A stretch of DNA of 64,000 nt from Polynucleobacter kasalickyi (GTDB lineage Bacteria > Pseudomonadota > Gammaproteobacteria > Burkholderiales > Burkholderiaceae), in NCBI RefSeq assembly GCF_900176405.1, contig NZ_FWXJ01000009.1:62001-126000 (forward strand). Reading direction: 5' to 3'. Below the pieces are notes generated by a model. It saw only the letters and a program-made list of their open reading frames with translations. It made no database searches and was not told the origin of the DNA. Below, one piece after another: positions 1 through 64,000 of the stretch. The position numbers and the translations under genes are program-made. How positions within the stretch are numbered: position 1 is the stretch's first letter; the number at the start of each line of letters is the position of its first letter.

Positions 1-943
1 TTTCTGATTCACGAGCAATTTGCTTCGTAAAGTCTTCGGCAGTATTTGCTACCACAATCGCACCGAGATGATTAATCCGTTGAGTCACTTCGGGTAATTT
101 ACTGGCTTGCACAATTTGTTGATTCAGTTTTTTCATGATGTCTACGGGCGTGCCAGCAGGCGCAAAAAAACCATACCAAGAGCCCACATAAAAGTTATTG
201 AGGCCCACTTCACTAAAGGTTGGTACCTCAGGTAAATTGGCCAGCCTGGTAGTTGAAGCAACGGCAATTGGGCGAATTTTTTTTGCCTGAATATTAGGGA
301 TGGAAGACAAACCGCTATCAAAGGTCATCGAGATATTACCCGCCAGTAAATCTGCCATCCCAGGAGCACTACCCTTATAGGGTACATGAATCAATTTCGT
401 GCCAGTGAGCATTTGAAATAACTCTCCGGCCAAATGCGAGGAACTACCATTTCCAAAGGAGGCAAACGATAACTTATTCGGGTTTTCTTTGGCGTACGCA
501 ATCAGTTCCGGTAGATTGTTCACTGGTAAGCTGGGATGAACTGACAAGATGAAAGGCGCATCCGCCACTAAACTAATTGCCTCAAACTGCTTGGTCGAAT
601 AAGAGAGTTTTTCATACAGTAAAGGGTTTGTCACAAAAGTACCCGTGGTCCCGAGTAACAGCGTATAGCCATCTGGTAGCGCTTTGGAAGCAATCTCTGT
701 GGCAATAATATTGGCCGCTCCTGGACGATTTTCCACTACAAAAGTTTGGCCCATCGACCTCGTCAATTCTTGTTGAATAATGCGACCAATCACATCTGCA
801 CCACCTCCTGGGGAAGACGGATTTAGAACTCGAACAGGGCGTTGAGGATAATTCGTGCTTTGAGCAAATAAGGATGGACTAGTAAAAAAGCTGGCATAAA
901 TAAAACTACATACGAGCAAAAAATGCTTTATTTGACGAGACAT
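1..943 (-). CDS. Bug-family (TctC-like) periplasmic binding protein, C-terminus cut by window edge
   Basis: The frame is open from the ATG at 943 to the left window edge, about 314 codons, so only the last few residues can be missing (the family is usually 320-330 aa). A signal peptide ends near the motif FAQSTNYPQRP, followed by the Bug hallmark of a proline-glycine-rich loop (SSPGGGADVIGR), then ENRPGA and PDGYTLL, and later HVPYKGSAP. Bug proteins bind carboxylates or small aromatic acids in the periplasm, normally for a TctAB permease; no TctA or TctB is present here. The start lies 3 bases after the amidase stop, so it is the last gene of the liv-SDR-amidase operon. Ligand unknown. Confidence 0.9.
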   Translation of the reverse strand, partial: MSRQIKHFLLVCSFIYASFFTSPSLFAQSTNYPQRPVRVLNPSSPGGGADVIGRIIQQELTRSMGQTFVVENRPGAANIIATEIASKALPDGYTLLLGTTGTFVTNPLLYEKLSYSTKQFEAISLVADAPFILSVHPSLPVNNLPELIAYAKENPNKLSFASFGNGSSSHLAGELFQMLTGTKLIHVPYKGSAPGMADLLAGNISMTFDSGLSSIPNIQAKKIRPIAVASTTRLANLPEVPTFSEVGLNNFYVGSWYGFFAPAGTPVDIMKKLNQQIVQASKLPEVTQRINHLGAIVVANTAEDFTKQIARESE

Positions 944-946
944 AAC

Positions 947-2221
947 TTATTCTCCGAATGGCACATAAATTTTTCGCGCAAAATCAAGCAATCGTAACTC
1001 AGTTCGTGGCGCACCAACTGCTTGAATACTCAGCGGACGACCACGTTCATCTTTACCAATGGGGATTGAAAGAGCAGGAAGTCCTAAATAATTAATAAAT
1101 CCCATCAAGTGGAAAAGTCCGATTAACTTTTCCTTTGAGAAGTCGGGGTGACCAATTTCTGCTTCACTCCAATTTGGGAGAGAGCACGTAAAGTTTGGTA
1201 ATAACAAGATATCAAAGTCAGTAAAGTACTTCTCGATAAAGGCGGCCGAGTTGTTGGAGCGATCGCTCAGCATGACGGCGTATTCGGCTTGAGAAATTAA
1301 TTTACCCTGCTTACAGACAGTTTTTAAGGTGCGCGTACAAGATGCCTGATCAAGTTCTCCAGCATATAACTGATTGGCTTCATAACTCATGATTTGATCG
1401 GTTAACACTTTCAAGTGCGCAAATTCTGGCATCTCAATTTTCTGCATCTCTACAGTAGAGCCAAGAACGTCGAGGAGGGCGGTGCTCACCATCTCATCGA
1501 TCAACGCAGGGAGCCAAAGCCCAATGCGAGGTGCGACAGGACTTTCCTCTGTAGAGATCAATGGCAGCTCGGCAATGATGTTAAGGAGCAGTTTGATATC
1601 TTCTAGATGGTACGCTAACAAGCCAACAGTATCTAGACTCGGTGATAGTTTGTTCACGCCGGTCGATGAAATCAAACCAGCGCTAGTTTTTAAGCCGAGA
1701 ATGCCACAGGTGGCAGCTGGAATGCGCACTGAACCGGTAGTATCAGTTCCTAAGGAAATCGGCGTCATCCCACTGGCAACTGCAACGGCCGAACCACTCG
1801 ATGAACCACCCACCACATAATCGGGGTGGAGGGGATTGATACATCTAGGAAAATTAGCATTTTGCGCACTGGCACCACAGGCATATGGCACCATTACGGC
1901 AGTAGCAATCGTGACAGCCCCAGCATCCTCTAACTGTTGGATAACTGGCGCATTTTTCGTCTCTTCTGCCGGTATTGGTGGTGTCAAACCAAAGCCAGGT
2001 GCAAGGTGGTTTAAATCAAAGATATCTTTATGGATGAGCCCAATCCCTGCTAATGGCCCTGGTTTTGGAATACTAGCTTGCGTGAACCCTGAGAGGCAAT
2101 GAAAGGTTTGATTGATTACGTTCGCCGCGATTGCTTGCTGATGGACAGCTTCTTCGGCAGAGATTTTTTCCTGCTCTTGTTGACAAAGCATCTGCGCAAT
2201 GGAGGGGTGCTTCGTCAACAT
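947..2221 (-). CDS. amidase, amidase-signature family
   Basis: A 424-residue protein of the amidase-signature (AS) family, which hydrolyses amides with a Ser-cisSer-Lys triad. The triad can be placed: Lys65 in GLIHKDIFD, the cis-Ser in the GGSSSGSA stretch (about residue 140) and the nucleophile Ser164 in GTDTTGSVRIP. Length is near the short end of the family. It has no signal peptide, so it should be cytoplasmic. It follows the SDR by 32 bases and precedes a Bug gene by 3, and sits downstream of a branched-chain-type ABC transporter, so the amide substrate is probably imported by that operon. It is not GatA: no gatB or gatC is nearby. Substrate unknown. Confidence 0.9.
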   Translation of the reverse strand: MLTKHPSIAQMLCQQEQEKISAEEAVHQQAIAANVINQTFHCLSGFTQASIPKPGPLAGIGLIHKDIFDLNHLAPGFGLTPPIPAEETKNAPVIQQLEDAGAVTIATAVMVPYACGASAQNANFPRCINPLHPDYVVGGSSSGSAVAVASGMTPISLGTDTTGSVRIPAATCGILGLKTSAGLISSTGVNKLSPSLDTVGLLAYHLEDIKLLLNIIAELPLISTEESPVAPRIGLWLPALIDEMVSTALLDVLGSTVEMQKIEMPEFAHLKVLTDQIMSYEANQLYAGELDQASCTRTLKTVCKQGKLISQAEYAVMLSDRSNNSAAFIEKYFTDFDILLLPNFTCSLPNWSEAEIGHPDFSKEKLIGLFHLMGFINYLGLPALSIPIGKDERGRPLSIQAVGAPRTELRLLDFARKIYVPFGE

Positions 2222-2253
2222 GAGATCATCAGAGGATAAATAAGACCAGAAAA

Positions 2254-3030
2254 TTATTGTGCAGCATAACCCCCGTCAACCAGTAAATCAGAGCCCGTGA
2301 CAAAAGCAGAGGCATCACTCGCTAAGTACAAAGCGGCGAGGGCGATTTCTTCTGGTTGCGCAAGTCTACCCAATAAATGCATTGGACCTAGTTCTTTGCG
2401 AGCGTTTTCCATCGTACCAAAACGCAGCGTCATTCTTTCCGTTTCAACCGCACCCGGTGAAATGGTATTGGTCCGGATGCCTTGTGCTGCATGATCAATC
2501 GCCATCGCCCGTGCTAAGTTAATCAAAGCTGATTTAATCGCGCAATAAACGGCACGATTCGCCGTTCCAACGCGCCCAAGTTGCGAGGCAATATGAATAA
2601 TTGAGCCTGATTTACCAGCAGCCATATGCGGAATGACTGCTTTACTCATCAAGAATGCACCGGTTAAGTTAACGGAAATGGCTTTATTCCAATCTTCTAA
2701 GGAGTAATCTGCTACGCTACCACTCGGATCTTTAGCTGCGGCGCCATTCAATAACACATGAATCCCGTCAAAAGCTTGCATTACTTGCAAGACGGCTTGT
2801 TGCGTCGATGGCTCACTACTCACGTCAGCATGTATACCAATGGCAGTACCACCAGCTTGATTAATTTCTTCAGCCGTTCTGATGGCATTTTCAGTTAGCA
2901 TATCTAAGCAGGCAACTTTAGCACCTGCTTGGGCAAAGGCTATAGAAATTGCTCTACCAATACCTTGGCCCGCACCTGTCACAACCGCTACTTTGCCGGT
3001 TAAGGCATATTTATTGAGGATATTTTCCAT
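2254..3030 (-). CDS. short-chain dehydrogenase/reductase
   Basis: A 258-residue classical SDR. The cofactor motif TGAGQGIG is at residues 19-26; the structural NNAG motif is replaced by NGAA; the catalytic pair is in YCAIK, followed by SPGAVETERM and the C-terminal VDGGYA typical of FabG-like enzymes. The Asp at the end of beta-2 (CLDM) suggests NAD preference. It would oxidise or reduce an alcohol/ketone intermediate. It lies 29 bases after livF and 32 before the amidase, in the same operon, so it probably acts on the imported compound or its amide hydrolysis product. Exact substrate cannot be read from sequence. Confidence 0.88.
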   Translation of the reverse strand: MENILNKYALTGKVAVVTGAGQGIGRAISIAFAQAGAKVACLDMLTENAIRTAEEINQAGGTAIGIHADVSSEPSTQQAVLQVMQAFDGIHVLLNGAAAKDPSGSVADYSLEDWNKAISVNLTGAFLMSKAVIPHMAAGKSGSIIHIASQLGRVGTANRAVYCAIKSALINLARAMAIDHAAQGIRTNTISPGAVETERMTLRFGTMENARKELGPMHLLGRLAQPEEIALAALYLASDASAFVTGSDLLVDGGYAAQ

Positions 3031-3059
3031 GCTTGTCTCCGTATTTATGAGGTACCTAA

Positions 3060-3779
3060 TTAAGAGGTACCCAAATAAGCTTCTTTAATTTTTGGATCAT
3101 TGATTAAATCTTTACTATTACCACTTGTCAGAATCTTGCCGGTTTGTAAAACGTAAGCACGTGAAGCAGTGCCGAGCGCGTAGTGCGCATTTTGTTCAAC
3201 CAATAAAACGCTCGTATTGTTGGCATTGATTTCTCTGATCGTTCTAAAGATATCTTGGACAATAATCGGCGCGAGACCCAAGGACGGTTCATCTAAGCAA
3301 AGTAAGCGTGGTTCTGACATCAGCGCACGGCAAATGACGAGCATCTGTTGTTCACCACCCGATAAAGTACCCGCATTCTGTTTCGCTCTGACTTTCAACT
3401 TAGGAAACATCGTGACCATTTTTTCAATCAAGGAATTCATTTTTGGGCGGTTATTACGGTGGCAGTAGCCGCCCATTTCCAAGTTTTCCATGACCGTTAA
3501 GAAGGGGAACACATGACGACCCTCAGGTACTAGAGCAATCCCTAGCTTATTTCTTTCATAGGATGGCATTCTTGTAATATCAATCCCATCAAATAAGATC
3601 TTGCCTTTACGTGGGTACATCGCACCAGCGACCGCGCGCATCGTGGTGCTTTTGCCAGCACCATTGGAACCAATTAAGGTCACGATTTCATTGTGACCTA
3701 CGGTAAAGTTGATGTTTTGACAGGCAGCCACTTCACCATAGGCGATTTCAAGGTCAATAGCCTCTAAGAGTGCGCTCAT
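3060..3779 (-). CDS. livF: branched-chain amino-acid-type ABC transporter ATPase, LivF-like
   Basis: A 239-residue ABC ATPase of the HAAT (branched-chain amino acid) class. Walker A is GSNGAGKST, the signature is LSGGEQQML, and Walker B with the catalytic Glu is LLCLDEPSLGL; the H-loop is near the end (LLVEQNAHYAL, with the LivF-typical Gln-Asn). It overlaps the LivG stop by 4 bases (ATGA type). It pairs with LivG to power LivHM. The substrate could be a branched-chain amino acid, but the neighbouring amidase, SDR and Bug genes suggest an amide or carboxylate instead. Confidence 0.93.
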   Translation of the reverse strand: MSALLEAIDLEIAYGEVAACQNINFTVGHNEIVTLIGSNGAGKSTTMRAVAGAMYPRKGKILFDGIDITRMPSYERNKLGIALVPEGRHVFPFLTVMENLEMGGYCHRNNRPKMNSLIEKMVTMFPKLKVRAKQNAGTLSGGEQQMLVICRALMSEPRLLCLDEPSLGLAPIIVQDIFRTIREINANNTSVLLVEQNAHYALGTASRAYVLQTGKILTSGNSKDLINDPKIKEAYLGTS

Positions 3780-4552
3780 ACAGTCGCTCCTTCACTACCA
3801 AGGTAAGCTGCAATCACTTTGGGATTCGACTGTACTTCTGCTGGACTTCCATCAAACAGATACTCTCCGTGATCCATGACAAAGATTTGATCGGCGATAT
3901 TCATAACTAATTTCATATTGTGTTCAACCAAAATAATGGTCATATTTTGTTGTTGTAAAAGTTTGAGACGGCTCATTAAAAATTGCACTTCCGTATCATT
4001 CAGTCCAGCCGCAGGTTCATCGAGCATAAATACTTTAGGCTTGGTCGCGAGAGCCCGTGCAATCTCTAGCATGCGTTGGGAACCATAGGACAGGGAACCA
4101 GCGCGTTCATTCGCTTTATCTTTTAAGCCAATAAAGTCTAATAACTCGAGAGCTTGTGCCTGGCATTCAAGGCGATTTTTTTTGTATTCTCCAGCCGGAA
4201 TAAAGTATTGCCAAAATGGAATTTTGTGATGAATATGAAAGCCCGCAATCACGTTGTCAATCACCGATAATTGTTTAAATAAACGAATCTTTTGGAAGGT
4301 TCTTGCAATCCCTAAATGAACCCGTTGATGAAGAGACAAGGTGTTGATTTCAACGCCGTTATATTTAATGGAGCCAGACGTTGGTAAATAAACGCCGGAC
4401 AATAAATTTAAGGTGGTTGACTTACCGGCACCATTCGGACCAATAATGGTTTGAATGGAATTCGCTGGAATTTTAAATGAAATACCATCGACAGCTTTTA
4501 CACCGCCAAAGTGCTTACATAAATTTGTGACTTCTAAGATGTTTTCTGACAT
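3776..4552 (-). CDS. livG: branched-chain amino-acid-type ABC transporter ATPase, LivG-like
   Basis: ABC ATPase, 258 residues from the ATG at 4552 (MSENILEV). The frame stays open 32 codons further upstream, but that extension overlaps livM and matches nothing in the family, so the internal start is preferred. Walker A is GPNGAGKST, the signature LSYGSQRML, Walker B FMLDEPAAGL, and the H-loop VEHNMKLVM is typical of LivG. The C-terminal AYLGSEG is the usual LivG ending. It lies between livM and livF in a tight operon. Confidence 0.92.
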   Translation of the reverse strand: MSENILEVTNLCKHFGGVKAVDGISFKIPANSIQTIIGPNGAGKSTTLNLLSGVYLPTSGSIKYNGVEINTLSLHQRVHLGIARTFQKIRLFKQLSVIDNVIAGFHIHHKIPFWQYFIPAGEYKKNRLECQAQALELLDFIGLKDKANERAGSLSYGSQRMLEIARALATKPKVFMLDEPAAGLNDTEVQFLMSRLKLLQQQNMTIILVEHNMKLVMNIADQIFVMDHGEYLFDGSPAEVQSNPKVIAAYLGSEGATV

Positions 4553-4574
4553 GTCAATATTCTGTATGTATAAA

Positions 4575-5558
4575 TCAATGTGATTTGAAAAGTTTATTCT
4601 TGATTGTTTGGAAGGCCTGCAGAATTCCACCAGGCATAAACAGAACAACGAGAGTTAAAGAAATGCCATAAACGAGAAGACGTGCATCACCTAAGCCTCT
4701 TAATAATTCAGGCAAGATGGTGAGTACGATAGCGCCGATAATAGGGCCAAACATCGTACCCATTCCCCCGACGATCACCATGGCTAAATAGGTAAAGGAT
4801 TCAACGACGGCAAAGGCATCTGGCACTAAGGTACCAACAAAACTAGGATAAAAAGAACCCGCTAAGCCAGCAATAAAGGCGCCGACACCGAAAGCAAATA
4901 TTTTCCAAAGTTTGGCATTGATCCCGAGTGACGCTGCCGATACTTCATCTTCCCGAATCGCGCGTAAGGTATCGCCGATGGGCGATCTTAAGAGGTTTCC
5001 TAAAATAATATAAGTAACCATCGTGACAGTTGCGACCAAATAAAAAAGGTTCACACTATTATTAAATTTAATTTCAGTGCCAAACAGATGGATTGGCGTT
5101 GGCGCTGGAATGCCGTAAATACCCAAAGGTCCTGAGGTCATTGAGTCCCAATTTAATAAAATTTGGTGCAAAATAATCGCAAAAGCCATGGAGGCAATCG
5201 CCAGGTAATGGCCTTTGAGGCGAGTAGCAAAGAATGCCAAGAAAATACCGACAGCACCTGCTAAAAAAGAACCAGAAAGGGCGGCGAACCAAAAGGTAAA
5301 CCCAGCTTTTTTGATGAGTAGCGTCGTGGCATAAGCACCCACTCCAAAGAATGCCGAGTGACCTAAATTCAACTGCCCGGTATAACCTAAAATGAGATTG
5401 AGTGACATCGCCAGCATGATGTTCATGGCAATCACCACCAAGATTCCTTTCCAATAGGCGGAACCACTCAGGACAATGGGGAGTAACCAAATGACCCCTG
5501 CAACGAGCAAGTACTGTACCCAAGTTGGGATTTTTTTCAACAATCGTAACTCAGACAT
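4575..5558 (-). CDS. livM: branched-chain amino-acid-type ABC permease, LivM-like
   Basis: Inner-membrane permease of about 327 residues with roughly nine hydrophobic segments. The LivM signatures are visible: SLNLILGYTGQLNLGHSAFFGVGAY near residues 44-70 and the EAA-like loop RSPIGDTLRAIREDEVSAASLGIN. The start at 5558 (MSELRLL) leaves an 8-base overlap with livH; an ATG seven codons upstream is also in frame but would enlarge the overlap to 29 bases. It forms the translocation pore with LivH. Confidence 0.9.
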   Translation of the reverse strand: MSELRLLKKIPTWVQYLLVAGVIWLLPIVLSGSAYWKGILVVIAMNIMLAMSLNLILGYTGQLNLGHSAFFGVGAYATTLLIKKAGFTFWFAALSGSFLAGAVGIFLAFFATRLKGHYLAIASMAFAIILHQILLNWDSMTSGPLGIYGIPAPTPIHLFGTEIKFNNSVNLFYLVATVTMVTYIILGNLLRSPIGDTLRAIREDEVSAASLGINAKLWKIFAFGVGAFIAGLAGSFYPSFVGTLVPDAFAVVESFTYLAMVIVGGMGTMFGPIIGAIVLTILPELLRGLGDARLLVYGISLTLVVLFMPGGILQAFQTIKNKLFKSH

Positions 5559-6438
5559 TTTCTTCTTTCTTCTCTGCAACCAAACCGGTAGGTTTGACTA
5601 ATAACATCACCAGTAATAGGGCAAAAACCACGAGGTCAATCACTCCTGATCCGAGATACTGGGTCGTAAAGGCTTCAATGAGACCAACTAGTAATCCGGC
5701 AATAATCGTACCTGCCATATTGCCGAAGCCACCGATAATCACAATCGCGAAGGATTTAACAATCACAGACGCTCCTGCAAACGGCGTCAGTACCAAAATT
5801 GGACCCAGCATGGCACCAGCCATACCGGCCATGGCAGAGGCGATCACGATCGTTAGCATGATGAGGAATTTTTGATTGATCCCCATGAGGCCAGCTGTTT
5901 CGCGGTCTTGTGAAATTGCTCTTAGCGCCTTGCCTGTAAAGGTGTATTTCATAAAGAGATAGAGGCCTGCAATCGTGCTCGAAGCCACGATCACAACGAG
6001 TAAGCTTTGTGAAGTAAAGAAAATCTTACCAAAGCGAATTGTTTCATCGTAAGGACTATTAAATTGGTAAGGGACTGGGCCAAAGGCCAGTAAAGCACCG
6101 TTTTCTAGTAAAACGGAAACACCAATGGTGGCAATCAGTGGTCGTAGCTCATCCCCTCGTTCTCGCAGTGGCGCAAAAATCGTCAGATTAATTAAATAAC
6201 CTAGTAGCGCGCCAGTAAACAGGGCAACCACAATACTGAGTAAATAAGCACCACCAACCCACTGTACAAAAAAGTACGCTGCAAAACCACCTAAGGTGAC
6301 AAAGTCAGCATGAGCAAAGTTGATTTGGTTCATGACCCCATAGATGAGGGTTAAACCAAGTGCGACCATTACATACAAACAACCCATCACAACACCGTTA
6401 ATGGTTTGTTGGATCGTTAAATTTAAGATATCAGGCAT
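5551..6438 (-). CDS. livH: branched-chain amino-acid-type ABC permease, LivH-like
   Basis: A 295-residue inner-membrane permease with about eight hydrophobic segments. Family motifs: GLTLIYGVMNQINFAHADFV near the N-terminus and GKALRAISQDRETAGLMGIN in the cytoplasmic coupling loop, then IIGGFGNMAGTIIAG. It is translated after livK, separated from it by 116 bases that carry a hairpin. It overlaps livM by 8 bases. Confidence 0.92.
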   Translation of the reverse strand: MPDILNLTIQQTINGVVMGCLYVMVALGLTLIYGVMNQINFAHADFVTLGGFAAYFFVQWVGGAYLLSIVVALFTGALLGYLINLTIFAPLRERGDELRPLIATIGVSVLLENGALLAFGPVPYQFNSPYDETIRFGKIFFTSQSLLVVIVASSTIAGLYLFMKYTFTGKALRAISQDRETAGLMGINQKFLIMLTIVIASAMAGMAGAMLGPILVLTPFAGASVIVKSFAIVIIGGFGNMAGTIIAGLLVGLIEAFTTQYLGSGVIDLVVFALLLVMLLVKPTGLVAEKKEENV

Positions 6439-6479
6439 TTTGAATGATTAAAAGTACTACGAGAGAAGATGTCGATCAG

Positions 6480-6513
6480 CTCTGCATCAACCTTCATGAA
6501 GGCGGATGCAGAG
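6480..6513. terminator. hairpin between livK and livH
   Basis: Nine-base arms CTCTGCATC (6480-6488) and GATGCAGAG (6505-6513) pair perfectly, and the loop holds a second palindrome, CCTTCATGAAGG. Read on the minus strand, the direction of the operon, no T-run follows, so it is unlikely to stop transcription. Such hairpins after binding-protein genes commonly stabilise the upstream mRNA, giving more binding protein than permease; that role is inferred. Confidence 0.55.
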
Positions 6514-6554
6514 TTTTAATCTACAAAAGGGACATACACTATGTTACGAATGGA

Positions 6555-7745
6555 TTACCAGTTGAGTGTTTTCCAACTCAAATCTGGATTTGTTTCCACA
6601 TAGTGAATAACAGACATGTTTTGATTTTGGCCAGTTGGTCCAAAGGTGATTTTTCCGGTAGTGACTTCAACATCAACCATTTTTAATAATTGATTTTTGA
6701 TTTCTTCAGAATTCGTTGCACCTCTTTTTACTGCCTCAGCAATAATCAAGATTTGATCATAGGTATGAGCATTTAAGTGAGTAGGAACTACATCTGCACC
6801 GTATTTTGCTTTGAAGTTTTTCACAAAGTTTTGTACGACAGGACGCTTTTCATTAGGATCGAATTGAGAAATACGGGTATAGCCAACAGAAGCTTTACCA
6901 GCTTTTTGGTCATAGCCCCAAGGTACCCAAATCGTACCGATCTGAATTGCTTTACCGCCACCACCTTTAGTCACACCAGCTTGTGCTAAGGCTTGCGCCA
7001 ATTTCACTGTTTGACCTTCGAGTGCTGAAACTAACAAGACATCGACGTCACCCATCGAAGCTACGCGCGTTGCAATCGATGTGAAGTCGCTCACGTCTCT
7101 CGCAAATTCAATTCTGCCTAACACTTTACCGCCGTTTGCAACGAAGGTTTTCTCAAAGTTGTCAGAAATATCAATACCTGCATTCGTTTTTTCGTTCAAT
7201 AAAATCGCATTTTTTGCTTTGATATTTTTGATGGCATTGATGGCTAAGCTATCTGTTTGTTGTTTGGCATCTGGGAAAATACGGAAGGCATATTTGTAAC
7301 CAGATTCCGTAAATTTCACCGTCGCAGAACCTGCGTTAATGAGGGGCACTTTAGCCTCTTCTAAAACGGACATTGCCGCTAAAGTTGCATCTGAGCACTC
7401 TTCACCGATAGTGACGTGAGGCTTAAAGTTCTCTAACATCCGCTTTGCCGCATTCGTTGCAGCGAGTGGAGAGCATTGTGAATCTTCGTAGTTAATCACG
7501 AATTTATAACCATTCACACCCGTTTTATTGAGTTCTTCTAGCGCGAGTTCCGCACCTTGTTTACCCATCACACCGAAATAAGAACCCGGGCCAGAAGCTG
7601 GCAATAATGCGCCGATTCGAATAACTTTTTCTTGCGCTTGGCTAGCTGCAATGGATAAGCCTGCTACAGCAGTAATGATCATGCCATTAATAAGCTTAGT
7701 TGTGAATTGTCCAACAAACGGACGTGTTGCCGATGGTTTCATCAT
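6555..7745 (-). CDS. livK: branched-chain amino-acid-type ABC transporter periplasmic binding protein
   Basis: A 396-residue periplasmic binding protein of the LivK/Peripla_BP_6 family. A signal peptide covers about residues 1-37 (hydrophobic core MIITAVAGLSIA, cleavage near AQA). The mature start, VIRIGALLPASGPGSYFG, is typical of the family, followed by ALEELNKTGVNG and a C-terminal YDQILIIAEAVKR helix. A start at the first ATG gives GGAG 5 bases upstream; the second ATG, one codon later, has better spacing. It is the first gene of the operon; its ligand sets what the operon imports and is unknown. Confidence 0.93.
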   Translation of the reverse strand: MMKPSATRPFVGQFTTKLINGMIITAVAGLSIAASQAQEKVIRIGALLPASGPGSYFGVMGKQGAELALEELNKTGVNGYKFVINYEDSQCSPLAATNAAKRMLENFKPHVTIGEECSDATLAAMSVLEEAKVPLINAGSATVKFTESGYKYAFRIFPDAKQQTDSLAINAIKNIKAKNAILLNEKTNAGIDISDNFEKTFVANGGKVLGRIEFARDVSDFTSIATRVASMGDVDVLLVSALEGQTVKLAQALAQAGVTKGGGGKAIQIGTIWVPWGYDQKAGKASVGYTRISQFDPNEKRPVVQNFVKNFKAKYGADVVPTHLNAHTYDQILIIAEAVKRGATNSEEIKNQLLKMVDVEVTTGKITFGPTGQNQNMSVIHYVETNPDLSWKTLNW

Positions 7746-7794
7746 GTAGTCTCCAAAGTATTTATAAATATTTTTTTTTACTAAACAAACATTA

Positions 7795-7840
7795 CCTCAT
7801 AAAATATTTTTTGACAAGTAGGTGTAATATGAATAAAAAA
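7795..7840. promoter_or_regulatory. overlapping divergent promoter region, livK operon / epimerase operon
   Basis: On the plus strand TTGACA (7811-7816) is followed after 17 bases by TAAAAA (7834-7839), 4 of 6 matches to a -10 box, upstream of the epimerase start at 7872. On the minus strand TTGTCA (7818-7813) overlaps the same bases and is followed after 17 bases by TAATGT, a weak -10. If both are used, the two operons share one -35 region and would compete for polymerase. Confidence 0.4.
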
Positions 7841-7871
7841 TATTAATTCAATTGAGACAATGCATTAGAAA

Positions 7872-8861
7872 ATGATAGTACTGATAACAGGTGGCACAGG
7901 TTTTGTAGGTCTTAACCTCGCCCAACAATTGTGCAAAAAAGGCTTCAAGCCAGTGCTAATGGCACTCGCTCCAATGTCGTTCAAGTTGCAACAACAGCTG
8001 ATGCAAGCAAACATTTCTTTTGATTTTTTTCAAGGAAGCGTAAGCAATTCGGCAGATTTAGACCGAGTTTGTACGCTCTATAAAATCGACAAAATTGTGC
8101 ATGCCGCCGCGATTACGGCGGATGGTAATCGTGAAATTGCCCATACGAGAGAAATTTTAGAAACGAACTTAATGGGTTCGGTAGAAATTTTTGAATGCGC
8201 GGTTCGGCATCACATTAAACAGGTCGTTTACTTGAGTTCGGGTTCCATTTTTGGGCACCTAGGGACCCATGACCCGATGATTGATGAATTAACGAGTCCT
8301 GTACTACCAGAAACCATTTACGGCATTAGTAAACTAGCTGCAGAACGGACTGCTCTGCGTTATCGTCAAAACCGACAGCTCAATGTGACGGTGGTTCGCC
8401 TTGGTCTTGCTTATGGCCCATGGGAGTACGATACCGGGCATCGCGATACCTTGAGCCTGCCTTACAAAACCTACCTCAAGGCCAAACTTGGTGAGCATCT
8501 TGTTATCTCAAAAGTACACGGGGATGATTATATTTATGCCACAGACATCGCGCAGGGATTGTCCCTGATCTTAGAGGCGGGCAAATCACCGCAAGGTCTT
8601 TATCATTTATCCGCTGGTATGCAGTGGTCAATTGCTACTTGGTTAGAAAACCTTCAGCAATTATTTCCGAAATTCACCTATGAGATGACGGATGATCCCC
8701 ATCTCTGTGCATTTAAAAACAGTAGTCCTTTGCCTCGTTCACCCATGAGTATTCAAAGGATTCAAAACGATTTTCATTTCGAGCCCCACTTTGATCAAGC
8801 GAGCGCTTTTAGTGATTTTATTTCTCAGCCTTCTATTCTTCATTCATTTACCAACGATTAA
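7872..8861 (+). CDS. NAD-dependent epimerase/dehydratase (extended SDR)
   Basis: A 329-residue extended SDR. The N-terminal Rossmann motif is TGGTGFVG (residues 6-13); the active site has Ser in YLSSGSIFG and the YGISK catalytic Tyr/Lys pair, then RLGLAYGP. Such enzymes epimerise or dehydrate nucleotide sugars or reduce other carbonyls. It starts a plus-strand operon and its stop is 2 bases before the CoA-transferase gene, so here it more likely serves catabolism of the same compound than envelope sugar synthesis. Substrate unknown. Confidence 0.87.
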   Translation: MIVLITGGTGFVGLNLAQQLCKKGFKPVLMALAPMSFKLQQQLMQANISFDFFQGSVSNSADLDRVCTLYKIDKIVHAAAITADGNREIAHTREILETNLMGSVEIFECAVRHHIKQVVYLSSGSIFGHLGTHDPMIDELTSPVLPETIYGISKLAAERTALRYRQNRQLNVTVVRLGLAYGPWEYDTGHRDTLSLPYKTYLKAKLGEHLVISKVHGDDYIYATDIAQGLSLILEAGKSPQGLYHLSAGMQWSIATWLENLQQLFPKFTYEMTDDPHLCAFKNSSPLPRSPMSIQRIQNDFHFEPHFDQASAFSDFISQPSILHSFTND

Positions 8862-8863
8862 CT

Positions 8864-10039
8864 ATGACAGCACTTTCAAAATTTAAAGTTCTTGATTTAA
8901 CTAGAGCTAGAGCAGGACCCACTTGTGTAAAACAATTTGCTGATTTTGGCGCGGATGTGATCAAAATTGAAATGTCCGAAGGCATGGGCGATGCTAGCCA
9001 GTTCAGTGGCGCTCGCCATGGCCCAGATATGCAAAATTTACATCGGAATAAAAAATCATTAACCCTTGATCTGAAACAGAAGGAAGGCTTAGAAATTTTT
9101 TATGCACTCGTCAAAACGGCTGACATTGTCGTCGAAAATTTTCGACCTGATGTCAAAGTGCGACTAGGCATTGATTATGAAAAGCTAAAAGCCTTGAATA
9201 AGCGGATTATTTTGGTTTCTATTTCTGGCTTTGGCCAAGATGGACCTTATGTGAAGCGGCCGATGTTTGATCAAATCTCACAGGGGATGAGTGGCATCAT
9301 GTCGGTCACAGGCGACCCGAAAGGTGGACCGATGCGAGCTGGCGTGGCGATTACAGATATTACGGCTGGCTATATTGCTGCTTGCGGTGCGATGACGGCA
9401 TTACTTGAGCGGGAAGTTTCTGGTGAGGGGCAGTGGGTACAGAGTTCACTGATTCAAGCTGGGATTGCCATGATGGACTTCCAAGCTGCTAGATATTTAA
9501 TGGCAGGCGAAATTCCCAAACAAGTGGGGAATGACCACCCGACGAGTATGCCAACTTCTTGCTATCAAAGTAGCGATGGTTATATTAACGTGGCGGCGAC
9601 TGGTGAACCGATGTGGGTGGCATTATGTGAGGCCATGGGTATCGCCGAGCTCGCGACTGATGAGCGCTTTAAGTCTGAAGCGATGCGGGTTGCACACCGT
9701 GATGAATTAAATCAAATTCTGATTCCGATTTTAAAATCACAACCCAAAGCGTATTGGGTGGAGTTGCTCAATCAGGCAGGTGTTCCAACCGGCCCCATTT
9801 ATGACATGTCAGAGGTCTTTAGTGATCCTCAGGTGATTTCGCAAAACGCCTCGGTGGAAGTCGTGCACCCTAAAGTCGGTAAGATTCGGCTCGTCAACCA
9901 AGCCGTTAAGCTTTCTAGAACGCCGGCGAAAATCACTCATTCTGCGCCCGAACTCGGTGAACACTCTGAAGAGATCTTGCGTGAATTATGTTATTCTGAA
10001 AATCAAATTCAAGAATTTAAAACTAAAAAAATAATTTAA
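8864..10039 (+). CDS. family III CoA-transferase (CaiB/BaiF)
   Basis: A 391-residue family III CoA-transferase, which moves CoA between acyl donors and acceptors through an aspartyl-CoA thioester. N-terminal landmarks: LDLTRARAGPTCVKQFADFGADVIKIE and LHRNKKSLTLDLK; the likely catalytic Asp is in the AGVAITDITAGYIA segment. The R-A-R-AGP opening differs slightly from the common L-A-GP form. It lies between the epimerase and an alpha/beta hydrolase with short gaps and would activate an organic acid to its CoA ester for degradation. Confidence 0.92.
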   Translation: MTALSKFKVLDLTRARAGPTCVKQFADFGADVIKIEMSEGMGDASQFSGARHGPDMQNLHRNKKSLTLDLKQKEGLEIFYALVKTADIVVENFRPDVKVRLGIDYEKLKALNKRIILVSISGFGQDGPYVKRPMFDQISQGMSGIMSVTGDPKGGPMRAGVAITDITAGYIAACGAMTALLEREVSGEGQWVQSSLIQAGIAMMDFQAARYLMAGEIPKQVGNDHPTSMPTSCYQSSDGYINVAATGEPMWVALCEAMGIAELATDERFKSEAMRVAHRDELNQILIPILKSQPKAYWVELLNQAGVPTGPIYDMSEVFSDPQVISQNASVEVVHPKVGKIRLVNQAVKLSRTPAKITHSAPELGEHSEEILRELCYSENQIQEFKTKKII

Positions 10040-10053
10040 AAAGGAGATTGAAA

Positions 10054-10935
10054 ATGGCTTTTGCCAAAACTGATGATGGCGTGAATTTATATTATGAAGA
10101 GTCTGGTAGTGGACAGCCTCTGATTTTTGTGCATGAATTTGCGGCTGATTATCGTAGCTGGGAACCGCAAATGCGTTTCTTTTCAAGATACTTTCGATGC
10201 ATCACTTTTTCTGCTAGAGGCTACTTGCCATCTGACGTACCGACAGATACGACGATGTATAGTCAAGAACGGGCGATGAAGGATGTGTTGGCTGTTTTAG
10301 ACCACTTGCAGATTGAAAAAGCCCATATTGTGGGTTTATCCATGGGTGGCTTTGCCACTTTACACATTGGTATCCATCATCCGGAGCGTGCTCTATCCTT
10401 GGTCATCGCTGGCTGTGGTTATGGCGCTCAACCTGAGAAGAAAACAGGTTTTCATGCAGAAGTGGAAGCGGCTGCAAAATTATTTGAAGACTTGGGTAGT
10501 GTGGAAGGTGGTAAAAAATATACCATCGGACCGACACGTGTTCAATTCCAAAATAAAGATCCTCGCGGTTTTGCAGAGTTTGTCAATGCCATGTCGGAGC
10601 ACCCTGTAGCCGGCTCTGCCAATACCCTGCGTGGCGTACAAAAAATGCGTCCTTCATTGTGGGAATTGATTGATGGCATGAAAACGATTCAGGTGCCAGC
10701 TTTAATTATTACTGGTGATGAGGATGATCCTTGTCTAGAGCCCGCTCTATTGATGAAGAGAAATATTCCAAGCGCTGGTTTAGTGGTGTTCCCGAATGCA
10801 GGTCATACCAACAACATTGAAGATCCTGATTTGTTTAATAGCACCTTGAGTGAGTTTTATTTAAAGGTACTCTCTGGCAGATGGTCCCTCAGAGATCCAC
10901 GCTCACAGGCAACAGGAATTCTCGGCTTTAAATAA
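10054..10935 (+). CDS. alpha/beta hydrolase
   Basis: A 293-residue alpha/beta hydrolase. The ATG at 10054 is preceded by AAGGAG at 10041-10046 with 7-base spacing, which fixes the start; a TTG two codons upstream is less likely. The oxyanion region is FVHEF, the nucleophile elbow is GLSMGG (Ser about residue 96), and the catalytic His is in PNAGHTNN near the C-terminus, with an acidic partner in TGDEDDPC. It could be an esterase, lactonase or C-C bond hydrolase. It closes the epimerase-CaiB-hydrolase operon. Confidence 0.88.
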   Translation: MAFAKTDDGVNLYYEESGSGQPLIFVHEFAADYRSWEPQMRFFSRYFRCITFSARGYLPSDVPTDTTMYSQERAMKDVLAVLDHLQIEKAHIVGLSMGGFATLHIGIHHPERALSLVIAGCGYGAQPEKKTGFHAEVEAAAKLFEDLGSVEGGKKYTIGPTRVQFQNKDPRGFAEFVNAMSEHPVAGSANTLRGVQKMRPSLWELIDGMKTIQVPALIITGDEDDPCLEPALLMKRNIPSAGLVVFPNAGHTNNIEDPDLFNSTLSEFYLKVLSGRWSLRDPRSQATGILGFK

Positions 10936-10942
10936 ACGTAGA

Positions 10943-10995
10943 GCGTCACTTTGGTTTGATGTATCCAGAGTGGCGTCCGTTCGTCTCATTTTTTT
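10943..10995 (+). terminator. probable rho-independent terminator after the hydrolase gene
   Basis: Arms at 10943-10954 and 10965-10976 form a 12-base stem with three G-T pairs and a 10-base loop. A run of seven Ts follows at 10989-10995, a little further from the stem than usual. It would separate the epimerase operon from the SDR gene downstream. Confidence 0.5.
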
Positions 10996-11068
10996 AACCA
11001 TACTTCGATCCAATATTTGGAAAAAGGTGTCATTGTTTTATTGATTTAACTTACTGAAAGGTATCAAC

Positions 11069-11845
11069 ATGGATTTGCAATTAAAAGGAAAGAAAGTTTT
11101 AGTGACTGGTGGCTCTAAGGGTATCGGACTCGCAGTGGCAGCAGCCTATGCAGCAGAAGGCGCGCTCCCAATTTTGGTGTCAAGAGATGCAGCGAATTTG
11201 GCAAAAGGTAAAGCATTGATTGAATCAACTTATAACGTTGCTTGCCAAACCGTTGAACTCGATTTAGGTGCGCCACAGTCTGCTGAAGCTTTATTCGCAA
11301 AAGTTGGTAACGTTGATATTTTAATTAATAATGCTGGTGCGATTCCTGGCGGCACACTCGCTGATATTCAAGAAGACAGATGGCGTCAAGCTTGGGAATT
11401 AAAACTCTTCGGTTATATTAATTTAACAAGAGTGTATTTAGCAGCGATGGAAAAACAAGGTAGTGGCATCATCGGCAACATCATTGGTATGGCAGGCGCA
11501 GCACCAAGAGCAGAATATATTTGTGGTGTTACTGCAAATGCTGCATTAATGGCCTTTACACAAGGTGTTGGTGCAACCAGTCACAAGCATGGCGTACGTG
11601 TATTCGGTATTAATCCATCACCGACACGCAGTGATCGTATGGAAGTAATGATGAAAAATAATGCGAAGAACAAGCTAGGCGATGAGTCTAGATGGACTGA
11701 GTTAACTTCAAAATTACCATTCGGTAGAATGACTGAGCCGGATGAAATTGCGAATTTAACTGTATTCTGCTCATCACCTTTATGCGGTTACCTCAGTGGT
11801 TCCGTCATCAACGTGGATGGTGGTCAAATGTTTGCACCAGTTTAA
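11069..11845 (+). CDS. short-chain dehydrogenase/reductase
   Basis: A 258-residue SDR. The cofactor motif is TGGSKGIG (residues 13-20) with Ser-Arg after beta-2 (VSRDAAN), which suggests NADP(H). NNAG is intact (LINNAGAIPGG). The expected YxxxK is unusual: the region reads AEYICGVTANAAL, so the Tyr is present but the Lys four residues later is replaced by Val. INPSPTRSDRME and VNVDGGQMF follow. Loss of the Lys suggests altered chemistry or a non-classical subgroup. It is transcribed alone after a terminator. Substrate unknown. Confidence 0.85.
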   Translation: MDLQLKGKKVLVTGGSKGIGLAVAAAYAAEGALPILVSRDAANLAKGKALIESTYNVACQTVELDLGAPQSAEALFAKVGNVDILINNAGAIPGGTLADIQEDRWRQAWELKLFGYINLTRVYLAAMEKQGSGIIGNIIGMAGAAPRAEYICGVTANAALMAFTQGVGATSHKHGVRVFGINPSPTRSDRMEVMMKNNAKNKLGDESRWTELTSKLPFGRMTEPDEIANLTVFCSSPLCGYLSGSVINVDGGQMFAPV

Positions 11846-11860
11846 TCACTGGTAAGTCCT

Positions 11861-11891
11861 CTTCTCTAACGCTTTACTAGCGTTGGAGAAG
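11861..11891. terminator. bidirectional hairpin between convergent genes
   Basis: A 13-base stem (11861-11873 with 11879-11891, one G-T pair) closes a 5-base loop in the 77-base gap between the plus-strand SDR and the minus-strand Bug gene. T-runs are poor on both sides, so termination strength is uncertain, but the position between converging genes fits. Confidence 0.5.
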
Positions 11892-11922
11892 GTTCTGCTA
11901 GAAGCAATCCCTCAGCGAGCGC

Positions 11923-12912
11923 TTATTCGTCAGTTTTACCAATTTGCTGCACAGTATCTTGTAGTTTCTTAATTTCCATTTTCCAAAACTGGTTCATGGC
12001 ATCCCCATCTAGATAATCCAGCGTTGAGTTGCCCTTAAATAGCGCCGTCTTAAATTGCTCGTCCCGCACACTTTCCCGCAAGGCTTGCGTGAGTTGTCTC
12101 ACGATCGGCTCCGGTGTTTCTGCAGGGGCAAAGATGGTCGTCCAAAGGGTGTACTCGACATTGATATTGGATTCTTTCAGGGTTGGTAAGTCCATGTAGG
12201 GCGGTAGACGTTTACTGCCAGTCTGCGCCAAAGCCACCATCTTGCCAGCTTGGGATTGAGGGTGAGCAACACTAGGGGCCGAGGCGAGGGCTTGCACATG
12301 CCCACCCAGCGCTAAGGTCATCGCACCCGCTCCACCACCGGTCGGGATATGCTTAAACTTTACTCCCGAAACATTTTCAATCATCGCCATTGGTAAGTGG
12401 GTTGCGCCGTAGGTGCCTGAGGAAGCAATGGCAATGTTGCCAGGTGATTTACCGGCCGCTTTGACGAGATCCTGCATGGTTTTGATATTCGATTCTGGGT
12501 TGGCCAAAATAATGGCTGGATCAGAAGTAATCTGCGAAATCGGGATGAGCTTATTCAGCGTATAAATGGGGGTTCTGTTGTACAGCGCATCAATCGCTGG
12601 TTGCGTTACCAAAGACGGGGAAGTTATTAATAGGGTGTAGCCATCTGGGCTAGCGTTGGCGACCGCAGCATGACCAATGGCGCCATTCGCCCCAGGTTTA
12701 TTAACGATAATCACCGTTTGTTTCAAGTTTTTTTGCAAAATTACGGCCAAATTTCTGGCCACGTTATCCACGAATCCACCTGGTAGATTGGGGTTAATAA
12801 TGGTGATGGTCTTACTGGGATATTTTTCTTGCGCGGTGACTGACACACTCAGGCAACTACTCAATGCCAATAGTAGCGCGTACTTAATGGTTTTAAATTG
12901 GCATACTTGCAT
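11923..12912 (-). CDS. Bug-family (TctC-like) periplasmic binding protein
   Basis: A 329-residue Bug protein. The signal peptide covers about residues 1-28 (LLLALSSCLSVSVTAQ), followed by the Bug signature: YPSKTITIINPNLPGGFVDN, NKPGANGAIG, PDGYTLL and HIPTGGGAGAM. It has AGGAG just upstream of the ATG. The start lies 9 bases after the GntR stop, so regulator and binding protein are co-transcribed with the VOC gene. No TctAB permease is nearby. Its ligand is probably a carboxylate related to the divergent catabolic genes. Confidence 0.92.
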   Translation of the reverse strand: MQVCQFKTIKYALLLALSSCLSVSVTAQEKYPSKTITIINPNLPGGFVDNVARNLAVILQKNLKQTVIIVNKPGANGAIGHAAVANASPDGYTLLITSPSLVTQPAIDALYNRTPIYTLNKLIPISQITSDPAIILANPESNIKTMQDLVKAAGKSPGNIAIASSGTYGATHLPMAMIENVSGVKFKHIPTGGGAGAMTLALGGHVQALASAPSVAHPQSQAGKMVALAQTGSKRLPPYMDLPTLKESNINVEYTLWTTIFAPAETPEPIVRQLTQALRESVRDEQFKTALFKGNSTLDYLDGDAMNQFWKMEIKKLQDTVQQIGKTDE

Positions 12913-12921
12913 AGGTCTCCT

Positions 12922-13689
12922 TTAGGATTTTTTAGGTCGTGCTGTAATATTTTTTTGTTCACGAATCAACTCAAAGCTATATCGATAACGCTCATCGGGA
13001 TGATGACTAGTGGTGACTTGAAAGACTTCTTGATCGATGCCTATATAAGACCGCATCACCACCAGTGCTGAGGTGTGTTCTTTGACCAATAATGGCTTGA
13101 TATACTCTTTGGGAACTTGCTCTGAATAAATTTCAACTTTCGCCCGTTGAATCACCTCATCAAACATCTCGACAATTTGTTCACTAATCGGAATCGTCAA
13201 GTGCTTCTTATGTTTCACCACGCCAGCATATTTGGGCAAGATGTAATAGGTGGTTAAACAAAGGGGGACGGTCGATTGATTCTGAAACCTAAGCGAAACG
13301 ATCCGAAACCAACCCATGTGTACGGGGCAATGGATTTGATCCGCCAGAGCTTGATCTGCTTTGATATACGACATATCTAAAATTTCGCGCACCATGGTGC
13401 CCGGATAGTCTAATAGTTCATTCACGGTATGCACGCTATGCGACAACACTGTTTGTGGTTGCGTCGCCAGCACGGTCGAACCAGTGCGAGGTCTACGCAT
13501 AATTAGCCCCTCTTGGGAGAGCGTGGTGAGCGCTTGCCGGAGAGTTGGCCGACTGGCCTTATAAGTAATACAAAGTTCTTCCTCAGTCGGCAACCGAGTG
13601 CCTAAGGGGTAAATCCCGTCGAGGATTTTTTGTCGGATGTCATTGGAGATTTGCAAATGTAAGGGGAGAGACTTCATTCGACCAACCAT
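12922..13689 (-). CDS. GntR-family regulator, HutC subfamily
   Basis: A 255-residue DNA-binding regulator. An N-terminal winged helix (about residues 9-75: LHLQISNDIRQKILDG, LPTEEELC, SRPTLRQALTTLSQEGLI, RRPRTGSTV) is followed by a UTRA ligand-binding domain (about 90-245), the HutC layout. HutC regulators usually bind an effector related to the pathway they control. It is the middle gene of a VOC-GntR-Bug operon and faces the plus-strand monooxygenase cluster across a 266-base divergent region, the most likely site of control. A second ATG four codons in is an alternative start. Confidence 0.92.
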   Translation of the reverse strand: MVGRMKSLPLHLQISNDIRQKILDGIYPLGTRLPTEEELCITYKASRPTLRQALTTLSQEGLIMRRPRTGSTVLATQPQTVLSHSVHTVNELLDYPGTMVREILDMSYIKADQALADQIHCPVHMGWFRIVSLRFQNQSTVPLCLTTYYILPKYAGVVKHKKHLTIPISEQIVEMFDEVIQRAKVEIYSEQVPKEYIKPLLVKEHTSALVVMRSYIGIDQEVFQVTTSHHPDERYRYSFELIREQKNITARPKKS

Positions 13690-13724
13690 CTTGGACTACA
13701 CATAGCGTTCCACTTCATCTTCAA

Positions 13725-14162
13725 TTAATTATCTCGACCAAAACTACCATCCATTTTTGCATCTTTCGCTTGGGTAGCTAAAAGGGCTTCTTCACCACTA
13801 AAAATTAATTCAATTTCCGTACCGTCTGGATCTTTAAAAAATAATTGGTATTGGAATGTTTCAGGGACACCAAACTCAGCAAATTTGATTCCGTGTGTTT
13901 TTAATAAATTTCGATAATGTTCAATATCCTTGGTCCACAAGGCAAAATGATCAAACGCATCTGTTTTGCCCGTGGGCGGAACAGGACTTCTGGAAGTGGA
14001 AATATGCACAATCGGTTGATCGCCTAAATACATCCAAGCCCCATTCCTGCCAAATTGAGGTCGATAGCCATCTTGTAAACCTAAGATTTCTGCATAAAAA
14101 CGTCTCGATCTTTCGAGATCTGAAGTACTAACATTGATGTGAGCAAATCCTTGGATAGCCAT
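13725..14162 (-). CDS. VOC-superfamily protein (glyoxalase/dioxygenase fold)
   Basis: A 145-residue single VOC unit with two beta-alpha-beta-beta-beta modules. Possible metal ligands: His8 in FAHINVSTSDLERSRRFY, the His in FDHFALW and the Glu in DPDGTEIELIF. Proteins of this size include glyoxalase I-like isomerases, dioxygenases and resistance proteins; the sequence does not decide. It leads the VOC-GntR-Bug operon and is divergent from a flavin monooxygenase, so a role in the same catabolic route is likely. Confidence 0.85.
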   Translation of the reverse strand: MAIQGFAHINVSTSDLERSRRFYAEILGLQDGYRPQFGRNGAWMYLGDQPIVHISTSRSPVPPTGKTDAFDHFALWTKDIEHYRNLLKTHGIKFAEFGVPETFQYQLFFKDPDGTEIELIFSGEEALLATQAKDAKMDGSFGRDN

Positions 14163-14428
14163 AGAGTCTCCTTTGTTGTAGGTCTTATTGGTGGGGGCAG
14201 AGTATTAAAATTCTAACGAATTTAGACTATATCATTATGATAATTAATGCAATAAGGAAAGTACCTAGAAGATTTCATATATTTTAATTCCTATATGTAT
14301 CAATGATTTATAGTTTTTAAAAAAGAATTTCAGGAAAGATGGGAATTCTTTAAGTTGAATTGTATTGACAATTAAAAAGATAGAAAATAAGATGAATCCA
14401 CTTTCATTTCAATCATAAGTGACACATC
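14163..14428. promoter_or_regulatory. divergent promoter region with promoter and palindrome
   Basis: This AT-rich gap separates the minus-strand VOC-GntR-Bug operon from the plus-strand monooxygenase cluster. For the plus strand, TTGACA (14365-14370) and TAAGAT (14388-14393) are 17 bases apart, ending 35 bases before the ATG at 14429. A palindrome TATCAT-T-ATGATA lies at 14230-14242, nearer the VOC gene, and could be an operator for the GntR protein, although it does not match the usual GntR core of GT and AC half-sites. Confidence 0.5.
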
Positions 14429-15673
14429 ATGAATGCTCCAGAGCTATTGAATCAAGCAGAAAATATCGCAAATCATCCCTATAAGAAAAAATCCTTTGCT
14501 GATGTTTCCTACGATGAGATGATTGAGCGCGCTAAAGAGTTAATTCCTTTTTTAGCGTCTGAAGCAGCTGCTAACGAAAAGCAAACCCATTTAACCCCTG
14601 CGGTCGTGAATAAATTACATGAAAGCGGACTCTTTCGGTATCAACAACCCAAGTTGTGGGGTGGGATGGAAGTCGACTTTAGAGCCTTTATGGAGGTGCC
14701 TTATTTATTAGGTTTGGGCTGTCCATCTACAGGCTGGGTGTTTGCGAATGTGGCTTCCCACAACCGCCAATTGGCACAGTGGCCCATGCAAGCTCAAGAA
14801 GATATTTGGGGTGAAGACCCGAACGCACTGATTGCCTCGGGTGTGGCTTATGTGCAAGGTAAAGGCGAAAAAGTAGATGGTGGCTTATTACTCTCAGGCT
14901 ATTGGGGCTTTTCGTCAGGCGTCGATATTTGTGAATGGAATATGCTGTCCTGCTTGGTGAAAGAAGAGGATAAGGTGGTGGATTGGTGTGTCTGCTTAGT
15001 CCCACGGCATGAATATGAAATCATTGATGATTGGCAAACGATGGGGATGTGCGGCACTGGTAGTAGAAGTGTCAAATGTGAAAATGTGTTTGTACCTGCG
15101 CACCGCATTATCTCGATGAATTTACGTGATCCAAAGCATGAATTTCCCGGTTTTAGAGTACATCAAAACTCCATGTTTAAAGTACCTACGAGTTCGGTGG
15201 GTGGCAACGGTATTGCCGGTGCGATGATTGCGAACGCTCGCATGATGCTGACAGAGACGACTGATTGGATTAAATCAAAAAATACCACGTATACCGGTGC
15301 TAAGATGGCCGATATTCCGACGCTGCAAATGAAAATTGCGATTGCCGATGGCAAGATTGACGCAGCCTATCAATGGTTAACGGGTAATACCATCGAAGCC
15401 GAATTGGCTTATAAGAATAATGTGGTGTTTGATATTCCGACCAAGTTGAAATACAAACGCAATTCAGCGATGGCGATGAAAATGGCCAATGAAGCAGTGG
15501 ATTTGTTGCATGAGCTATTAGGCGCCAATGGCGTTTATGAAAAATACCAATTTGAACGCCGTTTTCGAGATGCCCACGCTTCCGCTGGACATATGGTGTT
15601 TAATTTAGATGCCCAACTGATTCCCTTTGGGTTAGTCACTTTAGGCGGTGAATTTAAAAGCCCAACCATGTAA
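14429..15673 (+). CDS. flavin-dependent monooxygenase, acyl-CoA dehydrogenase fold (HsaA/HpaH type)
   Basis: A 414-residue protein of the acyl-CoA dehydrogenase superfamily in the branch that acts as two-component monooxygenases (HsaA, C2 component of p-hydroxyphenylacetate hydroxylase, DszC). Supporting segments: LHESGLFRYQQPKLWGG, CPSTGWVFANVASHNRQLA, SGYWGFSSGVDICEW and MGMCGTGSRSV, followed by a helical C-terminal domain. These enzymes need reduced flavin from a separate reductase; none is in the window. It heads a plus-strand cluster with ThDP enzymes and would hydroxylate or cleave the imported compound. Substrate unknown. Confidence 0.85.
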   Translation: MNAPELLNQAENIANHPYKKKSFADVSYDEMIERAKELIPFLASEAAANEKQTHLTPAVVNKLHESGLFRYQQPKLWGGMEVDFRAFMEVPYLLGLGCPSTGWVFANVASHNRQLAQWPMQAQEDIWGEDPNALIASGVAYVQGKGEKVDGGLLLSGYWGFSSGVDICEWNMLSCLVKEEDKVVDWCVCLVPRHEYEIIDDWQTMGMCGTGSRSVKCENVFVPAHRIISMNLRDPKHEFPGFRVHQNSMFKVPTSSVGGNGIAGAMIANARMMLTETTDWIKSKNTTYTGAKMADIPTLQMKIAIADGKIDAAYQWLTGNTIEAELAYKNNVVFDIPTKLKYKRNSAMAMKMANEAVDLLHELLGANGVYEKYQFERRFRDAHASAGHMVFNLDAQLIPFGLVTLGGEFKSPTM

Positions 15674-15726
15674 TCGCTAAGCAGATACTTTACTAAAAAA
15701 GCACGATATTAAAAGAAGGATTCATA

Positions 15727-16266
15727 GTGGACGTCATAGAGCAAACCTTGCAACATTCTTGGAAAGATGAAATCTTTGATATTTTCAAACGCGGGGGCGT
15801 CGACCAACTCGTCTATGTGCCCGATGCAGGTCATTCGCAAGTCATTAAAAAAGCTTGGGCAGATGAGGTCATGACACCTGTGCCAGTGACGACCGAGGAA
15901 GATGGTGTGGCCGTTGTCTGTGGCTCTTGGTTAGGCGGTAAGCGTGCCGTGTTATTAATGCAAAGTAGTGGTGTTGGTAATTGTGTGAATATGTTGTCAC
16001 TGATTAAAAATTGCCAATTTCCTTTCTTCTGTTTAGTGACGATGCGTGGGGAGTGGGCTGAGTTTAATCAATGGCAAACTCCGATGGGCAGCGCTACGCA
16101 ACAAGCCTTTGAAATGATGGGGGTGAATGTGTTAAGAGCAGATACGCCACAAAGTGTACCGGATGTAGTAAGTGCTGGGTTTGACGCAGCATTCGTAGGG
16201 GGAGACGCAGTTGCAGTTTTGCTATCACAAAGTCTGATTGGACGCAAAAAATGGGATGCCAAATGA
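15727..16266 (+). CDS. ThDP-dependent decarboxylase, alpha (PYR) subunit
   Basis: A 179-residue protein matching the PYR half of two-subunit ThDP decarboxylases such as sulfopyruvate decarboxylase ComD, related to phosphonopyruvate decarboxylase. The Glu needed to activate ThDP is likely in PVTTEEDGVAVVCG; LLMQSSGVGNCVNML is the typical subunit-contact segment. GTG start at 15727 with AGAAGGA just upstream. It overlaps the beta-subunit start (ATGA). Together they should decarboxylate a 2-oxo acid carrying a second acidic or polar group. No sulfolactate or phosphonate genes are adjacent, so the substrate is open. Confidence 0.88.
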   Translation: MDVIEQTLQHSWKDEIFDIFKRGGVDQLVYVPDAGHSQVIKKAWADEVMTPVPVTTEEDGVAVVCGSWLGGKRAVLLMQSSGVGNCVNMLSLIKNCQFPFFCLVTMRGEWAEFNQWQTPMGSATQQAFEMMGVNVLRADTPQSVPDVVSAGFDAAFVGGDAVAVLLSQSLIGRKKWDAK

Positions 16267-16862
16267 ATCAAAATAACTATCAACATGGCACCATCAATCG
16301 TAGGGAGTTTGTAAAAGAGTTGGTCGACTTATGCCCAGAGGCATTAATCGTGACGGGTTTAGGTTCACCGTCCTATGATGTCTTTGCGGCAGGAGATCGT
16401 CCGCAGAATTTTTATCTGTGGGGAGCCATGGGCGCAGCAGTAGCAATGGGCCTAGGGATTGCCATCGCTCAACCACAAAAGCCAGTATTAGTTATTACTG
16501 GCGATGGAGAAATGTTGATGGGGCTGGGAAGTTTAGCTGCCGTTGGCGCACAAAAGCCGAAGAATCTCACCATTGTGGTCTTAGATAATGGACACTATGC
16601 AGAAACCGGTATGCAACGCAGTCATACCTCTTTAGGGGTTGAATTAACAGGGGTGGCGAGTGCTTGTAATTTTGATTGGACTCTTTCTGTGCGAGATCCT
16701 GCACTCGTTGGTCAAATCGCTGACCAAGTGAATGCTAAAAATAGTTGCGGTTTAGCGAATATCTTTATTGAAGCGGTTGACTATCCGAAAGCCTTGCCAC
16801 CAAGAGATGGTACGTATATTAAGAATCGCTTTCGTCAACATCTAGGCTTCGAGCCGTTCTAA
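16263..16862 (+). CDS. ThDP-dependent decarboxylase, beta (PP, ThDP-binding) subunit
   Basis: A 199-residue protein with the ThDP-binding PP domain: the GDG motif in VITGDGEMLMGLGSLA, followed after the usual spacing by LDNGHY. FYLWGAMGAAVAMGLGIA is the conserved lead-in. The ATG at 16263 overlaps the alpha stop codon; an in-frame ATG four codons upstream is possible but lacks a ribosome site. ComE and the C-terminal half of phosphonopyruvate decarboxylase are the closest relatives I recognise. It works only with the alpha subunit encoded just upstream. Confidence 0.88.
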   Translation: MNQNNYQHGTINRREFVKELVDLCPEALIVTGLGSPSYDVFAAGDRPQNFYLWGAMGAAVAMGLGIAIAQPQKPVLVITGDGEMLMGLGSLAAVGAQKPKNLTIVVLDNGHYAETGMQRSHTSLGVELTGVASACNFDWTLSVRDPALVGQIADQVNAKNSCGLANIFIEAVDYPKALPPRDGTYIKNRFRQHLGFEPF

Positions 16863-16894
16863 AAATTCCATGGGCAGCTTGCCCCTTAGGTGAA

Positions 16895-16912
16895 CCCCAG
16901 CAGCCGTTGGGG
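16895..16912 (+). terminator. weak hairpin downstream of the decarboxylase beta gene
   Basis: CCCCA (16895-16899) pairs with TGGGG (16908-16912) around an 8-base loop. No T-run follows directly. It lies in a 158-base gap before the next gene, so partial termination or RNA processing is possible. Confidence 0.25.
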
Positions 16913-17020
16913 CTTCATCACGTCTGGGCCTAGGCGGTTTTTGCATCGGCTAGCAGTGGATGAAGTAAGATATATCCATCAATTACTATAAATAAATTAT
17001 TCAATAATTAGGAGACTGAA

Positions 17021-18700
17021 TTGACAAGCAAAATGAATGGTGCGACTTACTTTGCGCGCCTGTTAGAAGCCTACGGCGTAACCCACGTGTTTTTTATGGA
17101 CGCTGTCTTGCGACGTGCGCTAGCCGAGATGGAAGATACCAAGATTAAAAGAATCCTAGGTCATTCCGAAAAAGGTGTTGGTTATATGGCCGATGGTTAT
17201 GCGCGGATTTCTGGTAAGCCTGGTTTATGTTTTGCCCAGTCTGTGGGGGCTGCAAATTTAGCCGCCTCCTTGCAAGACCCTTACTTAGGATACTCACCGG
17301 TGATTGCGATGACTGGCCGTCATGTAGCAGCGATGCAATATCGTAATTCGTATCAAGAAGTAGAGCACGGTCCTTTATTTACCCCAGTCACAAAATTCCA
17401 TGCGCAAATGGAAGTGATTGAACAAATGCCACACTTAATTCGTCAAGCCTTTAGAGAAGCAACGACCGGGGCTCCCCGTCCTGTGCACTTGGACATTGCC
17501 GGTTTTACGGGAGATGCCATCACACCGCATGAGGCAGACTTCCCCATCGATGTCGATCAAGTACATACCCGTTTCCCAGCGTTTAGACCAGCGCCTGATC
17601 CAGCTGTCATTGCCCAAGCGGTGGCTGCGATTGCTAAATCAAAACAACCTGTAATTATTGGTGATCGTGGGGTCGTGATTGCTGGTGCGGACGAAGCCTT
17701 GCGCGCCTTTGGCGAGAAAATTCAAGCACCGATTACAACTACACTTGATGCTAAATCCACCATGGTGGAGGGCGATACCTTATTTAGAGGGATGGCTGGC
17801 TTGTATGGTAGAACTTGCACGAACCGCATGATTGATCAGGCAGATCTCGTGATCTATGTCGGTAGTAATACGAGTGATCATACAACCGGTGGTTGGAAGC
17901 TGCCGAAGTCAGGTACTCCTATTATTCAAATCGATATTGACCCCGTCGAGCTCGGTCGGAATTACCCCAATACGATCGGCATTTTGTCCGATGTGGGTAA
18001 AGGGCTAGAGGCTTTAACAGCTGCTGCCACTAGAGTAGAGCGAGGCGAATGGTTAGCCAGTTCGAAGAAATTAGTGGATGATTGGTGGCAAGAACAATTG
18101 CCTGAACTCACGCGTGATGAAGTACCAATGCGCCCTCAACGTCTCTGTAGATTACTCACCGAAGTGTTACCTGAAGATGCAATTTTAGTGGCGGATACCG
18201 GTTACTCTGCGTTGTGGAGTGGAAATTTGGTGGAGTTACATCATCGTAATCAAACCTTTATGCGCGCAGCGGGTTCTCTCGGTTGGTCCTTCCCGGCAGC
18301 CATTGGTGCTAAAGCAGCCGCCCCAGAGCGGACTGTGGTTTGCTTCACGGGCGATGGCGGATTTGCTTATCACCTCCCGGAATTAGAGACCGCCCGTCGT
18401 TGGGGTTTAAATACTATTACGATCGTCAATAACAACCATTGTTTATCACAGGGTGTTAAAAATCTCAATATTGCTTACTCACACCGTGAGGAAGATGGGC
18501 GTAAATCAGAGTGTTATGTCTATCGTGAAACTGATTTTGCAAAAGTTGCGCAATCTTTTGATTGTTTCGGTATTACCGTGGAAAGACCTGAAGACTTTAA
18601 GGCTGCTTTTGCCGCGGCACTCGCTAGCAACTTGCCAGCAGTGATTGATGTAAAAACAGAGTTTGCTTATCAAGCGCAAATGGCTTGGATGCCGTCATAG
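17021..18700 (+). CDS. ThDP-dependent enzyme, acetolactate synthase-like
   Basis: A 559-residue full-length ThDP enzyme with PYR, central and PP domains. The activating Glu is in GHSEKGVGYMADGYAR (about residue 50); the central domain binds a nucleotide-like fold (IIGDRGVVIAGADEALRAFG); the ThDP motif runs from GDGGFAYHL to VNNN near residues 445-475. TTG start with TAGGAG 6 bases upstream. It is not the biosynthetic IlvB (no small subunit nearby) and resembles catabolic benzoylformate decarboxylase/oxalyl-CoA decarboxylase/ALS-like proteins. It would cleave or condense a 2-oxo acid produced in the same cluster. Confidence 0.88.
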   Translation: MTSKMNGATYFARLLEAYGVTHVFFMDAVLRRALAEMEDTKIKRILGHSEKGVGYMADGYARISGKPGLCFAQSVGAANLAASLQDPYLGYSPVIAMTGRHVAAMQYRNSYQEVEHGPLFTPVTKFHAQMEVIEQMPHLIRQAFREATTGAPRPVHLDIAGFTGDAITPHEADFPIDVDQVHTRFPAFRPAPDPAVIAQAVAAIAKSKQPVIIGDRGVVIAGADEALRAFGEKIQAPITTTLDAKSTMVEGDTLFRGMAGLYGRTCTNRMIDQADLVIYVGSNTSDHTTGGWKLPKSGTPIIQIDIDPVELGRNYPNTIGILSDVGKGLEALTAAATRVERGEWLASSKKLVDDWWQEQLPELTRDEVPMRPQRLCRLLTEVLPEDAILVADTGYSALWSGNLVELHHRNQTFMRAAGSLGWSFPAAIGAKAAAPERTVVCFTGDGGFAYHLPELETARRWGLNTITIVNNNHCLSQGVKNLNIAYSHREEDGRKSECYVYRETDFAKVAQSFDCFGITVERPEDFKAAFAAALASNLPAVIDVKTEFAYQAQMAWMPS

Positions 18701-18717
18701 CAAAGCGCAATGATGGT

Positions 18718-18750
18718 ATTCACCAGTGCGCTGATCAATGATTGGTGAAT
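18718..18750 (+). repeat. inverted repeat downstream of the ThDP enzyme gene
   Basis: ATTCACCA (18718-18725) and TGGTGAAT (18743-18750) are perfect 8-base arms 17 bases apart, in the 133-base gap before the Bug gene. No T-run follows. It could be a weak terminator or an operator for the tandem Bug genes. Confidence 0.3.
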
Positions 18751-18833
18751 TGGTGATGCCATTTGGTAGTGAGGAATTTGTAAACAGTAGAAAAAGTAGA
18801 AGATATTTTCATCCAATCATGTAAGGAGACATC

Positions 18834-19841
18834 ATGTTTGCTGCAAAAATGATTAAAAATAAACTCGCTGTTCAATGTTTGAGCTTGCTGACCCTCAGTC
18901 TGACTTGTGGCCCTGTTGCGATGGCCCAGTCTGCGAATGATTTTCCCAATAAACCGATTCGATTAGTGGTTGCTTTTGCCCCAGGAGGGTCAACTGATAT
19001 CGCTGCACGAATTCTTGCCCAAAGTTTAACGAGCATTTTAAAAGTGTCCGTGTTTGTCGAAAATAAACCGGGCGCTGGTGCCAGTATTGGTACCCAATAC
19101 GTGGCAAATGCTGCGGCCGATGGCTATACCTATTTAGTCACTTCGCCGTCCTTTATTGTCAATCCGTTGACGATGGGCGCTAATGCCGGTTACTCGCCTG
19201 ACAAAGATTTTGCGCCAGTTTCTATTCCAGCGACGCAACCGATGAGTGTGGTGGTCAATGAAAAAGTGCCAGCAAAGAATTTAAGTGATCTCAAAGAATT
19301 AGCTGTTAAGAATAATTTATCGTACGCCACCGCTGGCAATGGGACACCACCCAATTTAACTTGCGATAATTTGTTCCGTCAATATTGGAAATCGGATGTC
19401 ACGCATATTCCGTATAAAGGTTCTGGCCCCGCTTTGATTGCTTCTGTGAGTGGTGAGACGCCCATTTTTTGTGGCGCAGTAGCCGGGGTTTCGCAGTTCA
19501 TGAAACAAGGGAAGGTCAAGGTGGTTGCCGTTTCGAGTGATAAACGCTTACCTTCGATGCCTGAGGCACCGACTTTTGCGGAACAAGGTTATCCAGAGAT
19601 TAAGGACGATTTATGGGTCGGTGTGTTTGCCCCAGTAAAGACGCCCAAAGAAATTCTACAAAAAATGAATCAAGCCATTAGTCAGGCCATTGCGACCAAA
19701 GAGGTGCAAGATAAATTGGATCAAAATGACTTTATTACGGTCGGTGGTAGCTTAGAGCAAACGACTGAGAATGTCCAACGTGATTTGATGCGTTGGGAGA
19801 AGACGGTCAAGGCGATGAAAGTCGGAGCGTCAGCCAAATAA
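18834..19841 (+). CDS. Bug-family (TctC-like) periplasmic binding protein
   Basis: A 335-residue Bug protein with a signal peptide ending near PVAMAQS (about residue 32). Signature segments: FPNKPIRLVVAFAPGGSTDIAAR, ENKPGAGASIG, ADGYTYL and HIPYKGSGPAL. AAGGAG lies 7-8 bases before the ATG. It is the first of two tandem Bug genes within the same plus-strand run as the ThDP enzymes; the two proteins are clearly different in sequence, so they may bind different ligands. Confidence 0.92.
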   Translation: MFAAKMIKNKLAVQCLSLLTLSLTCGPVAMAQSANDFPNKPIRLVVAFAPGGSTDIAARILAQSLTSILKVSVFVENKPGAGASIGTQYVANAAADGYTYLVTSPSFIVNPLTMGANAGYSPDKDFAPVSIPATQPMSVVVNEKVPAKNLSDLKELAVKNNLSYATAGNGTPPNLTCDNLFRQYWKSDVTHIPYKGSGPALIASVSGETPIFCGAVAGVSQFMKQGKVKVVAVSSDKRLPSMPEAPTFAEQGYPEIKDDLWVGVFAPVKTPKEILQKMNQAISQAIATKEVQDKLDQNDFITVGGSLEQTTENVQRDLMRWEKTVKAMKVGASAK

Positions 19842-19897
19842 GTTGGTCGGATTTTTTGATGAAGAGGGGAGCAAAAAATGGATGGGGTACAACTAGC

Positions 19898-20878
19898 ATG
19901 ATCTGCAAGTCGTTGACGTCGATATTCCCTGCCATTTTTTTTGGCTTGTGTGCCTTTAGCTCACAAGTAGAGGCTCAAAATTTCCCAGATAAACCGATCC
20001 GTTTAATCATTACCACGCCCGCGGGTTCTGGGGTGGACGCAATTGGTCGGGCACTCGCGCAAGGGCTGAGTGAAATTACGCGCCAGCAGGTGGTAGTGGA
20101 CAATCGTGCAGGGGCTGGTGGGATTATCGGTGCTACCGCTCTCGCCAATGCGGCTCCGGATGGCTATACCATTGGTATTGCCGCCACGGCCCATATAGTT
20201 GCGCCCTTATTGCAAGCCAAACCGGCCTATCATCCCATCAATGATTTCACCCCCATCGCGCAACTCACGGTGATCCCGAATATCGTCGTTACTTCTCTCA
20301 AAAATAACGTCAAAAACATGAAGGATCTGATCGACCTCGTTAAAAAAAGACCAGATGAGTTGAACTATGGTTCGCTAGGAGATGGTACGGCCTCCCATTT
20401 GTCGGCCGAGATTGTGAACCGCAGTATGGGCCTGAAAACGATTCATGTACCTTATCGGACCATCGCTGACTCCTATACAGGCTTGTGGTCTGGTGATGTG
20501 CAATATGAAGTGTATCTGATGCCCTCAGCACTGCCCCTGTTTCAAGGAGGCCGGGCCTTGGCCATTGCCAATACTGGCCGAGTTCGAAGCGCTGCTTTAC
20601 CGGACGTCCCAACGGTGCGGGAACTTGGATATCCAGAGGCGGAGTCAGAAATTACCATTGGCGTAGTAGGACCTAGTAATGTACCGGCAGGGCAGGTGCA
20701 AAAACTGCATCAATTGATTGTGGAGGCGATGAAAATGCCTGAGGTCAGAGAAAAAATGATCAAGCAAGGTGGCGCACCAAGCCCCGAATTAGATACCAAA
20801 GCCTATGAGCAACGCCTCAAGTTGGAATACGAAATGTATAAAAAGTTAATCCCCACCATTGGCCTCAAGCCACAATAA
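19898..20878 (+). CDS. Bug-family (TctC-like) periplasmic binding protein
   Basis: A 326-residue Bug protein from the ATG at 19898, chosen because the signal peptide (MICKSLTSIFPAIFFGL, cleavage near VEAQ) starts there; upstream in-frame starts at 19859 or inside the previous gene would place non-hydrophobic residues first. Signature segments: FPDKPIRLIITTPAGSGVDAIGR, DNRAGAGGIIG, PDGYTIG and HVPYRTIADSY. The last differs from the usual HVPYKG, hinting at a different ligand. It lies 56 bases after the previous Bug gene and 79 before the CocE-type hydrolase. Confidence 0.9.
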   Translation: MICKSLTSIFPAIFFGLCAFSSQVEAQNFPDKPIRLIITTPAGSGVDAIGRALAQGLSEITRQQVVVDNRAGAGGIIGATALANAAPDGYTIGIAATAHIVAPLLQAKPAYHPINDFTPIAQLTVIPNIVVTSLKNNVKNMKDLIDLVKKRPDELNYGSLGDGTASHLSAEIVNRSMGLKTIHVPYRTIADSYTGLWSGDVQYEVYLMPSALPLFQGGRALAIANTGRVRSAALPDVPTVRELGYPEAESEITIGVVGPSNVPAGQVQKLHQLIVEAMKMPEVREKMIKQGGAPSPELDTKAYEQRLKLEYEMYKKLIPTIGLKPQ

Positions 20879-20957
20879 GTTCTCCAGCGCCGCCCATCTG
20901 ACTGCGGTGCTTGGTATTACCCGTGTTTTCATCTATTAACAACGAAGTGAGTAATTT

Positions 20958-22619
20958 GTGATTGTCGAAAAAAATACCCCAATTCCAATGTCCGATGGAT
21001 CACACTTAATGTGTAATGTCTTTCGTCCGCCTGTGGCAGGTCATTATCCCGTCATTATGTCCTTCGGTGTTTATGGCAAAGATGTTCATTTTGAGGATGG
21101 CTTTCATCCGCAGTGGCAAAAGTTAAAAGCCGTGTATCCCGAGATTGATCAAGGGGATTCTTCGGGAGAATATTTGCGTTGGGAGGTACCTGACCCAGAG
21201 CGGTGGGTGCCGGATGGTTTTGTATTGGTGGTCGTGGATAGTCGCGGGAGTGGCATGTCGCCTGGGTATCTTGACTTGTATTCGCCGCGTGAAACGCAAG
21301 ACTACTATGAAGCGATTGAATGGGCTGGCGTGCAATCTTGGAGTAATGGCAAAGTCGGCTTATCCGGCATTTCTTATTTAGCGATTAAGCAATGGCAAGT
21401 GGCCGCCCTCCAACCGCCTCATCTTGCCGCTATGATTCCTTGGGAAGGCGCCGTCGATCATTACCGGGATTTACTGCGGCACGGTGGAATTTTAAGTAAT
21501 TCATTTACCCAAGCGTGGTGGCCTAGGCAAATTTTAGTGAATCAGCATGGCAATGGTCAGACCACCCATATCGATCGTCAAACGCAAGGAATCACCACCG
21601 GGGAGCCCTTACCTGTGGAGCAATTAAAGGGCAATCGCGCCGATTATCCGGCCGAGATTGCTAAGCGGTTTTTATGGGATGCGTGGTTTAGTGATCATAC
21701 CGCCAAGTTAGAACGAATCACCGTACCGCTATTAAGTGCCGCGAATTGGGGTGGTGCAGGGATTCATTTACGGGGAAATTTTTGTGGATACTCTGGCAGT
21801 GGATCCGCCGAAAAATGGCTGTTTGCGCATATTGGTACGCATTACGAAAGTTTTTATTTACCGCATTATGTGGCGATTCAAAAACGTTTCTTTAATCATT
21901 ATCTAAGAGGGGAAGAGAATGGTTGGCCAACAGAACCTCGTGTGCAGTTAGCCATTCGTCGGGTCGATGGTACGGCCGTTCTGCGTAAAACCAGCGATTG
22001 GCCGATCCCAGGAACGCAGTGGCAAAAGTGGTACCTCGATAGTAATGCTCTTACGCTCAGTTCTTCTGCCATCCCAACGGATGGTCGTATTACCTATGAT
22101 TGCCTCGGTGATGGAGTGACTTTTAAGTCGACACCTTTGCCGCAGGAGGCCGAATTTACCGGTAATGTGAAATTGAAACTGTTTGTTAGTTCAGCCACGA
22201 CCGATTTAGATGTGTTCGCCGTCTTACGATGTTTTGATCCCCAAGGGGTGGAGGTGCACTTTATTGGTGCACACGAAGTGGTGCCAGTTGCTTGTGGGTG
22301 GTTGCGCGCCTCGCATCGCAAATTGGACCTGGATCGATCACGCGAGTACTTGCCATATCATTGCCATGACGAAAGCCAAAAGTTGGTACCTCATCAAGTC
22401 TATGAGTTGGATATCGAAATTTTGCCGACGAGCCTAGTGTTTCCAAAGGGCTATCAACTCGCCATCACTATCATGGGACGGGACTTTAACCTCAACCCCC
22501 AAGGCCGCATTTTGCATAATGATCCGCAAGATCGACCGATTGACGAGTTTGGTGGTGCCGGGACAATCTTTACGGGAGGAGAGTATCAGAGTTATTTATT
22601 GATGCCTTTAATTGGGTAA
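20958..22619 (+). CDS. CocE/NonD-family serine hydrolase (X-Pro dipeptidyl-peptidase S15-like)
   Basis: A 553-residue hydrolase with the S15/CocE layout: alpha/beta domain, helical insertion and a C-terminal jelly-roll (from about residue 370). The nucleophile lies in GLSGISYLAIKQWQVA (about residue 141); VVVDSRGSGMSPG is the oxyanion-hole region, and a conserved His occurs in HIGTHYESF. No signal peptide, so cytoplasmic. Relatives split esters or amides (cocaine esterase, glutaryl-acylase-like enzymes). GTG start at 20958; an ATG 11 codons in is an alternative. It is the last gene of the monooxygenase-ThDP-Bug run. Confidence 0.87.
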   Translation: MIVEKNTPIPMSDGSHLMCNVFRPPVAGHYPVIMSFGVYGKDVHFEDGFHPQWQKLKAVYPEIDQGDSSGEYLRWEVPDPERWVPDGFVLVVVDSRGSGMSPGYLDLYSPRETQDYYEAIEWAGVQSWSNGKVGLSGISYLAIKQWQVAALQPPHLAAMIPWEGAVDHYRDLLRHGGILSNSFTQAWWPRQILVNQHGNGQTTHIDRQTQGITTGEPLPVEQLKGNRADYPAEIAKRFLWDAWFSDHTAKLERITVPLLSAANWGGAGIHLRGNFCGYSGSGSAEKWLFAHIGTHYESFYLPHYVAIQKRFFNHYLRGEENGWPTEPRVQLAIRRVDGTAVLRKTSDWPIPGTQWQKWYLDSNALTLSSSAIPTDGRITYDCLGDGVTFKSTPLPQEAEFTGNVKLKLFVSSATTDLDVFAVLRCFDPQGVEVHFIGAHEVVPVACGWLRASHRKLDLDRSREYLPYHCHDESQKLVPHQVYELDIEILPTSLVFPKGYQLAITIMGRDFNLNPQGRILHNDPQDRPIDEFGGAGTIFTGGEYQSYLLMPLIG

Positions 22620-22650
22620 TAATTGATTTTGTAGCGTTTTAAAATGAGAA

Positions 22651-22695
22651 AAGTAGTTTTAAAAAGAGTATGATATTTTATATCTGTAACTACTT
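22651..22695 (+). promoter_or_regulatory. inverted repeat upstream of the binding protein/GGDEF-EAL pair
   Basis: AAGTAGTT (22651-22658) and AACTACTT (22688-22695) are perfect 8-base arms 29 bases apart, immediately upstream of the gene at 22716. The stretch is AT-rich and repeats TTTTAAAAAGA twice. It could be an operator; no clear -35/-10 pair stands out. Confidence 0.3.
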
Positions 22696-22715
22696 ATTTT
22701 AAAAAGACAATTCAC

Positions 22716-23600
22716 ATGAAACTGGCACATTTTAGATGGATTTTATCTCTCCTCATTGGCTTGCTTTGCTGGCAAGCAAGTGCCGCAGATTTGCAAGAAA
22801 TTAAAGCCAAAGGTGAAATTAGACACCTTGGAATTCCTTATGCAAATTTTGTTACAGGCGCTGGCGATGGTTTTGATGTTGAGCTCATGCAGGGCTTTGC
22901 AAAACATCTTGGTGTGAAATATGTCTTGGTCTATACCGATTTTTACTCGGTCGTGAAAGACTTATTGGGCAAAAGTGTGTCCATTAATAATGGCCAAGCC
23001 GTTTTAGAAGGAAACTTCCCCGTCAAAGGGGATGTCATTTCCACAGGGTTTACTTACTTGCCTTGGCGTGAGCAAATTTTATTGTTTTCTGAGCCGACAT
23101 TCCCTTCCCAGGTCGTGTTGATTGCAAGATCTGACAGCACTATCAAGCCAATCCAACCCTCCAAGAATTTAGCAAACGACGTACTTGAAACCAAAAAATT
23201 GATTGGTAAACAGTCCTTATTAGTCATGGAGAGAACTTGTCTCGATCCTGCTAATTATGGTTTAAAAGGCACGGGATACAACCTACATCCTTATGTAAAA
23301 AGTGCCAATATTAACGAAATGGTTCCGGCCTTGTTAAATAAAGACGCCGATTTATCCCTACTCGACTTACCTGATCTGATGTTGGATCTAAAAAAATGGG
23401 CCGGTAAATTCAAAGTATTAGGACCTGTTTCTGAACACCAAGTATTAGCTACAGCGTTTCCGAAAGATGCACCGCGCTTAAAAGATGAATTTAATGTGTA
23501 CTTAAAGAAAATTAAAGCAGATGGTACTTATGATGGGTTGGTGGATAAGTACTATCCTGGTATCAGAAACTACTTCCCTGTGTTTTTTGCGAAAAATTAA
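22716..23600 (+). CDS. periplasmic binding protein, family 3 (amino-acid type)
   Basis: A 294-residue SBP_bac_3 protein. The signal peptide is about residues 1-24 (WILSLLIGLLCWQASA), followed by LQEIKAKGEIRHLGIPYANF, GDGFDVELMQGFAKHLGVKYV and the C-terminal DEFNVYLKKIKADGTYDGLVDKYYP typical of amino-acid binders. No ABC permease or ATPase follows. Instead, 13 bases downstream begins a membrane GGDEF-EAL protein. By analogy with periplasmic binding proteins that signal to cyclic-di-GMP enzymes (NspS-MbaA in Vibrio), it may be a sensor subunit rather than a transporter part. That role is inference from context. Confidence 0.88.
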   Translation: MKLAHFRWILSLLIGLLCWQASAADLQEIKAKGEIRHLGIPYANFVTGAGDGFDVELMQGFAKHLGVKYVLVYTDFYSVVKDLLGKSVSINNGQAVLEGNFPVKGDVISTGFTYLPWREQILLFSEPTFPSQVVLIARSDSTIKPIQPSKNLANDVLETKKLIGKQSLLVMERTCLDPANYGLKGTGYNLHPYVKSANINEMVPALLNKDADLSLLDLPDLMLDLKKWAGKFKVLGPVSEHQVLATAFPKDAPRLKDEFNVYLKKIKADGTYDGLVDKYYPGIRNYFPVFFAKN

Positions 23601-23613
23601 GCAATTCGTTTAA

Positions 23614-26367
23614 ATGGGGTTAGAAAAGTTCAATTTTCTTGAGTTAAGGTCTTTTTTTCGGAAAAGACGTTCCCTCTTTTATCTTTTTTTCATCTTCCTC
23701 TTCGTTTACATCGTTTTCCTATTAGTTTATTCTGTGCAATCGCAGGAAAAACTAAAAAGCGTTGCCGAAGAGCGCTTTTATATCGAGACAAAACATACTT
23801 CTACCATTTTGGCGAACTTTTTGGAGGAGCAAAAAAGTCTTGTTGAAACGATTGCCACCGGCAATGAAATAGAAAATTTCTTAGTCAATCAATCTCTAGG
23901 GATGTCTTTAGAGTATGGACTCAATGTTAATTTATTTTCGATTAAAAGTAGTTTTGATAAAAAAATTACGAATTTAAAGTGGTTTGATGAGCCAATCTAT
24001 CAACGCATTGTCTTTTTGGATGAGCATGAACAGGTTTTAGTTGATACTAAAACGAATGGTTCTACGACTGATTTTTCTCATTTGGCACATAACTTTTCGA
24101 ATAGTTTTCAAATTGATGGCACCAACAAAACCTTAATCTTTCAAGCACCAGTGACCTATCGCGGCTTAAGTAAAGGGCGAGTGATTACGGTAGCGAGTTT
24201 AAATTTATTATTTAAACCCCTGCAAGTCGACCAAAAGGATCCAGAGTTACATCAATTCTTTATCTTTAATTCGAATCAACGCTTATTTAAAGTGGGCGAT
24301 GACATTGTGCAACAAGCTGAGAATCGCGTCGCCATCTTACCGAATGAAAAATTAATCCCTTTTAAAAAGGAATACAACTTTTTAATTGGTTCTATTTTTA
24401 CCCCACAAGATACTGGCTCACTATATCTCTTAAAAAATAGCATTGATGGTGAATACTTTAAATTAATCACGATAGTGACTTCAGATCGAATCTTTAGCAA
24501 ACTATCTTCGAATGTCTTTTTATATATCGCTTCTTTAGTCCCCATTATTTTGATCATTGGTTTACTGACGTATTTCCAAATGCGGAAAAAGACCTTGGAA
24601 CTCGAGACCAATGTGGAGATTTCAAGTAAAAATATCAATGCTCTATATGATGCCAATACCCTATTAGCCGATGAAATATCGCGAAGAATAGTGTTAGAAA
24701 ATGATTTGCGAGAGAGTGAAGAGCGCTACCGAGCTTATATTGATCATGCACCCGAGGGCATTTTGGTGGTGGATCACAACTACAACATTGTCGAAGTAAA
24801 CCCTTCACTATGCATGCTACTCGGTCAAGAAAAGCAAAATTTAGTGGGATATTCAATCGGTGCCTTGACCGCTGCCGAAGATAAGTCAGATTTTGTGATT
24901 CAGTTTAAAAATATTATTAATAATAAAAAAGATATTGAAGAGCTGATTTTTATTACTGCGACGGATGCTAAATTGATGATGCAGTTAAAAACCATGAGTT
25001 TGCCCAATAATTTGGTCATGAGTTTTTGTGTAGATATTACTCAGAAAAAGGTTGATGAAGAAAATATTCATAAGTTGGCCTACTATGATGCGCTGACCAG
25101 TTTGCCGAATCGACGCATGTTACAAGATCGCTTGCGTCAAGCACTCATCACGAGTAAACGAGACAATCAGTATGTAGTGTTGATGATGCTGGACTTGGAT
25201 GACTTCAAAAGCTTAAACGATACCTTGGGTCATGATTTGGGAGATTTATTGCTGACGATGGTGGCAAGTCGCCTTAGCGCGTGTATGCGTGAAATTGATG
25301 TGGTCTCCAGGATTGGCGGTGATGAGTTTATTGTGATCGCTGAACATCTTGGCTCAAATGTCAATAAGGCCTTAATCGAGGCGAAGAAGATTGCGAATAA
25401 ACTGATTCAAGAAATTTCACAGCCTTATCCACTCGAGCCGAACAAACCTTACTACTATATGACCTGTAGCTTTGGTTTGACGCTGTTTAAAGGCGCTGAT
25501 TTATCCACAGAAACATTGATTAAACAAGCTGACTTGGCCTTATATCAAGCAAAAAATGACGGCCGCAATAATTACAAATTTTTTGATCCCAAGATGCAAG
25601 AAGCCATTCATGAGAGATCTTCCATGGAATCAGCTCTGCGAGGTGCGATTGAAAAAAATCAACTGCGCTTGTATTGTCAACCGCTAGTAGATCATGGCGG
25701 CAATCTGGTGGGTGGTGAAGTATTGTTGCGCTGGTTTCTCAATGGTGAAGAAACTCCGGTGATGCCAAATGACTTTATTCCCTTGGCCGAAAGTAGTGCC
25801 TTAATTTTGCCAATCGGTGACTGGGTGATTGAGCAAGCTTTACAGTATTTAAAAAAATGGCAGATGATGGAGCATGCGAGACATCTGAAGCTGTCGATCA
25901 ATATTAGCGCTCGTCAGTTTTTGCAACCATCCTTTGTGCAGAATATTAAGAATCTCATTGAACGCTATCGGGTAGATCCAAAATTGATCAAACTCGAATT
26001 GACAGAAAGTTCGATTATTGAAAAATTAGAAGAAGTCATTCCGAAAATGAATGAGTTAAGGCAGTTGGGCGTTGAGTTTGCTTTGGATGATTTTGGTACC
26101 GGCTTTTCCTCATTGTCCTATTTAAAAATACTACCGATTAGCCAAGTCAAAATTGATAAATCTTTTGTACGAGATATTAGTACTGATGTGAATGATGCGG
26201 CCATCGTCTCGGCGATTGTGGCCATCTGTCAGTCCTTGAAATTAGAAGTAGTAGCCGAAGGGGTTGAGAATCAATCACAGCTTCAATTCTTGTTAGAAAA
26301 AGGCTGTTATCTCTACCAAGGTTATCTGTTTGGGAAACCGGTACCGTTTAATGACTTCATTGCTTAA
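23614..26367 (+). CDS. membrane PAS-GGDEF-EAL cyclic-di-GMP enzyme
   Basis: A 917-residue signalling protein. Membrane segments at about residues 19-40 and 299-321 enclose a periplasmic sensor of roughly 255 residues (Cache-like by length and position). A PAS domain (about 365-480) precedes a GGDEF domain (about 485-650) with an intact GGDEF at about 568-572 and the RxxD inhibitory site five residues before it (REID). The EAL domain follows (about 665-910): the signature reads EVL, a common active variant, and the metal/catalytic segments NISARQF, ELTESSI, DDFGTG, KIDKSF, AEGVE and YQGYLFGKP are all present. Both synthesis and hydrolysis of c-di-GMP are thus possible. Confidence 0.94.
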   Translation: MGLEKFNFLELRSFFRKRRSLFYLFFIFLFVYIVFLLVYSVQSQEKLKSVAEERFYIETKHTSTILANFLEEQKSLVETIATGNEIENFLVNQSLGMSLEYGLNVNLFSIKSSFDKKITNLKWFDEPIYQRIVFLDEHEQVLVDTKTNGSTTDFSHLAHNFSNSFQIDGTNKTLIFQAPVTYRGLSKGRVITVASLNLLFKPLQVDQKDPELHQFFIFNSNQRLFKVGDDIVQQAENRVAILPNEKLIPFKKEYNFLIGSIFTPQDTGSLYLLKNSIDGEYFKLITIVTSDRIFSKLSSNVFLYIASLVPIILIIGLLTYFQMRKKTLELETNVEISSKNINALYDANTLLADEISRRIVLENDLRESEERYRAYIDHAPEGILVVDHNYNIVEVNPSLCMLLGQEKQNLVGYSIGALTAAEDKSDFVIQFKNIINNKKDIEELIFITATDAKLMMQLKTMSLPNNLVMSFCVDITQKKVDEENIHKLAYYDALTSLPNRRMLQDRLRQALITSKRDNQYVVLMMLDLDDFKSLNDTLGHDLGDLLLTMVASRLSACMREIDVVSRIGGDEFIVIAEHLGSNVNKALIEAKKIANKLIQEISQPYPLEPNKPYYYMTCSFGLTLFKGADLSTETLIKQADLALYQAKNDGRNNYKFFDPKMQEAIHERSSMESALRGAIEKNQLRLYCQPLVDHGGNLVGGEVLLRWFLNGEETPVMPNDFIPLAESSALILPIGDWVIEQALQYLKKWQMMEHARHLKLSINISARQFLQPSFVQNIKNLIERYRVDPKLIKLELTESSIIEKLEEVIPKMNELRQLGVEFALDDFGTGFSSLSYLKILPISQVKIDKSFVRDISTDVNDAAIVSAIVAICQSLKLEVVAEGVENQSQLQFLLEKGCYLYQGYLFGKPVPFNDFIA

Positions 26368-26386
26368 GCAGCAATGCTAAAGCTAG

Positions 26387-26432
26387 CATCACAATCGCTG
26401 GAAAAATCCTCTGACACCCCTCGATTGTGATG
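26387..26432. terminator. long inverted repeat between convergent genes
   Basis: CATCACAATCG (26387-26397) pairs perfectly with CGATTGTGATG (26422-26432); two more base pairs are possible outside. The loop is 24 bases. It lies between the plus-strand GGDEF-EAL gene and the minus-strand NIPSNAP gene and probably limits read-through in both directions; no long T-run is present. Confidence 0.45.
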
Positions 26433-26461
26433 TTGCGTGCAGTAGGCCTATTGCCTCGCTA

Positions 26462-26773
26462 TTACTTCAGCGGTGAAAAATTCACAGGATTTAAGAAGAT
26501 ACTTTCTTGGTGCACCAGATACGGTAGGATCGTCGGTACAAACGCTTGCCAATCCTGATCCGCAGCTAATTTAGCTCTTTGGTTAGTGCGCTCCCCAAAG
26601 CTTTCATAAGCCCATAAAAACACAATGGAATTAAGCACGCCAGACTCTTTATTCCAAGTGCCAATCAGTTGGGCATATTTGGTGATAATGCCCACGCCAT
26701 TTGCTTCATAGATTTTTAGAAATTCGGGTGCTTTGCCTGCTTGAACTTGATAGGTTCTTAACTCATAAATCAT
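26462..26773 (-). CDS. NIPSNAP-family protein
   Basis: A 103-residue single ferredoxin-like (dimeric alpha/beta barrel) domain of the NIPSNAP family: MIYELRTYQVQAGKAPEFLKIY at the start, LIGTWNKESGVLNSIVFLWAYESFGERT in the middle and a C-terminal FLNPVNFSPLK. Such proteins are common in bacterial catabolic clusters but their chemistry is poorly known. It is transcribed divergently from the TetR gene, with a 102-base gap, so that regulator may control it. Confidence 0.88.
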   Translation of the reverse strand: MIYELRTYQVQAGKAPEFLKIYEANGVGIITKYAQLIGTWNKESGVLNSIVFLWAYESFGERTNQRAKLAADQDWQAFVPTILPYLVHQESIFLNPVNFSPLK

Positions 26774-26875
26774 CTGTTTCTCCTTTTAGTGTATTTGTCA
26801 TGCATTCATTAAAACATAACCAGTGATCGGTATAAAGTATCATTAGTTGAGTAGGTTCATTGACGATTCCATTTT

Positions 26876-27526
26876 ATGACGCAGACCAGCCCCGCTAAAA
26901 AAAGAAAAACCACGCCACGTTTACCCAAAGACCTCAGGCGCACCTTGGTCTTAAACAAAGCCTATGATTTTTTTTCGGAATACGGCCCCTCGGCCAAGAC
27001 CAGAGCCTTAGCGGATTATTGCGGGGTCTCCCAGCGTTTACTGTATAGCCTCTTCCCGAATAAGGCTGCCTTGCTCAGCGCCGTCTATGAATCAGAGATT
27101 TCTGGTCCGATTAAAACCAGTTGGTTTGGACTTTTAACGGATCAGAGTATCGGTATTGAACATCGATTAATCAATTTCTATCGGGAGTATTACGATACGA
27201 TTCTGACTAGAAAGTGGCTCCGCTTCTTTTTATTTACGTCCTTAGAAGAGGGGATGGTGGCGCCACAGTTTATTTCCGAGTTTGTTACCCAACTCGTAGA
27301 ACTGATTGTGACCGAAGTTGCTTTAGAGAAAAAAGTATCATTACCCCTTCATCAAGAACCTCTCCTACAAGAGATTGGTTGGGTGTTACATGGTTCCATT
27401 TCGCACTTGGCTATTCGTAGCCATATTTATGATCATCGTCGCTCGGTCGAGGTCAATACCGTCATCGATGCCCATGTAAAAATTTTCATAGCGGGATTCT
27501 CGGCATTTTTAGTCCCACAAGCGTGA
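26876..27526 (+). CDS. TetR-family regulator
   Basis: A 216-residue TetR-type repressor. The N-terminal helix-turn-helix spans about residues 22-68 (LRRTLVLNKAYDFFSEYGPSAKTRALADYCGVSQRLLYSLFPNKAALLSAVYE); the rest is the ligand-binding and dimer domain. It has a basic N-terminal tail (KKRKTTPR). It sits between the NIPSNAP gene and the ABC-molybdoenzyme operon, with an operator-like dyad in the gap downstream, and is the obvious candidate to control that operon. Confidence 0.92.
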   Translation: MTQTSPAKKRKTTPRLPKDLRRTLVLNKAYDFFSEYGPSAKTRALADYCGVSQRLLYSLFPNKAALLSAVYESEISGPIKTSWFGLLTDQSIGIEHRLINFYREYYDTILTRKWLRFFLFTSLEEGMVAPQFISEFVTQLVELIVTEVALEKKVSLPLHQEPLLQEIGWVLHGSISHLAIRSHIYDHRRSVEVNTVIDAHVKIFIAGFSAFLVPQA

Positions 27527-27562
27527 TATTTCCAGAAGAATCACCATTAAGGGGAAATTCCT

Positions 27563-27592
27563 ATTTACAAATCGTCAGTTGACGATGTAAAT
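27563..27592 (+). promoter_or_regulatory. operator-like nested palindrome upstream of the ABC-molybdoenzyme operon
   Basis: TCGTCA-GT-TGACGA (27572-27585) is a perfect inner palindrome flanked by ATTTACA (27563-27569) and TGTAAAT (27586-27592). It lies 36 bases after the TetR stop and about 83 before the binding-protein start. The half-site TTGACGAT recurs just upstream of the TetR gene itself (near 26860). Size and position suit a TetR operator; the absence of a T-run argues against a terminator. Confidence 0.5.
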
Positions 27593-27674
27593 TAGGTGTG
27601 AGACTTGAAGTTAAATAGATGTTTTGAAAATGTGTGGCTTTTATTGAACCAAACTTTTGTATTTAAGGATAAAA

Positions 27675-29006
27675 ATGAACAACAATACTAAACTTGAATT
27701 AAATCGTCGTGAGTTTCTAAAGATGACATCCGTGGCGGGTTTGGCGGGCACAGGACTTGCCGGCATGAACTTGAATGCGATGGCTGCAGACCAGGTAAAT
27801 TTCTACACATGGTCGGCTGCAGTTGATACGGTCAAGAGCCACGCGAATGCCTTCGAGAAAAAATTTAATGTGGGAGTGAATTACAGTAACTCCCCATGGG
27901 CACAATATCGTGATGCAGGCATTGCCAAGTTTGTTGGTAAAGCGCCCGTCGATGTGTTGTGGGTGTCTGATGCCTGGTTGCCAGAGTGGGTGGAGTCAGG
28001 CTGGTTAGCGCCGATTAATAAGTACCCAGAACTGATGAAATACAACGCGGATACTGCGGATTTCTGTGTCAAGTCGATGGAATATAAAGGCAAGCAATAT
28101 GGTTTGACCTATTACACCGACTATATGGGATTTTTCTATGATGATGCGAAATTAAAAAAAGCCGGCATCACTGCGCCCCCCAAAACTTGGAGTGAAGTCA
28201 CTGAACAGTGTTTAAAAATTAAAGCGGCAGGCATTTGCGAGTATCCGTTTATGCTGTCGATGGCCAAAGAGAGTTGGCTGATTGAATTTATCACCGCGAT
28301 GAATTATTCATTTGGTGGACGCTTTGTGGATGACTCCGGTAAAGCCGTGATGCAAGATCCGCAAAAAGGAGCTGCCCAGGCACTCCAGTGGGTGGTCGAT
28401 GCGGTACAAAAACATAAAATTATTTCACCCGCTTGCGTTGAAATTGGTGAATTAAACGGTTTGAAATCCTTCAGTTCAGGCAATCATGCCTTCGCTTTAT
28501 TGGCGCGTTATCGAATTCGCACGCTCAATGACCCTAAGCAATCAGCCATTGCTGGTCAGGTGAAACAGGCCTTGATGCCAGCCGGCCCTAAGGGCTCCAA
28601 TGCAACGGTAGGTTGGTTACGTTTTTATGGTTTAACCACGCAAGCGGTGGCGGACAAAACGCGTGAAGCCAATGCAGTCAAGCTCATCGAATGGTTTGGC
28701 GGTAAAGCCGAGGGTAAATATACCTTCCAAAAGAATCTCTTGAATGACTTAGGCAGCGGTTTTGGCGTGAATTCGCTATTTAAAGACCCAGATGTGATTG
28801 CTTCAGTCAATGCCTACACCGATATTAAGATCTACGAATCTGCGCAAAAGTTTGCCAAGAAAAAAGATACGATTGCTCCTTGGTTTGGTGAGTGGGATGA
28901 AGAAAATGGTTCTCTTTACCAGTCTGCAGTCTTAGGAAAAATCTCCGTGGAAAGCGCTCTTACTAAATCAGCCGCAGTCTGGACTGACTTGGTCAAGAAA
29001 GCTTAA
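27675..29006 (+). CDS. ABC transporter binding protein, family 1, Tat-exported
   Basis: A 443-residue SBP_bac_1 protein from the ATG at 27675, with AAGGA upstream; the TTG six codons earlier is rejected. The N-terminus holds a twin-arginine signal, NRREFLK, then MTSVAGLAGTGLAGMNL and cleavage near AMAADQ, so it is exported folded. The mature protein has the family layout: FYTWSAAVDTVKSHANAFEKKFNV, DVLWVSDAWLPEWVESGWL and a C-terminal SALTKSAAVWTDLVKKA. The class usually binds sugars or glycerol phosphate, but the following molybdoenzyme genes suggest another compound. First gene of the operon. Confidence 0.92.
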   Translation: MNNNTKLELNRREFLKMTSVAGLAGTGLAGMNLNAMAADQVNFYTWSAAVDTVKSHANAFEKKFNVGVNYSNSPWAQYRDAGIAKFVGKAPVDVLWVSDAWLPEWVESGWLAPINKYPELMKYNADTADFCVKSMEYKGKQYGLTYYTDYMGFFYDDAKLKKAGITAPPKTWSEVTEQCLKIKAAGICEYPFMLSMAKESWLIEFITAMNYSFGGRFVDDSGKAVMQDPQKGAAQALQWVVDAVQKHKIISPACVEIGELNGLKSFSSGNHAFALLARYRIRTLNDPKQSAIAGQVKQALMPAGPKGSNATVGWLRFYGLTTQAVADKTREANAVKLIEWFGGKAEGKYTFQKNLLNDLGSGFGVNSLFKDPDVIASVNAYTDIKIYESAQKFAKKKDTIAPWFGEWDEENGSLYQSAVLGKISVESALTKSAAVWTDLVKKA

Positions 29007-29014
29007 GCGTTCAG

Positions 29015-29917
29015 ATGAGTAATGGCTTAGGTGGGGGCATGAAGGTGAATCGCCACGATCAACGAAGTGCGATGTGGTTTATCGCACCGATGATGTTTGT
29101 ACTGATGTCGGTGGCGGTTTTTCCAGTCGTTTATTCCTTGTGGATTAGCTTCTTTGATTTAAAGCTGCGCCGACCTAGGTCTGTACCTTTTGTTTGGTTT
29201 GATAATTACGTGCATGTGTTGAGTGATGCCTCATTTTGGGATAGCGTGTCCAGAACGGCTAGTTTTACGGTGATGGCCGTGTTCGCCATCATGCTGTTTG
29301 CCATGCTGATTGCGCTCTTACTGAATGAGAATTTTGCCGGCAAAAAATTCCTTTCGACGATTTTATTGATTCCATGGGCGATTCCCTATGTAGCCAATGG
29401 TTTAATGTGGAAATGGATTTATGATTCGGGTTATGGGGCACTCAATGGCGCTCTGCTGCAACTGGGGTTAATCAATCACTATCTGATTTGGCTTGGAGAT
29501 ACCGACAAAACCTTGGCTTTGATTGCCAATGCCTTTGTTTGGAAAGAGGTCCCGCTGGCTACGATTCTCTTACTGGTGACCTTAAAGTCCATTCCAGAGG
29601 ACTTATATTCTGCGGCTAAAGTAGACGGGGCCAATATTTGGCAACGATTCTGGCATATTACCTTACCCTCACTCAAGCCAGGCTTTACCTTGGTCATGAT
29701 TTATGAAGTCATGATGGCCGTGCGACATTTTGATTTGTTTTTTATTTTGACGGAGGGCGGTCCGGCCGACGCTTCCCACGTATTATCCTGGGAAATTTAC
29801 GTAGAAACCTTCCGTAAACTCTCCTTTGGCTTGGGTGCGGCACTATCGTACCTGTTAGCGGTCGCGACTTTTTTACTCGCATTTTTTATTATTAAAACTT
29901 TAGGTAAGAAAATTTAA
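29015..29917 (+). CDS. ABC transporter permease, MalF/UgpA type
   Basis: A 300-residue permease with six predicted membrane segments. The EAA motif is in DLYSAAKVDGANIWQRFWHITLPSLKP (about residues 190-216). FIAPMMFVLMSVAVFPVVYSLWISFFD is the first segment. ATG at 29015; a second ATG at 29039 is preceded by GGTGGGGG and may be used instead. Works with the next permease as a heterodimer. Confidence 0.92.
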   Translation: MSNGLGGGMKVNRHDQRSAMWFIAPMMFVLMSVAVFPVVYSLWISFFDLKLRRPRSVPFVWFDNYVHVLSDASFWDSVSRTASFTVMAVFAIMLFAMLIALLLNENFAGKKFLSTILLIPWAIPYVANGLMWKWIYDSGYGALNGALLQLGLINHYLIWLGDTDKTLALIANAFVWKEVPLATILLLVTLKSIPEDLYSAAKVDGANIWQRFWHITLPSLKPGFTLVMIYEVMMAVRHFDLFFILTEGGPADASHVLSWEIYVETFRKLSFGLGAALSYLLAVATFLLAFFIIKTLGKKI

Positions 29918-29924
29918 TCACCCT

Positions 29925-30818
29925 ATGATCAAAAAACTGATTATTTTCGTTGCCTCCTTGGTGCTCTCCATCTACATCCTGGGGCCGTTAGTATGGATGG
30001 TTTCCTCTTCCTTTCAACCGGAAAATGAAATCACTGCCAAGCCACCTCATTGGATTCCGAAAACACCCACCCTGGAAAATTTTCGGGCTATCTTCGTCTC
30101 GGAAAAAGAAGCGGTCACTTATGAAAATCGTAAGCAAGGGGATACTGCGATGGGCGGTTTTATTCCGTCGACGGCCAAAAATTTATTACCCTCGATGTGG
30201 AATAGCTTTGTGGTCGCCATTACCGTAGTCTTACTCAATCTATTGATCTCGACACCGGCTGCCTATGCGATGGCGAAAATTCGGTTTATTGGCAGATCGA
30301 CTTCTATTTACTTTATGTTAGCCACTCGGGTGATTCCAGAAATTGCCTTAGTAGTGCCATTTTTCTTGTTCATTCAAAAGCTTGGTTTGATGGACAATAA
30401 GTTGTCACTCATCATTACCTATTTAGCAATTACGATTCCCTTCAGCGTATTTATTTTGGTGAGTTATTTTGAATCCTTACCTGATGAATTAGATAAGGCC
30501 GCTCGGATCGATGGCTGTTCAAGATGGCAAAGTTTGACTTACATTTATTTGCCGCTGGCAGTGCCTTCACTCGTCGCGGTTTCGATGTTTGCCTTCTTAA
30601 CGAGTTGGAATGAATTCTTACTCGCATTGATGTTTACGCAAACGGATCAGTCGCAGACCATGCCAATTGTGGTTGCTTCTTTTGCCTCGGATTTTAATAT
30701 TAGTTTTTCATTTATTAATGCGGCTGGCGTCATGGCGGTGATACCGCCCGTGGTACTAGCAATGATTTTTCAAAAATATATTGTGTCTGGCCTAACAGCT
30801 GGTGCAGTTAAAGGTTAA
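29925..30818 (+). CDS. ABC transporter permease, MalG/UgpE type
   Basis: A 297-residue permease with six membrane segments. The coupling-loop EAA motif is ELDKAARIDGCSRWQSLTYIYLPLAVPSL (about residues 187-215). It begins 7 bases after its partner and has the larger periplasmic first loop (residues about 35-90) seen in some MalG relatives. It forms the pore with the upstream permease. Confidence 0.92.
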   Translation: MIKKLIIFVASLVLSIYILGPLVWMVSSSFQPENEITAKPPHWIPKTPTLENFRAIFVSEKEAVTYENRKQGDTAMGGFIPSTAKNLLPSMWNSFVVAITVVLLNLLISTPAAYAMAKIRFIGRSTSIYFMLATRVIPEIALVVPFFLFIQKLGLMDNKLSLIITYLAITIPFSVFILVSYFESLPDELDKAARIDGCSRWQSLTYIYLPLAVPSLVAVSMFAFLTSWNEFLLALMFTQTDQSQTMPIVVASFASDFNISFSFINAAGVMAVIPPVVLAMIFQKYIVSGLTAGAVKG

Positions 30819-30828
30819 GGTAATCTTC

Positions 30829-31932
30829 GTGGCGCATATTCAATTTCAACAAGTTAAAAAATTCTATCCCAATGGTTTTGTTGCGATCGATAACCTGAAT
30901 TTAGAAATTTATGACAATGAATTTTTGGTTCTGTTAGGGCCATCAGGATGTGGTAAATCGACCACCTTAAATATGATTGCGGGTCTTGAAGATATTTCTG
31001 AAGGGACACTCAGCTTTAATGGTCAAGTCATTAATGATGTCTCGCCCGATAAGCGGGATATCGCCATGGTCTTTCAAAGTTATGCCTTATATCCCCATAA
31101 AACGGTTTACGAAAATATCGCCTTTGGTCTCAAAATGCGGAAATTTTCGAATTCAGAGATTAAGGTGTTAGTGGATGATGCCGCTCGACGTTTAGATATT
31201 ACAAAATTATTAGATCGTCGTCCCGGACAATTATCGGGTGGTCAACGGCAGCGGGTTGCGCTTGGCCGTGCGATGGTGCGGCGGCCCTCCGCATTTCTAA
31301 TGGATGAACCCCTTTCTAATTTGGACGCGGCGCTGCGGATTTCGATGCGAGCTGAAATCAAGCAATTGCATCAAAACATGAAGACCACCTTCATTTACGT
31401 GACGCATGACCAAGCTGAAGCGCTGACCTTGGCGGATCGGATTGTGGTGATGAAGGATGGCCAGATTTTACAAATTGGTACGCCGGATGAGATTTATGAA
31501 CGGCCTAAAAATATCTTTGTGGCCTCTTTTTTGGGCGTGCCTCAAATCAATTTAATCGAAGGTAATTTGCGCGAAGATCGCGGCGAGTTATTGTTCGAAA
31601 GCGCGTGCCTGCGGGTCAATCTGACTGGGCTGCAGCCGAGTAACTTCTCATCGGCTAGTTCTGCTCAAGTAACCTTAGGGATTCGCGCTGAAGATGTTTT
31701 AAGCCTGGACGCTGCCAATGCGCCTGAGACCTTGACGGGCAAGATTAAGTCTATTTTGCCGATTGGCTCGGATCAGTTTTTAGAAACCCGTTTATCAGCC
31801 AGTGATGAGAAAAGTTATTTTTTCAGAGTGGGTAAAGAGTATCGTAATGTGATCGATGGTAGTTTTCATTTCCAACTCAATCGGAATCGCCTCCATTTAT
31901 TTGATACGCAAACGACTCTATCGTTGCTCTAA
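30829..31932 (+). CDS. ABC transporter ATPase, MalK/UgpC type
   Basis: A 367-residue ATPase from a GTG at 30829 (AHIQFQQVKKF), ten bases after the permease stop with AAGGT upstream; the frame extends further back but into the permease gene. Walker A GPSGCGKST, signature LSGGQRQRVALGRAM, Walker B FLMDEPLSNLDA, H-loop YVTHDQAEA. A C-terminal regulatory TOBE-type domain begins at about residue 240. The layout is that of CUT1-family sugar transporters. Confidence 0.93.
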   Translation: MAHIQFQQVKKFYPNGFVAIDNLNLEIYDNEFLVLLGPSGCGKSTTLNMIAGLEDISEGTLSFNGQVINDVSPDKRDIAMVFQSYALYPHKTVYENIAFGLKMRKFSNSEIKVLVDDAARRLDITKLLDRRPGQLSGGQRQRVALGRAMVRRPSAFLMDEPLSNLDAALRISMRAEIKQLHQNMKTTFIYVTHDQAEALTLADRIVVMKDGQILQIGTPDEIYERPKNIFVASFLGVPQINLIEGNLREDRGELLFESACLRVNLTGLQPSNFSSASSAQVTLGIRAEDVLSLDAANAPETLTGKIKSILPIGSDQFLETRLSASDEKSYFFRVGKEYRNVIDGSFHFQLNRNRLHLFDTQTTLSLL

Positions 31933-31937
31933 AGACC

Positions 31938-32813
31938 ATGAAGCCCGCTGCCTTTTCGTATCATCAACCGAAGAATATTCAGGATCTATTGGTGATGCTT
32001 GATCAATATCCTGGTACCAAAATGATTGCTGGTGGTCAAAGTTTGGCACCGATGATGAATATGCGCATGGCGCATATCGAGCAATTAATTGATCTTGATC
32101 TTTTGTCGGAATTGTCAGGGATCAAAGCAGCATCATCCCAAGTGGTGATTGGAGCGATGACCCGGCATCATGCTGTGGCGAATTCTGCCATCTTACAACA
32201 GCAATGCCCATTGCTTGCTGCTGCGGCCAAGACGATTGGTCATTATGTCATTCGGCAAAGAGGTACGATTGGCGGTAGTTTGTGCCACGCTGATCCTGCA
32301 GCGCAAATGCCTTTAATTGCCCTGACATTAAATGCCCAGTTTCATGTGAAAAGTCTTGGTCAGGAAAGAACGATTGCAGCCGCTGACTTCTTTCAGGGGG
32401 CAATGACAACCGCGTTGCAAGAAAATGAATTTCTGTATGCGATCTCCTACCCGTGTTTTTCTCATCAAACTGCTTGGGCTTTTGAACTCTTTAATCGTCG
32501 GCATGGTGATTATGCGATAGTGAGTGTTGCCTTAGCGGTGGAGTATGACGCGTCTCATCTGATTCGTAATATTCGGATTGGTTTAAATGGAGTAGCAGAC
32601 TTTGCCAAAGATTACTCTGCTGATTGTGAAGCTTTTTTGCATCAGCCTTATTCTGAACAGTGGGTGGCAGAGTTAACGCAGCATTTAATGTCCAAGTTCG
32701 CCCCTTTTGATGAAGAACGCATTTCGGCAAGTTACCGTTTGGATCTCTCGAAGTCATTAATCACCAGTGCTTTTCAGAGAGCACATAGACGATTTTTAAA
32801 AGAGGAAGCTTAA
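31938..32813 (+). CDS. molybdenum hydroxylase, FAD-binding subunit (CoxM type)
   Basis: A 291-residue FAD subunit of a xanthine dehydrogenase-family enzyme. FAD-binding motifs AGGQSL (residues about 32-37) and TIGGSLCHADPAA (about 112-124) are intact. It transfers electrons from the Fe-S subunit to an acceptor through FAD. It starts 5 bases after the ABC ATPase gene, so transport and oxidation are encoded on one message. The three subunits together hydroxylate a substrate with water as oxygen source. Confidence 0.92.
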   Translation: MKPAAFSYHQPKNIQDLLVMLDQYPGTKMIAGGQSLAPMMNMRMAHIEQLIDLDLLSELSGIKAASSQVVIGAMTRHHAVANSAILQQQCPLLAAAAKTIGHYVIRQRGTIGGSLCHADPAAQMPLIALTLNAQFHVKSLGQERTIAAADFFQGAMTTALQENEFLYAISYPCFSHQTAWAFELFNRRHGDYAIVSVALAVEYDASHLIRNIRIGLNGVADFAKDYSADCEAFLHQPYSEQWVAELTQHLMSKFAPFDEERISASYRLDLSKSLITSAFQRAHRRFLKEEA

Positions 32814-32816
32814 ACG

Positions 32817-33305
32817 ATGCATGAAAAATTAGTTCAATTCGTGATCAATCAAAAGCCCTACAAAGTCGAGATTGAACCCCGTAAATTATTATCGGATGTG
32901 ATTCGTGAAGATTGCGCTTTAACGGGTACCCACGTCGGTTGTGAACATGGTGTTTGTGGCGCCTGTACCATTTTAATTGATGGCCAACTCGCCAGATCTT
33001 GCCTGGTCTATGGCGTCCAAATGCATGGCAAAGTCATAGAAACGATTGAGTCCATTGGCTCCGTTGGGCATTTAAGTAAGTTTCAGCAAGCGATGCATGA
33101 AGAGCATGGCTTGCAATGTGGATTTTGTACGGCAGGCATTGTGATGACGATTGAAGGCTTATTAAGAGAAAACCCACAGCCAAGCGACTTGGAAATTACG
33201 GATGCATTATCGGGGAATTTATGCCGTTGTACGGGCTATCAAAATATCTTGAGGGCCATTAAAAAAACCATTCTGCCAGAGGTAAAAAAGGATCTAGATG
33301 ACTAG
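32817..33305 (+). CDS. molybdenum hydroxylase, [2Fe-2S] subunit (CoxS type)
   Basis: A 162-residue protein with two [2Fe-2S] clusters: the plant-ferredoxin-type cluster on Cys42, 47, 50 and 62 (CEHGVCGACTILIDG) and the molybdenum-proximal cluster on Cys101, 104, 136 and 138 (CGFCTAG, NLCRCTGYQNI). All eight ligands are present. It begins 3 bases after the FAD subunit gene and overlaps the large-subunit gene by 8 bases. Confidence 0.95.
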   Translation: MHEKLVQFVINQKPYKVEIEPRKLLSDVIREDCALTGTHVGCEHGVCGACTILIDGQLARSCLVYGVQMHGKVIETIESIGSVGHLSKFQQAMHEEHGLQCGFCTAGIVMTIEGLLRENPQPSDLEITDALSGNLCRCTGYQNILRAIKKTILPEVKKDLDD

Positions 33306-35670
33306 TGTTGTCAACCACGATCAAGTCGGTAAAAAACTGCCCAGAAAAGAAGACCTTCGTTTTCTCACAGGGCATGGTAAGTTCATTGATGATATTCAAG
33401 TGCCGCATTGTTGGCATGCAGCCTTTATTCGCTCACCCCACGCGCATGCAACCATCAATGGTATCGATGCTTCGCAAGCATTGACCATCGACGGTGTGAT
33501 TGGGGTTTATACAGGCCATGATTTAGCCAAGTTGACGACCTCTTTGCGTATCGCACCGCCGATTGATGGGCTCAAGCCTGTCGAAATGACGACTTTACCG
33601 ATTGATAAAGTGCTATTTCAAGGGGATTTAGTCGCTTGTGTGATTGCCATCAATCGCTATATTGCTGAGGATGCCATCGATTTGGTAGAGGTGGATTACA
33701 CCCCCTTGAGTCCGGTTACGAATTTAGCGCAGGCACAGGAGCCAAATGCACCCCTCGTGATCGAGAGTTTAAAGACCAATTTACTCTCCCATCAATTTCA
33801 TGAAACGGGTCAGGTTGAGCTCTGTGAACAGCAAGCATTTAAGGTGATCACCTCGACCTTTTCTCAACATCGACAAACCCATTTGCCGATGGAAACCCGT
33901 GGGTGTATTGCACTTTGGGATGAAGGCAATCAACATTTAAATTTTCATGTGGGCACGCAAGCACCGCATCCTTATCGAACCCAACTAGCAGCTCGTTTAC
34001 AGCTTACGGAGTCGCAAGTAACGATTCACTCGCCTGATATTGGCGGGGCCTTTGGGCAAAAAATTGTGTTGTACCGAGAAGAGCTAACGGTGGCTGCCTT
34101 AGCTAGATTGTTGAAGCATGCCATTCGGTGGCGGGAAGACCGTTTAGAAAACTTAGTGGGCTCCTCTCAAGCGCGCGAGGATTTTTGTACGACGAGAGTG
34201 AGTGTCGATCCACATGGCAAAATCCTTGGCTTAGATTTTCAGATTTTGGAAGATTTTGGCGCTTATAGTTTTTATCCAGGGAATTACTTGGCCCGAGTGG
34301 TCGCCATGATTCTGACCGGGCCTTACAAGATTGCGCATTATCGTTATGACGTGAAAGTGTTTTTAACGAATAAAGTGGGGAATGCACCGATGCGAGCGCC
34401 GATGTCCGTCACCAGTTGGGTGATGGAGGGGACCATGGATGCGATTGCCAGAGAGTTAGGATTGGATCCCGTCGATGTGCGCAAAATGAATATGGTGACG
34501 CAAGACGAAATGCCTTATGTGATGCCAACCGGGGAAGTCTTATCGGACGTAACTCCCCTAGAAACTCTTAATGGGGCTTTAGCGGCGATTGATTATGACG
34601 CCTTTCCATCTAGAAAAAAACTTTCAATCCAGCGTCAGCGACTGCGCGGGATTGGTATCTGTAATGTGATTGAATCAACTACTTACGGTTCCGCTTTTTA
34701 TAAAGCAGCTGGCATACCCGGTTCTGGCCATGAAGCTGTTTGGATTCGGATTGAGCCGACGGGCGTGATTAACGCCTCCGTTGGTTTAGGACCGAGCGGA
34801 CAGGGCTATGAAACGGCGTTCTCCCAAGTGATTGCAGAGGGTTTAGGTGTTGAGCCATCCCAAATTCGGGTATTGATGGGGAACTCTGATATTGCGCCTT
34901 ATGGCATGGGGAGTCGCGGCGCTCGAGGAGGTACCGCGGGTGGTGGCGCATTTTATTTATGTGCCCAACAAGCACACCAAAAACTCCTGCGTATCGCCGC
35001 ACATTTACTCAAGACCACCCCGCTTGAACATCTCAAAATGATCGAGGGTTTGATCCACTGTTTAAAGAGTGGTGAATATGTGCCAACGGATATCAGCTTA
35101 AAGCAACTTGCGCAGATTGCGTACTTTGAACCGACGCGCTTACCACCGGATGAAATGCCAGGTTTGGAATTTCATTTAACCTACGATCCACCACCAATGA
35201 CGTATTCAAACTCTACCCATATTTGTGAAGTAGAAATTGATCCAAGTACTGGCGCCTTAACGATTGAGCGCTATGTAGTTGCGGAGGATTGCGGGACCGT
35301 GTTGAATCCGCAAATTGTGGCCGGTCAGCAACACGGTGCCATCGCGATGGGTCTGTCTGGCGTGTTGTTTGAAGAGGTGATTTACGACGAGACGGGTCAA
35401 AACACGACAGGTACGCTCGCTGATTATTTAATGGCGACTTGTGGAGATTTGCCGCAGATTGAAATCGTGCATATGAATACACCAAATCAAAAAACTCCTT
35501 TAGGCATTAAAGGGATGGCCGAAGGTGGCGTGATGGGTGCCATTGGCTCGCTCATGAATGCTGCGAATTCGGCTTGTAGTGATTTAAAGATCCAAGTGAA
35601 CCAACAGCCCCTAACCCCGATGTATTTGAGACGCCTGATTCGGGAAGCCAGTTCACGCAGTGATGTGTAA
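33298..35670 (+). CDS. molybdenum hydroxylase, molybdopterin-binding large subunit
   Basis: A 790-residue catalytic subunit of the xanthine dehydrogenase/CO dehydrogenase family. Cofactor-contact segments include DIGGAFGQKIVLYREE, GPSGQGYE and GSRGARGGTAGGGAF; the catalytic Glu is probably in GMAEGGVMGAIGS (about residue 742). The CO-dehydrogenase active-site motif AYxCSFR is absent (the region reads NAPMRAPMSVTSWV), so it is not a CO dehydrogenase. Related enzymes hydroxylate N-heterocycles or aldehydes. The molybdenum cofactor should be the cytosine dinucleotide form. No XdhC/CoxF maturation genes are in the window. Confidence 0.93.
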   Translation: MTSVVNHDQVGKKLPRKEDLRFLTGHGKFIDDIQVPHCWHAAFIRSPHAHATINGIDASQALTIDGVIGVYTGHDLAKLTTSLRIAPPIDGLKPVEMTTLPIDKVLFQGDLVACVIAINRYIAEDAIDLVEVDYTPLSPVTNLAQAQEPNAPLVIESLKTNLLSHQFHETGQVELCEQQAFKVITSTFSQHRQTHLPMETRGCIALWDEGNQHLNFHVGTQAPHPYRTQLAARLQLTESQVTIHSPDIGGAFGQKIVLYREELTVAALARLLKHAIRWREDRLENLVGSSQAREDFCTTRVSVDPHGKILGLDFQILEDFGAYSFYPGNYLARVVAMILTGPYKIAHYRYDVKVFLTNKVGNAPMRAPMSVTSWVMEGTMDAIARELGLDPVDVRKMNMVTQDEMPYVMPTGEVLSDVTPLETLNGALAAIDYDAFPSRKKLSIQRQRLRGIGICNVIESTTYGSAFYKAAGIPGSGHEAVWIRIEPTGVINASVGLGPSGQGYETAFSQVIAEGLGVEPSQIRVLMGNSDIAPYGMGSRGARGGTAGGGAFYLCAQQAHQKLLRIAAHLLKTTPLEHLKMIEGLIHCLKSGEYVPTDISLKQLAQIAYFEPTRLPPDEMPGLEFHLTYDPPPMTYSNSTHICEVEIDPSTGALTIERYVVAEDCGTVLNPQIVAGQQHGAIAMGLSGVLFEEVIYDETGQNTTGTLADYLMATCGDLPQIEIVHMNTPNQKTPLGIKGMAEGGVMGAIGSLMNAANSACSDLKIQVNQQPLTPMYLRRLIREASSRSDV

Positions 35671-35712
35671 CTCACTATCCATCCCTAGAGACCTGGAAAG
35701 TACCCACTGCCC

Positions 35713-36903
35713 ATGAAAAATATAGACTCGATTGCCAACTTGCAGATTGTCGACGGTGTTGAAGCACTCATTCCCAGTATTCGGGCCTTCCGACAGCAAA
35801 TTCACGCACATCCGGAAACGGCTTTTGAAGAAGTCATTACGGCGGATTTGATTGCTGAAAAATTAATTTCCTTTGGCTTAGAAGTGCATCGTCAGATCGC
35901 AAAAACAGGGGTGATTGGTGTTTTAAGACGAGGAGATGGGCCTAGCATTGCTTTTCGAGCAGATATGGACGCGCTGCATATTGCAGAGGCGAATACCTTT
36001 GATTACATCTCGAAAGTGTCGGGCAAAATGCATGCTTGTGGACACGATGGTCATAGTGCCATGTTACTCGGCGCTGCTCAATTTTTGAGTACGGATCCAA
36101 GCATCCATGGCACCTTAGTCTTTATTTTTCAGCCGGCTGAAGAAAACGAGGGCGGAGCTAGAGTGATGCTAGAAGAGGGTTTGTTTACCAAATTTCCCGT
36201 CGATGCCATTTATGGCTTGCATAATTGGCCAGGTTTGGCGGTTGGTCAAATAGCTGTTACGGCCGGACCACTGATGGCGGCGTTCGATACGTTTGAATTA
36301 GAAATCCAAGGTCGCGGTGCGCATGGCGCGATGCCGCATGATAGTGTGGACCCCATTTATATAGCTGCTCAAGTGATTAACGGTTGGCAGTCGATTGCTA
36401 GTAGAAATGTCAATCCATCGGATGCGGCGGTCGTGAGTGTCACCCAAATCCATGCCGGAGATACTTGGAATGTCATTCCTGCTAATTGTCATTTAAAAGG
36501 GACCACGCGGAGCTTTTCACCGGCAGTCAGAAATCTGATTGAAGAAAAAATGCAGGTCATTGCCCAGAGTATTTGTCAGGGGTTTGGTGCTACAGCAACC
36601 TTTACGTATCAGCGACGCTACCCAGCCTTGATCAATAGCCCGCAAGAGGCACAGATTGCAAAGCAAGCAGCGGCGAGGGTGGTTGCCAAGGCGCAGGTGG
36701 TAAACGATCCGCAACCGAGTATGACGGCGGAAGACTTTGCCTTTATGTTAGAAAAGAAACCTGGCTGTTATGTGTGGTTAGGCAATGGTAGTAGTGCGCA
36801 GGGTAAAAATTTACATAGTCCAAAATATGACTTTAATGACGACATCCTACCCATTGGGATCAGTTATTGGATTGAACTGGCCAGAAGTTGCTTAGGGTCC
36901 TGA
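35713..36903 (+). CDS. M20 amidohydrolase (hippurate hydrolase/IAA-amino acid hydrolase type)
   Basis: A 396-residue metallo-amidohydrolase of the M20D group. Metal-binding segments: ADMDALHIAEAN, MHACGHDGHSAMLLGAA and FIFQPAEENEGGARVM, with the dimerisation domain in the middle (about 185-300: GAHGAMPHDSVDPI) and a late MTAEDFAFM. Substrates in the family are N-acyl amino acids or similar amides. Its place between the molybdoenzyme and the SGNH esterase suggests that the imported compound carries an amide bond. Confidence 0.92.
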   Translation: MKNIDSIANLQIVDGVEALIPSIRAFRQQIHAHPETAFEEVITADLIAEKLISFGLEVHRQIAKTGVIGVLRRGDGPSIAFRADMDALHIAEANTFDYISKVSGKMHACGHDGHSAMLLGAAQFLSTDPSIHGTLVFIFQPAEENEGGARVMLEEGLFTKFPVDAIYGLHNWPGLAVGQIAVTAGPLMAAFDTFELEIQGRGAHGAMPHDSVDPIYIAAQVINGWQSIASRNVNPSDAAVVSVTQIHAGDTWNVIPANCHLKGTTRSFSPAVRNLIEEKMQVIAQSICQGFGATATFTYQRRYPALINSPQEAQIAKQAAARVVAKAQVVNDPQPSMTAEDFAFMLEKKPGCYVWLGNGSSAQGKNLHSPKYDFNDDILPIGISYWIELARSCLGS

Positions 36904-36905
36904 GC

Positions 36906-37526
36906 ATGGATAGAATTTGTATTATTGGCGATAGCATTACCCATGGTACTGGGGATGAAACTCTACTTGGTTGGCCTGGGAAAGTATTTCAGGATTATTC
37001 TGCCATCACCATCTATAACCTAGGTGTGAGAGCCGACACGTCGGCCTTGATAGGGGCAAGATGGCAGGCGGAAGCACGGGCCAGACTACCTCAAGCCCAG
37101 CAGTGTGGCTTAATTTTTTCTTTTGGCACCAATGATGCGGCGGTTGCCATTGGTCAAGGAATTCGGGTGGAGCTGGAGCAGTCCATTACAAACGCTACCC
37201 AGATTCTGACGCAGGCCAAAGCGTGGTTACCTTGTCTTATGATTGGACCTATTCCTGTGATCGATGAGAAGCAACCATTTCATTCAGGTGCAGGTGTTTT
37301 TGAATTTAATACGGCACGCATTGAAGCTTACAACGCCGCCTATCAAACACTGGCTGACAAGTTAGCAATTCCCTACCTAGATATTTTTCATCCGCTCAGA
37401 GCTAATCCGACTTGGATGGCCTCACAAACAAGCAATGATGGCGTTCACCCCAAGCAGGATGGGTATCAAGAATTAGCCAACTTGGTGCGCTCTTGGCACG
37501 CTTTCCAACAATTTATCGGAAGTTAG
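36906..37526 (+). CDS. SGNH/GDSL-type hydrolase
   Basis: A 206-residue SGNH esterase from the ATG at 36906, two bases after the M20 stop. Block I is ICIIGDSITHGTGD with the nucleophile Ser; block III holds FGTND; block V holds the Asp-His pair in SNDGVHPKQDGY. No signal peptide, so cytoplasmic. It would cleave an ester or acetyl group. It is the last gene of the operon; its end overlaps the convergent YggT gene by 14 bases. Confidence 0.9.
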   Translation: MDRICIIGDSITHGTGDETLLGWPGKVFQDYSAITIYNLGVRADTSALIGARWQAEARARLPQAQQCGLIFSFGTNDAAVAIGQGIRVELEQSITNATQILTQAKAWLPCLMIGPIPVIDEKQPFHSGAGVFEFNTARIEAYNAAYQTLADKLAIPYLDIFHPLRANPTWMASQTSNDGVHPKQDGYQELANLVRSWHAFQQFIGS

Positions 37527-38082
37527 AAACAACGATTTGTAGTACTTTAATGATTAAGAGGAGTGCCAGCGCTGAGAAATCAAACGTGCCCGTATTGGGT
37601 AGGCGTTTTCTAAGTTGGACTAATAGCGGCTCTAAGATGTTTGCCGCTAAGAAGTAGCTAGGAGAACCTTGGGAAATCCAAGACAAAATCACATAGACAA
37701 AGGTGATCCCAGAAATAATCGAAAGAAATAAATCAAGGTACTGAATCAGTGCACTCAGTAGGATGGGTAATAACAACCTCGACAGTTCGCTAAACAAGGT
37801 ATGACTGAAGAGTGACAAGATAATAATCTTGGCGACGATGATCAAGTAACCCGAAATCAAATAGACGAGATTGACTTTACCCGTATTCTGAATCACTTTA
37901 CGGATCGGTAAAGTCAACCAGTTCGTGACCAAGAGTAAGAAGGAGGCAATTTGGTTGCCGAGTAAGCCATGGACTCTGCCTAAATTGATCCGGAAAAAAT
38001 CAAAATAACACAACATGAGACATGCCCCTGCAACGGTTGCAGAGGCCAGGCCAACGAAGAGATCCACTATTTGATATATCAT
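37513..38082 (-). CDS. YggT-family membrane protein
   Basis: A 189-residue integral membrane protein with two YggT repeats, each with a pair of hydrophobic segments (about residues 6-30 and 65-95; then 100-125 and 160-188). The motif LVTNWLTLPIRKVI and its partner ANILEPLLVQLRKRLPN are characteristic. Function is not settled; relatives are linked to osmotic tolerance and cell division. It lies just downstream of the cysteine synthase gene on the same strand. Confidence 0.88.
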   Translation of the reverse strand: MIYQIVDLFVGLASATVAGACLMLCYFDFFRINLGRVHGLLGNQIASFLLLVTNWLTLPIRKVIQNTGKVNLVYLISGYLIIVAKIIILSLFSHTLFSELSRLLLPILLSALIQYLDLFLSIISGITFVYVILSWISQGSPSYFLAANILEPLLVQLRKRLPNTGTFDFSALALLLIIKVLQIVVSNFR

Positions 38083-38103
38083 CTCGCCATTATATCTTTG
38101 ATA

Positions 38104-39075
38104 TTAAATGGCTAAACCGTTTGCATCAAATACCCCTTCAAAGAGTGCGGAACTGAGATAGCGTTCAGCGCTATCTGGCAATACCACCACAATGGTTTTA
38201 CCCGCGTTCTCTGGCAAGTGCGCTAAGCGGCAAGCCACAGCAGCAGCAGCGCCACAAGAAATACCGACCAAAATACCTTCTTCTATGGCGATTCTTCTGG
38301 CAAAGGCGATTGCTTCCTCGTTGCTCACTTGTTCGACTTGATCAATGATGCTCAAATCAAGATTGTCTGGAATAAAGCCTGCACCAATTCCTTGAATTTT
38401 GTGGGGTGCTGGTTTGATTTCTTGACCAGCTAATTTTTGGGTAATCACAGGACTCGTCGTCGGTTCAACCGCGACGGCCGTAATTGCTTTTTTCATGACG
38501 TTTTTGAAATATCGCGTTACCCCAGTAATCGTGCCACCAGTACCCACGCCGGCGACAAAAATATCCACGTTTCCGTTGGTATCTTCCCAAATTTCTGGAC
38601 CAGTGGTTTTTTCGTGAATCGCTGGATTAGCAGGGTTACTAAATTGTTGTAATAAAACGTATTTCGGATCGCTATTGGCGATTTCGGTAGCTTTGGCAAT
38701 CGCCCCATTCATGCCCTTGGGGCCTTCCGTCAAGACTAATTTAGCGCCCAAAGCAGCGAGTAACTTGCGGCGCTCCAGACTCATCGTTTCTGGCATCGTT
38801 AAGGTAATTGGAATGCCTTTGGCGGCGGCCACAAAGGCCAGAGCAATCCCCGTATTGCCACTGGTTGGTTCAACGAGTTCTTTACCTGGGGTGAGAAGGC
38901 CACGTTCGATGGCGTCATTAATCATGGAAGTACCAATCCGGCACTTCACGGAAAACGCTGGGTTACGACCTTCAATTTTTGCCAAAACCGTTGCCTTGGC
39001 CCCATCCGTTACCCGGTTTAAGCGGATTAAAGGGGTTTTGCCGATGGTTTGAGAGTTATCTGTAAAGTAGGTCAT
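38104..39075 (-). CDS. cysK: cysteine synthase (O-acetylserine sulfhydrylase)
   Basis: A 323-residue PLP enzyme that makes cysteine from O-acetylserine and sulfide. The PLP lysine is in [11 protein letters not shown] (about residue 44), the substrate loop is [13 protein letters not shown], and the phosphate-binding loop is [15 protein letters not shown] lies 8 bases upstream of the ATG. The length and loops fit CysK slightly better than CysM, but the two are hard to separate by eye. A 12-base palindrome lies in the divergent region upstream. Confidence 0.9.
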
Positions 39076-39112
39076 GGGTATTGCTCCTCTGTAGGTAAAT
39101 TTTTATGTATCG

Positions 39113-39124
39113 GGTAATATTACC
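39113..39124. promoter_or_regulatory. perfect 12-base palindrome between cysK and a Bug gene
   Basis: GGTAATATTACC reads the same on both strands. It lies 38 bases upstream of the cysteine synthase start and 79 bases upstream of the divergent Bug start, where an operator would be expected. No regulator is assigned. Confidence 0.35.
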
Positions 39125-39202
39125 AAAAGTAAGTCACACGCATCTTTTTCAGAGATGGTGGTCTGAATCGTTTACACTTTTAAGCACTTTTGGAGAAATC
39201 AC

Positions 39203-40180
39203 TTGAAACTACTTAAATCCCGCTTTGCCTCTCTCTTATTCACCTTAGCCGCGGTGTCGACTGCCAGCCATGTCTTGGCTGATACCTACCCGAGTAAACC
39301 GATTCGCTTGATTGTGCCTGCCGCTGCCGGTGGCACCACCGATATTGCTGCGCGCGTCGTGGCGGATGCCTTGGCAAAAGAGTTAGGACAATCTGTCGTG
39401 GTTGATATTAAGGCGGGTGCGGCAGCGATTATTGGCACGCAAGCGCTCATTAGTAGTCCGGCAGATGGTTACACCATCATTATGGGTAATATTGGACCGA
39501 ATGCCATTAACTACAGTTTGTACAAAACACTGCCTTATAAAGTGGAAGACTTAGAGCCGATCACCATGGTGTTGGCAACGCCGAATGTGTTTGTGGTCAA
39601 CGCGAACTCGCCGGCTAAAACAGTAGCAGAATTTGTGAGTTTGGCGAAGGCAAATCCTGGTAAATATTCCTTTGCTTCTTCAGGTCGTGGTCAATCGATT
39701 CATATGTCAGGAGAAATGTTCAAGTTTCAAGCCGGGATTGATATCGTCCATGTGCCTTACAAAGGCGCTGGTCCTGCTTTAATCGATTTGATGGGTGGAC
39801 AAGTAAATATGATGATGGACAATTTGCCAAGCTCGATGCAGTTTATTAAGAGTGGTAAATTACGAGCCCTCGCGGTGACGAGTAAATCACGTAGTCCAGA
39901 GTTGCCAGATGTACCGACGATGGCCGAAGCGGGCTTTCCGAACTTTGAAGTGACGGCTTGGTTTGGCTTGTTTGCACCGGCCAAAACCCCTAAACCAATA
40001 ATCGACACTTTATATGCGGCCACTAAGAAAGTATTAAATACGCCGGAAGTGAAATCACGTATTGTGGAGTTGGGCGGCTATTCGCCAGCAGATACACCGG
40101 CGAATACGAAATTATTTGTGTTGGCAGAGAAAAAGAAATGGGAACAAGTCGTGATTAATGCGAAAGTTCAACCAGAGTAA
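39203..40180 (+). CDS. Bug-family (TctC-like) periplasmic binding protein
   Basis: A 325-residue Bug protein with a TTG start and GGAG 8 bases upstream. The signal peptide ends near SHVLAD (residue 27). Signature segments: YPSKPIRLIVPAAAGGTTDIAAR, KAGAAAIIGTQ, ADGYTII and HVPYKGAGPALID. It is monocistronic: a terminator follows at 40189-40228 and the upstream gene is divergent. No tripartite permease is nearby. Ligand unknown. Confidence 0.92.
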   Translation: MKLLKSRFASLLFTLAAVSTASHVLADTYPSKPIRLIVPAAAGGTTDIAARVVADALAKELGQSVVVDIKAGAAAIIGTQALISSPADGYTIIMGNIGPNAINYSLYKTLPYKVEDLEPITMVLATPNVFVVNANSPAKTVAEFVSLAKANPGKYSFASSGRGQSIHMSGEMFKFQAGIDIVHVPYKGAGPALIDLMGGQVNMMMDNLPSSMQFIKSGKLRALAVTSKSRSPELPDVPTMAEAGFPNFEVTAWFGLFAPAKTPKPIIDTLYAATKKVLNTPEVKSRIVELGGYSPADTPANTKLFVLAEKKKWEQVVINAKVQPE

Positions 40181-40188
40181 TGCTGTTT

Positions 40189-40228
40189 AATACTAGTTTG
40201 GATAGTAGATTCAGGCTAGTATTTTTCT
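40189..40228 (+). terminator. rho-independent terminator after the Bug gene
   Basis: AATACTAG (40189-40196) pairs with CTAGTATT (40216-40223) and a T-run follows (40222-40226). The loop is 19 bases, longer than usual. Confidence 0.5.
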
Positions 40229-40314
40229 CTGTAATTTGATCAAAATAACTCAATATAAAGGTACTGATTCCCTCTATTAAGGGATATTCATTATAAATAA
40301 AATAAGCATATCTT

Positions 40315-40324
40315 GAACATGTTC
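40315..40324 (+). promoter_or_regulatory. palindrome upstream of the winged-helix regulator
   Basis: GAACATGTTC is a perfect 10-base palindrome about 50 bases before the regulator start at 40375, where an autoregulatory operator is often found. The surrounding region is AT-rich. Confidence 0.3.
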
Positions 40325-40374
40325 TAGATATTCCGCATTTCCAGCAAACAAAACTCATAATTGGAAAATTTATA

Positions 40375-40803
40375 ATGGATCACAGTCATAAGTACGAAAC
40401 TTATCTGCATTTTATTGAGGCTTTAGAAGCACTCAAGAAGATGCCACAGTTCCCACCCCTAGATAGTATTGAATCCGAACTATTAAATGAAATTTCTCTT
40501 TGTTGGAAAAAAGAAAATTCATTACTAGTGAACGAAGCAATTTCGATTGATAAAATTGGTTCGCGTGCTACCTTGCATGCCCGTATCAAAAACCTACGCA
40601 AAAAAGGGTATGTCGATTTTCATAACGACATTGATGGTCGTAAAAAAATCATTAAGCCGACGATGCTAGCAATGGGTTATTTTTCAACACTGTCTCATTT
40701 GTTGGCTGAAGCCGTTGAGAAAAATATGATCAGAGATCAATCTCGCAATCGAAGAAGTACCGATCGTGTGACTGGCGATTCTGTCGCATACGCCTTTAAT
40801 TAA
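40375..40803 (+). CDS. MarR-like winged-helix regulator
   Basis: A 142-residue protein with a central winged-helix: a recognition region in IGSRATLHARIKNLRKKGYVDFHNDIDGRKK (about residues 61-92), with the basic wing typical of MarR-type proteins. The N-terminal helix probably makes the dimer. The C-terminal tail (RDQSRNRRSTDRV) is basic. No effector or target can be named; neighbours on both sides are unrelated, and a palindrome upstream suggests self-control. Confidence 0.7.
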   Translation: MDHSHKYETYLHFIEALEALKKMPQFPPLDSIESELLNEISLCWKKENSLLVNEAISIDKIGSRATLHARIKNLRKKGYVDFHNDIDGRKKIIKPTMLAMGYFSTLSHLLAEAVEKNMIRDQSRNRRSTDRVTGDSVAYAFN

Positions 40804-40824
40804 TCGGCCTCGTGTGCTTTGTAA

Positions 40825-40870
40825 GACGAACACTCTCTAGTCAGCCATTGCTGGAGCTAGCATGTTCGTC
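40825..40870. terminator. nested hairpin between convergent genes
   Basis: Outer arms GACGAACA (40825-40832) and TGTTCGTC (40863-40870) are perfect; inside, CTAG and CAGC pair with GCTG and CTAG around a CATT loop. It lies just after the winged-helix gene and before the minus-strand DUF2069 gene. No T-run follows on either strand. Confidence 0.5.
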
Positions 40871-40919
40871 CCCAGTTTCGTCAAAATCCTTGATTCATTT
40901 TCTTTAGGTAATTTCTAAA

Positions 40920-40969
40920 GGTATAGCCACGTTAGCGGTATAGCCACGTTAACATTTAGTCATGTTAAC
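40920..40969. repeat. tandem 17-base repeat followed by a dyad
   Basis: GGTATAGCCACGTTA occurs twice (40920-40934 and 40937-40951) with a period of 17. The second copy runs into GTTAACAT (40948-40955) and ATGTTAAC (40962-40969), perfect arms 6 bases apart. The whole lies in the 198-base gap between convergent genes. It may be a protein-binding site or a remnant of a mobile repeat. Confidence 0.6.
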
Positions 40970-41001
40970 AACTGGTACAGATGTCAGTTGCTGGACAGGG
41001 A

Positions 41002-41403
41002 TTAGTTTGGCGTGTCGGTCGACGGTGGTTGATTTTCTTTGTTCGCGCGCGCCGCCTTTTTAATCGGTCCTAGGTGCTTTAAAACCGCAAAAAATATGAC
41101 ACTGCAAAGGATCAGTTCGAGCCCGGCCAACCATGGGTTTAAGCCTTTTTCAAACAGCCTGGAAACGCCCTCTAGATAATACAATAAAATCACCATGGAG
41201 AGTGCTTGTAACTGGTAGTTAGCGCCTCGGTATAAGCCGGGGAGTAACCACACAATCGGCAAACACTTCAAGACCATGAGCGAACCATGTGGTCTTAAGG
41301 GCGCTAAAAACCATTCCCAGGCAACACATAACAGGCAGAGTAAGACGGACGTCACCAACACGGTTTTCTGGTAGGCGTTCAAAGGGTATTTAAAGAGAGT
41401 CAT
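41002..41403 (-). CDS. DUF2069 family membrane protein
   Basis: A 133-residue inner-membrane protein with about four hydrophobic segments, matching the DUF2069 family (LRPHGSLMVLKCLPIVWLLPGLYRG is the recognisable core). Function unknown. It overlaps the WrbA stop by 4 bases and is co-transcribed with it, an arrangement common in betaproteobacteria. The C-terminal tail is charged and likely cytoplasmic. Confidence 0.85.
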   Translation of the reverse strand: MTLFKYPLNAYQKTVLVTSVLLCLLCVAWEWFLAPLRPHGSLMVLKCLPIVWLLPGLYRGANYQLQALSMVILLYYLEGVSRLFEKGLNPWLAGLELILCSVIFFAVLKHLGPIKKAARANKENQPPSTDTPN

Positions 41404-42017
41404 CTGGCGTTCGGCTTTGCTTGTTTGAGGAGTTGGGCATACTGCGCTAATTGTCGACCTTGTGCGAAGGCTAAGCTTTGCTCATCTTTCGAAATGGCTA
41501 ATTGATTACTGCCACCTGCCACGTGCGTCACGCCATAGGGTGTGCCACCTGAACTGGTGTGATGTAATTCGGGCAGAGAGTAGGGCAAGCCCATTAACAA
41601 CATCCCGTGATGAAAGAGCGGAATCATCATAGTTAATAAAGTACTTTCTTGACCACCATGCATGCTGCTGCTGCTCGTAAAGACACAGGCAGGCTTGCCA
41701 GTTAAGGAGCCTTGTAACCACTCACTGGTACTACCATCTAAGAAAAACTTCATGGCAGCCGCCATATTGCCAAAGCGGGTGGGTGAGCCTAAGGCTAAGC
41801 CATCACAGTTGGCTAAATCCGCATACTCCGCATAGGGTGGGCCACTAGGCGGAATCTGGGCGGCTACTGCTTCGCTCACAGTTGAGACGCTTGGCACAGT
41901 GCGTAAAATCGCATTGGCGCCGCTCACGGATTCAATCCCTTCCGCAATGAGTTCGGCGAGCTGGCGCGTGGCACCATGCCGTGAGTAATATAAAACTAAT
42001 AAATTAAGGGTTTGCAT
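41400..42017 (-). CDS. wrbA: NAD(P)H:quinone oxidoreductase, WrbA type
   Basis: A 205-residue flavodoxin-like FMN protein from the ATG at 42017 (MQTLNLLVLYYSRHGATRQLA); the frame is open 43 codons further upstream but that stretch runs into the divergent YihY gene. FMN contacts: YSRHGATR, GSPTRFGNMAAAMK and TSSSSMHGGQE. It reduces quinones by two electrons, avoiding semiquinone radicals. The YihY gene starts divergently 44 bases away. Confidence 0.92.
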   Translation of the reverse strand: MQTLNLLVLYYSRHGATRQLAELIAEGIESVSGANAILRTVPSVSTVSEAVAAQIPPSGPPYAEYADLANCDGLALGSPTRFGNMAAAMKFFLDGSTSEWLQGSLTGKPACVFTSSSSMHGGQESTLLTMMIPLFHHGMLLMGLPYSLPELHHTSSGGTPYGVTHVAGGSNQLAISKDEQSLAFAQGRQLAQYAQLLKQAKPNAR

Positions 42018-42061
42018 ATTTGTATGATAATTGAAATTGATTCTAAAAATTTTAAACAGCA

Positions 42062-42949
42062 ATGCATGTAAATTCCCGACAGTTAAAAAAAATCCAATAT
42101 CTAAAAATGGTGTTCTATTTTTGGCGGAAACGCTTTGCTGCGGCACAAATTAATCAAGTCTCGGCTAGTTTGGCTTATACGACCGTGTTAGCGATAGTCC
42201 CCATGCTGTCGATTGCGACGATTTTGATTGGTCAGTTACCGCAGTTTATTAATTTACGGGAAGCAATCCAAAGTTGGCTCACCGCCACCCTCATTCCTGG
42301 CGTGCTCAGTCACAAGGTCAGTGGCTATTTGATGCAATTCTCTAATCACAGTAAGGGTTTAACGCTGTTTGGTGCTGCCGGTTTATTTATATCGGCATTT
42401 TTAACCTTAATGACCATTGAAAAGTCATTTAATCAAGTTTGGCAGGTGAAGGTTAAGCGCTCCTTCTTGAAGAAAGTCATGTTTTATAGCGTCGTGACCG
42501 CTTGTGGACCGGTGTTTTTAGGGGTCAGTATTTATTTAACGTCACTCATCATGACCGCCACCCACAAGTTAGATTTTGGTTTTGCCGATCAACTGAATTC
42601 ATTAGATGTGATTTTCCCCTTCCTCTTAACTTGTATGCCATTTGTGATGTTGTATCGGTTTGGTCCCAATGTGCGGGTGACGAATCAAGATGCCATCATT
42701 GGGGGCGCTGTGGCGGCGACGGTCTTTGAACTCACGAAGTATGGTTTTACGATTTTTATCTCACAAGTCCCCGTGTATAAAACACTCTATGGAGCATTTG
42801 CGATTGGTCCGTTATTTTTGGTATGGATTTATCTGACCTGGTGGGTGACGCTGGCTGGCGCGGTATTAACTGCGAGCTTGCCCCAAATTCGTCAGGAAGT
42901 ATTTTCTCGCCACAGTGATTCGGTTGAGCCATCGCACAGCAAAAGATAG
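42062..42949 (+). CDS. YihY/BrkB-family inner membrane protein
   Basis: A 295-residue integral membrane protein with about six hydrophobic segments. Family landmarks: VSASLAYTTVLAIVPMLSIA, FGAAGLFISAFLTLMTIEKSFNQVW, and GAFAIGPLFLVWIYLTWWVTLAGAVL. Once annotated as ribonuclease BN by mistake; its real role is unknown. The next gene is a CBS-domain protein 71 bases on. Confidence 0.9.
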   Translation: MHVNSRQLKKIQYLKMVFYFWRKRFAAAQINQVSASLAYTTVLAIVPMLSIATILIGQLPQFINLREAIQSWLTATLIPGVLSHKVSGYLMQFSNHSKGLTLFGAAGLFISAFLTLMTIEKSFNQVWQVKVKRSFLKKVMFYSVVTACGPVFLGVSIYLTSLIMTATHKLDFGFADQLNSLDVIFPFLLTCMPFVMLYRFGPNVRVTNQDAIIGGAVAATVFELTKYGFTIFISQVPVYKTLYGAFAIGPLFLVWIYLTWWVTLAGAVLTASLPQIRQEVFSRHSDSVEPSHSKR

Positions 42950-43020
42950 GAATAGAATTAGGCTTTACAGAAGACGCAAGTCAGAATAGACTTGAATGAA
43001 TAATAGTTAAGGAGAACAGC

Positions 43021-43467
43021 ATGAAAGTTAGTGATATTTTGCGCTTAAAAGGGAATACCCTTTATACAGTTGCCCCCGATACATCCGTTGTAACGGCAGT
43101 GCATATCATGGCTGAGCATGACATCGGTTCTCTTTTGGTGATGCAGTATGGTGAACTCGTCGGGATTTTGACCTTTCGGGAAGTGATCGGTACACTCGCC
43201 AAGTCCCATGGCACCTTGGGTGCGGTGAAAGTGGGTGCGGTGATGGATGAAAGTCCCTTGATTTGTACCCCAGAAACGGCCTTAGATGAAGTGCGGCGGA
43301 TGATGCTCAACCAGCACGCTCGCTATTTGCCCGTGATGGAACAGCAAATGCTGATGGGCGTGATTTCTTTTTATGATGTGGCCAAAACAGTGGTTGAGGC
43401 GCAAGGCTTTGAAAACTCCATGCTGAAAGCGTATATCAGAGACTGGCCAGAAGAGTCGCCACAATAA
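43021..43467 (+). CDS. CBS-domain protein
   Basis: A 148-residue protein made of two CBS domains (about residues 1-62 and 70-130) forming one Bateman module: MKVSDILRLKGNTLYTVAPDTSVVTAVHIMAEHDIGSLLV is shown by the segments VSDIL, DTSVVTAVHIM and GSLLVM, then VMDESPLICTPETALDEV and HARYLPVM. Such modules bind adenine nucleotides and act as sensors. AAGGAG lies 7-8 bases upstream. Partner unknown. Confidence 0.9.
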   Translation: MKVSDILRLKGNTLYTVAPDTSVVTAVHIMAEHDIGSLLVMQYGELVGILTFREVIGTLAKSHGTLGAVKVGAVMDESPLICTPETALDEVRRMMLNQHARYLPVMEQQMLMGVISFYDVAKTVVEAQGFENSMLKAYIRDWPEESPQ

Positions 43468-43506
43468 AATCAGCTCTTGTCACAATAAAATGCCATAATA
43501 TAGGGT

Positions 43507-44616
43507 ATGGCAGGAAGCACTCTCGGACATCTATTTTGTACCACCACTTTTGGTGAATCTCACGGACCAGCAATTGGTGCCGTGGTCGACGGTTGCCCTC
43601 CTGGCTTAGAACTGAGTGCGCAGGATCTACAGATTGATTTAGACCGTCGTCGTCCTGGCACTTCTAGGCATGTGACGCAGCGTCAAGAGCCAGATCAAGT
43701 CGAAATTTTGTCAGGTGTCTATCAAGGTAAAACTACTGGGACACCGATTGCCTTATTAATTCGCAATACCGATCAACGTAGCCAAGATTATGGCAATATC
43801 TTGGATACCTTCCGTCCTGGACATGCTGACTACACCTACCAACAGAAATACGGGATCCGTGATCCACGCGGTGGTGGCAGGTCTTCGGCGCGTTTAACTG
43901 CGCCGGTAGTGGCAGCAGCCGGGATTGCTAAAAAATGGTTAAAAGAGCATTACGGCATTGAATTTGTCGGTTATATGTCCCAGTTAGGTGATCTCGCGAT
44001 TCCCTTTGAAGACATGGCACATATCCCGCATAACCCGTTCTTTGCGCCCAATCAAACCATGATTCCTGAGTTGGAAGACTATATGGATCAACTGCGTAAA
44101 CAAGGGGATTCTTGTGGCGCAAAAATTACTGTGACAGCGACTGGCATGCCAGTGGGTCTGGGGGCGCCACTTTTCGATAAGTTAGATGCGGATATCGCTT
44201 ACGCCATGATGGGGATTAATGCCGTCAAAGGGGTTGAAATCGGTAGCGGCTTTGCGAGTGTGAGTGAACGCGGTAGTTTTCATGGCGATAATTTAACGCC
44301 TGAGGGCTTTACCAGTAACCATGCTGGTGGCGTACTTGGTGGTATTAGTACTGGCCAAGATTTGGTCGTATCGATTGCGATTAAACCCACCTCCAGTATC
44401 TTAACCTTTAAAGATTCTATTGACGCGACTGGCAATCCTGTCCAAGTGCAAACGAAAGGTCGTCACGACCCTTGTGTGGGCATTCGGGCAACCCCAATCG
44501 CCGAAGCAATGCTAGCCTTAGTCGTCATGGATCATGTCTTATTGCACCGTGCACAATGTGCTGATGTGCGTTCTGCGACACCGGTGATTGCCGCCCAAAA
44601 TCCGCAAACGCTCTAA
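43507..44616 (+). CDS. aroC: chorismate synthase
   Basis: A 369-residue chorismate synthase, last enzyme of the shikimate pathway (EPSP to chorismate, needing reduced FMN). Landmarks: [58 protein letters not shown] and the C-terminal [17 protein letters not shown]. Length fits the family. The MFS gene starts inside its stop codon (TAATG). Confidence 0.97.
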
Positions 44617-45800
44617 TGTCAGGTAGCCCTAAAGTGGCGGCTAGCCACTATACTTTTGCGGCTTTTTTCTTCTTTTATTTTGGCTATTTAGGGATTGTGA
44701 GTCCCTTCATGAGTCTGTACTTTAACCATATTGGCTTTACAGCGCTCCAAATTTCCGTCCTCATGTCGATGCTGCAATTTACGCGGATTATTGGTCCTTT
44801 TGCTTGGGGATGGTTTGCGGACCATCGCCGAGACCGCATTGGCCTGATGCGGGTTACCGTGATCCTTGCTTTGATTGTGTTTTTGGGTATCTTTGTTTCA
44901 AACCAATTCTACTTTTTATTGGCCTGGATGTTTATCCTCAATACCTTCAGTAGTAGTTTGACACCACTCAGTGAAGCAGTGACCATCCGAGCGTTACAAA
45001 AAGAAAATGCCTTTGAGAGTAAATACGGCAAACTTCGCTTGTGGGGCTCGATTGGTTTTATTCTGGCTGTTTCGGTCGGTGGTTTTTGGTTTGAAAAATC
45101 TGGCATTGAAACCTTACCTTATGTCGCGCTAGCGTTGATGTGCGGTGTGGTCGTCAGTACCTGGACCCTGTGGGAGCCACCACATGAAGTGTACGAGCGT
45201 CAAAAAGGTGAGATCCTCGCTATCCTGAAAAAGCCAGAAGTGATGTGGTTTTTTACTTCGAGCTTTTGTATGATTTTTGCGCATGCGAGCTACTATGTTT
45301 TTTATTCGCTCTACCTTACTAAACTAGGATATGGCACACAAACAATCGGGCTCTTTTGGATGCTCGGCGTACTAGCTGAAGTCCTCTTCTTTTATTACCA
45401 ACGCTTTTTCTTGGCGAAGTTTGGGGCGCAAAAGATTTTGGCGGCTTGTTTTATCGTAGCGGCCTTGCGGTTTGCAACGATTGCCTATTTGCCGATTTTT
45501 GGGCTGTTATTACTCATGCAAATTTTCCATGCAATGACCTTTGGGGCGCATCACACTTCAAGTCTGCGCTTTTTGCAACAGTGGTTTAATGGTTCCACCC
45601 AAGCGAGAGGTCAGGCTTTATATACTTCGATCTCTTATGGTATTGGTGGCAGTGTCGGCGGCTTTGTAGCCGGCTGGGTCTGGGATGTATTGGGGGCCGA
45701 GCATGTCTTTGGCTTATCGGCGATCGCTAGTGTGATCGGTTATTTTGCCATTAAACAATCTATCAAGATTACCCATTCGCATGGGCATCCTGCTTTTTAG
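44616..45800 (+). CDS. MFS transporter, HcaT-like
   Basis: A 394-residue major-facilitator carrier with about 12 membrane segments. FFFFYFGYLGIVSPFMSLYF and LGFTAL-type opening, AWGWFADHRRDRIGLMR (the MFS loop 2-3 motif) and the symmetrical second half from residue about 205 place it with the LacY/HcaT-like (MFS_1_like) group. The substrate is not known. Start overlaps the aroC stop, so the two are translationally coupled. Confidence 0.87.
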   Translation: MSGSPKVAASHYTFAAFFFFYFGYLGIVSPFMSLYFNHIGFTALQISVLMSMLQFTRIIGPFAWGWFADHRRDRIGLMRVTVILALIVFLGIFVSNQFYFLLAWMFILNTFSSSLTPLSEAVTIRALQKENAFESKYGKLRLWGSIGFILAVSVGGFWFEKSGIETLPYVALALMCGVVVSTWTLWEPPHEVYERQKGEILAILKKPEVMWFFTSSFCMIFAHASYYVFYSLYLTKLGYGTQTIGLFWMLGVLAEVLFFYYQRFFLAKFGAQKILAACFIVAALRFATIAYLPIFGLLLLMQIFHAMTFGAHHTSSLRFLQQWFNGSTQARGQALYTSISYGIGGSVGGFVAGWVWDVLGAEHVFGLSAIASVIGYFAIKQSIKITHSHGHPAF

Positions 45801-45822
45801 GTAAACACTGCAAAACACAGCA

Positions 45823-45895
45823 AGTTAACTCTGCTGATCAGTCGAATGATTTAAAGAATGCTTTTAGCCTCATTCATCCAATGACAGAGTTAACT
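45823..45895. repeat. 11-base inverted repeat between convergent genes
   Basis: AGTTAACTCTG (45823-45833) and CAGAGTTAACT (45885-45895) are perfect arms separated by 51 bases, in the gap between the MFS gene and the three-RidA gene. Each arm contains the palindrome AGTTAACT. Could act as a two-way terminator or be a mobile-element remnant. Confidence 0.4.
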
Positions 45896-45921
45896 GCTTA
45901 CATACACTTACATGCAGTTCC

Positions 45922-47169
45922 TTAAGCTTTTGCTGCGGTTAAATCGACCTGTACTTTGCAACCCGGCACCAAGAACTTGCCAACTTCTAAAGTAGTTCTA
46001 GGAGGAGGCGATGGGAAATACTCTTTCCAAATTTGATCAAAGTAATAGAAGTCATTCAGGTCTGCTAAAAAGACTTGTGCTTTGACGGTGTCTGCCAAAT
46101 CAAAGCCACCTTCCCTATATAACTGTTGCAAACGATTCAGCACAAAGCGGGTCTGTTTTTGAATTTCAGAGCCGTAGTAAGGAAAAGCTGCATCTTGATG
46201 TGCGATCTGAATGATTGGTGTTTTATGGTCAGAAGCAATTTGTCCGCTGGCGTACAGGGTGTCATCCACCATCACGCCATTACAAAAGGATGGTTGCTCG
46301 CTAGTCGCATCTAGCGTAATTTCTCTTTTGGGCGTATTCGGTAATACCCCCCATAAATCGATTTCGATCTTGCAACCTGGCACTAATAATTTTTGTACTT
46401 CAACGATGGTTCTGGGTACTGGATGTTGAAAGTACTCTTGCCATACTTGGTCAAAATAATAAAAATCATTGAGATCCGTTAAAAAGATTTGAGCTTTGAC
46501 GACATCTCGATAGTCGCAACCGGCTGCATCAAAGACGCTTCGAATATTATTTAGAATATAACGGGTTTGTTTTTGGATATCAGAGCCGTAGTAAGGAAAC
46601 GCTGGGTCTTGCTTCGCTTCAGGACCAACCCCTGTTTGATAATCGGAGGCGATTTGACCTGCCGCATAGAGCACATTTTCGATCAGAATACCCTGAGAGT
46701 AGTGGGCCATGGGCGTCGGTGTTTTTTTACCGATAATGACTTGACGGGGCACTTTGGCTTGTACACCCCAGAGATCAATTTCGACTTTACAGCCTGGGAC
46801 GAGTAAGCCGCCGACTTCCACAGTGGTTCTAGGAGGAGGGGATGGGAAAAACTCTTTCCATACTTGATCAAAATAATAGAAGTCATTTAAATCCTTTAAA
46901 AATACTTGCGACTTCACTACATCACGAAAGCTACTGCCAGCACTCTCAAAAACCGACTGAAGATTTTGTAGAATGTACCTTGCTTGCTTTTGAATATTAG
47001 AGCCATAGTAGGGAAAGGCTGGATCTTGTTTGGCCTCAGGCGCGACACCCGTTTGGTAGTCTGAAGCGATTTGTCCTGCTGCATAAATGGTATTGCGATG
47101 CAAGACCCCTTGGCAATAGTGTGCCATTGGCGTCGGTGTTTTTGCACCTGTAAGAATTTGATTATTCAA
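45922..47169 (-). CDS. three RidA (YjgF/YER057c/UK114) domains fused in one chain
   Basis: About 415 residues holding three consecutive RidA domains: residues 1-142, 143-281 and 282-415. Each repeats the AAGQIASDYQTG-type strand (ASGQIASDHKTP in the third), DPAFPYYGS, the DLNDFYYFDQVW helix and PPRTTVEVGGLLVPGCKVEID. The catalytic Arg (PPRTT, VPRTI, PPRTT) is kept in all three. RidA hydrolyses reactive enamines/imines. The TTG at 47169 is chosen because GAGGAG lies 7 bases upstream and the first repeat begins there; an ATG 13 codons earlier is in frame but lies in the upstream dyad. Normal RidA is about 130 residues and trimeric, so this may be a single-chain trimer. Repeats are also alike at DNA level. 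Confidence 0.92.
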   Translation of the reverse strand: MNNQILTGAKTPTPMAHYCQGVLHRNTIYAAGQIASDYQTGVAPEAKQDPAFPYYGSNIQKQARYILQNLQSVFESAGSSFRDVVKSQVFLKDLNDFYYFDQVWKEFFPSPPPRTTVEVGGLLVPGCKVEIDLWGVQAKVPRQVIIGKKTPTPMAHYSQGILIENVLYAAGQIASDYQTGVGPEAKQDPAFPYYGSDIQKQTRYILNNIRSVFDAAGCDYRDVVKAQIFLTDLNDFYYFDQVWQEYFQHPVPRTIVEVQKLLVPGCKIEIDLWGVLPNTPKREITLDATSEQPSFCNGVMVDDTLYASGQIASDHKTPIIQIAHQDAAFPYYGSEIQKQTRFVLNRLQQLYREGGFDLADTVKAQVFLADLNDFYYFDQIWKEYFPSPPPRTTLEVGKFLVPGCKVQVDLTAAKA

Positions 47170-47202
47170 GTCTTGTCTCCTCGTTTTTTTTATAAGTAAG
47201 TG

Positions 47203-47248
47203 ATTCATTGAACGGTCATTGTTTCTAAAGTTTTATCGTTCAATGAAT
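47203..47248 (-). promoter_or_regulatory. 12-base inverted repeat upstream of the three-RidA gene
   Basis: ATTCATTGAACG (47203-47214) and CGTTCAATGAAT (47237-47248) are perfect arms 22 bases apart, 34 bases upstream of the TTG start. Size and position suit an operator for a dimeric regulator; no regulator gene is adjacent. Confidence 0.5.
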
Positions 47249-47327
47249 TTTTATTCTACCTCCAAAGGAAAGTATGATGAAATTGAATTTTAGAGTGCAC
47301 ACACTATGAGGCTGGTTTTTTCCTCAT

Positions 47328-47618
47328 TTAGAGGCATGCCTCGCCTAACAACGGATGTTCTTTGATGAATTGACGCAAAGATATATCAATCCGAGTTTGC
47401 CAACCATCTCCAGTTGCTTTAAAAGCTGCAAGCACATCAGGCGAAAGTCGAATCGTCGTTGCTATTTTCTTAGGTGCTTTTTGAGGCCCACGTACACCTA
47501 ACTTTTGTTGTAAGGACTTTGGAAGCACTTCGTTAGCTGGCTTAAACATCGTTAAATCTTCAGCAAGAAGCTCTCGTACTTCACCAACTTCATTTGTAAG
47601 GGGTAATATTTTTTTCAT
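47328..47618 (-). CDS. brnA: BrnA-type antitoxin
   Basis: A 96-residue antitoxin of the BrnA family. The C-terminal half carries the ribbon-helix-helix DNA-binding fold (KKIATTIRLSPDVLAAFKATGDGWQTRIDISLRQFI shown by IATTIRLSPDVLAAFK and WQTRIDISLRQ). It neutralises BrnT and represses the operon. The start overlaps the brnT end by 29 bases. Unlike most systems the toxin gene comes first, as is normal for brnTA. Confidence 0.88.
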   Translation of the reverse strand: MKKILPLTNEVGEVRELLAEDLTMFKPANEVLPKSLQQKLGVRGPQKAPKKIATTIRLSPDVLAAFKATGDGWQTRIDISLRQFIKEHPLLGEACL

Positions 47619-47871
47619 AAACCTTTTGCTCTCTTTTATTGGCTTTACGGAAACTGATGACTCTAATTCCTAAATCAGTTTCTGAAAAACACAACACGTG
47701 TAATCGATCATCGAGATAACCCACAGCAATAAATCTTTGTTCAGGATAGCGAAAACGTATGTCCTCTTTTAATAGAGCTGAATCCCATTGGAAGTTAGTA
47801 ACTTTATCAAAGGGTAAATTACGCTCAAGAACATTTTTTGCATTTTTTTCCAAATCGTAAGTAATGTTCAT
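47590..47871 (-). CDS. brnT: BrnT-type ribonuclease toxin
   Basis: A 93-residue toxin of the BrnT family, a RelE-like ribonuclease that stops translation when BrnA is lost. Landmarks: TYDLEKNAKNVLERNLPFDKV, RFIAVGYLDDRLHVLCFSE, and RVISFRKANKREQKVYE with the catalytic basic residues. It appears intact. No Shine-Dalgarno sequence precedes the ATG; instead a -10-like TACAAT ends 7 bases upstream, so the message may be leaderless. Confidence 0.88.
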   Translation of the reverse strand: MNITYDLEKNAKNVLERNLPFDKVTNFQWDSALLKEDIRFRYPEQRFIAVGYLDDRLHVLCFSETDLGIRVISFRKANKREQKVYEKNITPYK

Positions 47872-47884
47872 ACAATAAATTGTA
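47871..47884 (-). promoter_or_regulatory. brnT palindrome overlapping a -10 box and the start codon
   Basis: TACAAT-AA-ATTGTA on the plus strand; on the minus strand TACAAT (47884-47879) is followed by 7 bases and the ATG (47871-47869). BrnA binding here would cover both promoter and start. No good -35 box is visible. Confidence 0.45.
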
Positions 47885-48038
47885 CATACAAAAAGATTCT
47901 AACATTACTTTTTTGTAATAACAATAAAATTATTATGGATAATTTAAGATCACAAATTAAAGTAAATAAAATATTTGTTCTTGAGTTAGATGCCAAGTAA
48001 GTTTAAATACGAAGTACCTTAGCAAAAGTATTTAAAAA

Positions 48039-48314
48039 TTAAATGTGAACACTCATTTTCAAACCTAAAGCACTAATTATTTTCGAAATCGTGTCAAATT
48101 TTGCTTGAGATTCTTCTGATAAAGCTTTATGTAGACTTTAACGACCTAAACTAGGATCTTTGGCAACATTCGCCATACCTTTGGCTATATTGCCAAGTGC
48201 ACGAATAAGTTCATTATGGTCAGCATCTTCTAAGACTTGAGACAAGTATTCAACCATAGCCTCTTAGCTATCAAGATAACTTGAAATCTCAAAGCTTTTT
48301 AATTTTTTGTTTTT
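48039..48314 (-). pseudogene. dead HigA-like addiction-module antidote gene
   Basis: Read in one frame on the minus strand this gives SFEISSYLDS, stop, EAMVEYLSQVLEDADH, then IRALGNIAKGMANVAKD, PSLGR, stop, SLHKALSEESQAKFDTI, KIISALGLKMSVHI and the natural stop at 48041-48039. This matches the putative addiction-module antidote family (TIGR02684-like), where EEA and GRESLYKALS are conserved. Stops at 48266-48264 and 48140-48138 sit where Glu codons belong. There is no start codon and no frameshift. The partner toxin gene is not seen. Confidence 0.85.
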
Positions 48315-48417
48315 TTAGAACTCACTACTAAATTTAGATTCCTGTAAGCACAGATGATTATTTGCTATATAAAGTTTAATAATAAGGCCCTTTAATTTCA
48401 ATCGTAAATATCAGTAC

Positions 48418-48442
48418 TTAACCTTGGTGTTTATGTGGTTAA
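48418..48442 (+). promoter_or_regulatory. inverted repeat upstream of the Xre-RES pair
   Basis: TTAACC (48418-48423) and GGTTAA (48437-48442) are 13 bases apart and end 39 bases before the first ATG of the antitoxin. This is the usual place for an autoregulatory operator of a toxin-antitoxin operon. Confidence 0.4.
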
Positions 48443-48481
48443 ATATGGTAAAAATATGGAAATATTGCTTAAAATTAAGGA

Positions 48482-48889
48482 ATGATGAGAATGCAAACAG
48501 TCGCTACAAAGATTCATCCAGCTATATTTAACTCTATTCCACAGTCTGATGATTTAGGGTTATTTAAAAAGTCGGGTAAGCCTGACTATGACAAAGTTAA
48601 AGATATTTTGGGTTACACAAAGCAGGACATATCCATAGCCTCTGGCATACCTATTGGGTCAATTCGTTTTGACGATAAAGTTCCAGCAGAGTTAACAGAA
48701 CGAGTGCTTGAATGGGCAACAGTAATTGCGCTTGTCCATAGCTTTTTCAATGATCAAACAAAAACAATGCTTTGGTTTAAAGTGCCAAATCCATTACTTG
48801 GAGATGTAGCACCCCGAGATATGATCAAAGTTGGTCGATACAAGAAACTACTTAAATTTATCCAAACAGCTTTGGAAGAAGGACGTTAA
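48482..48889 (+). CDS. Xre/MbcA/ParS-type antitoxin
   Basis: A 135-residue antitoxin of the Xre-MbcA-ParS group (DUF2384). The C-terminal toxin-binding domain is clear: FKVPNPLLGDVAPRDMIKVGRYKKLLKFIQ (shown by NPLLGDVAPRDMIKVGR). The central part (DYDKVKDILGYTKQDISIASGI) is a small helix-turn-helix. Three in-frame ATGs lie at 48482, 48485 and 48491; AAGGA just upstream suits 48485-48491 better. Its stop is directly followed by the toxin start. Confidence 0.85.
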   Translation: MMRMQTVATKIHPAIFNSIPQSDDLGLFKKSGKPDYDKVKDILGYTKQDISIASGIPIGSIRFDDKVPAELTERVLEWATVIALVHSFFNDQTKTMLWFKVPNPLLGDVAPRDMIKVGRYKKLLKFIQTALEEGR

Positions 48890-49882
48890 TTGGCAGGACA
48901 GAAACCAATTATCTCGCCTAAAGTAAAGAGGGCTTCTAAAATTAAAAAACCACCCATCAAGGATATGGGAAAAGAGGTCGCTGACCTCCTTGAACAAGGC
49001 AGTTTAACTAACCTTCAAAAGGCCAAACAACTCAGCCAGGATTATCTTAAACATCAATGGGACTTTTATTCTGAATTAGCCTTTCAAAGAAATACAATTG
49101 CTGAAGAGTTGATTGACTCTATTTCTGAGAGTTGTATTGAAGACTATCAGTTTGAATCCTGGCAGCGTGCATTAACTTGGAAATACACAAATCACCCCTT
49201 ATGTACTATTGGTAGTTTGAAACAATACGGTGGACGATTCAATATTGGTGAAAACATCTCTCCAAGCAGCGCTCTCAAAACATTTTCGGCTTTTTATATC
49301 GCAGAGGATCAACCTACAGCAAGAGCAGAGGCATTTGGAAGTCCACGGGTAGGAAGTTCTTTGACTCCTGAAGAAATATCTTTAACAAATAAGCGCTCTT
49401 ATGCCTGCATAAGTATTTCAGGATCATTAGATAAAGTGTTTGATCTAACCAAAAAATCTTCGCTAACTAAATTTGTTCGTTTAATCTCGAAATTTAAGAT
49501 TCCAAAGCCTATTTACGAATCTGCAACACGCCTAAATCTTCCAACTCCTACCTTAATTAACTCTTCAACCTTGTTGATGGAGTCTTTATTAGCAAGCGAC
49601 TGGAGGAAAGAGCCTGCGCAGGCTGACATTCCTGCAAATGGTCAAATATTTGGTCAAATGGCACATAAGGCTGGTGTTGATGGAATCTTATTTAAGTCAT
49701 CCAAAACAAGAAAACTTTGCCTAGCAATATATCCGTCAAACTTCGCAAACGGGAATTCTTACATCCAGTTAGATGATGAGCCACCTGAAAAATGGATTGT
49801 GAAGAAGATTGACTCTGGCAACTTTAAATTATGCGAAAAAAATGCTGATGAGATTCAATTAAAAGGAACATTAAATCTATAG
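48890..49882 (+). CDS. RES-domain toxin
   Basis: A 330-residue protein with a RES domain (about residues 90-300), named after conserved Arg, Glu and Ser. Visible anchors: WKYTNHPLCTIGSLKQYGGRFNIG with the Arg, FYIAEDQPTARAEAFG with the Glu, and a Ser-rich segment near NSSTLLMES. RES toxins such as MbcT and Res destroy NAD+. The first 85 residues are an extra, basic N-terminal region not seen in small RES toxins (about 150-200 residues). TTG start immediately after the antitoxin stop, with AAGGA upstream. Confidence 0.85.
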   Translation: MAGQKPIISPKVKRASKIKKPPIKDMGKEVADLLEQGSLTNLQKAKQLSQDYLKHQWDFYSELAFQRNTIAEELIDSISESCIEDYQFESWQRALTWKYTNHPLCTIGSLKQYGGRFNIGENISPSSALKTFSAFYIAEDQPTARAEAFGSPRVGSSLTPEEISLTNKRSYACISISGSLDKVFDLTKKSSLTKFVRLISKFKIPKPIYESATRLNLPTPTLINSSTLLMESLLASDWRKEPAQADIPANGQIFGQMAHKAGVDGILFKSSKTRKLCLAIYPSNFANGNSYIQLDDEPPEKWIVKKIDSGNFKLCEKNADEIQLKGTLNL

Positions 49883-50131
49883 CAATTTTGATATGTGCGG
49901 TCTAAGTAATTTATAAAAGATTGATGAAGACTCTTGGGAATATAGTTCTAAGATTGAATCAGTTGAACTCCTTAAATAATTGGTACAACCATTTAAGAAT
50001 TAAATGTAAACGCTTTTATAAAAAAGAACCACAACTTATTTCGCAAAATAAGGATATTGATTATTTGTAGGGATGTTAGTGATGGAGCGCTACCTAGGGC
50101 TAATCTCAACGCCATGTAACGCTACCATTCA

Positions 50132-51826
50132 TCACATGCCAGAGTAATTAGGACCGCCACCACCTTCAGGTGTGACCCAGACAATATTTTGAGTCGGATC
50201 TTTGATGTCACAGGTTTTACAGTGCACGCAGTTTTGTGCATTGATTTGTAACCTCTCAATCCCATCATCCTTAACGTACTCATATACGCCTGCTGGGCAA
50301 TATCTAGATTCTAAGCCAGCGTATTTAGCCAGATTCGTATTGACGGGTGTGTCAATATTTTTAAGGGTTAAATGTGCCGGTTGATTTTCTTCATGGTTCG
50401 TATTTGATAAGAAGACAGAAGAGAGGCGATCGAAAGTAATTTTGCCATCCGGTTTCGGATAATCAATCGGCTGATGATACTCAGCATTCTCGATATAACG
50501 ATGATCAGCTTGTTTGTTTTTAAGCGTCCATGGCATTTTGCCACCGAGGAGTTTTTGTTCAAGTCCTACCATGATGGTGCCGGTGAGTAAACCCTTGGCC
50601 ATCCAAGGTTTGAAGTTTCTTGCTTTTGATAATTCTTGATGTAACCAACTTTGCTTAAATTGCAAAGGATAACTACTCAGTTCATCATACGAACGGTTAT
50701 CGCTAATTGCCTCAAAAGCAGCTTGGGCAGCAAGCATGCCTGACTTGATGGCACTGTGTGAGCCTTTAATTCTGGAGGCGTTTAAGAAGCCAGCATCACA
50801 ACCAACGAGTGCACCACCTGGGAACACAACTTTTGGTAGGCTCGTTAACCCACCTGCGGTAATGGCACGGGCACCATAAGAGAGACGTTTGCCACCCTCA
50901 AAAAACGGTTTAATTTTCGGATGTAATTTATAACGTTGAAACTCTTCAAAAGGAGAAAGGTACGGATTTTTATACGATAAGCCAACGACCATACCCACTG
51001 CAACTTGATTATTTTCTAGATGGTATAAAAACGATCCACCATAGGTGTCGGATTTGAGCGGCCATCCAGCGGTATGTACGACGAGTCCAGGCTGATGTTT
51101 CGCCGGATCAATTTCCCACAGTTCTTTAATACCAATTGCATAGGTTTGTGGTGCTGAATTTTTATCTAATTGATATTTGCTAATCAGTTGTTTACCTAAA
51201 TGACCACGCGCACCTTCCGCAAAAATCGTGTATTTGGCTCTGAGTTCCATCCCTAGTTGAAAGTTTTTGGTGGGTACACCATCTTTACCTAGACCTTGGT
51301 TGCCAGTCGCAACCCCAACGACACGTTGCTGATCATCATATAAAATTTCTGCCGCTGCAAAGCCCGGGAAAATTTCAACGCCGTAACCTTCGGCTTGTTC
51401 ACCTAACCAACGGGTAAAGTTCGACAAACTCACGATGTAATTACCGTGGTTTACAAAGCAGGCGGGTAAGAGCAGATTCGGCGTCTTAATCGCACGAGAC
51501 TTGGTCAAAAATAAAAAACGATCTTCGGTCACCGGCGTATTCAACGGGGCACCAAGTTCTTGCCAATTAGGGATCAGTTCATTCAAAGCAATCGGGTCCA
51601 TGACCGCGCCGGAGAGGGTATGCGCACCCACTTCAGATCCTTTTTCTAGGACACAGACGGAAATCTCTTGATTATTTTTTTGCGCTAGTTGCTTCAAATG
51701 AATGGCAGTGGATAAACCCGCTGGGCCGCCGCCAACGATCACAACATCGTAATCCATCGATTCACGTGGACCTTGCGTTGCTAAAAGTTCTTTATTAATT
51801 TTGTTAAGAGTCGAATTACTAAGCAT
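50132..51826 (-). CDS. electron transfer flavoprotein-ubiquinone oxidoreductase
   Basis: A 564-residue ETF-QO, which passes electrons from acyl-CoA dehydrogenases via ETF to ubiquinone at the membrane. FAD-binding DVVIVGGGPAGLS at residues 26-39; the C-terminal ferredoxin-like part has the [4Fe-4S] ligands Cys510 (CPAGVY) and Cys533, 536 and 539 (CVHCKTC), then DPTQNIVWVTPEGGGGPNYSGM. Length matches bacterial homologues. ETF itself is not in the window. It fits an organism living on fatty, amino and aromatic acids. Confidence 0.96.
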   Translation of the reverse strand: MLSNSTLNKINKELLATQGPRESMDYDVVIVGGGPAGLSTAIHLKQLAQKNNQEISVCVLEKGSEVGAHTLSGAVMDPIALNELIPNWQELGAPLNTPVTEDRFLFLTKSRAIKTPNLLLPACFVNHGNYIVSLSNFTRWLGEQAEGYGVEIFPGFAAAEILYDDQQRVVGVATGNQGLGKDGVPTKNFQLGMELRAKYTIFAEGARGHLGKQLISKYQLDKNSAPQTYAIGIKELWEIDPAKHQPGLVVHTAGWPLKSDTYGGSFLYHLENNQVAVGMVVGLSYKNPYLSPFEEFQRYKLHPKIKPFFEGGKRLSYGARAITAGGLTSLPKVVFPGGALVGCDAGFLNASRIKGSHSAIKSGMLAAQAAFEAISDNRSYDELSSYPLQFKQSWLHQELSKARNFKPWMAKGLLTGTIMVGLEQKLLGGKMPWTLKNKQADHRYIENAEYHQPIDYPKPDGKITFDRLSSVFLSNTNHEENQPAHLTLKNIDTPVNTNLAKYAGLESRYCPAGVYEYVKDDGIERLQINAQNCVHCKTCDIKDPTQNIVWVTPEGGGGPNYSGM

Positions 51827-52034
51827 AAATAAGTGATCTGGCTAAATGATGAACAGTGTAATTATGACATTTTCGGTGTACATTAAATAAATTTTGTAGC
51901 TTTGACCATAAAATTACAAAAAAGCAAATGAATTGGGACGCAAGGCCGCTGAAAAGCAAATGCTGAATAGAGCAGGGGTTGTCTCAATGGTGTTGGCGAG
52001 ATAGTTGGTTTAAAACGGATTGAAAGGGGTTTTG

Positions 52035-52826
52035 ATGGCGTATCAAATCGATTTACAAGGCAAAGTAGCTCTGATTACGGGAGCTTCTAGTGGACTGGGC
52101 ACACAATTTGCGAAAACCCTGGCACAAGCGGGTGCCACTGTGGTTCTCGCAGCGAGGCGTTTAGATCGTTTACAAGCCTTGGCCCAGGAAATTGCGCAAG
52201 CGGGTGGCACGGCGCATTGTGTGACGATGGATGTAACGCAAACCGAGTCGATTGACGCGGCGATCGCACAGGTGCTTGCCAGCGCCGGTCAGATTGATAT
52301 CCTGGTGAATAACTCGGGAGTTTCCACGACCCAGCGGATTGTGGATGTCACTCCCAAGGATTACGACTTTGTGTTTGATACCAACACGCGTGGGTCTTTT
52401 TTTGTGGCGCAAGCTGTCGGTAAGTATATGATTAAACGAGCAAAAATAGCTCAAGATAGCGGTCATCCAGCGCCTGCGCAGCGGATTATTAATATTGCTT
52501 CCGTGGCCGGCTTAAAGGTGCTTTCGCAAATTTCCACCTATTGCATGAGTAAAGCGGCGGTGATTCATATGACGCAGGCGATGGCACTCGAGTGGGGGCG
52601 GTACGGCATGAATATCAATGCCATCTGTCCAGGTTACATAGAAACCGAGATTAATGCTGAGCACTGGGAGACGGATTTGGGCAAAAAACTGATCCAAAAA
52701 CTCCCCCGCAAGCGCATTGGTCAAGCGACTGATTTGGATGGGCTCTTGTTATTACTGGCTAGTGAGCAGTCTGGCTTTATGAATGGCTCGATTATTACAG
52801 CGGATGATGGTTTACTGGTCACTTAA
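52035..52826 (+). CDS. short-chain dehydrogenase/reductase
   Basis: A 263-residue SDR from the ATG at 52035 with AAAGGGG upstream; the TTG five codons earlier is rejected. Motifs: TGASSGLG (residues 13-20), AARRLDRL after beta-2 suggesting NADP, NNSGVS in place of NNAG, catalytic Ser in NIASVAG and Tyr-Lys in YCMSK, then CPGYIETEINAEHW. Closest in feel to 3-oxoacyl-ACP/acyl-CoA reductases. It lies between ETF-QO and the ketoacid CoA-transferase genes, so a 3-hydroxyacyl substrate is likely. Confidence 0.87.
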   Translation: MAYQIDLQGKVALITGASSGLGTQFAKTLAQAGATVVLAARRLDRLQALAQEIAQAGGTAHCVTMDVTQTESIDAAIAQVLASAGQIDILVNNSGVSTTQRIVDVTPKDYDFVFDTNTRGSFFVAQAVGKYMIKRAKIAQDSGHPAPAQRIINIASVAGLKVLSQISTYCMSKAAVIHMTQAMALEWGRYGMNINAICPGYIETEINAEHWETDLGKKLIQKLPRKRIGQATDLDGLLLLLASEQSGFMNGSIITADDGLLVT

Positions 52827-52936
52827 GCGAATTGAGGTCAAAAATAGACCAGTTTGGGGAAATGTTCGATAATGTACCATTGTGAAGTTTAGCAATCAAA
52901 AAAAGAAAAATTAATTAAGAGTTCAAAGGACAAACA

Positions 52937-53641
52937 ATGAATAAGATATTTGGTTCTGCCAAAGAAGCTTTGGCTGATGTTGTAAAAGACGGCGTAATGA
53001 TTGCTTCCGGTGGCTTTGGCGTGTGTGGTATTGCTGAAGCCTTGATTCAGGGTGTGAAAGATACTGGCGCTAAGAACTTGACAGTGATTTCGAATAACTG
53101 CGGGATCGACGGTTACGGCCTCGGTATCGTCTTAGAAAATGGACAAATTAAAAAGATGATTTGTTCGTTTGTTGGGGGTAATGCTGAATTTGAGCGTCAA
53201 TTTATTGCTGGTGAAGTGGAAGTAGAACTCACACCACAAGGCACACTCGCTGAGAAACTCCGCTCCGGTGGTTGTGGTATTCCAGCGTTTTATACGAAAA
53301 CGGGCGTTGGTACTTTAATCGCAGAAGGTAAAGAAACCAAAGTATTTGATGGCGAAACCTATTTGATGGAAAGAACGCTCACCCCTGACGTTTCAATCGT
53401 CAAAGCTTGGAAGGCAGATAAGTCTGGTAACTTGGTTTACCGTTTGACAGCCAGAAACTTTAATCCTGTGGTCGCAATGGCCGGCAAAATTACCATCGCT
53501 GAAGTGGAAGAGATTGTTGAAAATGGTGAATTAGATCCAGATGAAATTCATACTCCTGGTATTTATGTGCACCGCATCGTTTTAAATGCGACCCCTGAAA
53601 AGCGGATTGAACAACGTACGGTGCGTGAAGCATCCATCTAA
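52937..53641 (+). CDS. scoA: 3-oxoacid CoA-transferase, subunit A
   Basis: A 234-residue alpha subunit of family I succinyl-CoA:3-ketoacid CoA-transferase. Landmarks: GVMIASGGFGVCGIAEAL, SNNCGIDGYGLG, SFVGGNAEFERQ, and GCGIPAFYTKTGVGTLIAEGKE. With subunit B it moves CoA from succinyl-CoA to acetoacetate, allowing ketone-body or polyhydroxybutyrate use. AAAGGA lies before the ATG. Subunit B follows after 33 bases. Confidence 0.96.
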   Translation: MNKIFGSAKEALADVVKDGVMIASGGFGVCGIAEALIQGVKDTGAKNLTVISNNCGIDGYGLGIVLENGQIKKMICSFVGGNAEFERQFIAGEVEVELTPQGTLAEKLRSGGCGIPAFYTKTGVGTLIAEGKETKVFDGETYLMERTLTPDVSIVKAWKADKSGNLVYRLTARNFNPVVAMAGKITIAEVEEIVENGELDPDEIHTPGIYVHRIVLNATPEKRIEQRTVREASI

Positions 53642-53674
53642 CCAATATAGCGATATTCAAAAGGAATTGATAAC

Positions 53675-54322
53675 ATGGCTTGGACAAGAGACGAAATGGC
53701 AGCGCGTGCTGCAAAAGAATTACAAGACGGATATTACGTAAATTTAGGGATTGGTTTACCAACTTTAGTGGCCAATCACGTACCAGAGGGCATGGAAGTT
53801 TGGTTGCAATCTGAAAATGGTTTGATGGGGATTGGTCCTTTCCCAACGGAAGCAGAAATCGATCCTGATTTAATCAATGCGGGTAAGCAAACAGTTACCA
53901 CTTTACCTGGCTCCTCTATTTTCTCCTCAGCGGATTCTTTCGGTATGATCCGTGGTGGCAAAATTAACCTAGCAATTCTGGGTGCCATGCAGGTGAGTGA
54001 GAAGGGCGATTTAGCCAACTGGATGATTCCTGGCAAAATGGTCAAGGGCATGGGCGGGGCGATGGACCTCGTGGCAGGTGTGAAGCACGTTCTGGTGCTG
54101 ATGGATCACGTGGCCAAGAAAAAAGATGGCACAATCGATTTAAAGATTCTTTCTGAATGCAGTTTGCCACTGACTGGTGTGCGCGTGGTCGATCAAATCA
54201 TCACTGACTTATGTGTCATCAAAATTGATGATAATGGTTTACATCTCATCGAATTAGCTCCGGGTGTGACGCAAGAGGAAGTGATTGAGAAAACTGGTGC
54301 GAAGCTGCATATTGCACTTTAA
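53675..54322 (+). CDS. scoB: 3-oxoacid CoA-transferase, subunit B
   Basis: A 215-residue beta subunit; the catalytic Glu that forms the thioester is in [13 protein letters not shown] (about residue 50). [19 protein letters not shown] precedes it and [19 protein letters not shown] follows. Length is normal. AAAGGAA lies before the ATG. Forms the enzyme with ScoA. Confidence 0.96.
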
Positions 54323-54349
54323 ATCGTTGTCTTATTGTTATAGGAAGTT

Positions 54350-55348
54350 ATGCTGAATCATAGTCATTCTCACGATCACAAGTCGCCTCATAGTGGGTCA
54401 AAGGCTGGTTCAGCAACCCGTTCAGCAAGTTTACATGCGCATAAAGCGGGGGATGCCAAGCATTCCCACGCCAAAGAAGTTTCTAGTCAAAAAGTGTTGA
54501 TGGTCGCTCTGATCATTACCTTGGGCTTTGCTGCCGTAGAAGTTTTTGCCGGCTTTTTTGCCAATTCACTCGCTTTAATCTCTGATGCGGGTCACATGGT
54601 CACTGATGCGGCCGGACTCTTTTTGGCCGTGATTGCGCAGGTTGTCTCCAAACGTCCACCAAGTGCTAAGAATTCTTTTGGTTTTGGCCGGGCCGAGGCA
54701 CTCGCTGCGTTTGTGAATGGCTTGGCGATGTTGTTGTTAGTGGTTTGGATTTCGGTTGAGGCGATTTCGCGTTTTATTACGCCGCATATTGTCGGTGGCC
54801 AAACCGTGACCTTGGTCGCTGTGCTGGGTTTACTGGTGAATGTTTTCGTCGCCTGGATGCTTTCTCGTAATAACCATAGTATGAATACCAGAGCGGCTCT
54901 CGTGCACGTGATGGGTGACTTGCTTGGCTCAGTGGCTGCTTTAATTGCCGGTATCGTCATTCAATATACCGGTTGGATGCAAATTGACCCCATCCTGTCT
55001 TTGGTGGTGTGTTTACTGCTGATTAAATCGACCGTATCTATTTTGGGTGAATCCTATCATTTCTTAATGAAGGGTGTACCAAAGCATATTGATTTTCTGA
55101 AAGTTGGGGATGATTTAGTCAACGTTGCCGGCGTGAATGCGATTCATGATTTACATATTTGGGAAATGACGCCAGGTTATCCGGCCTTGATTGGTCATGT
55201 CGAAATTGATCATATTGCCGATTGGCCAAAAATCATGGACGATATTCGCGCCATGTTACTTGAGGTGCATGGTCTTGATCATGTGACACTCCAACCGGAA
55301 GTCCATCCGGCGGATCAAACGCCTGAGCCTGCTCATTTAGCGCTGTAA
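54350..55348 (+). CDS. cation diffusion facilitator, zinc-type
   Basis: A 332-residue CDF exporter (ZitB/CzcD-like) that expels Zn2+ or similar ions using the proton gradient. A His-rich N-terminal tail (about residues 1-42, with HSHSHDH) is followed by six membrane segments. Metal-site motifs: SLALISDAGHMVTDAAG in segment 2 and the HVMGDLLGS of segment 5. The cytoplasmic C-terminal domain has HDLHIWEMTPG. It begins 27 bases after scoB but is functionally unrelated. Confidence 0.93.
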   Translation: MLNHSHSHDHKSPHSGSKAGSATRSASLHAHKAGDAKHSHAKEVSSQKVLMVALIITLGFAAVEVFAGFFANSLALISDAGHMVTDAAGLFLAVIAQVVSKRPPSAKNSFGFGRAEALAAFVNGLAMLLLVVWISVEAISRFITPHIVGGQTVTLVAVLGLLVNVFVAWMLSRNNHSMNTRAALVHVMGDLLGSVAALIAGIVIQYTGWMQIDPILSLVVCLLLIKSTVSILGESYHFLMKGVPKHIDFLKVGDDLVNVAGVNAIHDLHIWEMTPGYPALIGHVEIDHIADWPKIMDDIRAMLLEVHGLDHVTLQPEVHPADQTPEPAHLAL

Positions 55349-55617
55349 CTTGTAACTGCGCGCAGGACTATAAGGCCGCACTAGCACCAAGACAAAACTA
55401 TTTAGCGGTCTGTTGCCAGATGTTACTCCAAGGCGGCTAGAGCGCTTTGGCGGTGCATGAACTCCTCTCGAGGGTGCCTATTCTGGGTGATTTGTTGAAA
55501 GTGTCACAAAAATTAGGCGTTTAATCCAGCCATTTTTATCTTCAGAGAGTAAAGTATTTACTATTCAAGTAAATCTATTTTAAAAACGAATTTCAACTGA
55601 GTACTGAGCACGAGGAA
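55349..55617. other. intergenic region, 269 bases
   Basis: No reading frame with family resemblance is seen. One short imperfect stem (CCAAGGCG with CGCTTTGG, 7-base loop, near 55430-55455) could be part of a terminator for the CDF gene. The last 60 bases are AT-rich and probably hold the promoter of the next gene; GAGGAA precedes its ATG. Confidence 0.5.
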
Positions 55618-56622
55618 ATGATGGCTACATCACTTTGGAAAAAAATTGCTGCAATCTTTACTGACGCATCCTCAGCACAGGCGTCTGCCTCAAAGCCAGG
55701 TGCAGTGGATGGGGCTCCTCAGCAAAATCAGGCTGGAGTCGATGGAGTCGATCTAGGGGCGCAGCAGCCAGTTCCCCAGAAGGTGCAATGTATTAGCCCA
55801 GCAGGCCTACATCAAATGGCTTATCGAACTTGGGGTGATCCTCAAAACCCGAAGGTCCTGTTATGTGTGCATGGCTTGACCCGGCGTGGCACGGATTTTT
55901 ATGCACTTGCCCAGGCGATGTCGGATGAGTATTTCGTGGTTTGCCCAGACGTAGTGGGGCGAGGTGACTCAGATTATTTAAGCGATCCAATGTACTACGG
56001 GGTGCCGCAATATGTCAGCGATATGGTGACCTTGATTGCCCGCCTTGCACCGAAGCAGTTAGACTTTTTTGGAACCTCTATGGGTGGACTGATCGGGATG
56101 GTGCTCGCAGGACTAGAGCATCAACCAATTCGACGCTTACTTTTAAATGATGTCGGTCCTCGGATTGAGTTTGCCTTTTTATCCAGACTGATGACGTATT
56201 TGGGCAAGCCCGTCGTGTTTAGCAATCAAGAGGAAGCCTTGCAATATGCCAACACCCTGACACAAACTTTTGGGCGCCACACGCCTGAGCAATTACGCCT
56301 GTTAAATTTGCCACAATTAATGCAGCGCAATCAAGAGTGGGTGATGCATTATGACCCTAAAATTTCTGTGCCTTTAATGGCGCAAAATCCGATGACGGCA
56401 GCCGCGGGTGAGCTAGCTTTATGGAAGAGCTTTGACAATATAAAGATCAAAACATTGGTTGCAAGAGGGGTGGAATCTGACCTCCTATCCCCAGCTACAG
56501 TGGAGGAGATGTGTCGTCGCAATCCGTACGTTTCGGCGGTCGAGATCCCAGAAGCCGGTCATGCGCCTGCATTTATTCTGTCAGAACAAATTGCGGTGGC
56601 TAGAAAATTTTTTACGAGCTAA
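55618..56622 (+). CDS. alpha/beta hydrolase
   Basis: A 334-residue alpha/beta hydrolase with an extra N-terminal stretch (residues 1-60, rich in Ala and Gln) before the fold begins at VQCISPAGLHQMAYRTWGD. LCVHGLTRRGTDF is the oxyanion region, GTSMGGLIGM the nucleophile elbow (Ser about residue 156), and PEAGHAPAF holds the catalytic His. Similar proteins precede relA in related genomes; substrate unknown. Two consecutive ATGs follow GAGGAA; either may be the start. Confidence 0.88.
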   Translation: MMATSLWKKIAAIFTDASSAQASASKPGAVDGAPQQNQAGVDGVDLGAQQPVPQKVQCISPAGLHQMAYRTWGDPQNPKVLLCVHGLTRRGTDFYALAQAMSDEYFVVCPDVVGRGDSDYLSDPMYYGVPQYVSDMVTLIARLAPKQLDFFGTSMGGLIGMVLAGLEHQPIRRLLLNDVGPRIEFAFLSRLMTYLGKPVVFSNQEEALQYANTLTQTFGRHTPEQLRLLNLPQLMQRNQEWVMHYDPKISVPLMAQNPMTAAAGELALWKSFDNIKIKTLVARGVESDLLSPATVEEMCRRNPYVSAVEIPEAGHAPAFILSEQIAVARKFFTS

Positions 56623-56665
56623 TCTTTTTTTTGAGATTCTATGAGATTTGGTTTAAATTCAATCT

Positions 56666-58618
56666 ATGACTGATTTAAATTCTTCAGCAGTAAAAAAATT
56701 GTTACCCGTTCAAGTGAAAGAAGATGTAGCTTGGTTCGATGAACCGATTGCGGAGCATCTCTCCGGTATGCTGCTGATTGCCAAAATGTTAGAACTAGAT
56801 AGTTCTACACTGATTGCCATCGAGCATCTCACCAGTAAAGACACACTGGCTAAACTAACCGAGCGTTTAGGGGAAGAGCCAGCCCGTTTAATTAAAGGTT
56901 TTCAGGCGCTCGATTCGACCAGAACGAAGGCCGCGAGTGGTCAAGCTGAGAGTCTACGCAAAATGCTCTTGGCTTTCTCCCAAGATCTACGGGTGGTATT
57001 TATTTATCTTGTGGCTAGACTACAAACACTCAGGTGGGTAACGAAAGAGAAGTTGCCGGTGGAGGAAGCTTGGGCACAAGAGTTATTAGAGATTGATGCG
57101 ACACTCGCTAATCGTTTGGGGATTTGGCAAATCAAGTGGGAGATGGAAGATTTGGCGTTTCGGATGGTGAATCCCGTCGCCTATAAAGAAATCGCTACTC
57201 TGCTCGACAGTAAGCGGGTAGTACGGCAACGGTTTGTGGAAGATATCGTCGGTAAGATTCAGAATGAACTGTTCGTCAATAAAATCTCCGCCGAGGTTTA
57301 CGGCCGACCGAAACATATCTACAGTATTTTTCGGAAGATGCAAGGTAAGCACCTCGATTTTTCGCATTTGTATGATGTGAGTGCCGTGCGTGTGATTGTC
57401 GATGATGTCAAAGATTGCTATACGGCCCTGGGGATTTTTCATCACTTGTGGCAACCGCTAAACAAAGAGTTTGACGACTACATTGCTAGACCGAAACCGA
57501 ACGGTTATCAATCGCTTCATACGGTCGTTAAGGATGTGGACGGGATGCCATTTGAGATTCAGATTCGCACGCAGGCCATGCATCATCAAGCAGAATATGG
57601 TGTCGCAGCGCACTGGAAATATAAAGAAGGTGGTTCGGGACACAGTTCTAAAGGAACCATTAGTGCCGCCGAGGAATATGAGCGCAAAGTGGCTTGGGCC
57701 AGGCAATTAATCGCCTGGAAAGAAGATGCCTGGGATCAGTTAAAGGGACAGGCGATTGATGATCAAGTTTATGCCTTAACGCCTTTAGGACGGGTAATTG
57801 CGACCGATCCGAATGCTACACCACTCGACTTTGCTTATGCAGTGCATACCAATATCGGTCATCGTTGTCGTGGCGCCAAAGTAGACGGCGTGATGGTGCC
57901 ACTCGATACGGTGTTGGGCAGTGGGCAAACCGTAGAAATTATTACGGTGAAAGAGGGTGGCCCTTCCCGAGATTGGCTATCACCGGATAAAGGCTATTTA
58001 GCCTCGCACCGGGCTCGTTCGAAAGTGAAGGCGTGGTTTAATGCCATCGACGCACAAGCGGAGCGTGATCCGAAGCTCCTGGCGAAGGAAGCTAAAGAGG
58101 CAAATGAACCAGTCCTTGAGCCAACGCCCATTGTCGATTTAATGATTAAGCCGAGCCGTAAAAAAAAGGATGCTGGCGATATCTTAATCGTTGGGGTTGA
58201 TTCCTTACTGACGCAGCTCTCCAAGTGTTGCCGACCAGTGCCTCCTGATGAGATTAATGGTTTTATTACCAGAGGGCGGGGGATTTCGATTCATCGCAGT
58301 GACTGTCAAACGCTCAAGCAATTAATGCTGCGTGCACCGGAGCGGATTATTAAATCGGCATGGTCAGAAAATACTTCATCGAACTCGATTTTTTCAGCAG
58401 AAATCGCCTTGATGGCAGTGGATCGTCATGGCTTGCTACGGGATATTTCCGAGGTGTTTTCTAAGCTCAGAATCAATGTGGTAGGGGTGAATACACTCAG
58501 TGGCAAAGGGATGGCTAGTATGCAGTTTTCGATTGAAATTCATAGTCTAGATGAGATCACTCAGGCCATGAAACAACTCACAAATGTAAAAGGCGTGACA
58601 TCTGCTCATCGAAGGTGA
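56666..58618 (+). CDS. relA: (p)ppGpp synthetase RelA
   Basis: A 650-residue long RSH protein. The N-terminal hydrolase-like domain has lost the HD motif (the expected region reads IAIEHLTSKDTL), so it should not degrade ppGpp. The synthetase domain has YGRPKHIYSIFRKMQGK and the acidic EFDD motif (residues about 268-271) typical of RelA rather than SpoT, then PKPNGYQSLHTVV. TGS domain at about 365-430, the Cys pair of the zinc-finger-like domain in LSKCCRPVPPDEI (about 519), and an ACT domain at about 575-650. Shorter than E. coli RelA (744), mainly at the N-terminus. It senses uncharged tRNA on ribosomes. Confidence 0.94.
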   Translation: MTDLNSSAVKKLLPVQVKEDVAWFDEPIAEHLSGMLLIAKMLELDSSTLIAIEHLTSKDTLAKLTERLGEEPARLIKGFQALDSTRTKAASGQAESLRKMLLAFSQDLRVVFIYLVARLQTLRWVTKEKLPVEEAWAQELLEIDATLANRLGIWQIKWEMEDLAFRMVNPVAYKEIATLLDSKRVVRQRFVEDIVGKIQNELFVNKISAEVYGRPKHIYSIFRKMQGKHLDFSHLYDVSAVRVIVDDVKDCYTALGIFHHLWQPLNKEFDDYIARPKPNGYQSLHTVVKDVDGMPFEIQIRTQAMHHQAEYGVAAHWKYKEGGSGHSSKGTISAAEEYERKVAWARQLIAWKEDAWDQLKGQAIDDQVYALTPLGRVIATDPNATPLDFAYAVHTNIGHRCRGAKVDGVMVPLDTVLGSGQTVEIITVKEGGPSRDWLSPDKGYLASHRARSKVKAWFNAIDAQAERDPKLLAKEAKEANEPVLEPTPIVDLMIKPSRKKKDAGDILIVGVDSLLTQLSKCCRPVPPDEINGFITRGRGISIHRSDCQTLKQLMLRAPERIIKSAWSENTSSNSIFSAEIALMAVDRHGLLRDISEVFSKLRINVVGVNTLSGKGMASMQFSIEIHSLDEITQAMKQLTNVKGVTSAHRR

Positions 58619-58624
58619 TATAAT
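58595..58624 (+). promoter_or_regulatory. tRNA-Val promoter overlapping the relA stop codon
   Basis: GTGACA (58595-58600) and a perfect TATAAT (58619-58624) are 18 bases apart. The -10 box begins right after the relA TGA (58616-58618) and ends 9 bases before the mature tRNA, as expected for a short leader. Confidence 0.7.
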
Positions 58625-58633
58625 TTCGTCTTT

Positions 58634-58710
58634 AGGCTCGTAGCTCAGTTGGTTAGAGCACTACCTTGACATGGTAGGGGTCGCTGATTCGAATTCAGTC
58701 GAGCCTACCA
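58634..58710 (+). tRNA. tRNA-Val(GAC)
   Basis: A 77-base cloverleaf. Acceptor arms AGGCTCG (58634-58640) and CGAGCCT (58700-58706), encoded ACCA at the 3' end; D arm around TAGCTCAGTTGGTTAGAGCA; anticodon stem CTACC/GGTAG with loop TTGACAT, anticodon GAC at 58668-58670, reading GUC/GUU valine codons. T arm TGATTCGAATTCA with the GATTCGAAT core. Its 3' half is a common integration site, and the DNA downstream looks acquired. Confidence 0.97.
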
Positions 58711-58728
58711 ATTATTTAAGCAATATCT

Positions 58729-58765
58729 AAAAGCGAAAAGATGAACAGTCTTTTCGCTTTTTTAA
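58729..58765 (+). terminator. rho-independent terminator after tRNA-Val
   Basis: AAAAGCGAAAAGA (58729-58741) pairs with TCTTTTCGCTTTT (58749-58761) around a 7-base loop, followed by further Ts. A classic strong terminator 18 bases after the tRNA. Confidence 0.85.
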
Positions 58766-58957
58766 TTTTTGTTCTCAAGATTATTCCGAGATTCCGATTT
58801 AAGGTTTAGTCCATGTTCAGCTTTGTGCAGAAGCGAATTAAGTCCTCATGAAATATCAATGCAATCAAAACTCCCGAATTTCAAACAAAGTTATTAAAAC
58901 CCCTACTTGTAATGGGTAATGTTGCTATAGTTGTTTTTAGCCATTACATTTACAGAG

Positions 58958-59851
58958 ATGACTCTGAACTTTAAAGACCCTACTTCGATTTTTTCCAAGG
59001 AGCCAATTAACTCTCTAGATGAGATGGCTGGTTATGAGGCGTTGTGGACTGATTCCAAGACATCTTTTAAAAGTTTGGCGGAGAAATTTAGAAAAAATCC
59101 TCACTCAGTGCCCTCGGATTTTTATAGTAAGTCTGATTTGAAAAAAATTTCAGAAGAGGTTTTGGAGAAGTTTCAAAATGCCAATTTATTGGATTATAAA
59201 TTTTGTTTATTTCAAACAATTGATTACCCACAAAAGCTGAGAGATGCTGAAAATCCAATTGAATTTTTTTACTATCGTGGTAATTTGGATTTTGCTTTTT
59301 CCCCAAAATCAATTGCAGTAGTTGGTTCTAGGAATGTCTCTGACGACGGGATTAAAAGAACAAAAAAATTGGTCAAAAGTCTAGTAGAAAATGGTTTTAC
59401 TATTTATTCTGGTTTGGCTCGAGGTGTAGATACCACTGCACATAAGGTGGCAATTGAGTTCGGTGGTAAGACTGTTGCTGTGATTGGAACACCTATTACT
59501 GAAGTGTATCCAAAGGAAAATTCAAAATTACAACAGCAAATTGCGTGTGACCACCTTTTAATTAGTCAGGTTCCAATTCTGAGGTATTCGAGACAATCTA
59601 TACAAGGAAATCGATTGTTTTTTCCTGAGAGAAACATAACCATGTCCGCATTGACGGATGCAACTGTCATTGTTGAGGCTAGCGAAACTTCTGGCACTTT
59701 GATTCAGGCTAGAGCAGCCCTAAAGCAAAATAGGAAGTTATTTATTCTAGACAATTGTTTTAAAAATCCAAATTTAACATGGCCAGCTAAATTTGCTGAA
59801 CGTGGTGCTATACGAGTTAGAAACTTCGACGATATTATTACGAACCTATAA
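58958..59851 (+). CDS. DprA/Smf-like DNA-processing protein
   Basis: About 297 residues from the ATG at 58958. The C-terminal two thirds (about 95-290) form the DprA Rossmann-like fold: YPQKLRDAENPIEFFYYRGN, AVVGSRNVSDDG, YSGLARGVDTTAHKVAIEFGG, FPERNITMSALTDATVIVEA and SGTLIQARAAL. In true DprA this binds single-stranded DNA and loads RecA during transformation. The first 90 residues are not the usual SAM domain and the C-terminal winged helix is missing. Codon use is AT-rich. It is probably an accessory paralogue, as found near defence genes, not the core dprA. No partner gene is adjacent. Confidence 0.82.
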   Translation: MTLNFKDPTSIFSKEPINSLDEMAGYEALWTDSKTSFKSLAEKFRKNPHSVPSDFYSKSDLKKISEEVLEKFQNANLLDYKFCLFQTIDYPQKLRDAENPIEFFYYRGNLDFAFSPKSIAVVGSRNVSDDGIKRTKKLVKSLVENGFTIYSGLARGVDTTAHKVAIEFGGKTVAVIGTPITEVYPKENSKLQQQIACDHLLISQVPILRYSRQSIQGNRLFFPERNITMSALTDATVIVEASETSGTLIQARAALKQNRKLFILDNCFKNPNLTWPAKFAERGAIRVRNFDDIITNL

Positions 59852-60180
59852 TTTGCGTTTACAGGTAATTAACGAAACTCATCTTTCTCAACATCATTAT
59901 TTAACAAATGATGATTAATGTTATTTTCTAGGAGAATTTTCACCTGGGTTAGATAATTGGACGAATATTAAACGTTTAATTCATAACCTTAAAAAAAATC
60001 CGACTGATATTGGTTTCTACCCATATAAAGAACAAAGCATTTTACAAACCATCTCTTTGTTTGAAAATTTAATTTTTTTATTTTTAAATAGAAAAAATTA
60101 AATTTTCACGAAAAGTAAAACTTAATTCATTATTTTGTCTTAAAAATGCCAAATTCACATAAAGTATGCTCAATTACCTC
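59852..60180 (+). other. AT-rich gap with a possible gene fragment
   Basis: This 329-base stretch separates the DprA-like gene from HigA. From 59916 to the TAA at 60099-60101 one plus-strand frame reads LGEFSPGLDNWTNIKRL, then LKKNPTDIGFYPYKEQ and a hydrophobic end, with no start codon after the preceding stop. The composition looks like real protein rather than random AT-rich DNA, so it may be the tail of a broken gene. I do not recognise the family. Confidence 0.3.
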
Positions 60181-60465
60181 CTAGGCGAAAACCTCTAAAG
60201 CCACTTTATTGCCTGCTCGTGTCGCTAGCATTACGAGCATATCTAAGCTGAATTTGTCTCTCTTTCCGCGGATTAGGTCTGATACTCGGGATTGACTGAT
60301 TTGTAACCTCATAGCAGCTTCAGATTGGGTCCAACCATACTTTGTGATCGAGTCTCTAACTTTTGACATCAAATCAGCGCGCATCTTTAATACAGCAGCC
60401 TCTTCTTTTGAGAAGCCAAGATCATCAAAAACATTACCACTTGATTTAATTATTTTGTCTTTCAT
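60181..60465 (-). CDS. HigA-like Xre antitoxin
   Basis: A 94-residue helix-turn-helix antitoxin of the Xre/HigA (COG5606-like) group. The HTH is WTQSEAAMRLQISQSRVSDLIRGKRDKFS (shown by TQSEAAMRLQISQSRVSDLI) at about residues 45-73, followed by LDMLVMLATRAGNKVALEV typical of this family. Its ATG overlaps the toxin stop by 4 bases (ATGA), so it is translated after the toxin. It should neutralise the Gp49/HigB-like toxin and repress the operon. Confidence 0.88.
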   Translation of the reverse strand: MKDKIIKSSGNVFDDLGFSKEEAAVLKMRADLMSKVRDSITKYGWTQSEAAMRLQISQSRVSDLIRGKRDKFSLDMLVMLATRAGNKVALEVFA

Positions 60466-60785
60466 TTTTTCTCCTTTATCTGTTTGTATCGGCTTTTTGC
60501 TTTTTCAATATCAGCTAAGGCTGTTCTTGCCGTTTTCTTTTGAAAGACGTGCAAAACATACACCCCACTAGAAAACTTGGCTACATAAATTACACGCCAC
60601 TCTCCAAGTATATGAATCCGGATTTCATAAGCACCGGCGCCAATATTAAGCATTGGTTTAAAGTCTGTCGGCATATAACCACATTGAACTAAGTCCAACT
60701 CAAAACCAGCTTCACGTCTTGCTTCAATGGGTAAATCCCTCAAATCATCTAAAGCGGTACCAATAAAATACAGATCTTTCCTCAT
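60462..60785 (-). CDS. HigB/phage Gp49-like toxin (RelE superfamily)
   Basis: A 107-residue protein of the Gp49-like/HigB group, RelE-type ribonucleases. Landmarks: DDLRDLPIEARREAGFELDLVQCG, KPMLNIGAGAYEIRI, EWRVIYVAKFSSGVYVLHVFQKKTA, then a lysine-rich tail. It seems full length. TATAAT on the minus strand ends 6 bases before the ATG, with no Shine-Dalgarno sequence between, so the message is probably leaderless or nearly so. Confidence 0.87.
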   Translation of the reverse strand: MRKDLYFIGTALDDLRDLPIEARREAGFELDLVQCGYMPTDFKPMLNIGAGAYEIRIHILGEWRVIYVAKFSSGVYVLHVFQKKTARTALADIEKAKSRYKQIKEKK

Positions 60786-60812
60786 TGGTTAATTATATAA
60801 GTATTTATATAA
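60786..60812 (-). promoter_or_regulatory. higB promoter with paired TTATATAA sites
   Basis: TTATATAA occurs at 60793-60800 and 60805-60812, 4 bases apart; each is itself a palindrome. A perfect minus-strand -10 box TATAAT is at 60797-60792, then TAACCA and the ATG at 60785. The repeats could be the antitoxin operator. No good -35 box is seen. Confidence 0.5.
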
Positions 60813-60965
60813 ATTGCTAGAGTTTCCAAAAATAGACTTAGAAAATTTGGGTAATTAACCTTTATAAATTTATTATGCTGAGTTTATGTATTCAAATTAG
60901 AGTGACTCCCCATCTAACATTCTGTAAATGTTTAATCCGTTATCGTTTTTGTGCAAAATGGATGA

Positions 60966-62561
60966 ATGGAAAACAAAAATTCAATCGGTGGGGTGTGGTT
61001 GGCTACCAATTACGGTATCGACCCAGTCATGCCATTCCAAACTCTTAGTCGCATTGGAAGTCGTCGTGCAACACAAGTATTAGATGATATTACTACTGAA
61101 ATCTACGTTGAAAGTATGCGACCTAGTCCGACTTTGCGTGGACATTTGACGTTTCATCTCAAGCATGAAGTTCTTCATCTTGAGGTCCTATCTCAGTTAT
61201 TTAGAAAAATTAATCCACAAGAATTGTCTGACTGGGTCAGTGACGAGCCATCCGGTCAGTTCGCTAAGCGAGCCGGTTTTCTTTATGAATTCTTGACCAA
61301 TAAAACACTTGAAATTAACTCAGAAATTACTGGTGGCTATATTGATGTCATTGATGCGGCCAAACTAGTGGCCGCATCTCCAGAACAGGCTATCCCGAAT
61401 CGACGCTGGCGGGTGCGCGACAACTTACCTGGAACACCCTATTTTTGCCCTATTATCCGGAAAACGGCAGACTCTATTAAAGCCATGAGTTTAGATGTCT
61501 CAAAGCTAATTAGCGATTTGGCACTTGAGTTTGGTGAAGAATTATTAATTCGCTCGGCCGTTTGGATGACGTTGCGTGAAAGTAAATCAAGTTTTGCAAT
61601 TGAGGGTGAAGCTAATCAATCTGATCGTATTCAGCGATTTGCTGATGTATTATCGAGCCAGACCGGCCAAGGACCGTGGCCATTTAATCATGCCACACTT
61701 GCCGAATTGCAAGCTGAAATCCTTGGCAAGGGAACAACTTTGGAACACTTCGGTATTCGTAAGTCCCCTGTGTTTGTTGGGGAAGTTGTAAGGTATCAAG
61801 AGATCGTGCACTACATTGCTCCGCCCGCTGAGGATATCCAATTAATGCTCGATGGAGTCCTCACCTTTTTAGAGCGTACCAAAGGACAGTCCTCTGTAAT
61901 GCGTAGTACAGTAGCAGCATTTGGATTTGTTTACATCCACCCACTAGCAGATGGCAATGGCCGTGTGCATCGGTTCTTGATCAACGATGTTTTGCGTCGC
62001 GATCAAGTCGTGAAAGCACCGATGATTTTACCGATATCATCTCTCATAACAAGTGATCGCACTGAGCGATATTCTTATGACAGGGTCCTTGATGTTGTTT
62101 CACGACCATTGATGCAGGCATTGGAAGGGTTATATAAATTTTCAACAACTCCTACCACCTATTCGGATGGTATTCGTTCAAATTTTGAATTTCATGGTGA
62201 TGAAAAAGTAAGGCATACGTGGCGATTTCTGGATGTAACAAAGCATGTTGTGTACTTAGCGCATGTGGTGGAGCGCACAATTTGTGGGGATATGCGAGAA
62301 GAGTTCCGTTTCTTACGTAACCATTCGCAAGCAAGATCAGCAATCAAAGAAATTGTCGAAATGCCTGATATGCAAATTGATAGAATTATTCGATCAGTTG
62401 AGTCAAATCAGGGGAAACTTTCCAATATGTTGGGTAAAGAAATGCCCATCCTTCAAGAACCTGGGATTTGGGACGAGATTGTGAGGGCCATTGAAAACGC
62501 TTTTCAAGATGAATCTGAAATGAATGTTGTAAATAAGTATGTCTGTGGAAATCGAAAGTAG
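60966..62561 (+). CDS. Fic-family protein, class II (self-inhibited)
   Basis: A 531-residue Fic protein. The catalytic motif HPLADGNGRVHR is at about residues 325-336, with the essential His, Asn and two Arg. An inhibitory motif SFAIEG lies N-terminal to it at about 209-214, matching [S/T]xxxE[G/N], which makes it class II: its Glu blocks ATP binding until released. Fic enzymes transfer AMP to target proteins. The N-terminal 190 and C-terminal 150 residues are not recognised; no separate antitoxin is next to it. ATG at 60966 lacks a good ribosome site. Confidence 0.92.
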   Translation: MENKNSIGGVWLATNYGIDPVMPFQTLSRIGSRRATQVLDDITTEIYVESMRPSPTLRGHLTFHLKHEVLHLEVLSQLFRKINPQELSDWVSDEPSGQFAKRAGFLYEFLTNKTLEINSEITGGYIDVIDAAKLVAASPEQAIPNRRWRVRDNLPGTPYFCPIIRKTADSIKAMSLDVSKLISDLALEFGEELLIRSAVWMTLRESKSSFAIEGEANQSDRIQRFADVLSSQTGQGPWPFNHATLAELQAEILGKGTTLEHFGIRKSPVFVGEVVRYQEIVHYIAPPAEDIQLMLDGVLTFLERTKGQSSVMRSTVAAFGFVYIHPLADGNGRVHRFLINDVLRRDQVVKAPMILPISSLITSDRTERYSYDRVLDVVSRPLMQALEGLYKFSTTPTTYSDGIRSNFEFHGDEKVRHTWRFLDVTKHVVYLAHVVERTICGDMREEFRFLRNHSQARSAIKEIVEMPDMQIDRIIRSVESNQGKLSNMLGKEMPILQEPGIWDEIVRAIENAFQDESEMNVVNKYVCGNRK

Positions 62562-62854
62562 TATTTCAAACTAATTTGATTATTTTAGAAAGTTTTGGAC
62601 GGTAGATTTCTCGTCAAGTTAATAAATTCCAGTTAAAAAAATAGGTTATTAAAAGTTTGCAATTAATTATGTATTTTTTGTTAATCTATTAACTTGAACT
62701 GGTGTGAAATTCGATAAAAAGTTAAGCAATGCAGGATTGCTCTAGAAACACGTCAGGTTTTTTTGATGAATGATCAAAATTTTTTCTAAATTGATAGAAA
62801 TTAATAAATTATCTAAACTTCTGGTTTGTACGAGGTATATATTTTGGAAGTCTT
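62562..62854. other. AT-rich intergenic region, 293 bases
   Basis: Between the Fic gene and the vapB remnant. No protein-like frame or RNA gene is seen. The last bases include GGAAG five bases before the ATG at 62855, the original ribosome site of vapB. Confidence 0.5.
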
Positions 62855-63089
62855 ATGGACAAAGCTCAAATTTTTCATGAATGGTAGAAGTCAAGCCGAG
62901 AGATTGCCAAAGAAGTATCACTTTAAAGATTCAGAGGTAACAATTCAATATTTTGTTGGAGGGGTTTTACTACTTCCCCAAAAAAGGTTATTGGATGATA
63001 TTACAACTGCACTAGATGTTCTTCAGCCTAGCTTTGAAATTGAGCGAGAACAACCAAACGAACAATTAAGGGAAGAGATCAAGCCTTGA
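62855..63089 (+). pseudogene. vapB: vapB antitoxin gene with a single-base frameshift
   Basis: The ATG at 62855, with GGAAG five bases upstream, starts MDKAQIF; after the TTTTT run at 62871-62875 the frame changes and MNGRSQAERLPKKYHF continues, the hallmark of VapB (SpoVT/AbrB fold). Removing one T would join the two parts exactly as in the family. Downstream, VGGVLLLPQKR and the acidic C-terminal tail are intact to the stop at 63089. Translation from the internal ATG at 62877 would lose the first beta strand. Confidence 0.8.
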
Positions 63090-63356
63090 TACTGCTTGAA
63101 ATAAAAAATCGGAATCTATCCTCGGTAAAAAATTCTTAGGAATGTTTTTGGCTCCGCTAAAAATTTTGCCATTTGATGAGGAGTGTATTTGGGTATATGG
63201 AAGACTTCGGGCTCAATTAGAAAAAAGGGACAAACCATTGGCCCTTTAGACACAATGTTTGCAGCTCATGCCTTAGCATTAAATGTATTACTGGTAACAA
63301 ATAATCAAAAAGAATTTTCAAGAGTACCATGATTGAAAATTGAAAACTGGATCTAA
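63085..63356 (+). pseudogene. vapC: vapC toxin remnant
   Basis: Overlapping the vapB end, LDT (the start of the PIN domain, normally LDTNICIY) is followed by a stop, then KSESILG, FLAPLKILPFDEECIWVYGR and LRAQLEKRDKPL; a one-base loss near 63240 shifts the frame to GPLDTMFAAHALALNVLLVTNN and EFSRVP, a TGA at 63330-63332 where Gly is expected, then LKIENWI and the natural stop. About 70 residues of the middle are missing. The toxin is dead. Confidence 0.82.
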
Positions 63357-63438
63357 TTTAGATTTTTAACAGATTTGGAAAAATATATACTTCTGGGCTG
63401 CTGAAGTGCATTCACCAAGACCTTCTTGGAAATAAATA

Positions 63439-63559
63439 ATGGCAAAAAAATCAAAGGGAAAAATTTTTTAACCAGACTGATTGGGCCTATGAAAAGTCTG
63501 TTACTCAGATGTTGCCATTTCAAAGGATGAATAAGTTTAAAAGTTTTTTAAATCATTAA
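63439..63559 (+). pseudogene. possible small frameshifted gene
   Basis: An ATG at 63439 starts MAKKSKGKIF and stops; after the T-run ending at 63469 the next frame reads NQTDWAYEKSVTQMLPF and RMNKFKSFLNH to a TAA at 63557-63559. The join resembles the vapB lesion, one extra T in a run. About 40 codons. I do not recognise the family; it may be chance. Confidence 0.35.
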
Positions 63560-63632
63560 CGTAGTAAAGGCGGAGTTATTCCGAATTGCTAAGCCTGACG
63601 TATTGTCGAATTAGCTAAACAGGAGAAATAAA

Positions 63633-64000
63633 ATGGAAACATTGCGTTGCCGTATCGGCGATTTGGCGGTAGTAGTGGGATGTCATTTGCCAGAAAATAC
63701 CGGAAATATTGTGAAGATCATTGGCGTTGAGGGTTATCAAGGCTGGTATGGTATTACCGGTCATACTTTTGTTTGGACCGTGGAAGTAACTAAAGATAGA
63801 CCTTTAGTCTATGAAAATGCTGATGGTGGTTTGTACACATTAATGGAAGGCCCTGTACCGGATCAGTTACTAATACCGATTAGTTCAGATTTGGATTCTA
63901 ATGATCTTGCTGAATATATCGTCTTGGAAGCTATTAAGGAATGTGAAAGACTAGAAGAACTGGAGAGATGTAAAGAACTTGAAAGTACTTCGCTTATGTC
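63633..64000 (+). CDS. unknown protein, C-terminus beyond window edge
   Basis: An ATG at 63633 with AGGAG 7 bases upstream opens a frame that runs off the right edge after 122 codons. It begins METLRCRIGDLAVVVGCHLPENTG, a small beta-rich domain (about residues 1-90, ending VPDQLLIPI) like that in short uncharacterised phage/plasmid-associated proteins with a CRxGDLA opening, then an acidic helical part rich in Glu and Leu. No function can be given. Confidence 0.7.
   Translation, partial: METLRCRIGDLAVVVGCHLPENTGNIVKIIGVEGYQGWYGITGHTFVWTVEVTKDRPLVYENADGGLYTLMEGPVPDQLLIPISSDLDSNDLAEYIVLEAIKECERLEELERCKELESTSLM

Follow-up and report, generated by a model that had tools for sequence, protein, structure and literature searches.

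The window, a stretch of 64,000 nucleotides from a contig of the freshwater bacterium Polynucleobacter kasalickyi (NZ_FWXJ01000009.1, positions 62,001 to 126,000), encodes a protein in which three domains of the small detoxifying enzyme RidA are joined in a single chain, and in Polynucleobacter the sites of the three domains have become unlike one another. We consider it likely that one chain forms a pseudo-threefold barrel resembling the RidA homotrimer, with pockets that have diverged in Polynucleobacter and with RidA-type chemistry directed at a substrate of its own. Once the subunits of a symmetric enzyme are linked, each site can evolve independently of the others. Here the divergence maps to one branch and to a single face of each domain, with the RidA arginine still present, and it becomes possible to test directly, in one small protein, what happens to duplicated active sites once they are fused.

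An intact gene for three RidA domains in one chain

The positions of the gene, its domains, and its pocket codons are collected in Table 1. The sequence GAGGAG lies 7 nt before the TTG at 47169, and all 13 aligned orthologs have Met at the equivalent place; starting instead from an in-frame ATG at 47208 would lengthen the protein by 13 residues. PF01042 matched the 415-amino-acid protein in three stretches in a Pfam scan (E 2e-71), and TIGR00004 matched it in three stretches in an NCBIfam scan, with 224.5 bits against a cut-off of 106.25. Four further places in the organism's own genome also matched PF01042. The claim of an earlier note on this DNA, that three RidA domains with a catalytic Arg in each form one chain, was borne out by the single reading frame, the threefold PF01042 match, and the residues R114, R253, and R391. 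An assembly error or a set of separate genes, which that note had named as a possible objection, is excluded by 13 more full-length, uninterrupted copies, taken from other records, that align with it from end to end.

Table 1. Features of the 3x-RidA gene, in window coordinates.
Feature	Position	Strand	Remarks
3x-RidA gene, 415 aa	45922..47169	(-)	TTG start at 47169, stop codon 45922-45924
RidA domain 1 (D1), residues 3-136	46762..47163	(-)	Tyr18, Gly32, Arg114, Thr116, Glu130 kept
RidA domain 2 (D2), residues 142-275	46345..46746	(-)	Tyr157, Arg253, Glu269 kept
RidA domain 3 (D3), residues 281-414	45928..46329	(-)	Arg391 kept; Asp at Asn88 place
Arg114 codon, D1 catalytic Arg	46828..46830	(-)	
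Arg253 codon, D2 catalytic Arg	46411..46413	(-)	
Arg391 codon, D3 catalytic Arg	45997..45999	(-)	
Gln407 codon, replacing pocket Glu120	45949..45951	(-)	
Phe295 codon, replacing pocket Tyr17	46285..46287	(-)	

The gene adjoins, on its upstream side, a BrnA/BrnT toxin-antitoxin pair (PF14384 and PF04365; 47328-47871, minus strand). At 48482-49882 on the plus strand, a gene of 135 amino acids with no Pfam match is followed by a RES-domain gene, perhaps making up an Xre/RES-type pair. A gene similar to the first of these occurs in Polynucleobacter rarus (L039, 4561-4971, minus strand), with no RES-like gene beside it in the list of open reading frames.

Distribution of the window-type protein

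A scan of genome contigs located window-type 3x-RidA proteins, here called kind A, at 17 loci, 14 of them with a whole protein and 3 cut by contig ends. Alignment A1 comprises the window protein and 13 full-length copies, and its 14 rows align over all three domains. The copy from a metagenome-assembled genome (L049, 2512-3759) was left out of the alignment; it carries an in-frame TAG at codon 298, in domain 3, and is either affected by a sequence error or a pseudogene.

Within Polynucleobacter, 12 of 186 genomes matched kind A at an E value of 1e-40 or better, two of the 12 only partially. All 12 carrier genomes measure 2.5 to 3.2 Mb, and the 34 non-carriers listed measure 1.6 to 2.6 Mb. The proteins of loci L038 to L046 agree over their last 300 residues with nine of the 12 carrier genomes. 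In four overlapping genome samples, matches were found in 2 of 399 genomes of the order (its own genome and G090, which has a different triple), 1 of 398 of the family, 2 of 369 of the class (its own genome and G999), and 1 of 398 of the phylum. The protein is thus rare in the genomes sampled, as the word "unusual" in the earlier note implied, but the arrangement as such is already in print under the name 3x-RidA, as the accessible text of PMC4433059 attests. Searches of viral contigs gave no relatives. Two plasmid searches returned 753 and 17 records with matches, and the matches in the 20 and 15 records listed had the length of one RidA domain, with the exception of H17 (672 bp, in two pieces).

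Some individual records deserve mention. At L053 (1-712), where the contig begins, the final two domains look identical across the approximately 90 residues that they share, either through recent conversion or as an artefact of the assembly edge. L041 has, near its 3x-RidA gene, a separate gene that resembles a single RidA (8713-9162, PF01042). The record titles "Thermoflexus hugenholtzii" (L044) and "Bordetella parapertussis" (L047) look wrong; the L044 protein matches that of a Polynucleobacter genome.

Unequal pockets in Polynucleobacter

The equivalent of Arg105 is present in all three domains in 14 of 14 rows of alignment A1. The equivalents of Tyr17 and Glu120 are present in D1 and D2 and absent from D3 of the window protein, where Phe295 and Gln407 take their places, and from D3 in all 10 Polynucleobacter rows, with Phe (nine) or Leu (one) for Tyr17 and Gln (ten) for Glu120. 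The same 10 of 10 copies have an altered Arg lip in D2, which in the window protein reads FQHPVPRTI and not FPSPPPRTT. No domain of the four deeper full-length proteins has lost Tyr, Gly31, Arg, Thr107, or Glu. The proposal of three non-identical sites is upheld for Polynucleobacter, because D3 has lost its Tyr17 and Glu120 equivalents and the Arg lip of D2 has changed.

The extent of the change was counted over 61 reference columns that do not vary among 14 domain copies taken from L047, L048, L050, L051, L053, and L067. In most of the ten Polynucleobacter proteins, 1 of these columns has changed in D1, 8 in D2, and 16 in D3, and in all ten 1, 5, and 15 have changed, respectively. In D2, 6 of the 8 changes lie in the Arg half and 0 in the Glu half; in D3, 8 of the 16 lie in the Tyr/Glu half and a single one in the Arg half (the bias has a Fisher's exact p of 0.0014, with halves that were defined post hoc and columns and rows that are non-independent). 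The stem branches leading to the Polynucleobacter domains are likewise uneven, at 0.73 to 0.76 for D3, 0.16 for D1, and 0.25 for D2.

The long D3 stem, the loss of Tyr and Glu from that domain, and the flanks without Liv genes described below could be read as signs that D3, or the whole gene, has been decaying in Polynucleobacter since a transporter operon was lost. We find this improbable in view of the 10 of 10 full-length copies that are intact in frame, the replacements of Tyr17 and Glu120 that are kept in all ten, the unaltered Arg391 with its PPPRTT, and a dN/dS of about 0.05 for D3 among these copies. Pairwise dN/dS values among Polynucleobacter, taken as ratios of means, were 0.05 for D1, 0.03 for D2, and 0.05 for D3; they are rough, because dS exceeds 1 and is undefined in 5 of 45 D2 pairs, and they show purifying selection on all three domains. 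According to the accessible text of PMC4433059, replacing the Tyr and Glu equivalents of Salmonella enterica RidA with Ala had little effect, and the changes in D3 therefore need not abolish the site.

Another departure from RidA affects all three window domains. Asn88 is one of seven residues totally conserved in the family and orients the Arg in TdcF (PMC1884159), and it is one of the six footprint residues in the available text of PMC6435465. All 18 single-domain relatives compared have Asn at this position; of the 24 full kind A domains tabulated, 21 have Asp and 3 have Asn, the latter being the second domains of L047, L050, and L051. All three window domains, including D1 with Asp101 and D2 with its altered lip, have Asp in place of this Asn of the RidA subfamily. 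Even the unchanged pockets differ from those of RidA because of this Asp, and the substrate of the window protein may therefore not be a RidA substrate.

Folding of the three domains

In the arrangement that we favor, the three RidA domains of one chain would fold together and form a pocket wherever two of them meet, three in all. The Tyr17/Gly31/Glu120 side of a pocket would come from one domain and the Arg105/residue 107 side from another. In RidA proteins the pocket halves are contributed by different subunits (PMC1884159). The portions available of two further papers describe how Glu180 of AtRidA, the matching Glu, is supplied by the neighbouring subunit (PMC4960622) and how Cys18 of Tv-PSP1, beside Tyr17, lies near Cys101, beside the Arg, of another subunit (PMC9863245). 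The Arg half and the Tyr/Glu half would therefore come from different domains in a triple protein. The K136-E182 salt bridge of the AtRidA trimer, as given in the accessible text of PMC4960622, corresponds in our own mapping to K86/D132, K225/D271, and K363/D409, and these pairs are invariant in the 14 rows of A1. The interdomain linkers, as read from the same alignment, look short, at about five residues.

Structural evidence came mainly from the L048 ortholog, which is 70% identical to the window protein and gave an AlphaFold2 model with a pLDDT of 72.4 and a pTM of 0.77. Residues 24 to 414 of this model matched the chorismatases 5ag3, 5a3k, and 4bps with Z scores of 21.1 to 21.5 over 277 to 281 residues at 3.3 to 3.4 Å, and the model matched FBXO22 with Z scores of 14.7 to 15.6. 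Sequence identity in the structural matches was 10 to 13% (11 to 13% for the chorismatases), and AtzD was absent among the 50 structural matches listed. According to the part of PMC11185555 available, the FIST domain of FBXO22 consists of three repeats with pseudo-threefold symmetry, chorismatases and cyanuric acid hydrolases have the same fold, and trimeric YjgF monomers are the possible ancestors. Similarly, the available text of PMC3758960 proposes that AtzD arose by concatenation of YjgF-type monomers. Chorismatase, AtzD, and FBXO22 are all solved examples of single-chain YjgF-type pseudo-trimers.

The window protein's own model was weak (pLDDT 65.0, pTM 0.60). Under VIA-align it matched the chorismatase 5ag3_B over residues 1 to 258 only, with a Z score of 11.8, and only single-domain chains were among the 50 Foldseek matches listed for it. 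The single-chain pseudo-trimer of the earlier note accordingly draws support from the ortholog model and from the kind C proteins, which have no whole pocket in any domain (see below), but not from the model of the window protein itself. Larger assemblies of several such chains may also form.

Kind C triples and the pairing order of the domains

In the gammaproteobacterial family to which G999 belongs, 9 of 36 genomes matched profile A1. G999 has a piece of a kind A gene at a contig end, and the other eight genomes have a different triple, kind C (L076 to L084). In one of the genomes, G1297, two kind C genes lie side by side (L083). Three domains each were recognised in the 8 distinct kind C proteins, and the pocket residues are divided among them in the same way in 8 of 8: D1 has Tyr, Gly31, and Glu and no Arg; D2 has Arg, but Ala in the Glu place; and in D3 Ser stands in place of Arg, Ala or Val in place of Glu, and Glu in place of Tyr. 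An acid at position 88 occurs in D2 alone. With Glu only in D1 and Arg only in D2, only unlike domains can therefore complete a pocket in these proteins.

This distribution bears on the alternative that the domains assemble between chains, each type trimerising with its counterparts from two other chains (D1 with D1, and likewise for D2 and D3), and that the fusion serves only as a tether. RidA domains do trimerise readily, and the window protein keeps all three Args and holds both Arg and Tyr/Glu in D1. Homotypic trimers would nevertheless leave kind C without a RidA pocket, since none of its domains ever holds both Arg and Glu, and D3 of Polynucleobacter could not form a full pocket either. 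The linkers look short, and the L048 model resembles pseudo-threefold proteins of a single chain along its full length, and so we regard assembly between chains as very improbable and prefer folding within one chain.

If kind C keeps one working pocket, its residues argue for the Glu face of domain n pairing with the Arg face of domain n+1. This is an argument from sequences only as to which faces pair. Contacts between monomers of Staphylococcus aureus YabJ, given as Lys122-Asn23 and Lys72-Glu118 in the accessible text of PMC6435465, would fit the same order when judged by strand parity. With this pairing, the D2/D3 pocket of Polynucleobacter would keep the family's ancestral set, the D1/D2 pocket would have the altered Arg lip, and the D3/D1 pocket would lack Tyr and Glu.

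The Arg face of domain n could instead meet the Glu face of domain n+1, in which case Polynucleobacter would have one pocket changed on both sides and two unchanged. Taken by itself, the Polynucleobacter pattern is more economically explained in this way, as the changes in the Arg half of D2 and the Glu half of D3 then fall in one pocket, subject to the post hoc definition of the halves. This reverse order would leave kind C without a complete pocket, whereas the favored order leaves it exactly one, D1 Glu with D2 Arg, and that D1/D2 pocket also has its Lys-Asp pair and the acid at position 88 of D2. The YabJ contacts (PMC6435465, available text) would in addition bring the C-terminal strand of the subunit that supplies Glu close to the beginning of the subunit that supplies Arg. 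The Polynucleobacter pattern favors the reverse order and kind C the n to n+1 order, so the two lineages argue oppositely; on balance we hold the reverse order to be unlikely. In our best explanation we infer the pairing order of the domains, along with the activity and the substrate class.

Operon context and function

At L047, L048, L050, and L051, the 3x-RidA gene stands directly after LivK-LivH-LivM-LivG-LivF. The Liv proteins of L048 were assigned by Pfam, and those of the other three loci are 74 to 86% identical to them. A GntR/FCD regulator (Pfam for L048) lies further upstream in three of the four. At L067, the end of the kind A gene is followed by another LivK-like gene, 26% identical, and the 2.5 kb upstream of the interrupted gene at L049 gave no match to L048-type Liv genes. 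Amidohydrolase, polysaccharide-deacetylase-like, and asparaginase-like genes are found downstream at L050, and an amidohydrolase gene is found upstream at L051. The available flanks of the nine Polynucleobacter loci L038 to L046 contain no such Liv genes; a D-2-hydroxyacid dehydrogenase gene (Pfam for that of L044) lies directly downstream of the 3x-RidA gene in L044 to L046. The window genome was also considered as a source of a LivK ortholog, and its best match, at 30% identity, was rejected as one.

The ancestral role would have been in a catabolic route fed by the branched-chain-amino-acid-type ABC importer of the same operon. In Polynucleobacter the gene would have been cut loose from the transporter, and the three pockets would then have diverged. 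The most likely activity is hydrolysis of small, carboxylate-bearing imines or enamines, as in RidA chemistry, presumably on a distinct substrate, given the Asp in place of the neighbouring Asn88. Such imines or enamines would be handled while an imported nitrogen compound is broken down, and the transporter operon offers a first handle on the substrate.

Origin of the triple

Identities within the window protein are 73% between D1 and D2, 55% between D1 and D3, and 51% between D2 and D3, in agreement with the earlier observation that the first two repeats are nearer each other. The stepwise duplication that had been read from this likeness was rejected. In L050 and L051, D1 is closer to D3 (75 and 73%) than to D2 (72 and 70%), and D1 and D2 are alike in Polynucleobacter because D3 evolved fastest there, as its stem branch indicates.

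A tree of 76 rows placed 58 triple domains apart from 18 single RidA domains with support of 98/97, a split that depends on omitting the very long L001, L005, and L025, the duplicates L079 and L084, and 6 of the 10 Polynucleobacter proteins. The split is not firm, because the first domain of kind B joined the long single L005 (87/82) in an earlier domain tree, built from rows that hmmsearch located across six reading frames and including the three very long singles. In the 76-row tree, kind A formed one clade (98/97), its domains being alike among themselves. C1 joined B1 (92/93) and C3 joined B3 (98/88), with C2 and B2 unjoined, and these joins make it probable that the triplication is old and common to kinds B and C. 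A constraint holding kind A with C2 was not rejected (AU p 0.366), which bears on a possible re-amplification of a C2-like domain. Domains of kinds A and C, and less clearly those of B, carry about 11 extra residues ahead of helix 1, an insert absent from the 18 singles.

Kind B is represented by the triples L011, L037, and L055, in which the Arg is replaced in every domain tabulated. Three domains were found in 2 of the 3 proteins inspected, the first domain of L037 being barely recognised. The genes beside these triples we take, from sequence likeness, to be TctC/Bug-type receptors.

We suggest tentatively, at somewhat less than even odds, that the insert-bearing triples are one old lineage that displays the steps from a symmetric trimer to a single chain with few sites or one. 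The series would run from three like pockets in the operon-linked kind A proteins to three unlike ones in Polynucleobacter, and later to one complete pocket, D1 Glu with D2 Arg, in kind C and to the absence of Arg in kind B. If true, these proteins would be a living model of how pseudo-trimers such as the chorismatases and AtzD arose.

Comparison with known systems

The name 3x-RidA was given by Niehaus et al. in 2015 to proteins presumed to be covalently linked trimer units, with EF_0115 of Enterococcus faecalis as an example (PMC4433059, accessible text). The window protein likewise has three RidA domains in one chain, and the concept of a triple RidA and of a covalent trimer was therefore known already. 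In a literature search that covered few subscription journals, the term was found only in that paper, in whose available text the word "transporter" is absent and no pocket asymmetry is named. To the extent that the literature on 3x-RidA was accessible, neither the pocket asymmetry nor kinds B and C nor the operon could be found in it, and all of them appear to be new.

Single-domain RidA proteins of TIGR00004 (TdcF, RidA, UK114, and YabJ) have the same domain, and the window protein keeps the Lys and the acid of their trimer interface. Its D1 and D2, like the deeper relatives, also retain Tyr17, Gly31, Arg105, and Glu120. The single-domain proteins differ in that each chain has a single domain and the sites are identical by symmetry; the 18 relatives compared also have Asn at position 88 and lack the insert of about 11 residues.

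AtzD, with its Toblerone fold, is alike in being a single chain with threefold pseudo-symmetry and a proposed origin in concatenated YjgF-type monomers. It differs in having its active site in a central barrel, with Ser-Lys, according to the accessible text of PMC3758960, and the window protein matches only PF01042. Pfam and NCBIfam scans of the window protein at E 0.001 gave neither an AtzD/barbiturase ring-opening amidase family nor a chorismatase family. Chorismatases of the FkbO/Hyg5 type carry out other chemistry, and the FIST domain of FBXO22 has no obvious ligand pocket in the account available in PMC11185555; both are single-chain and pseudo-threefold, and they are the best structural matches to the L048 model.
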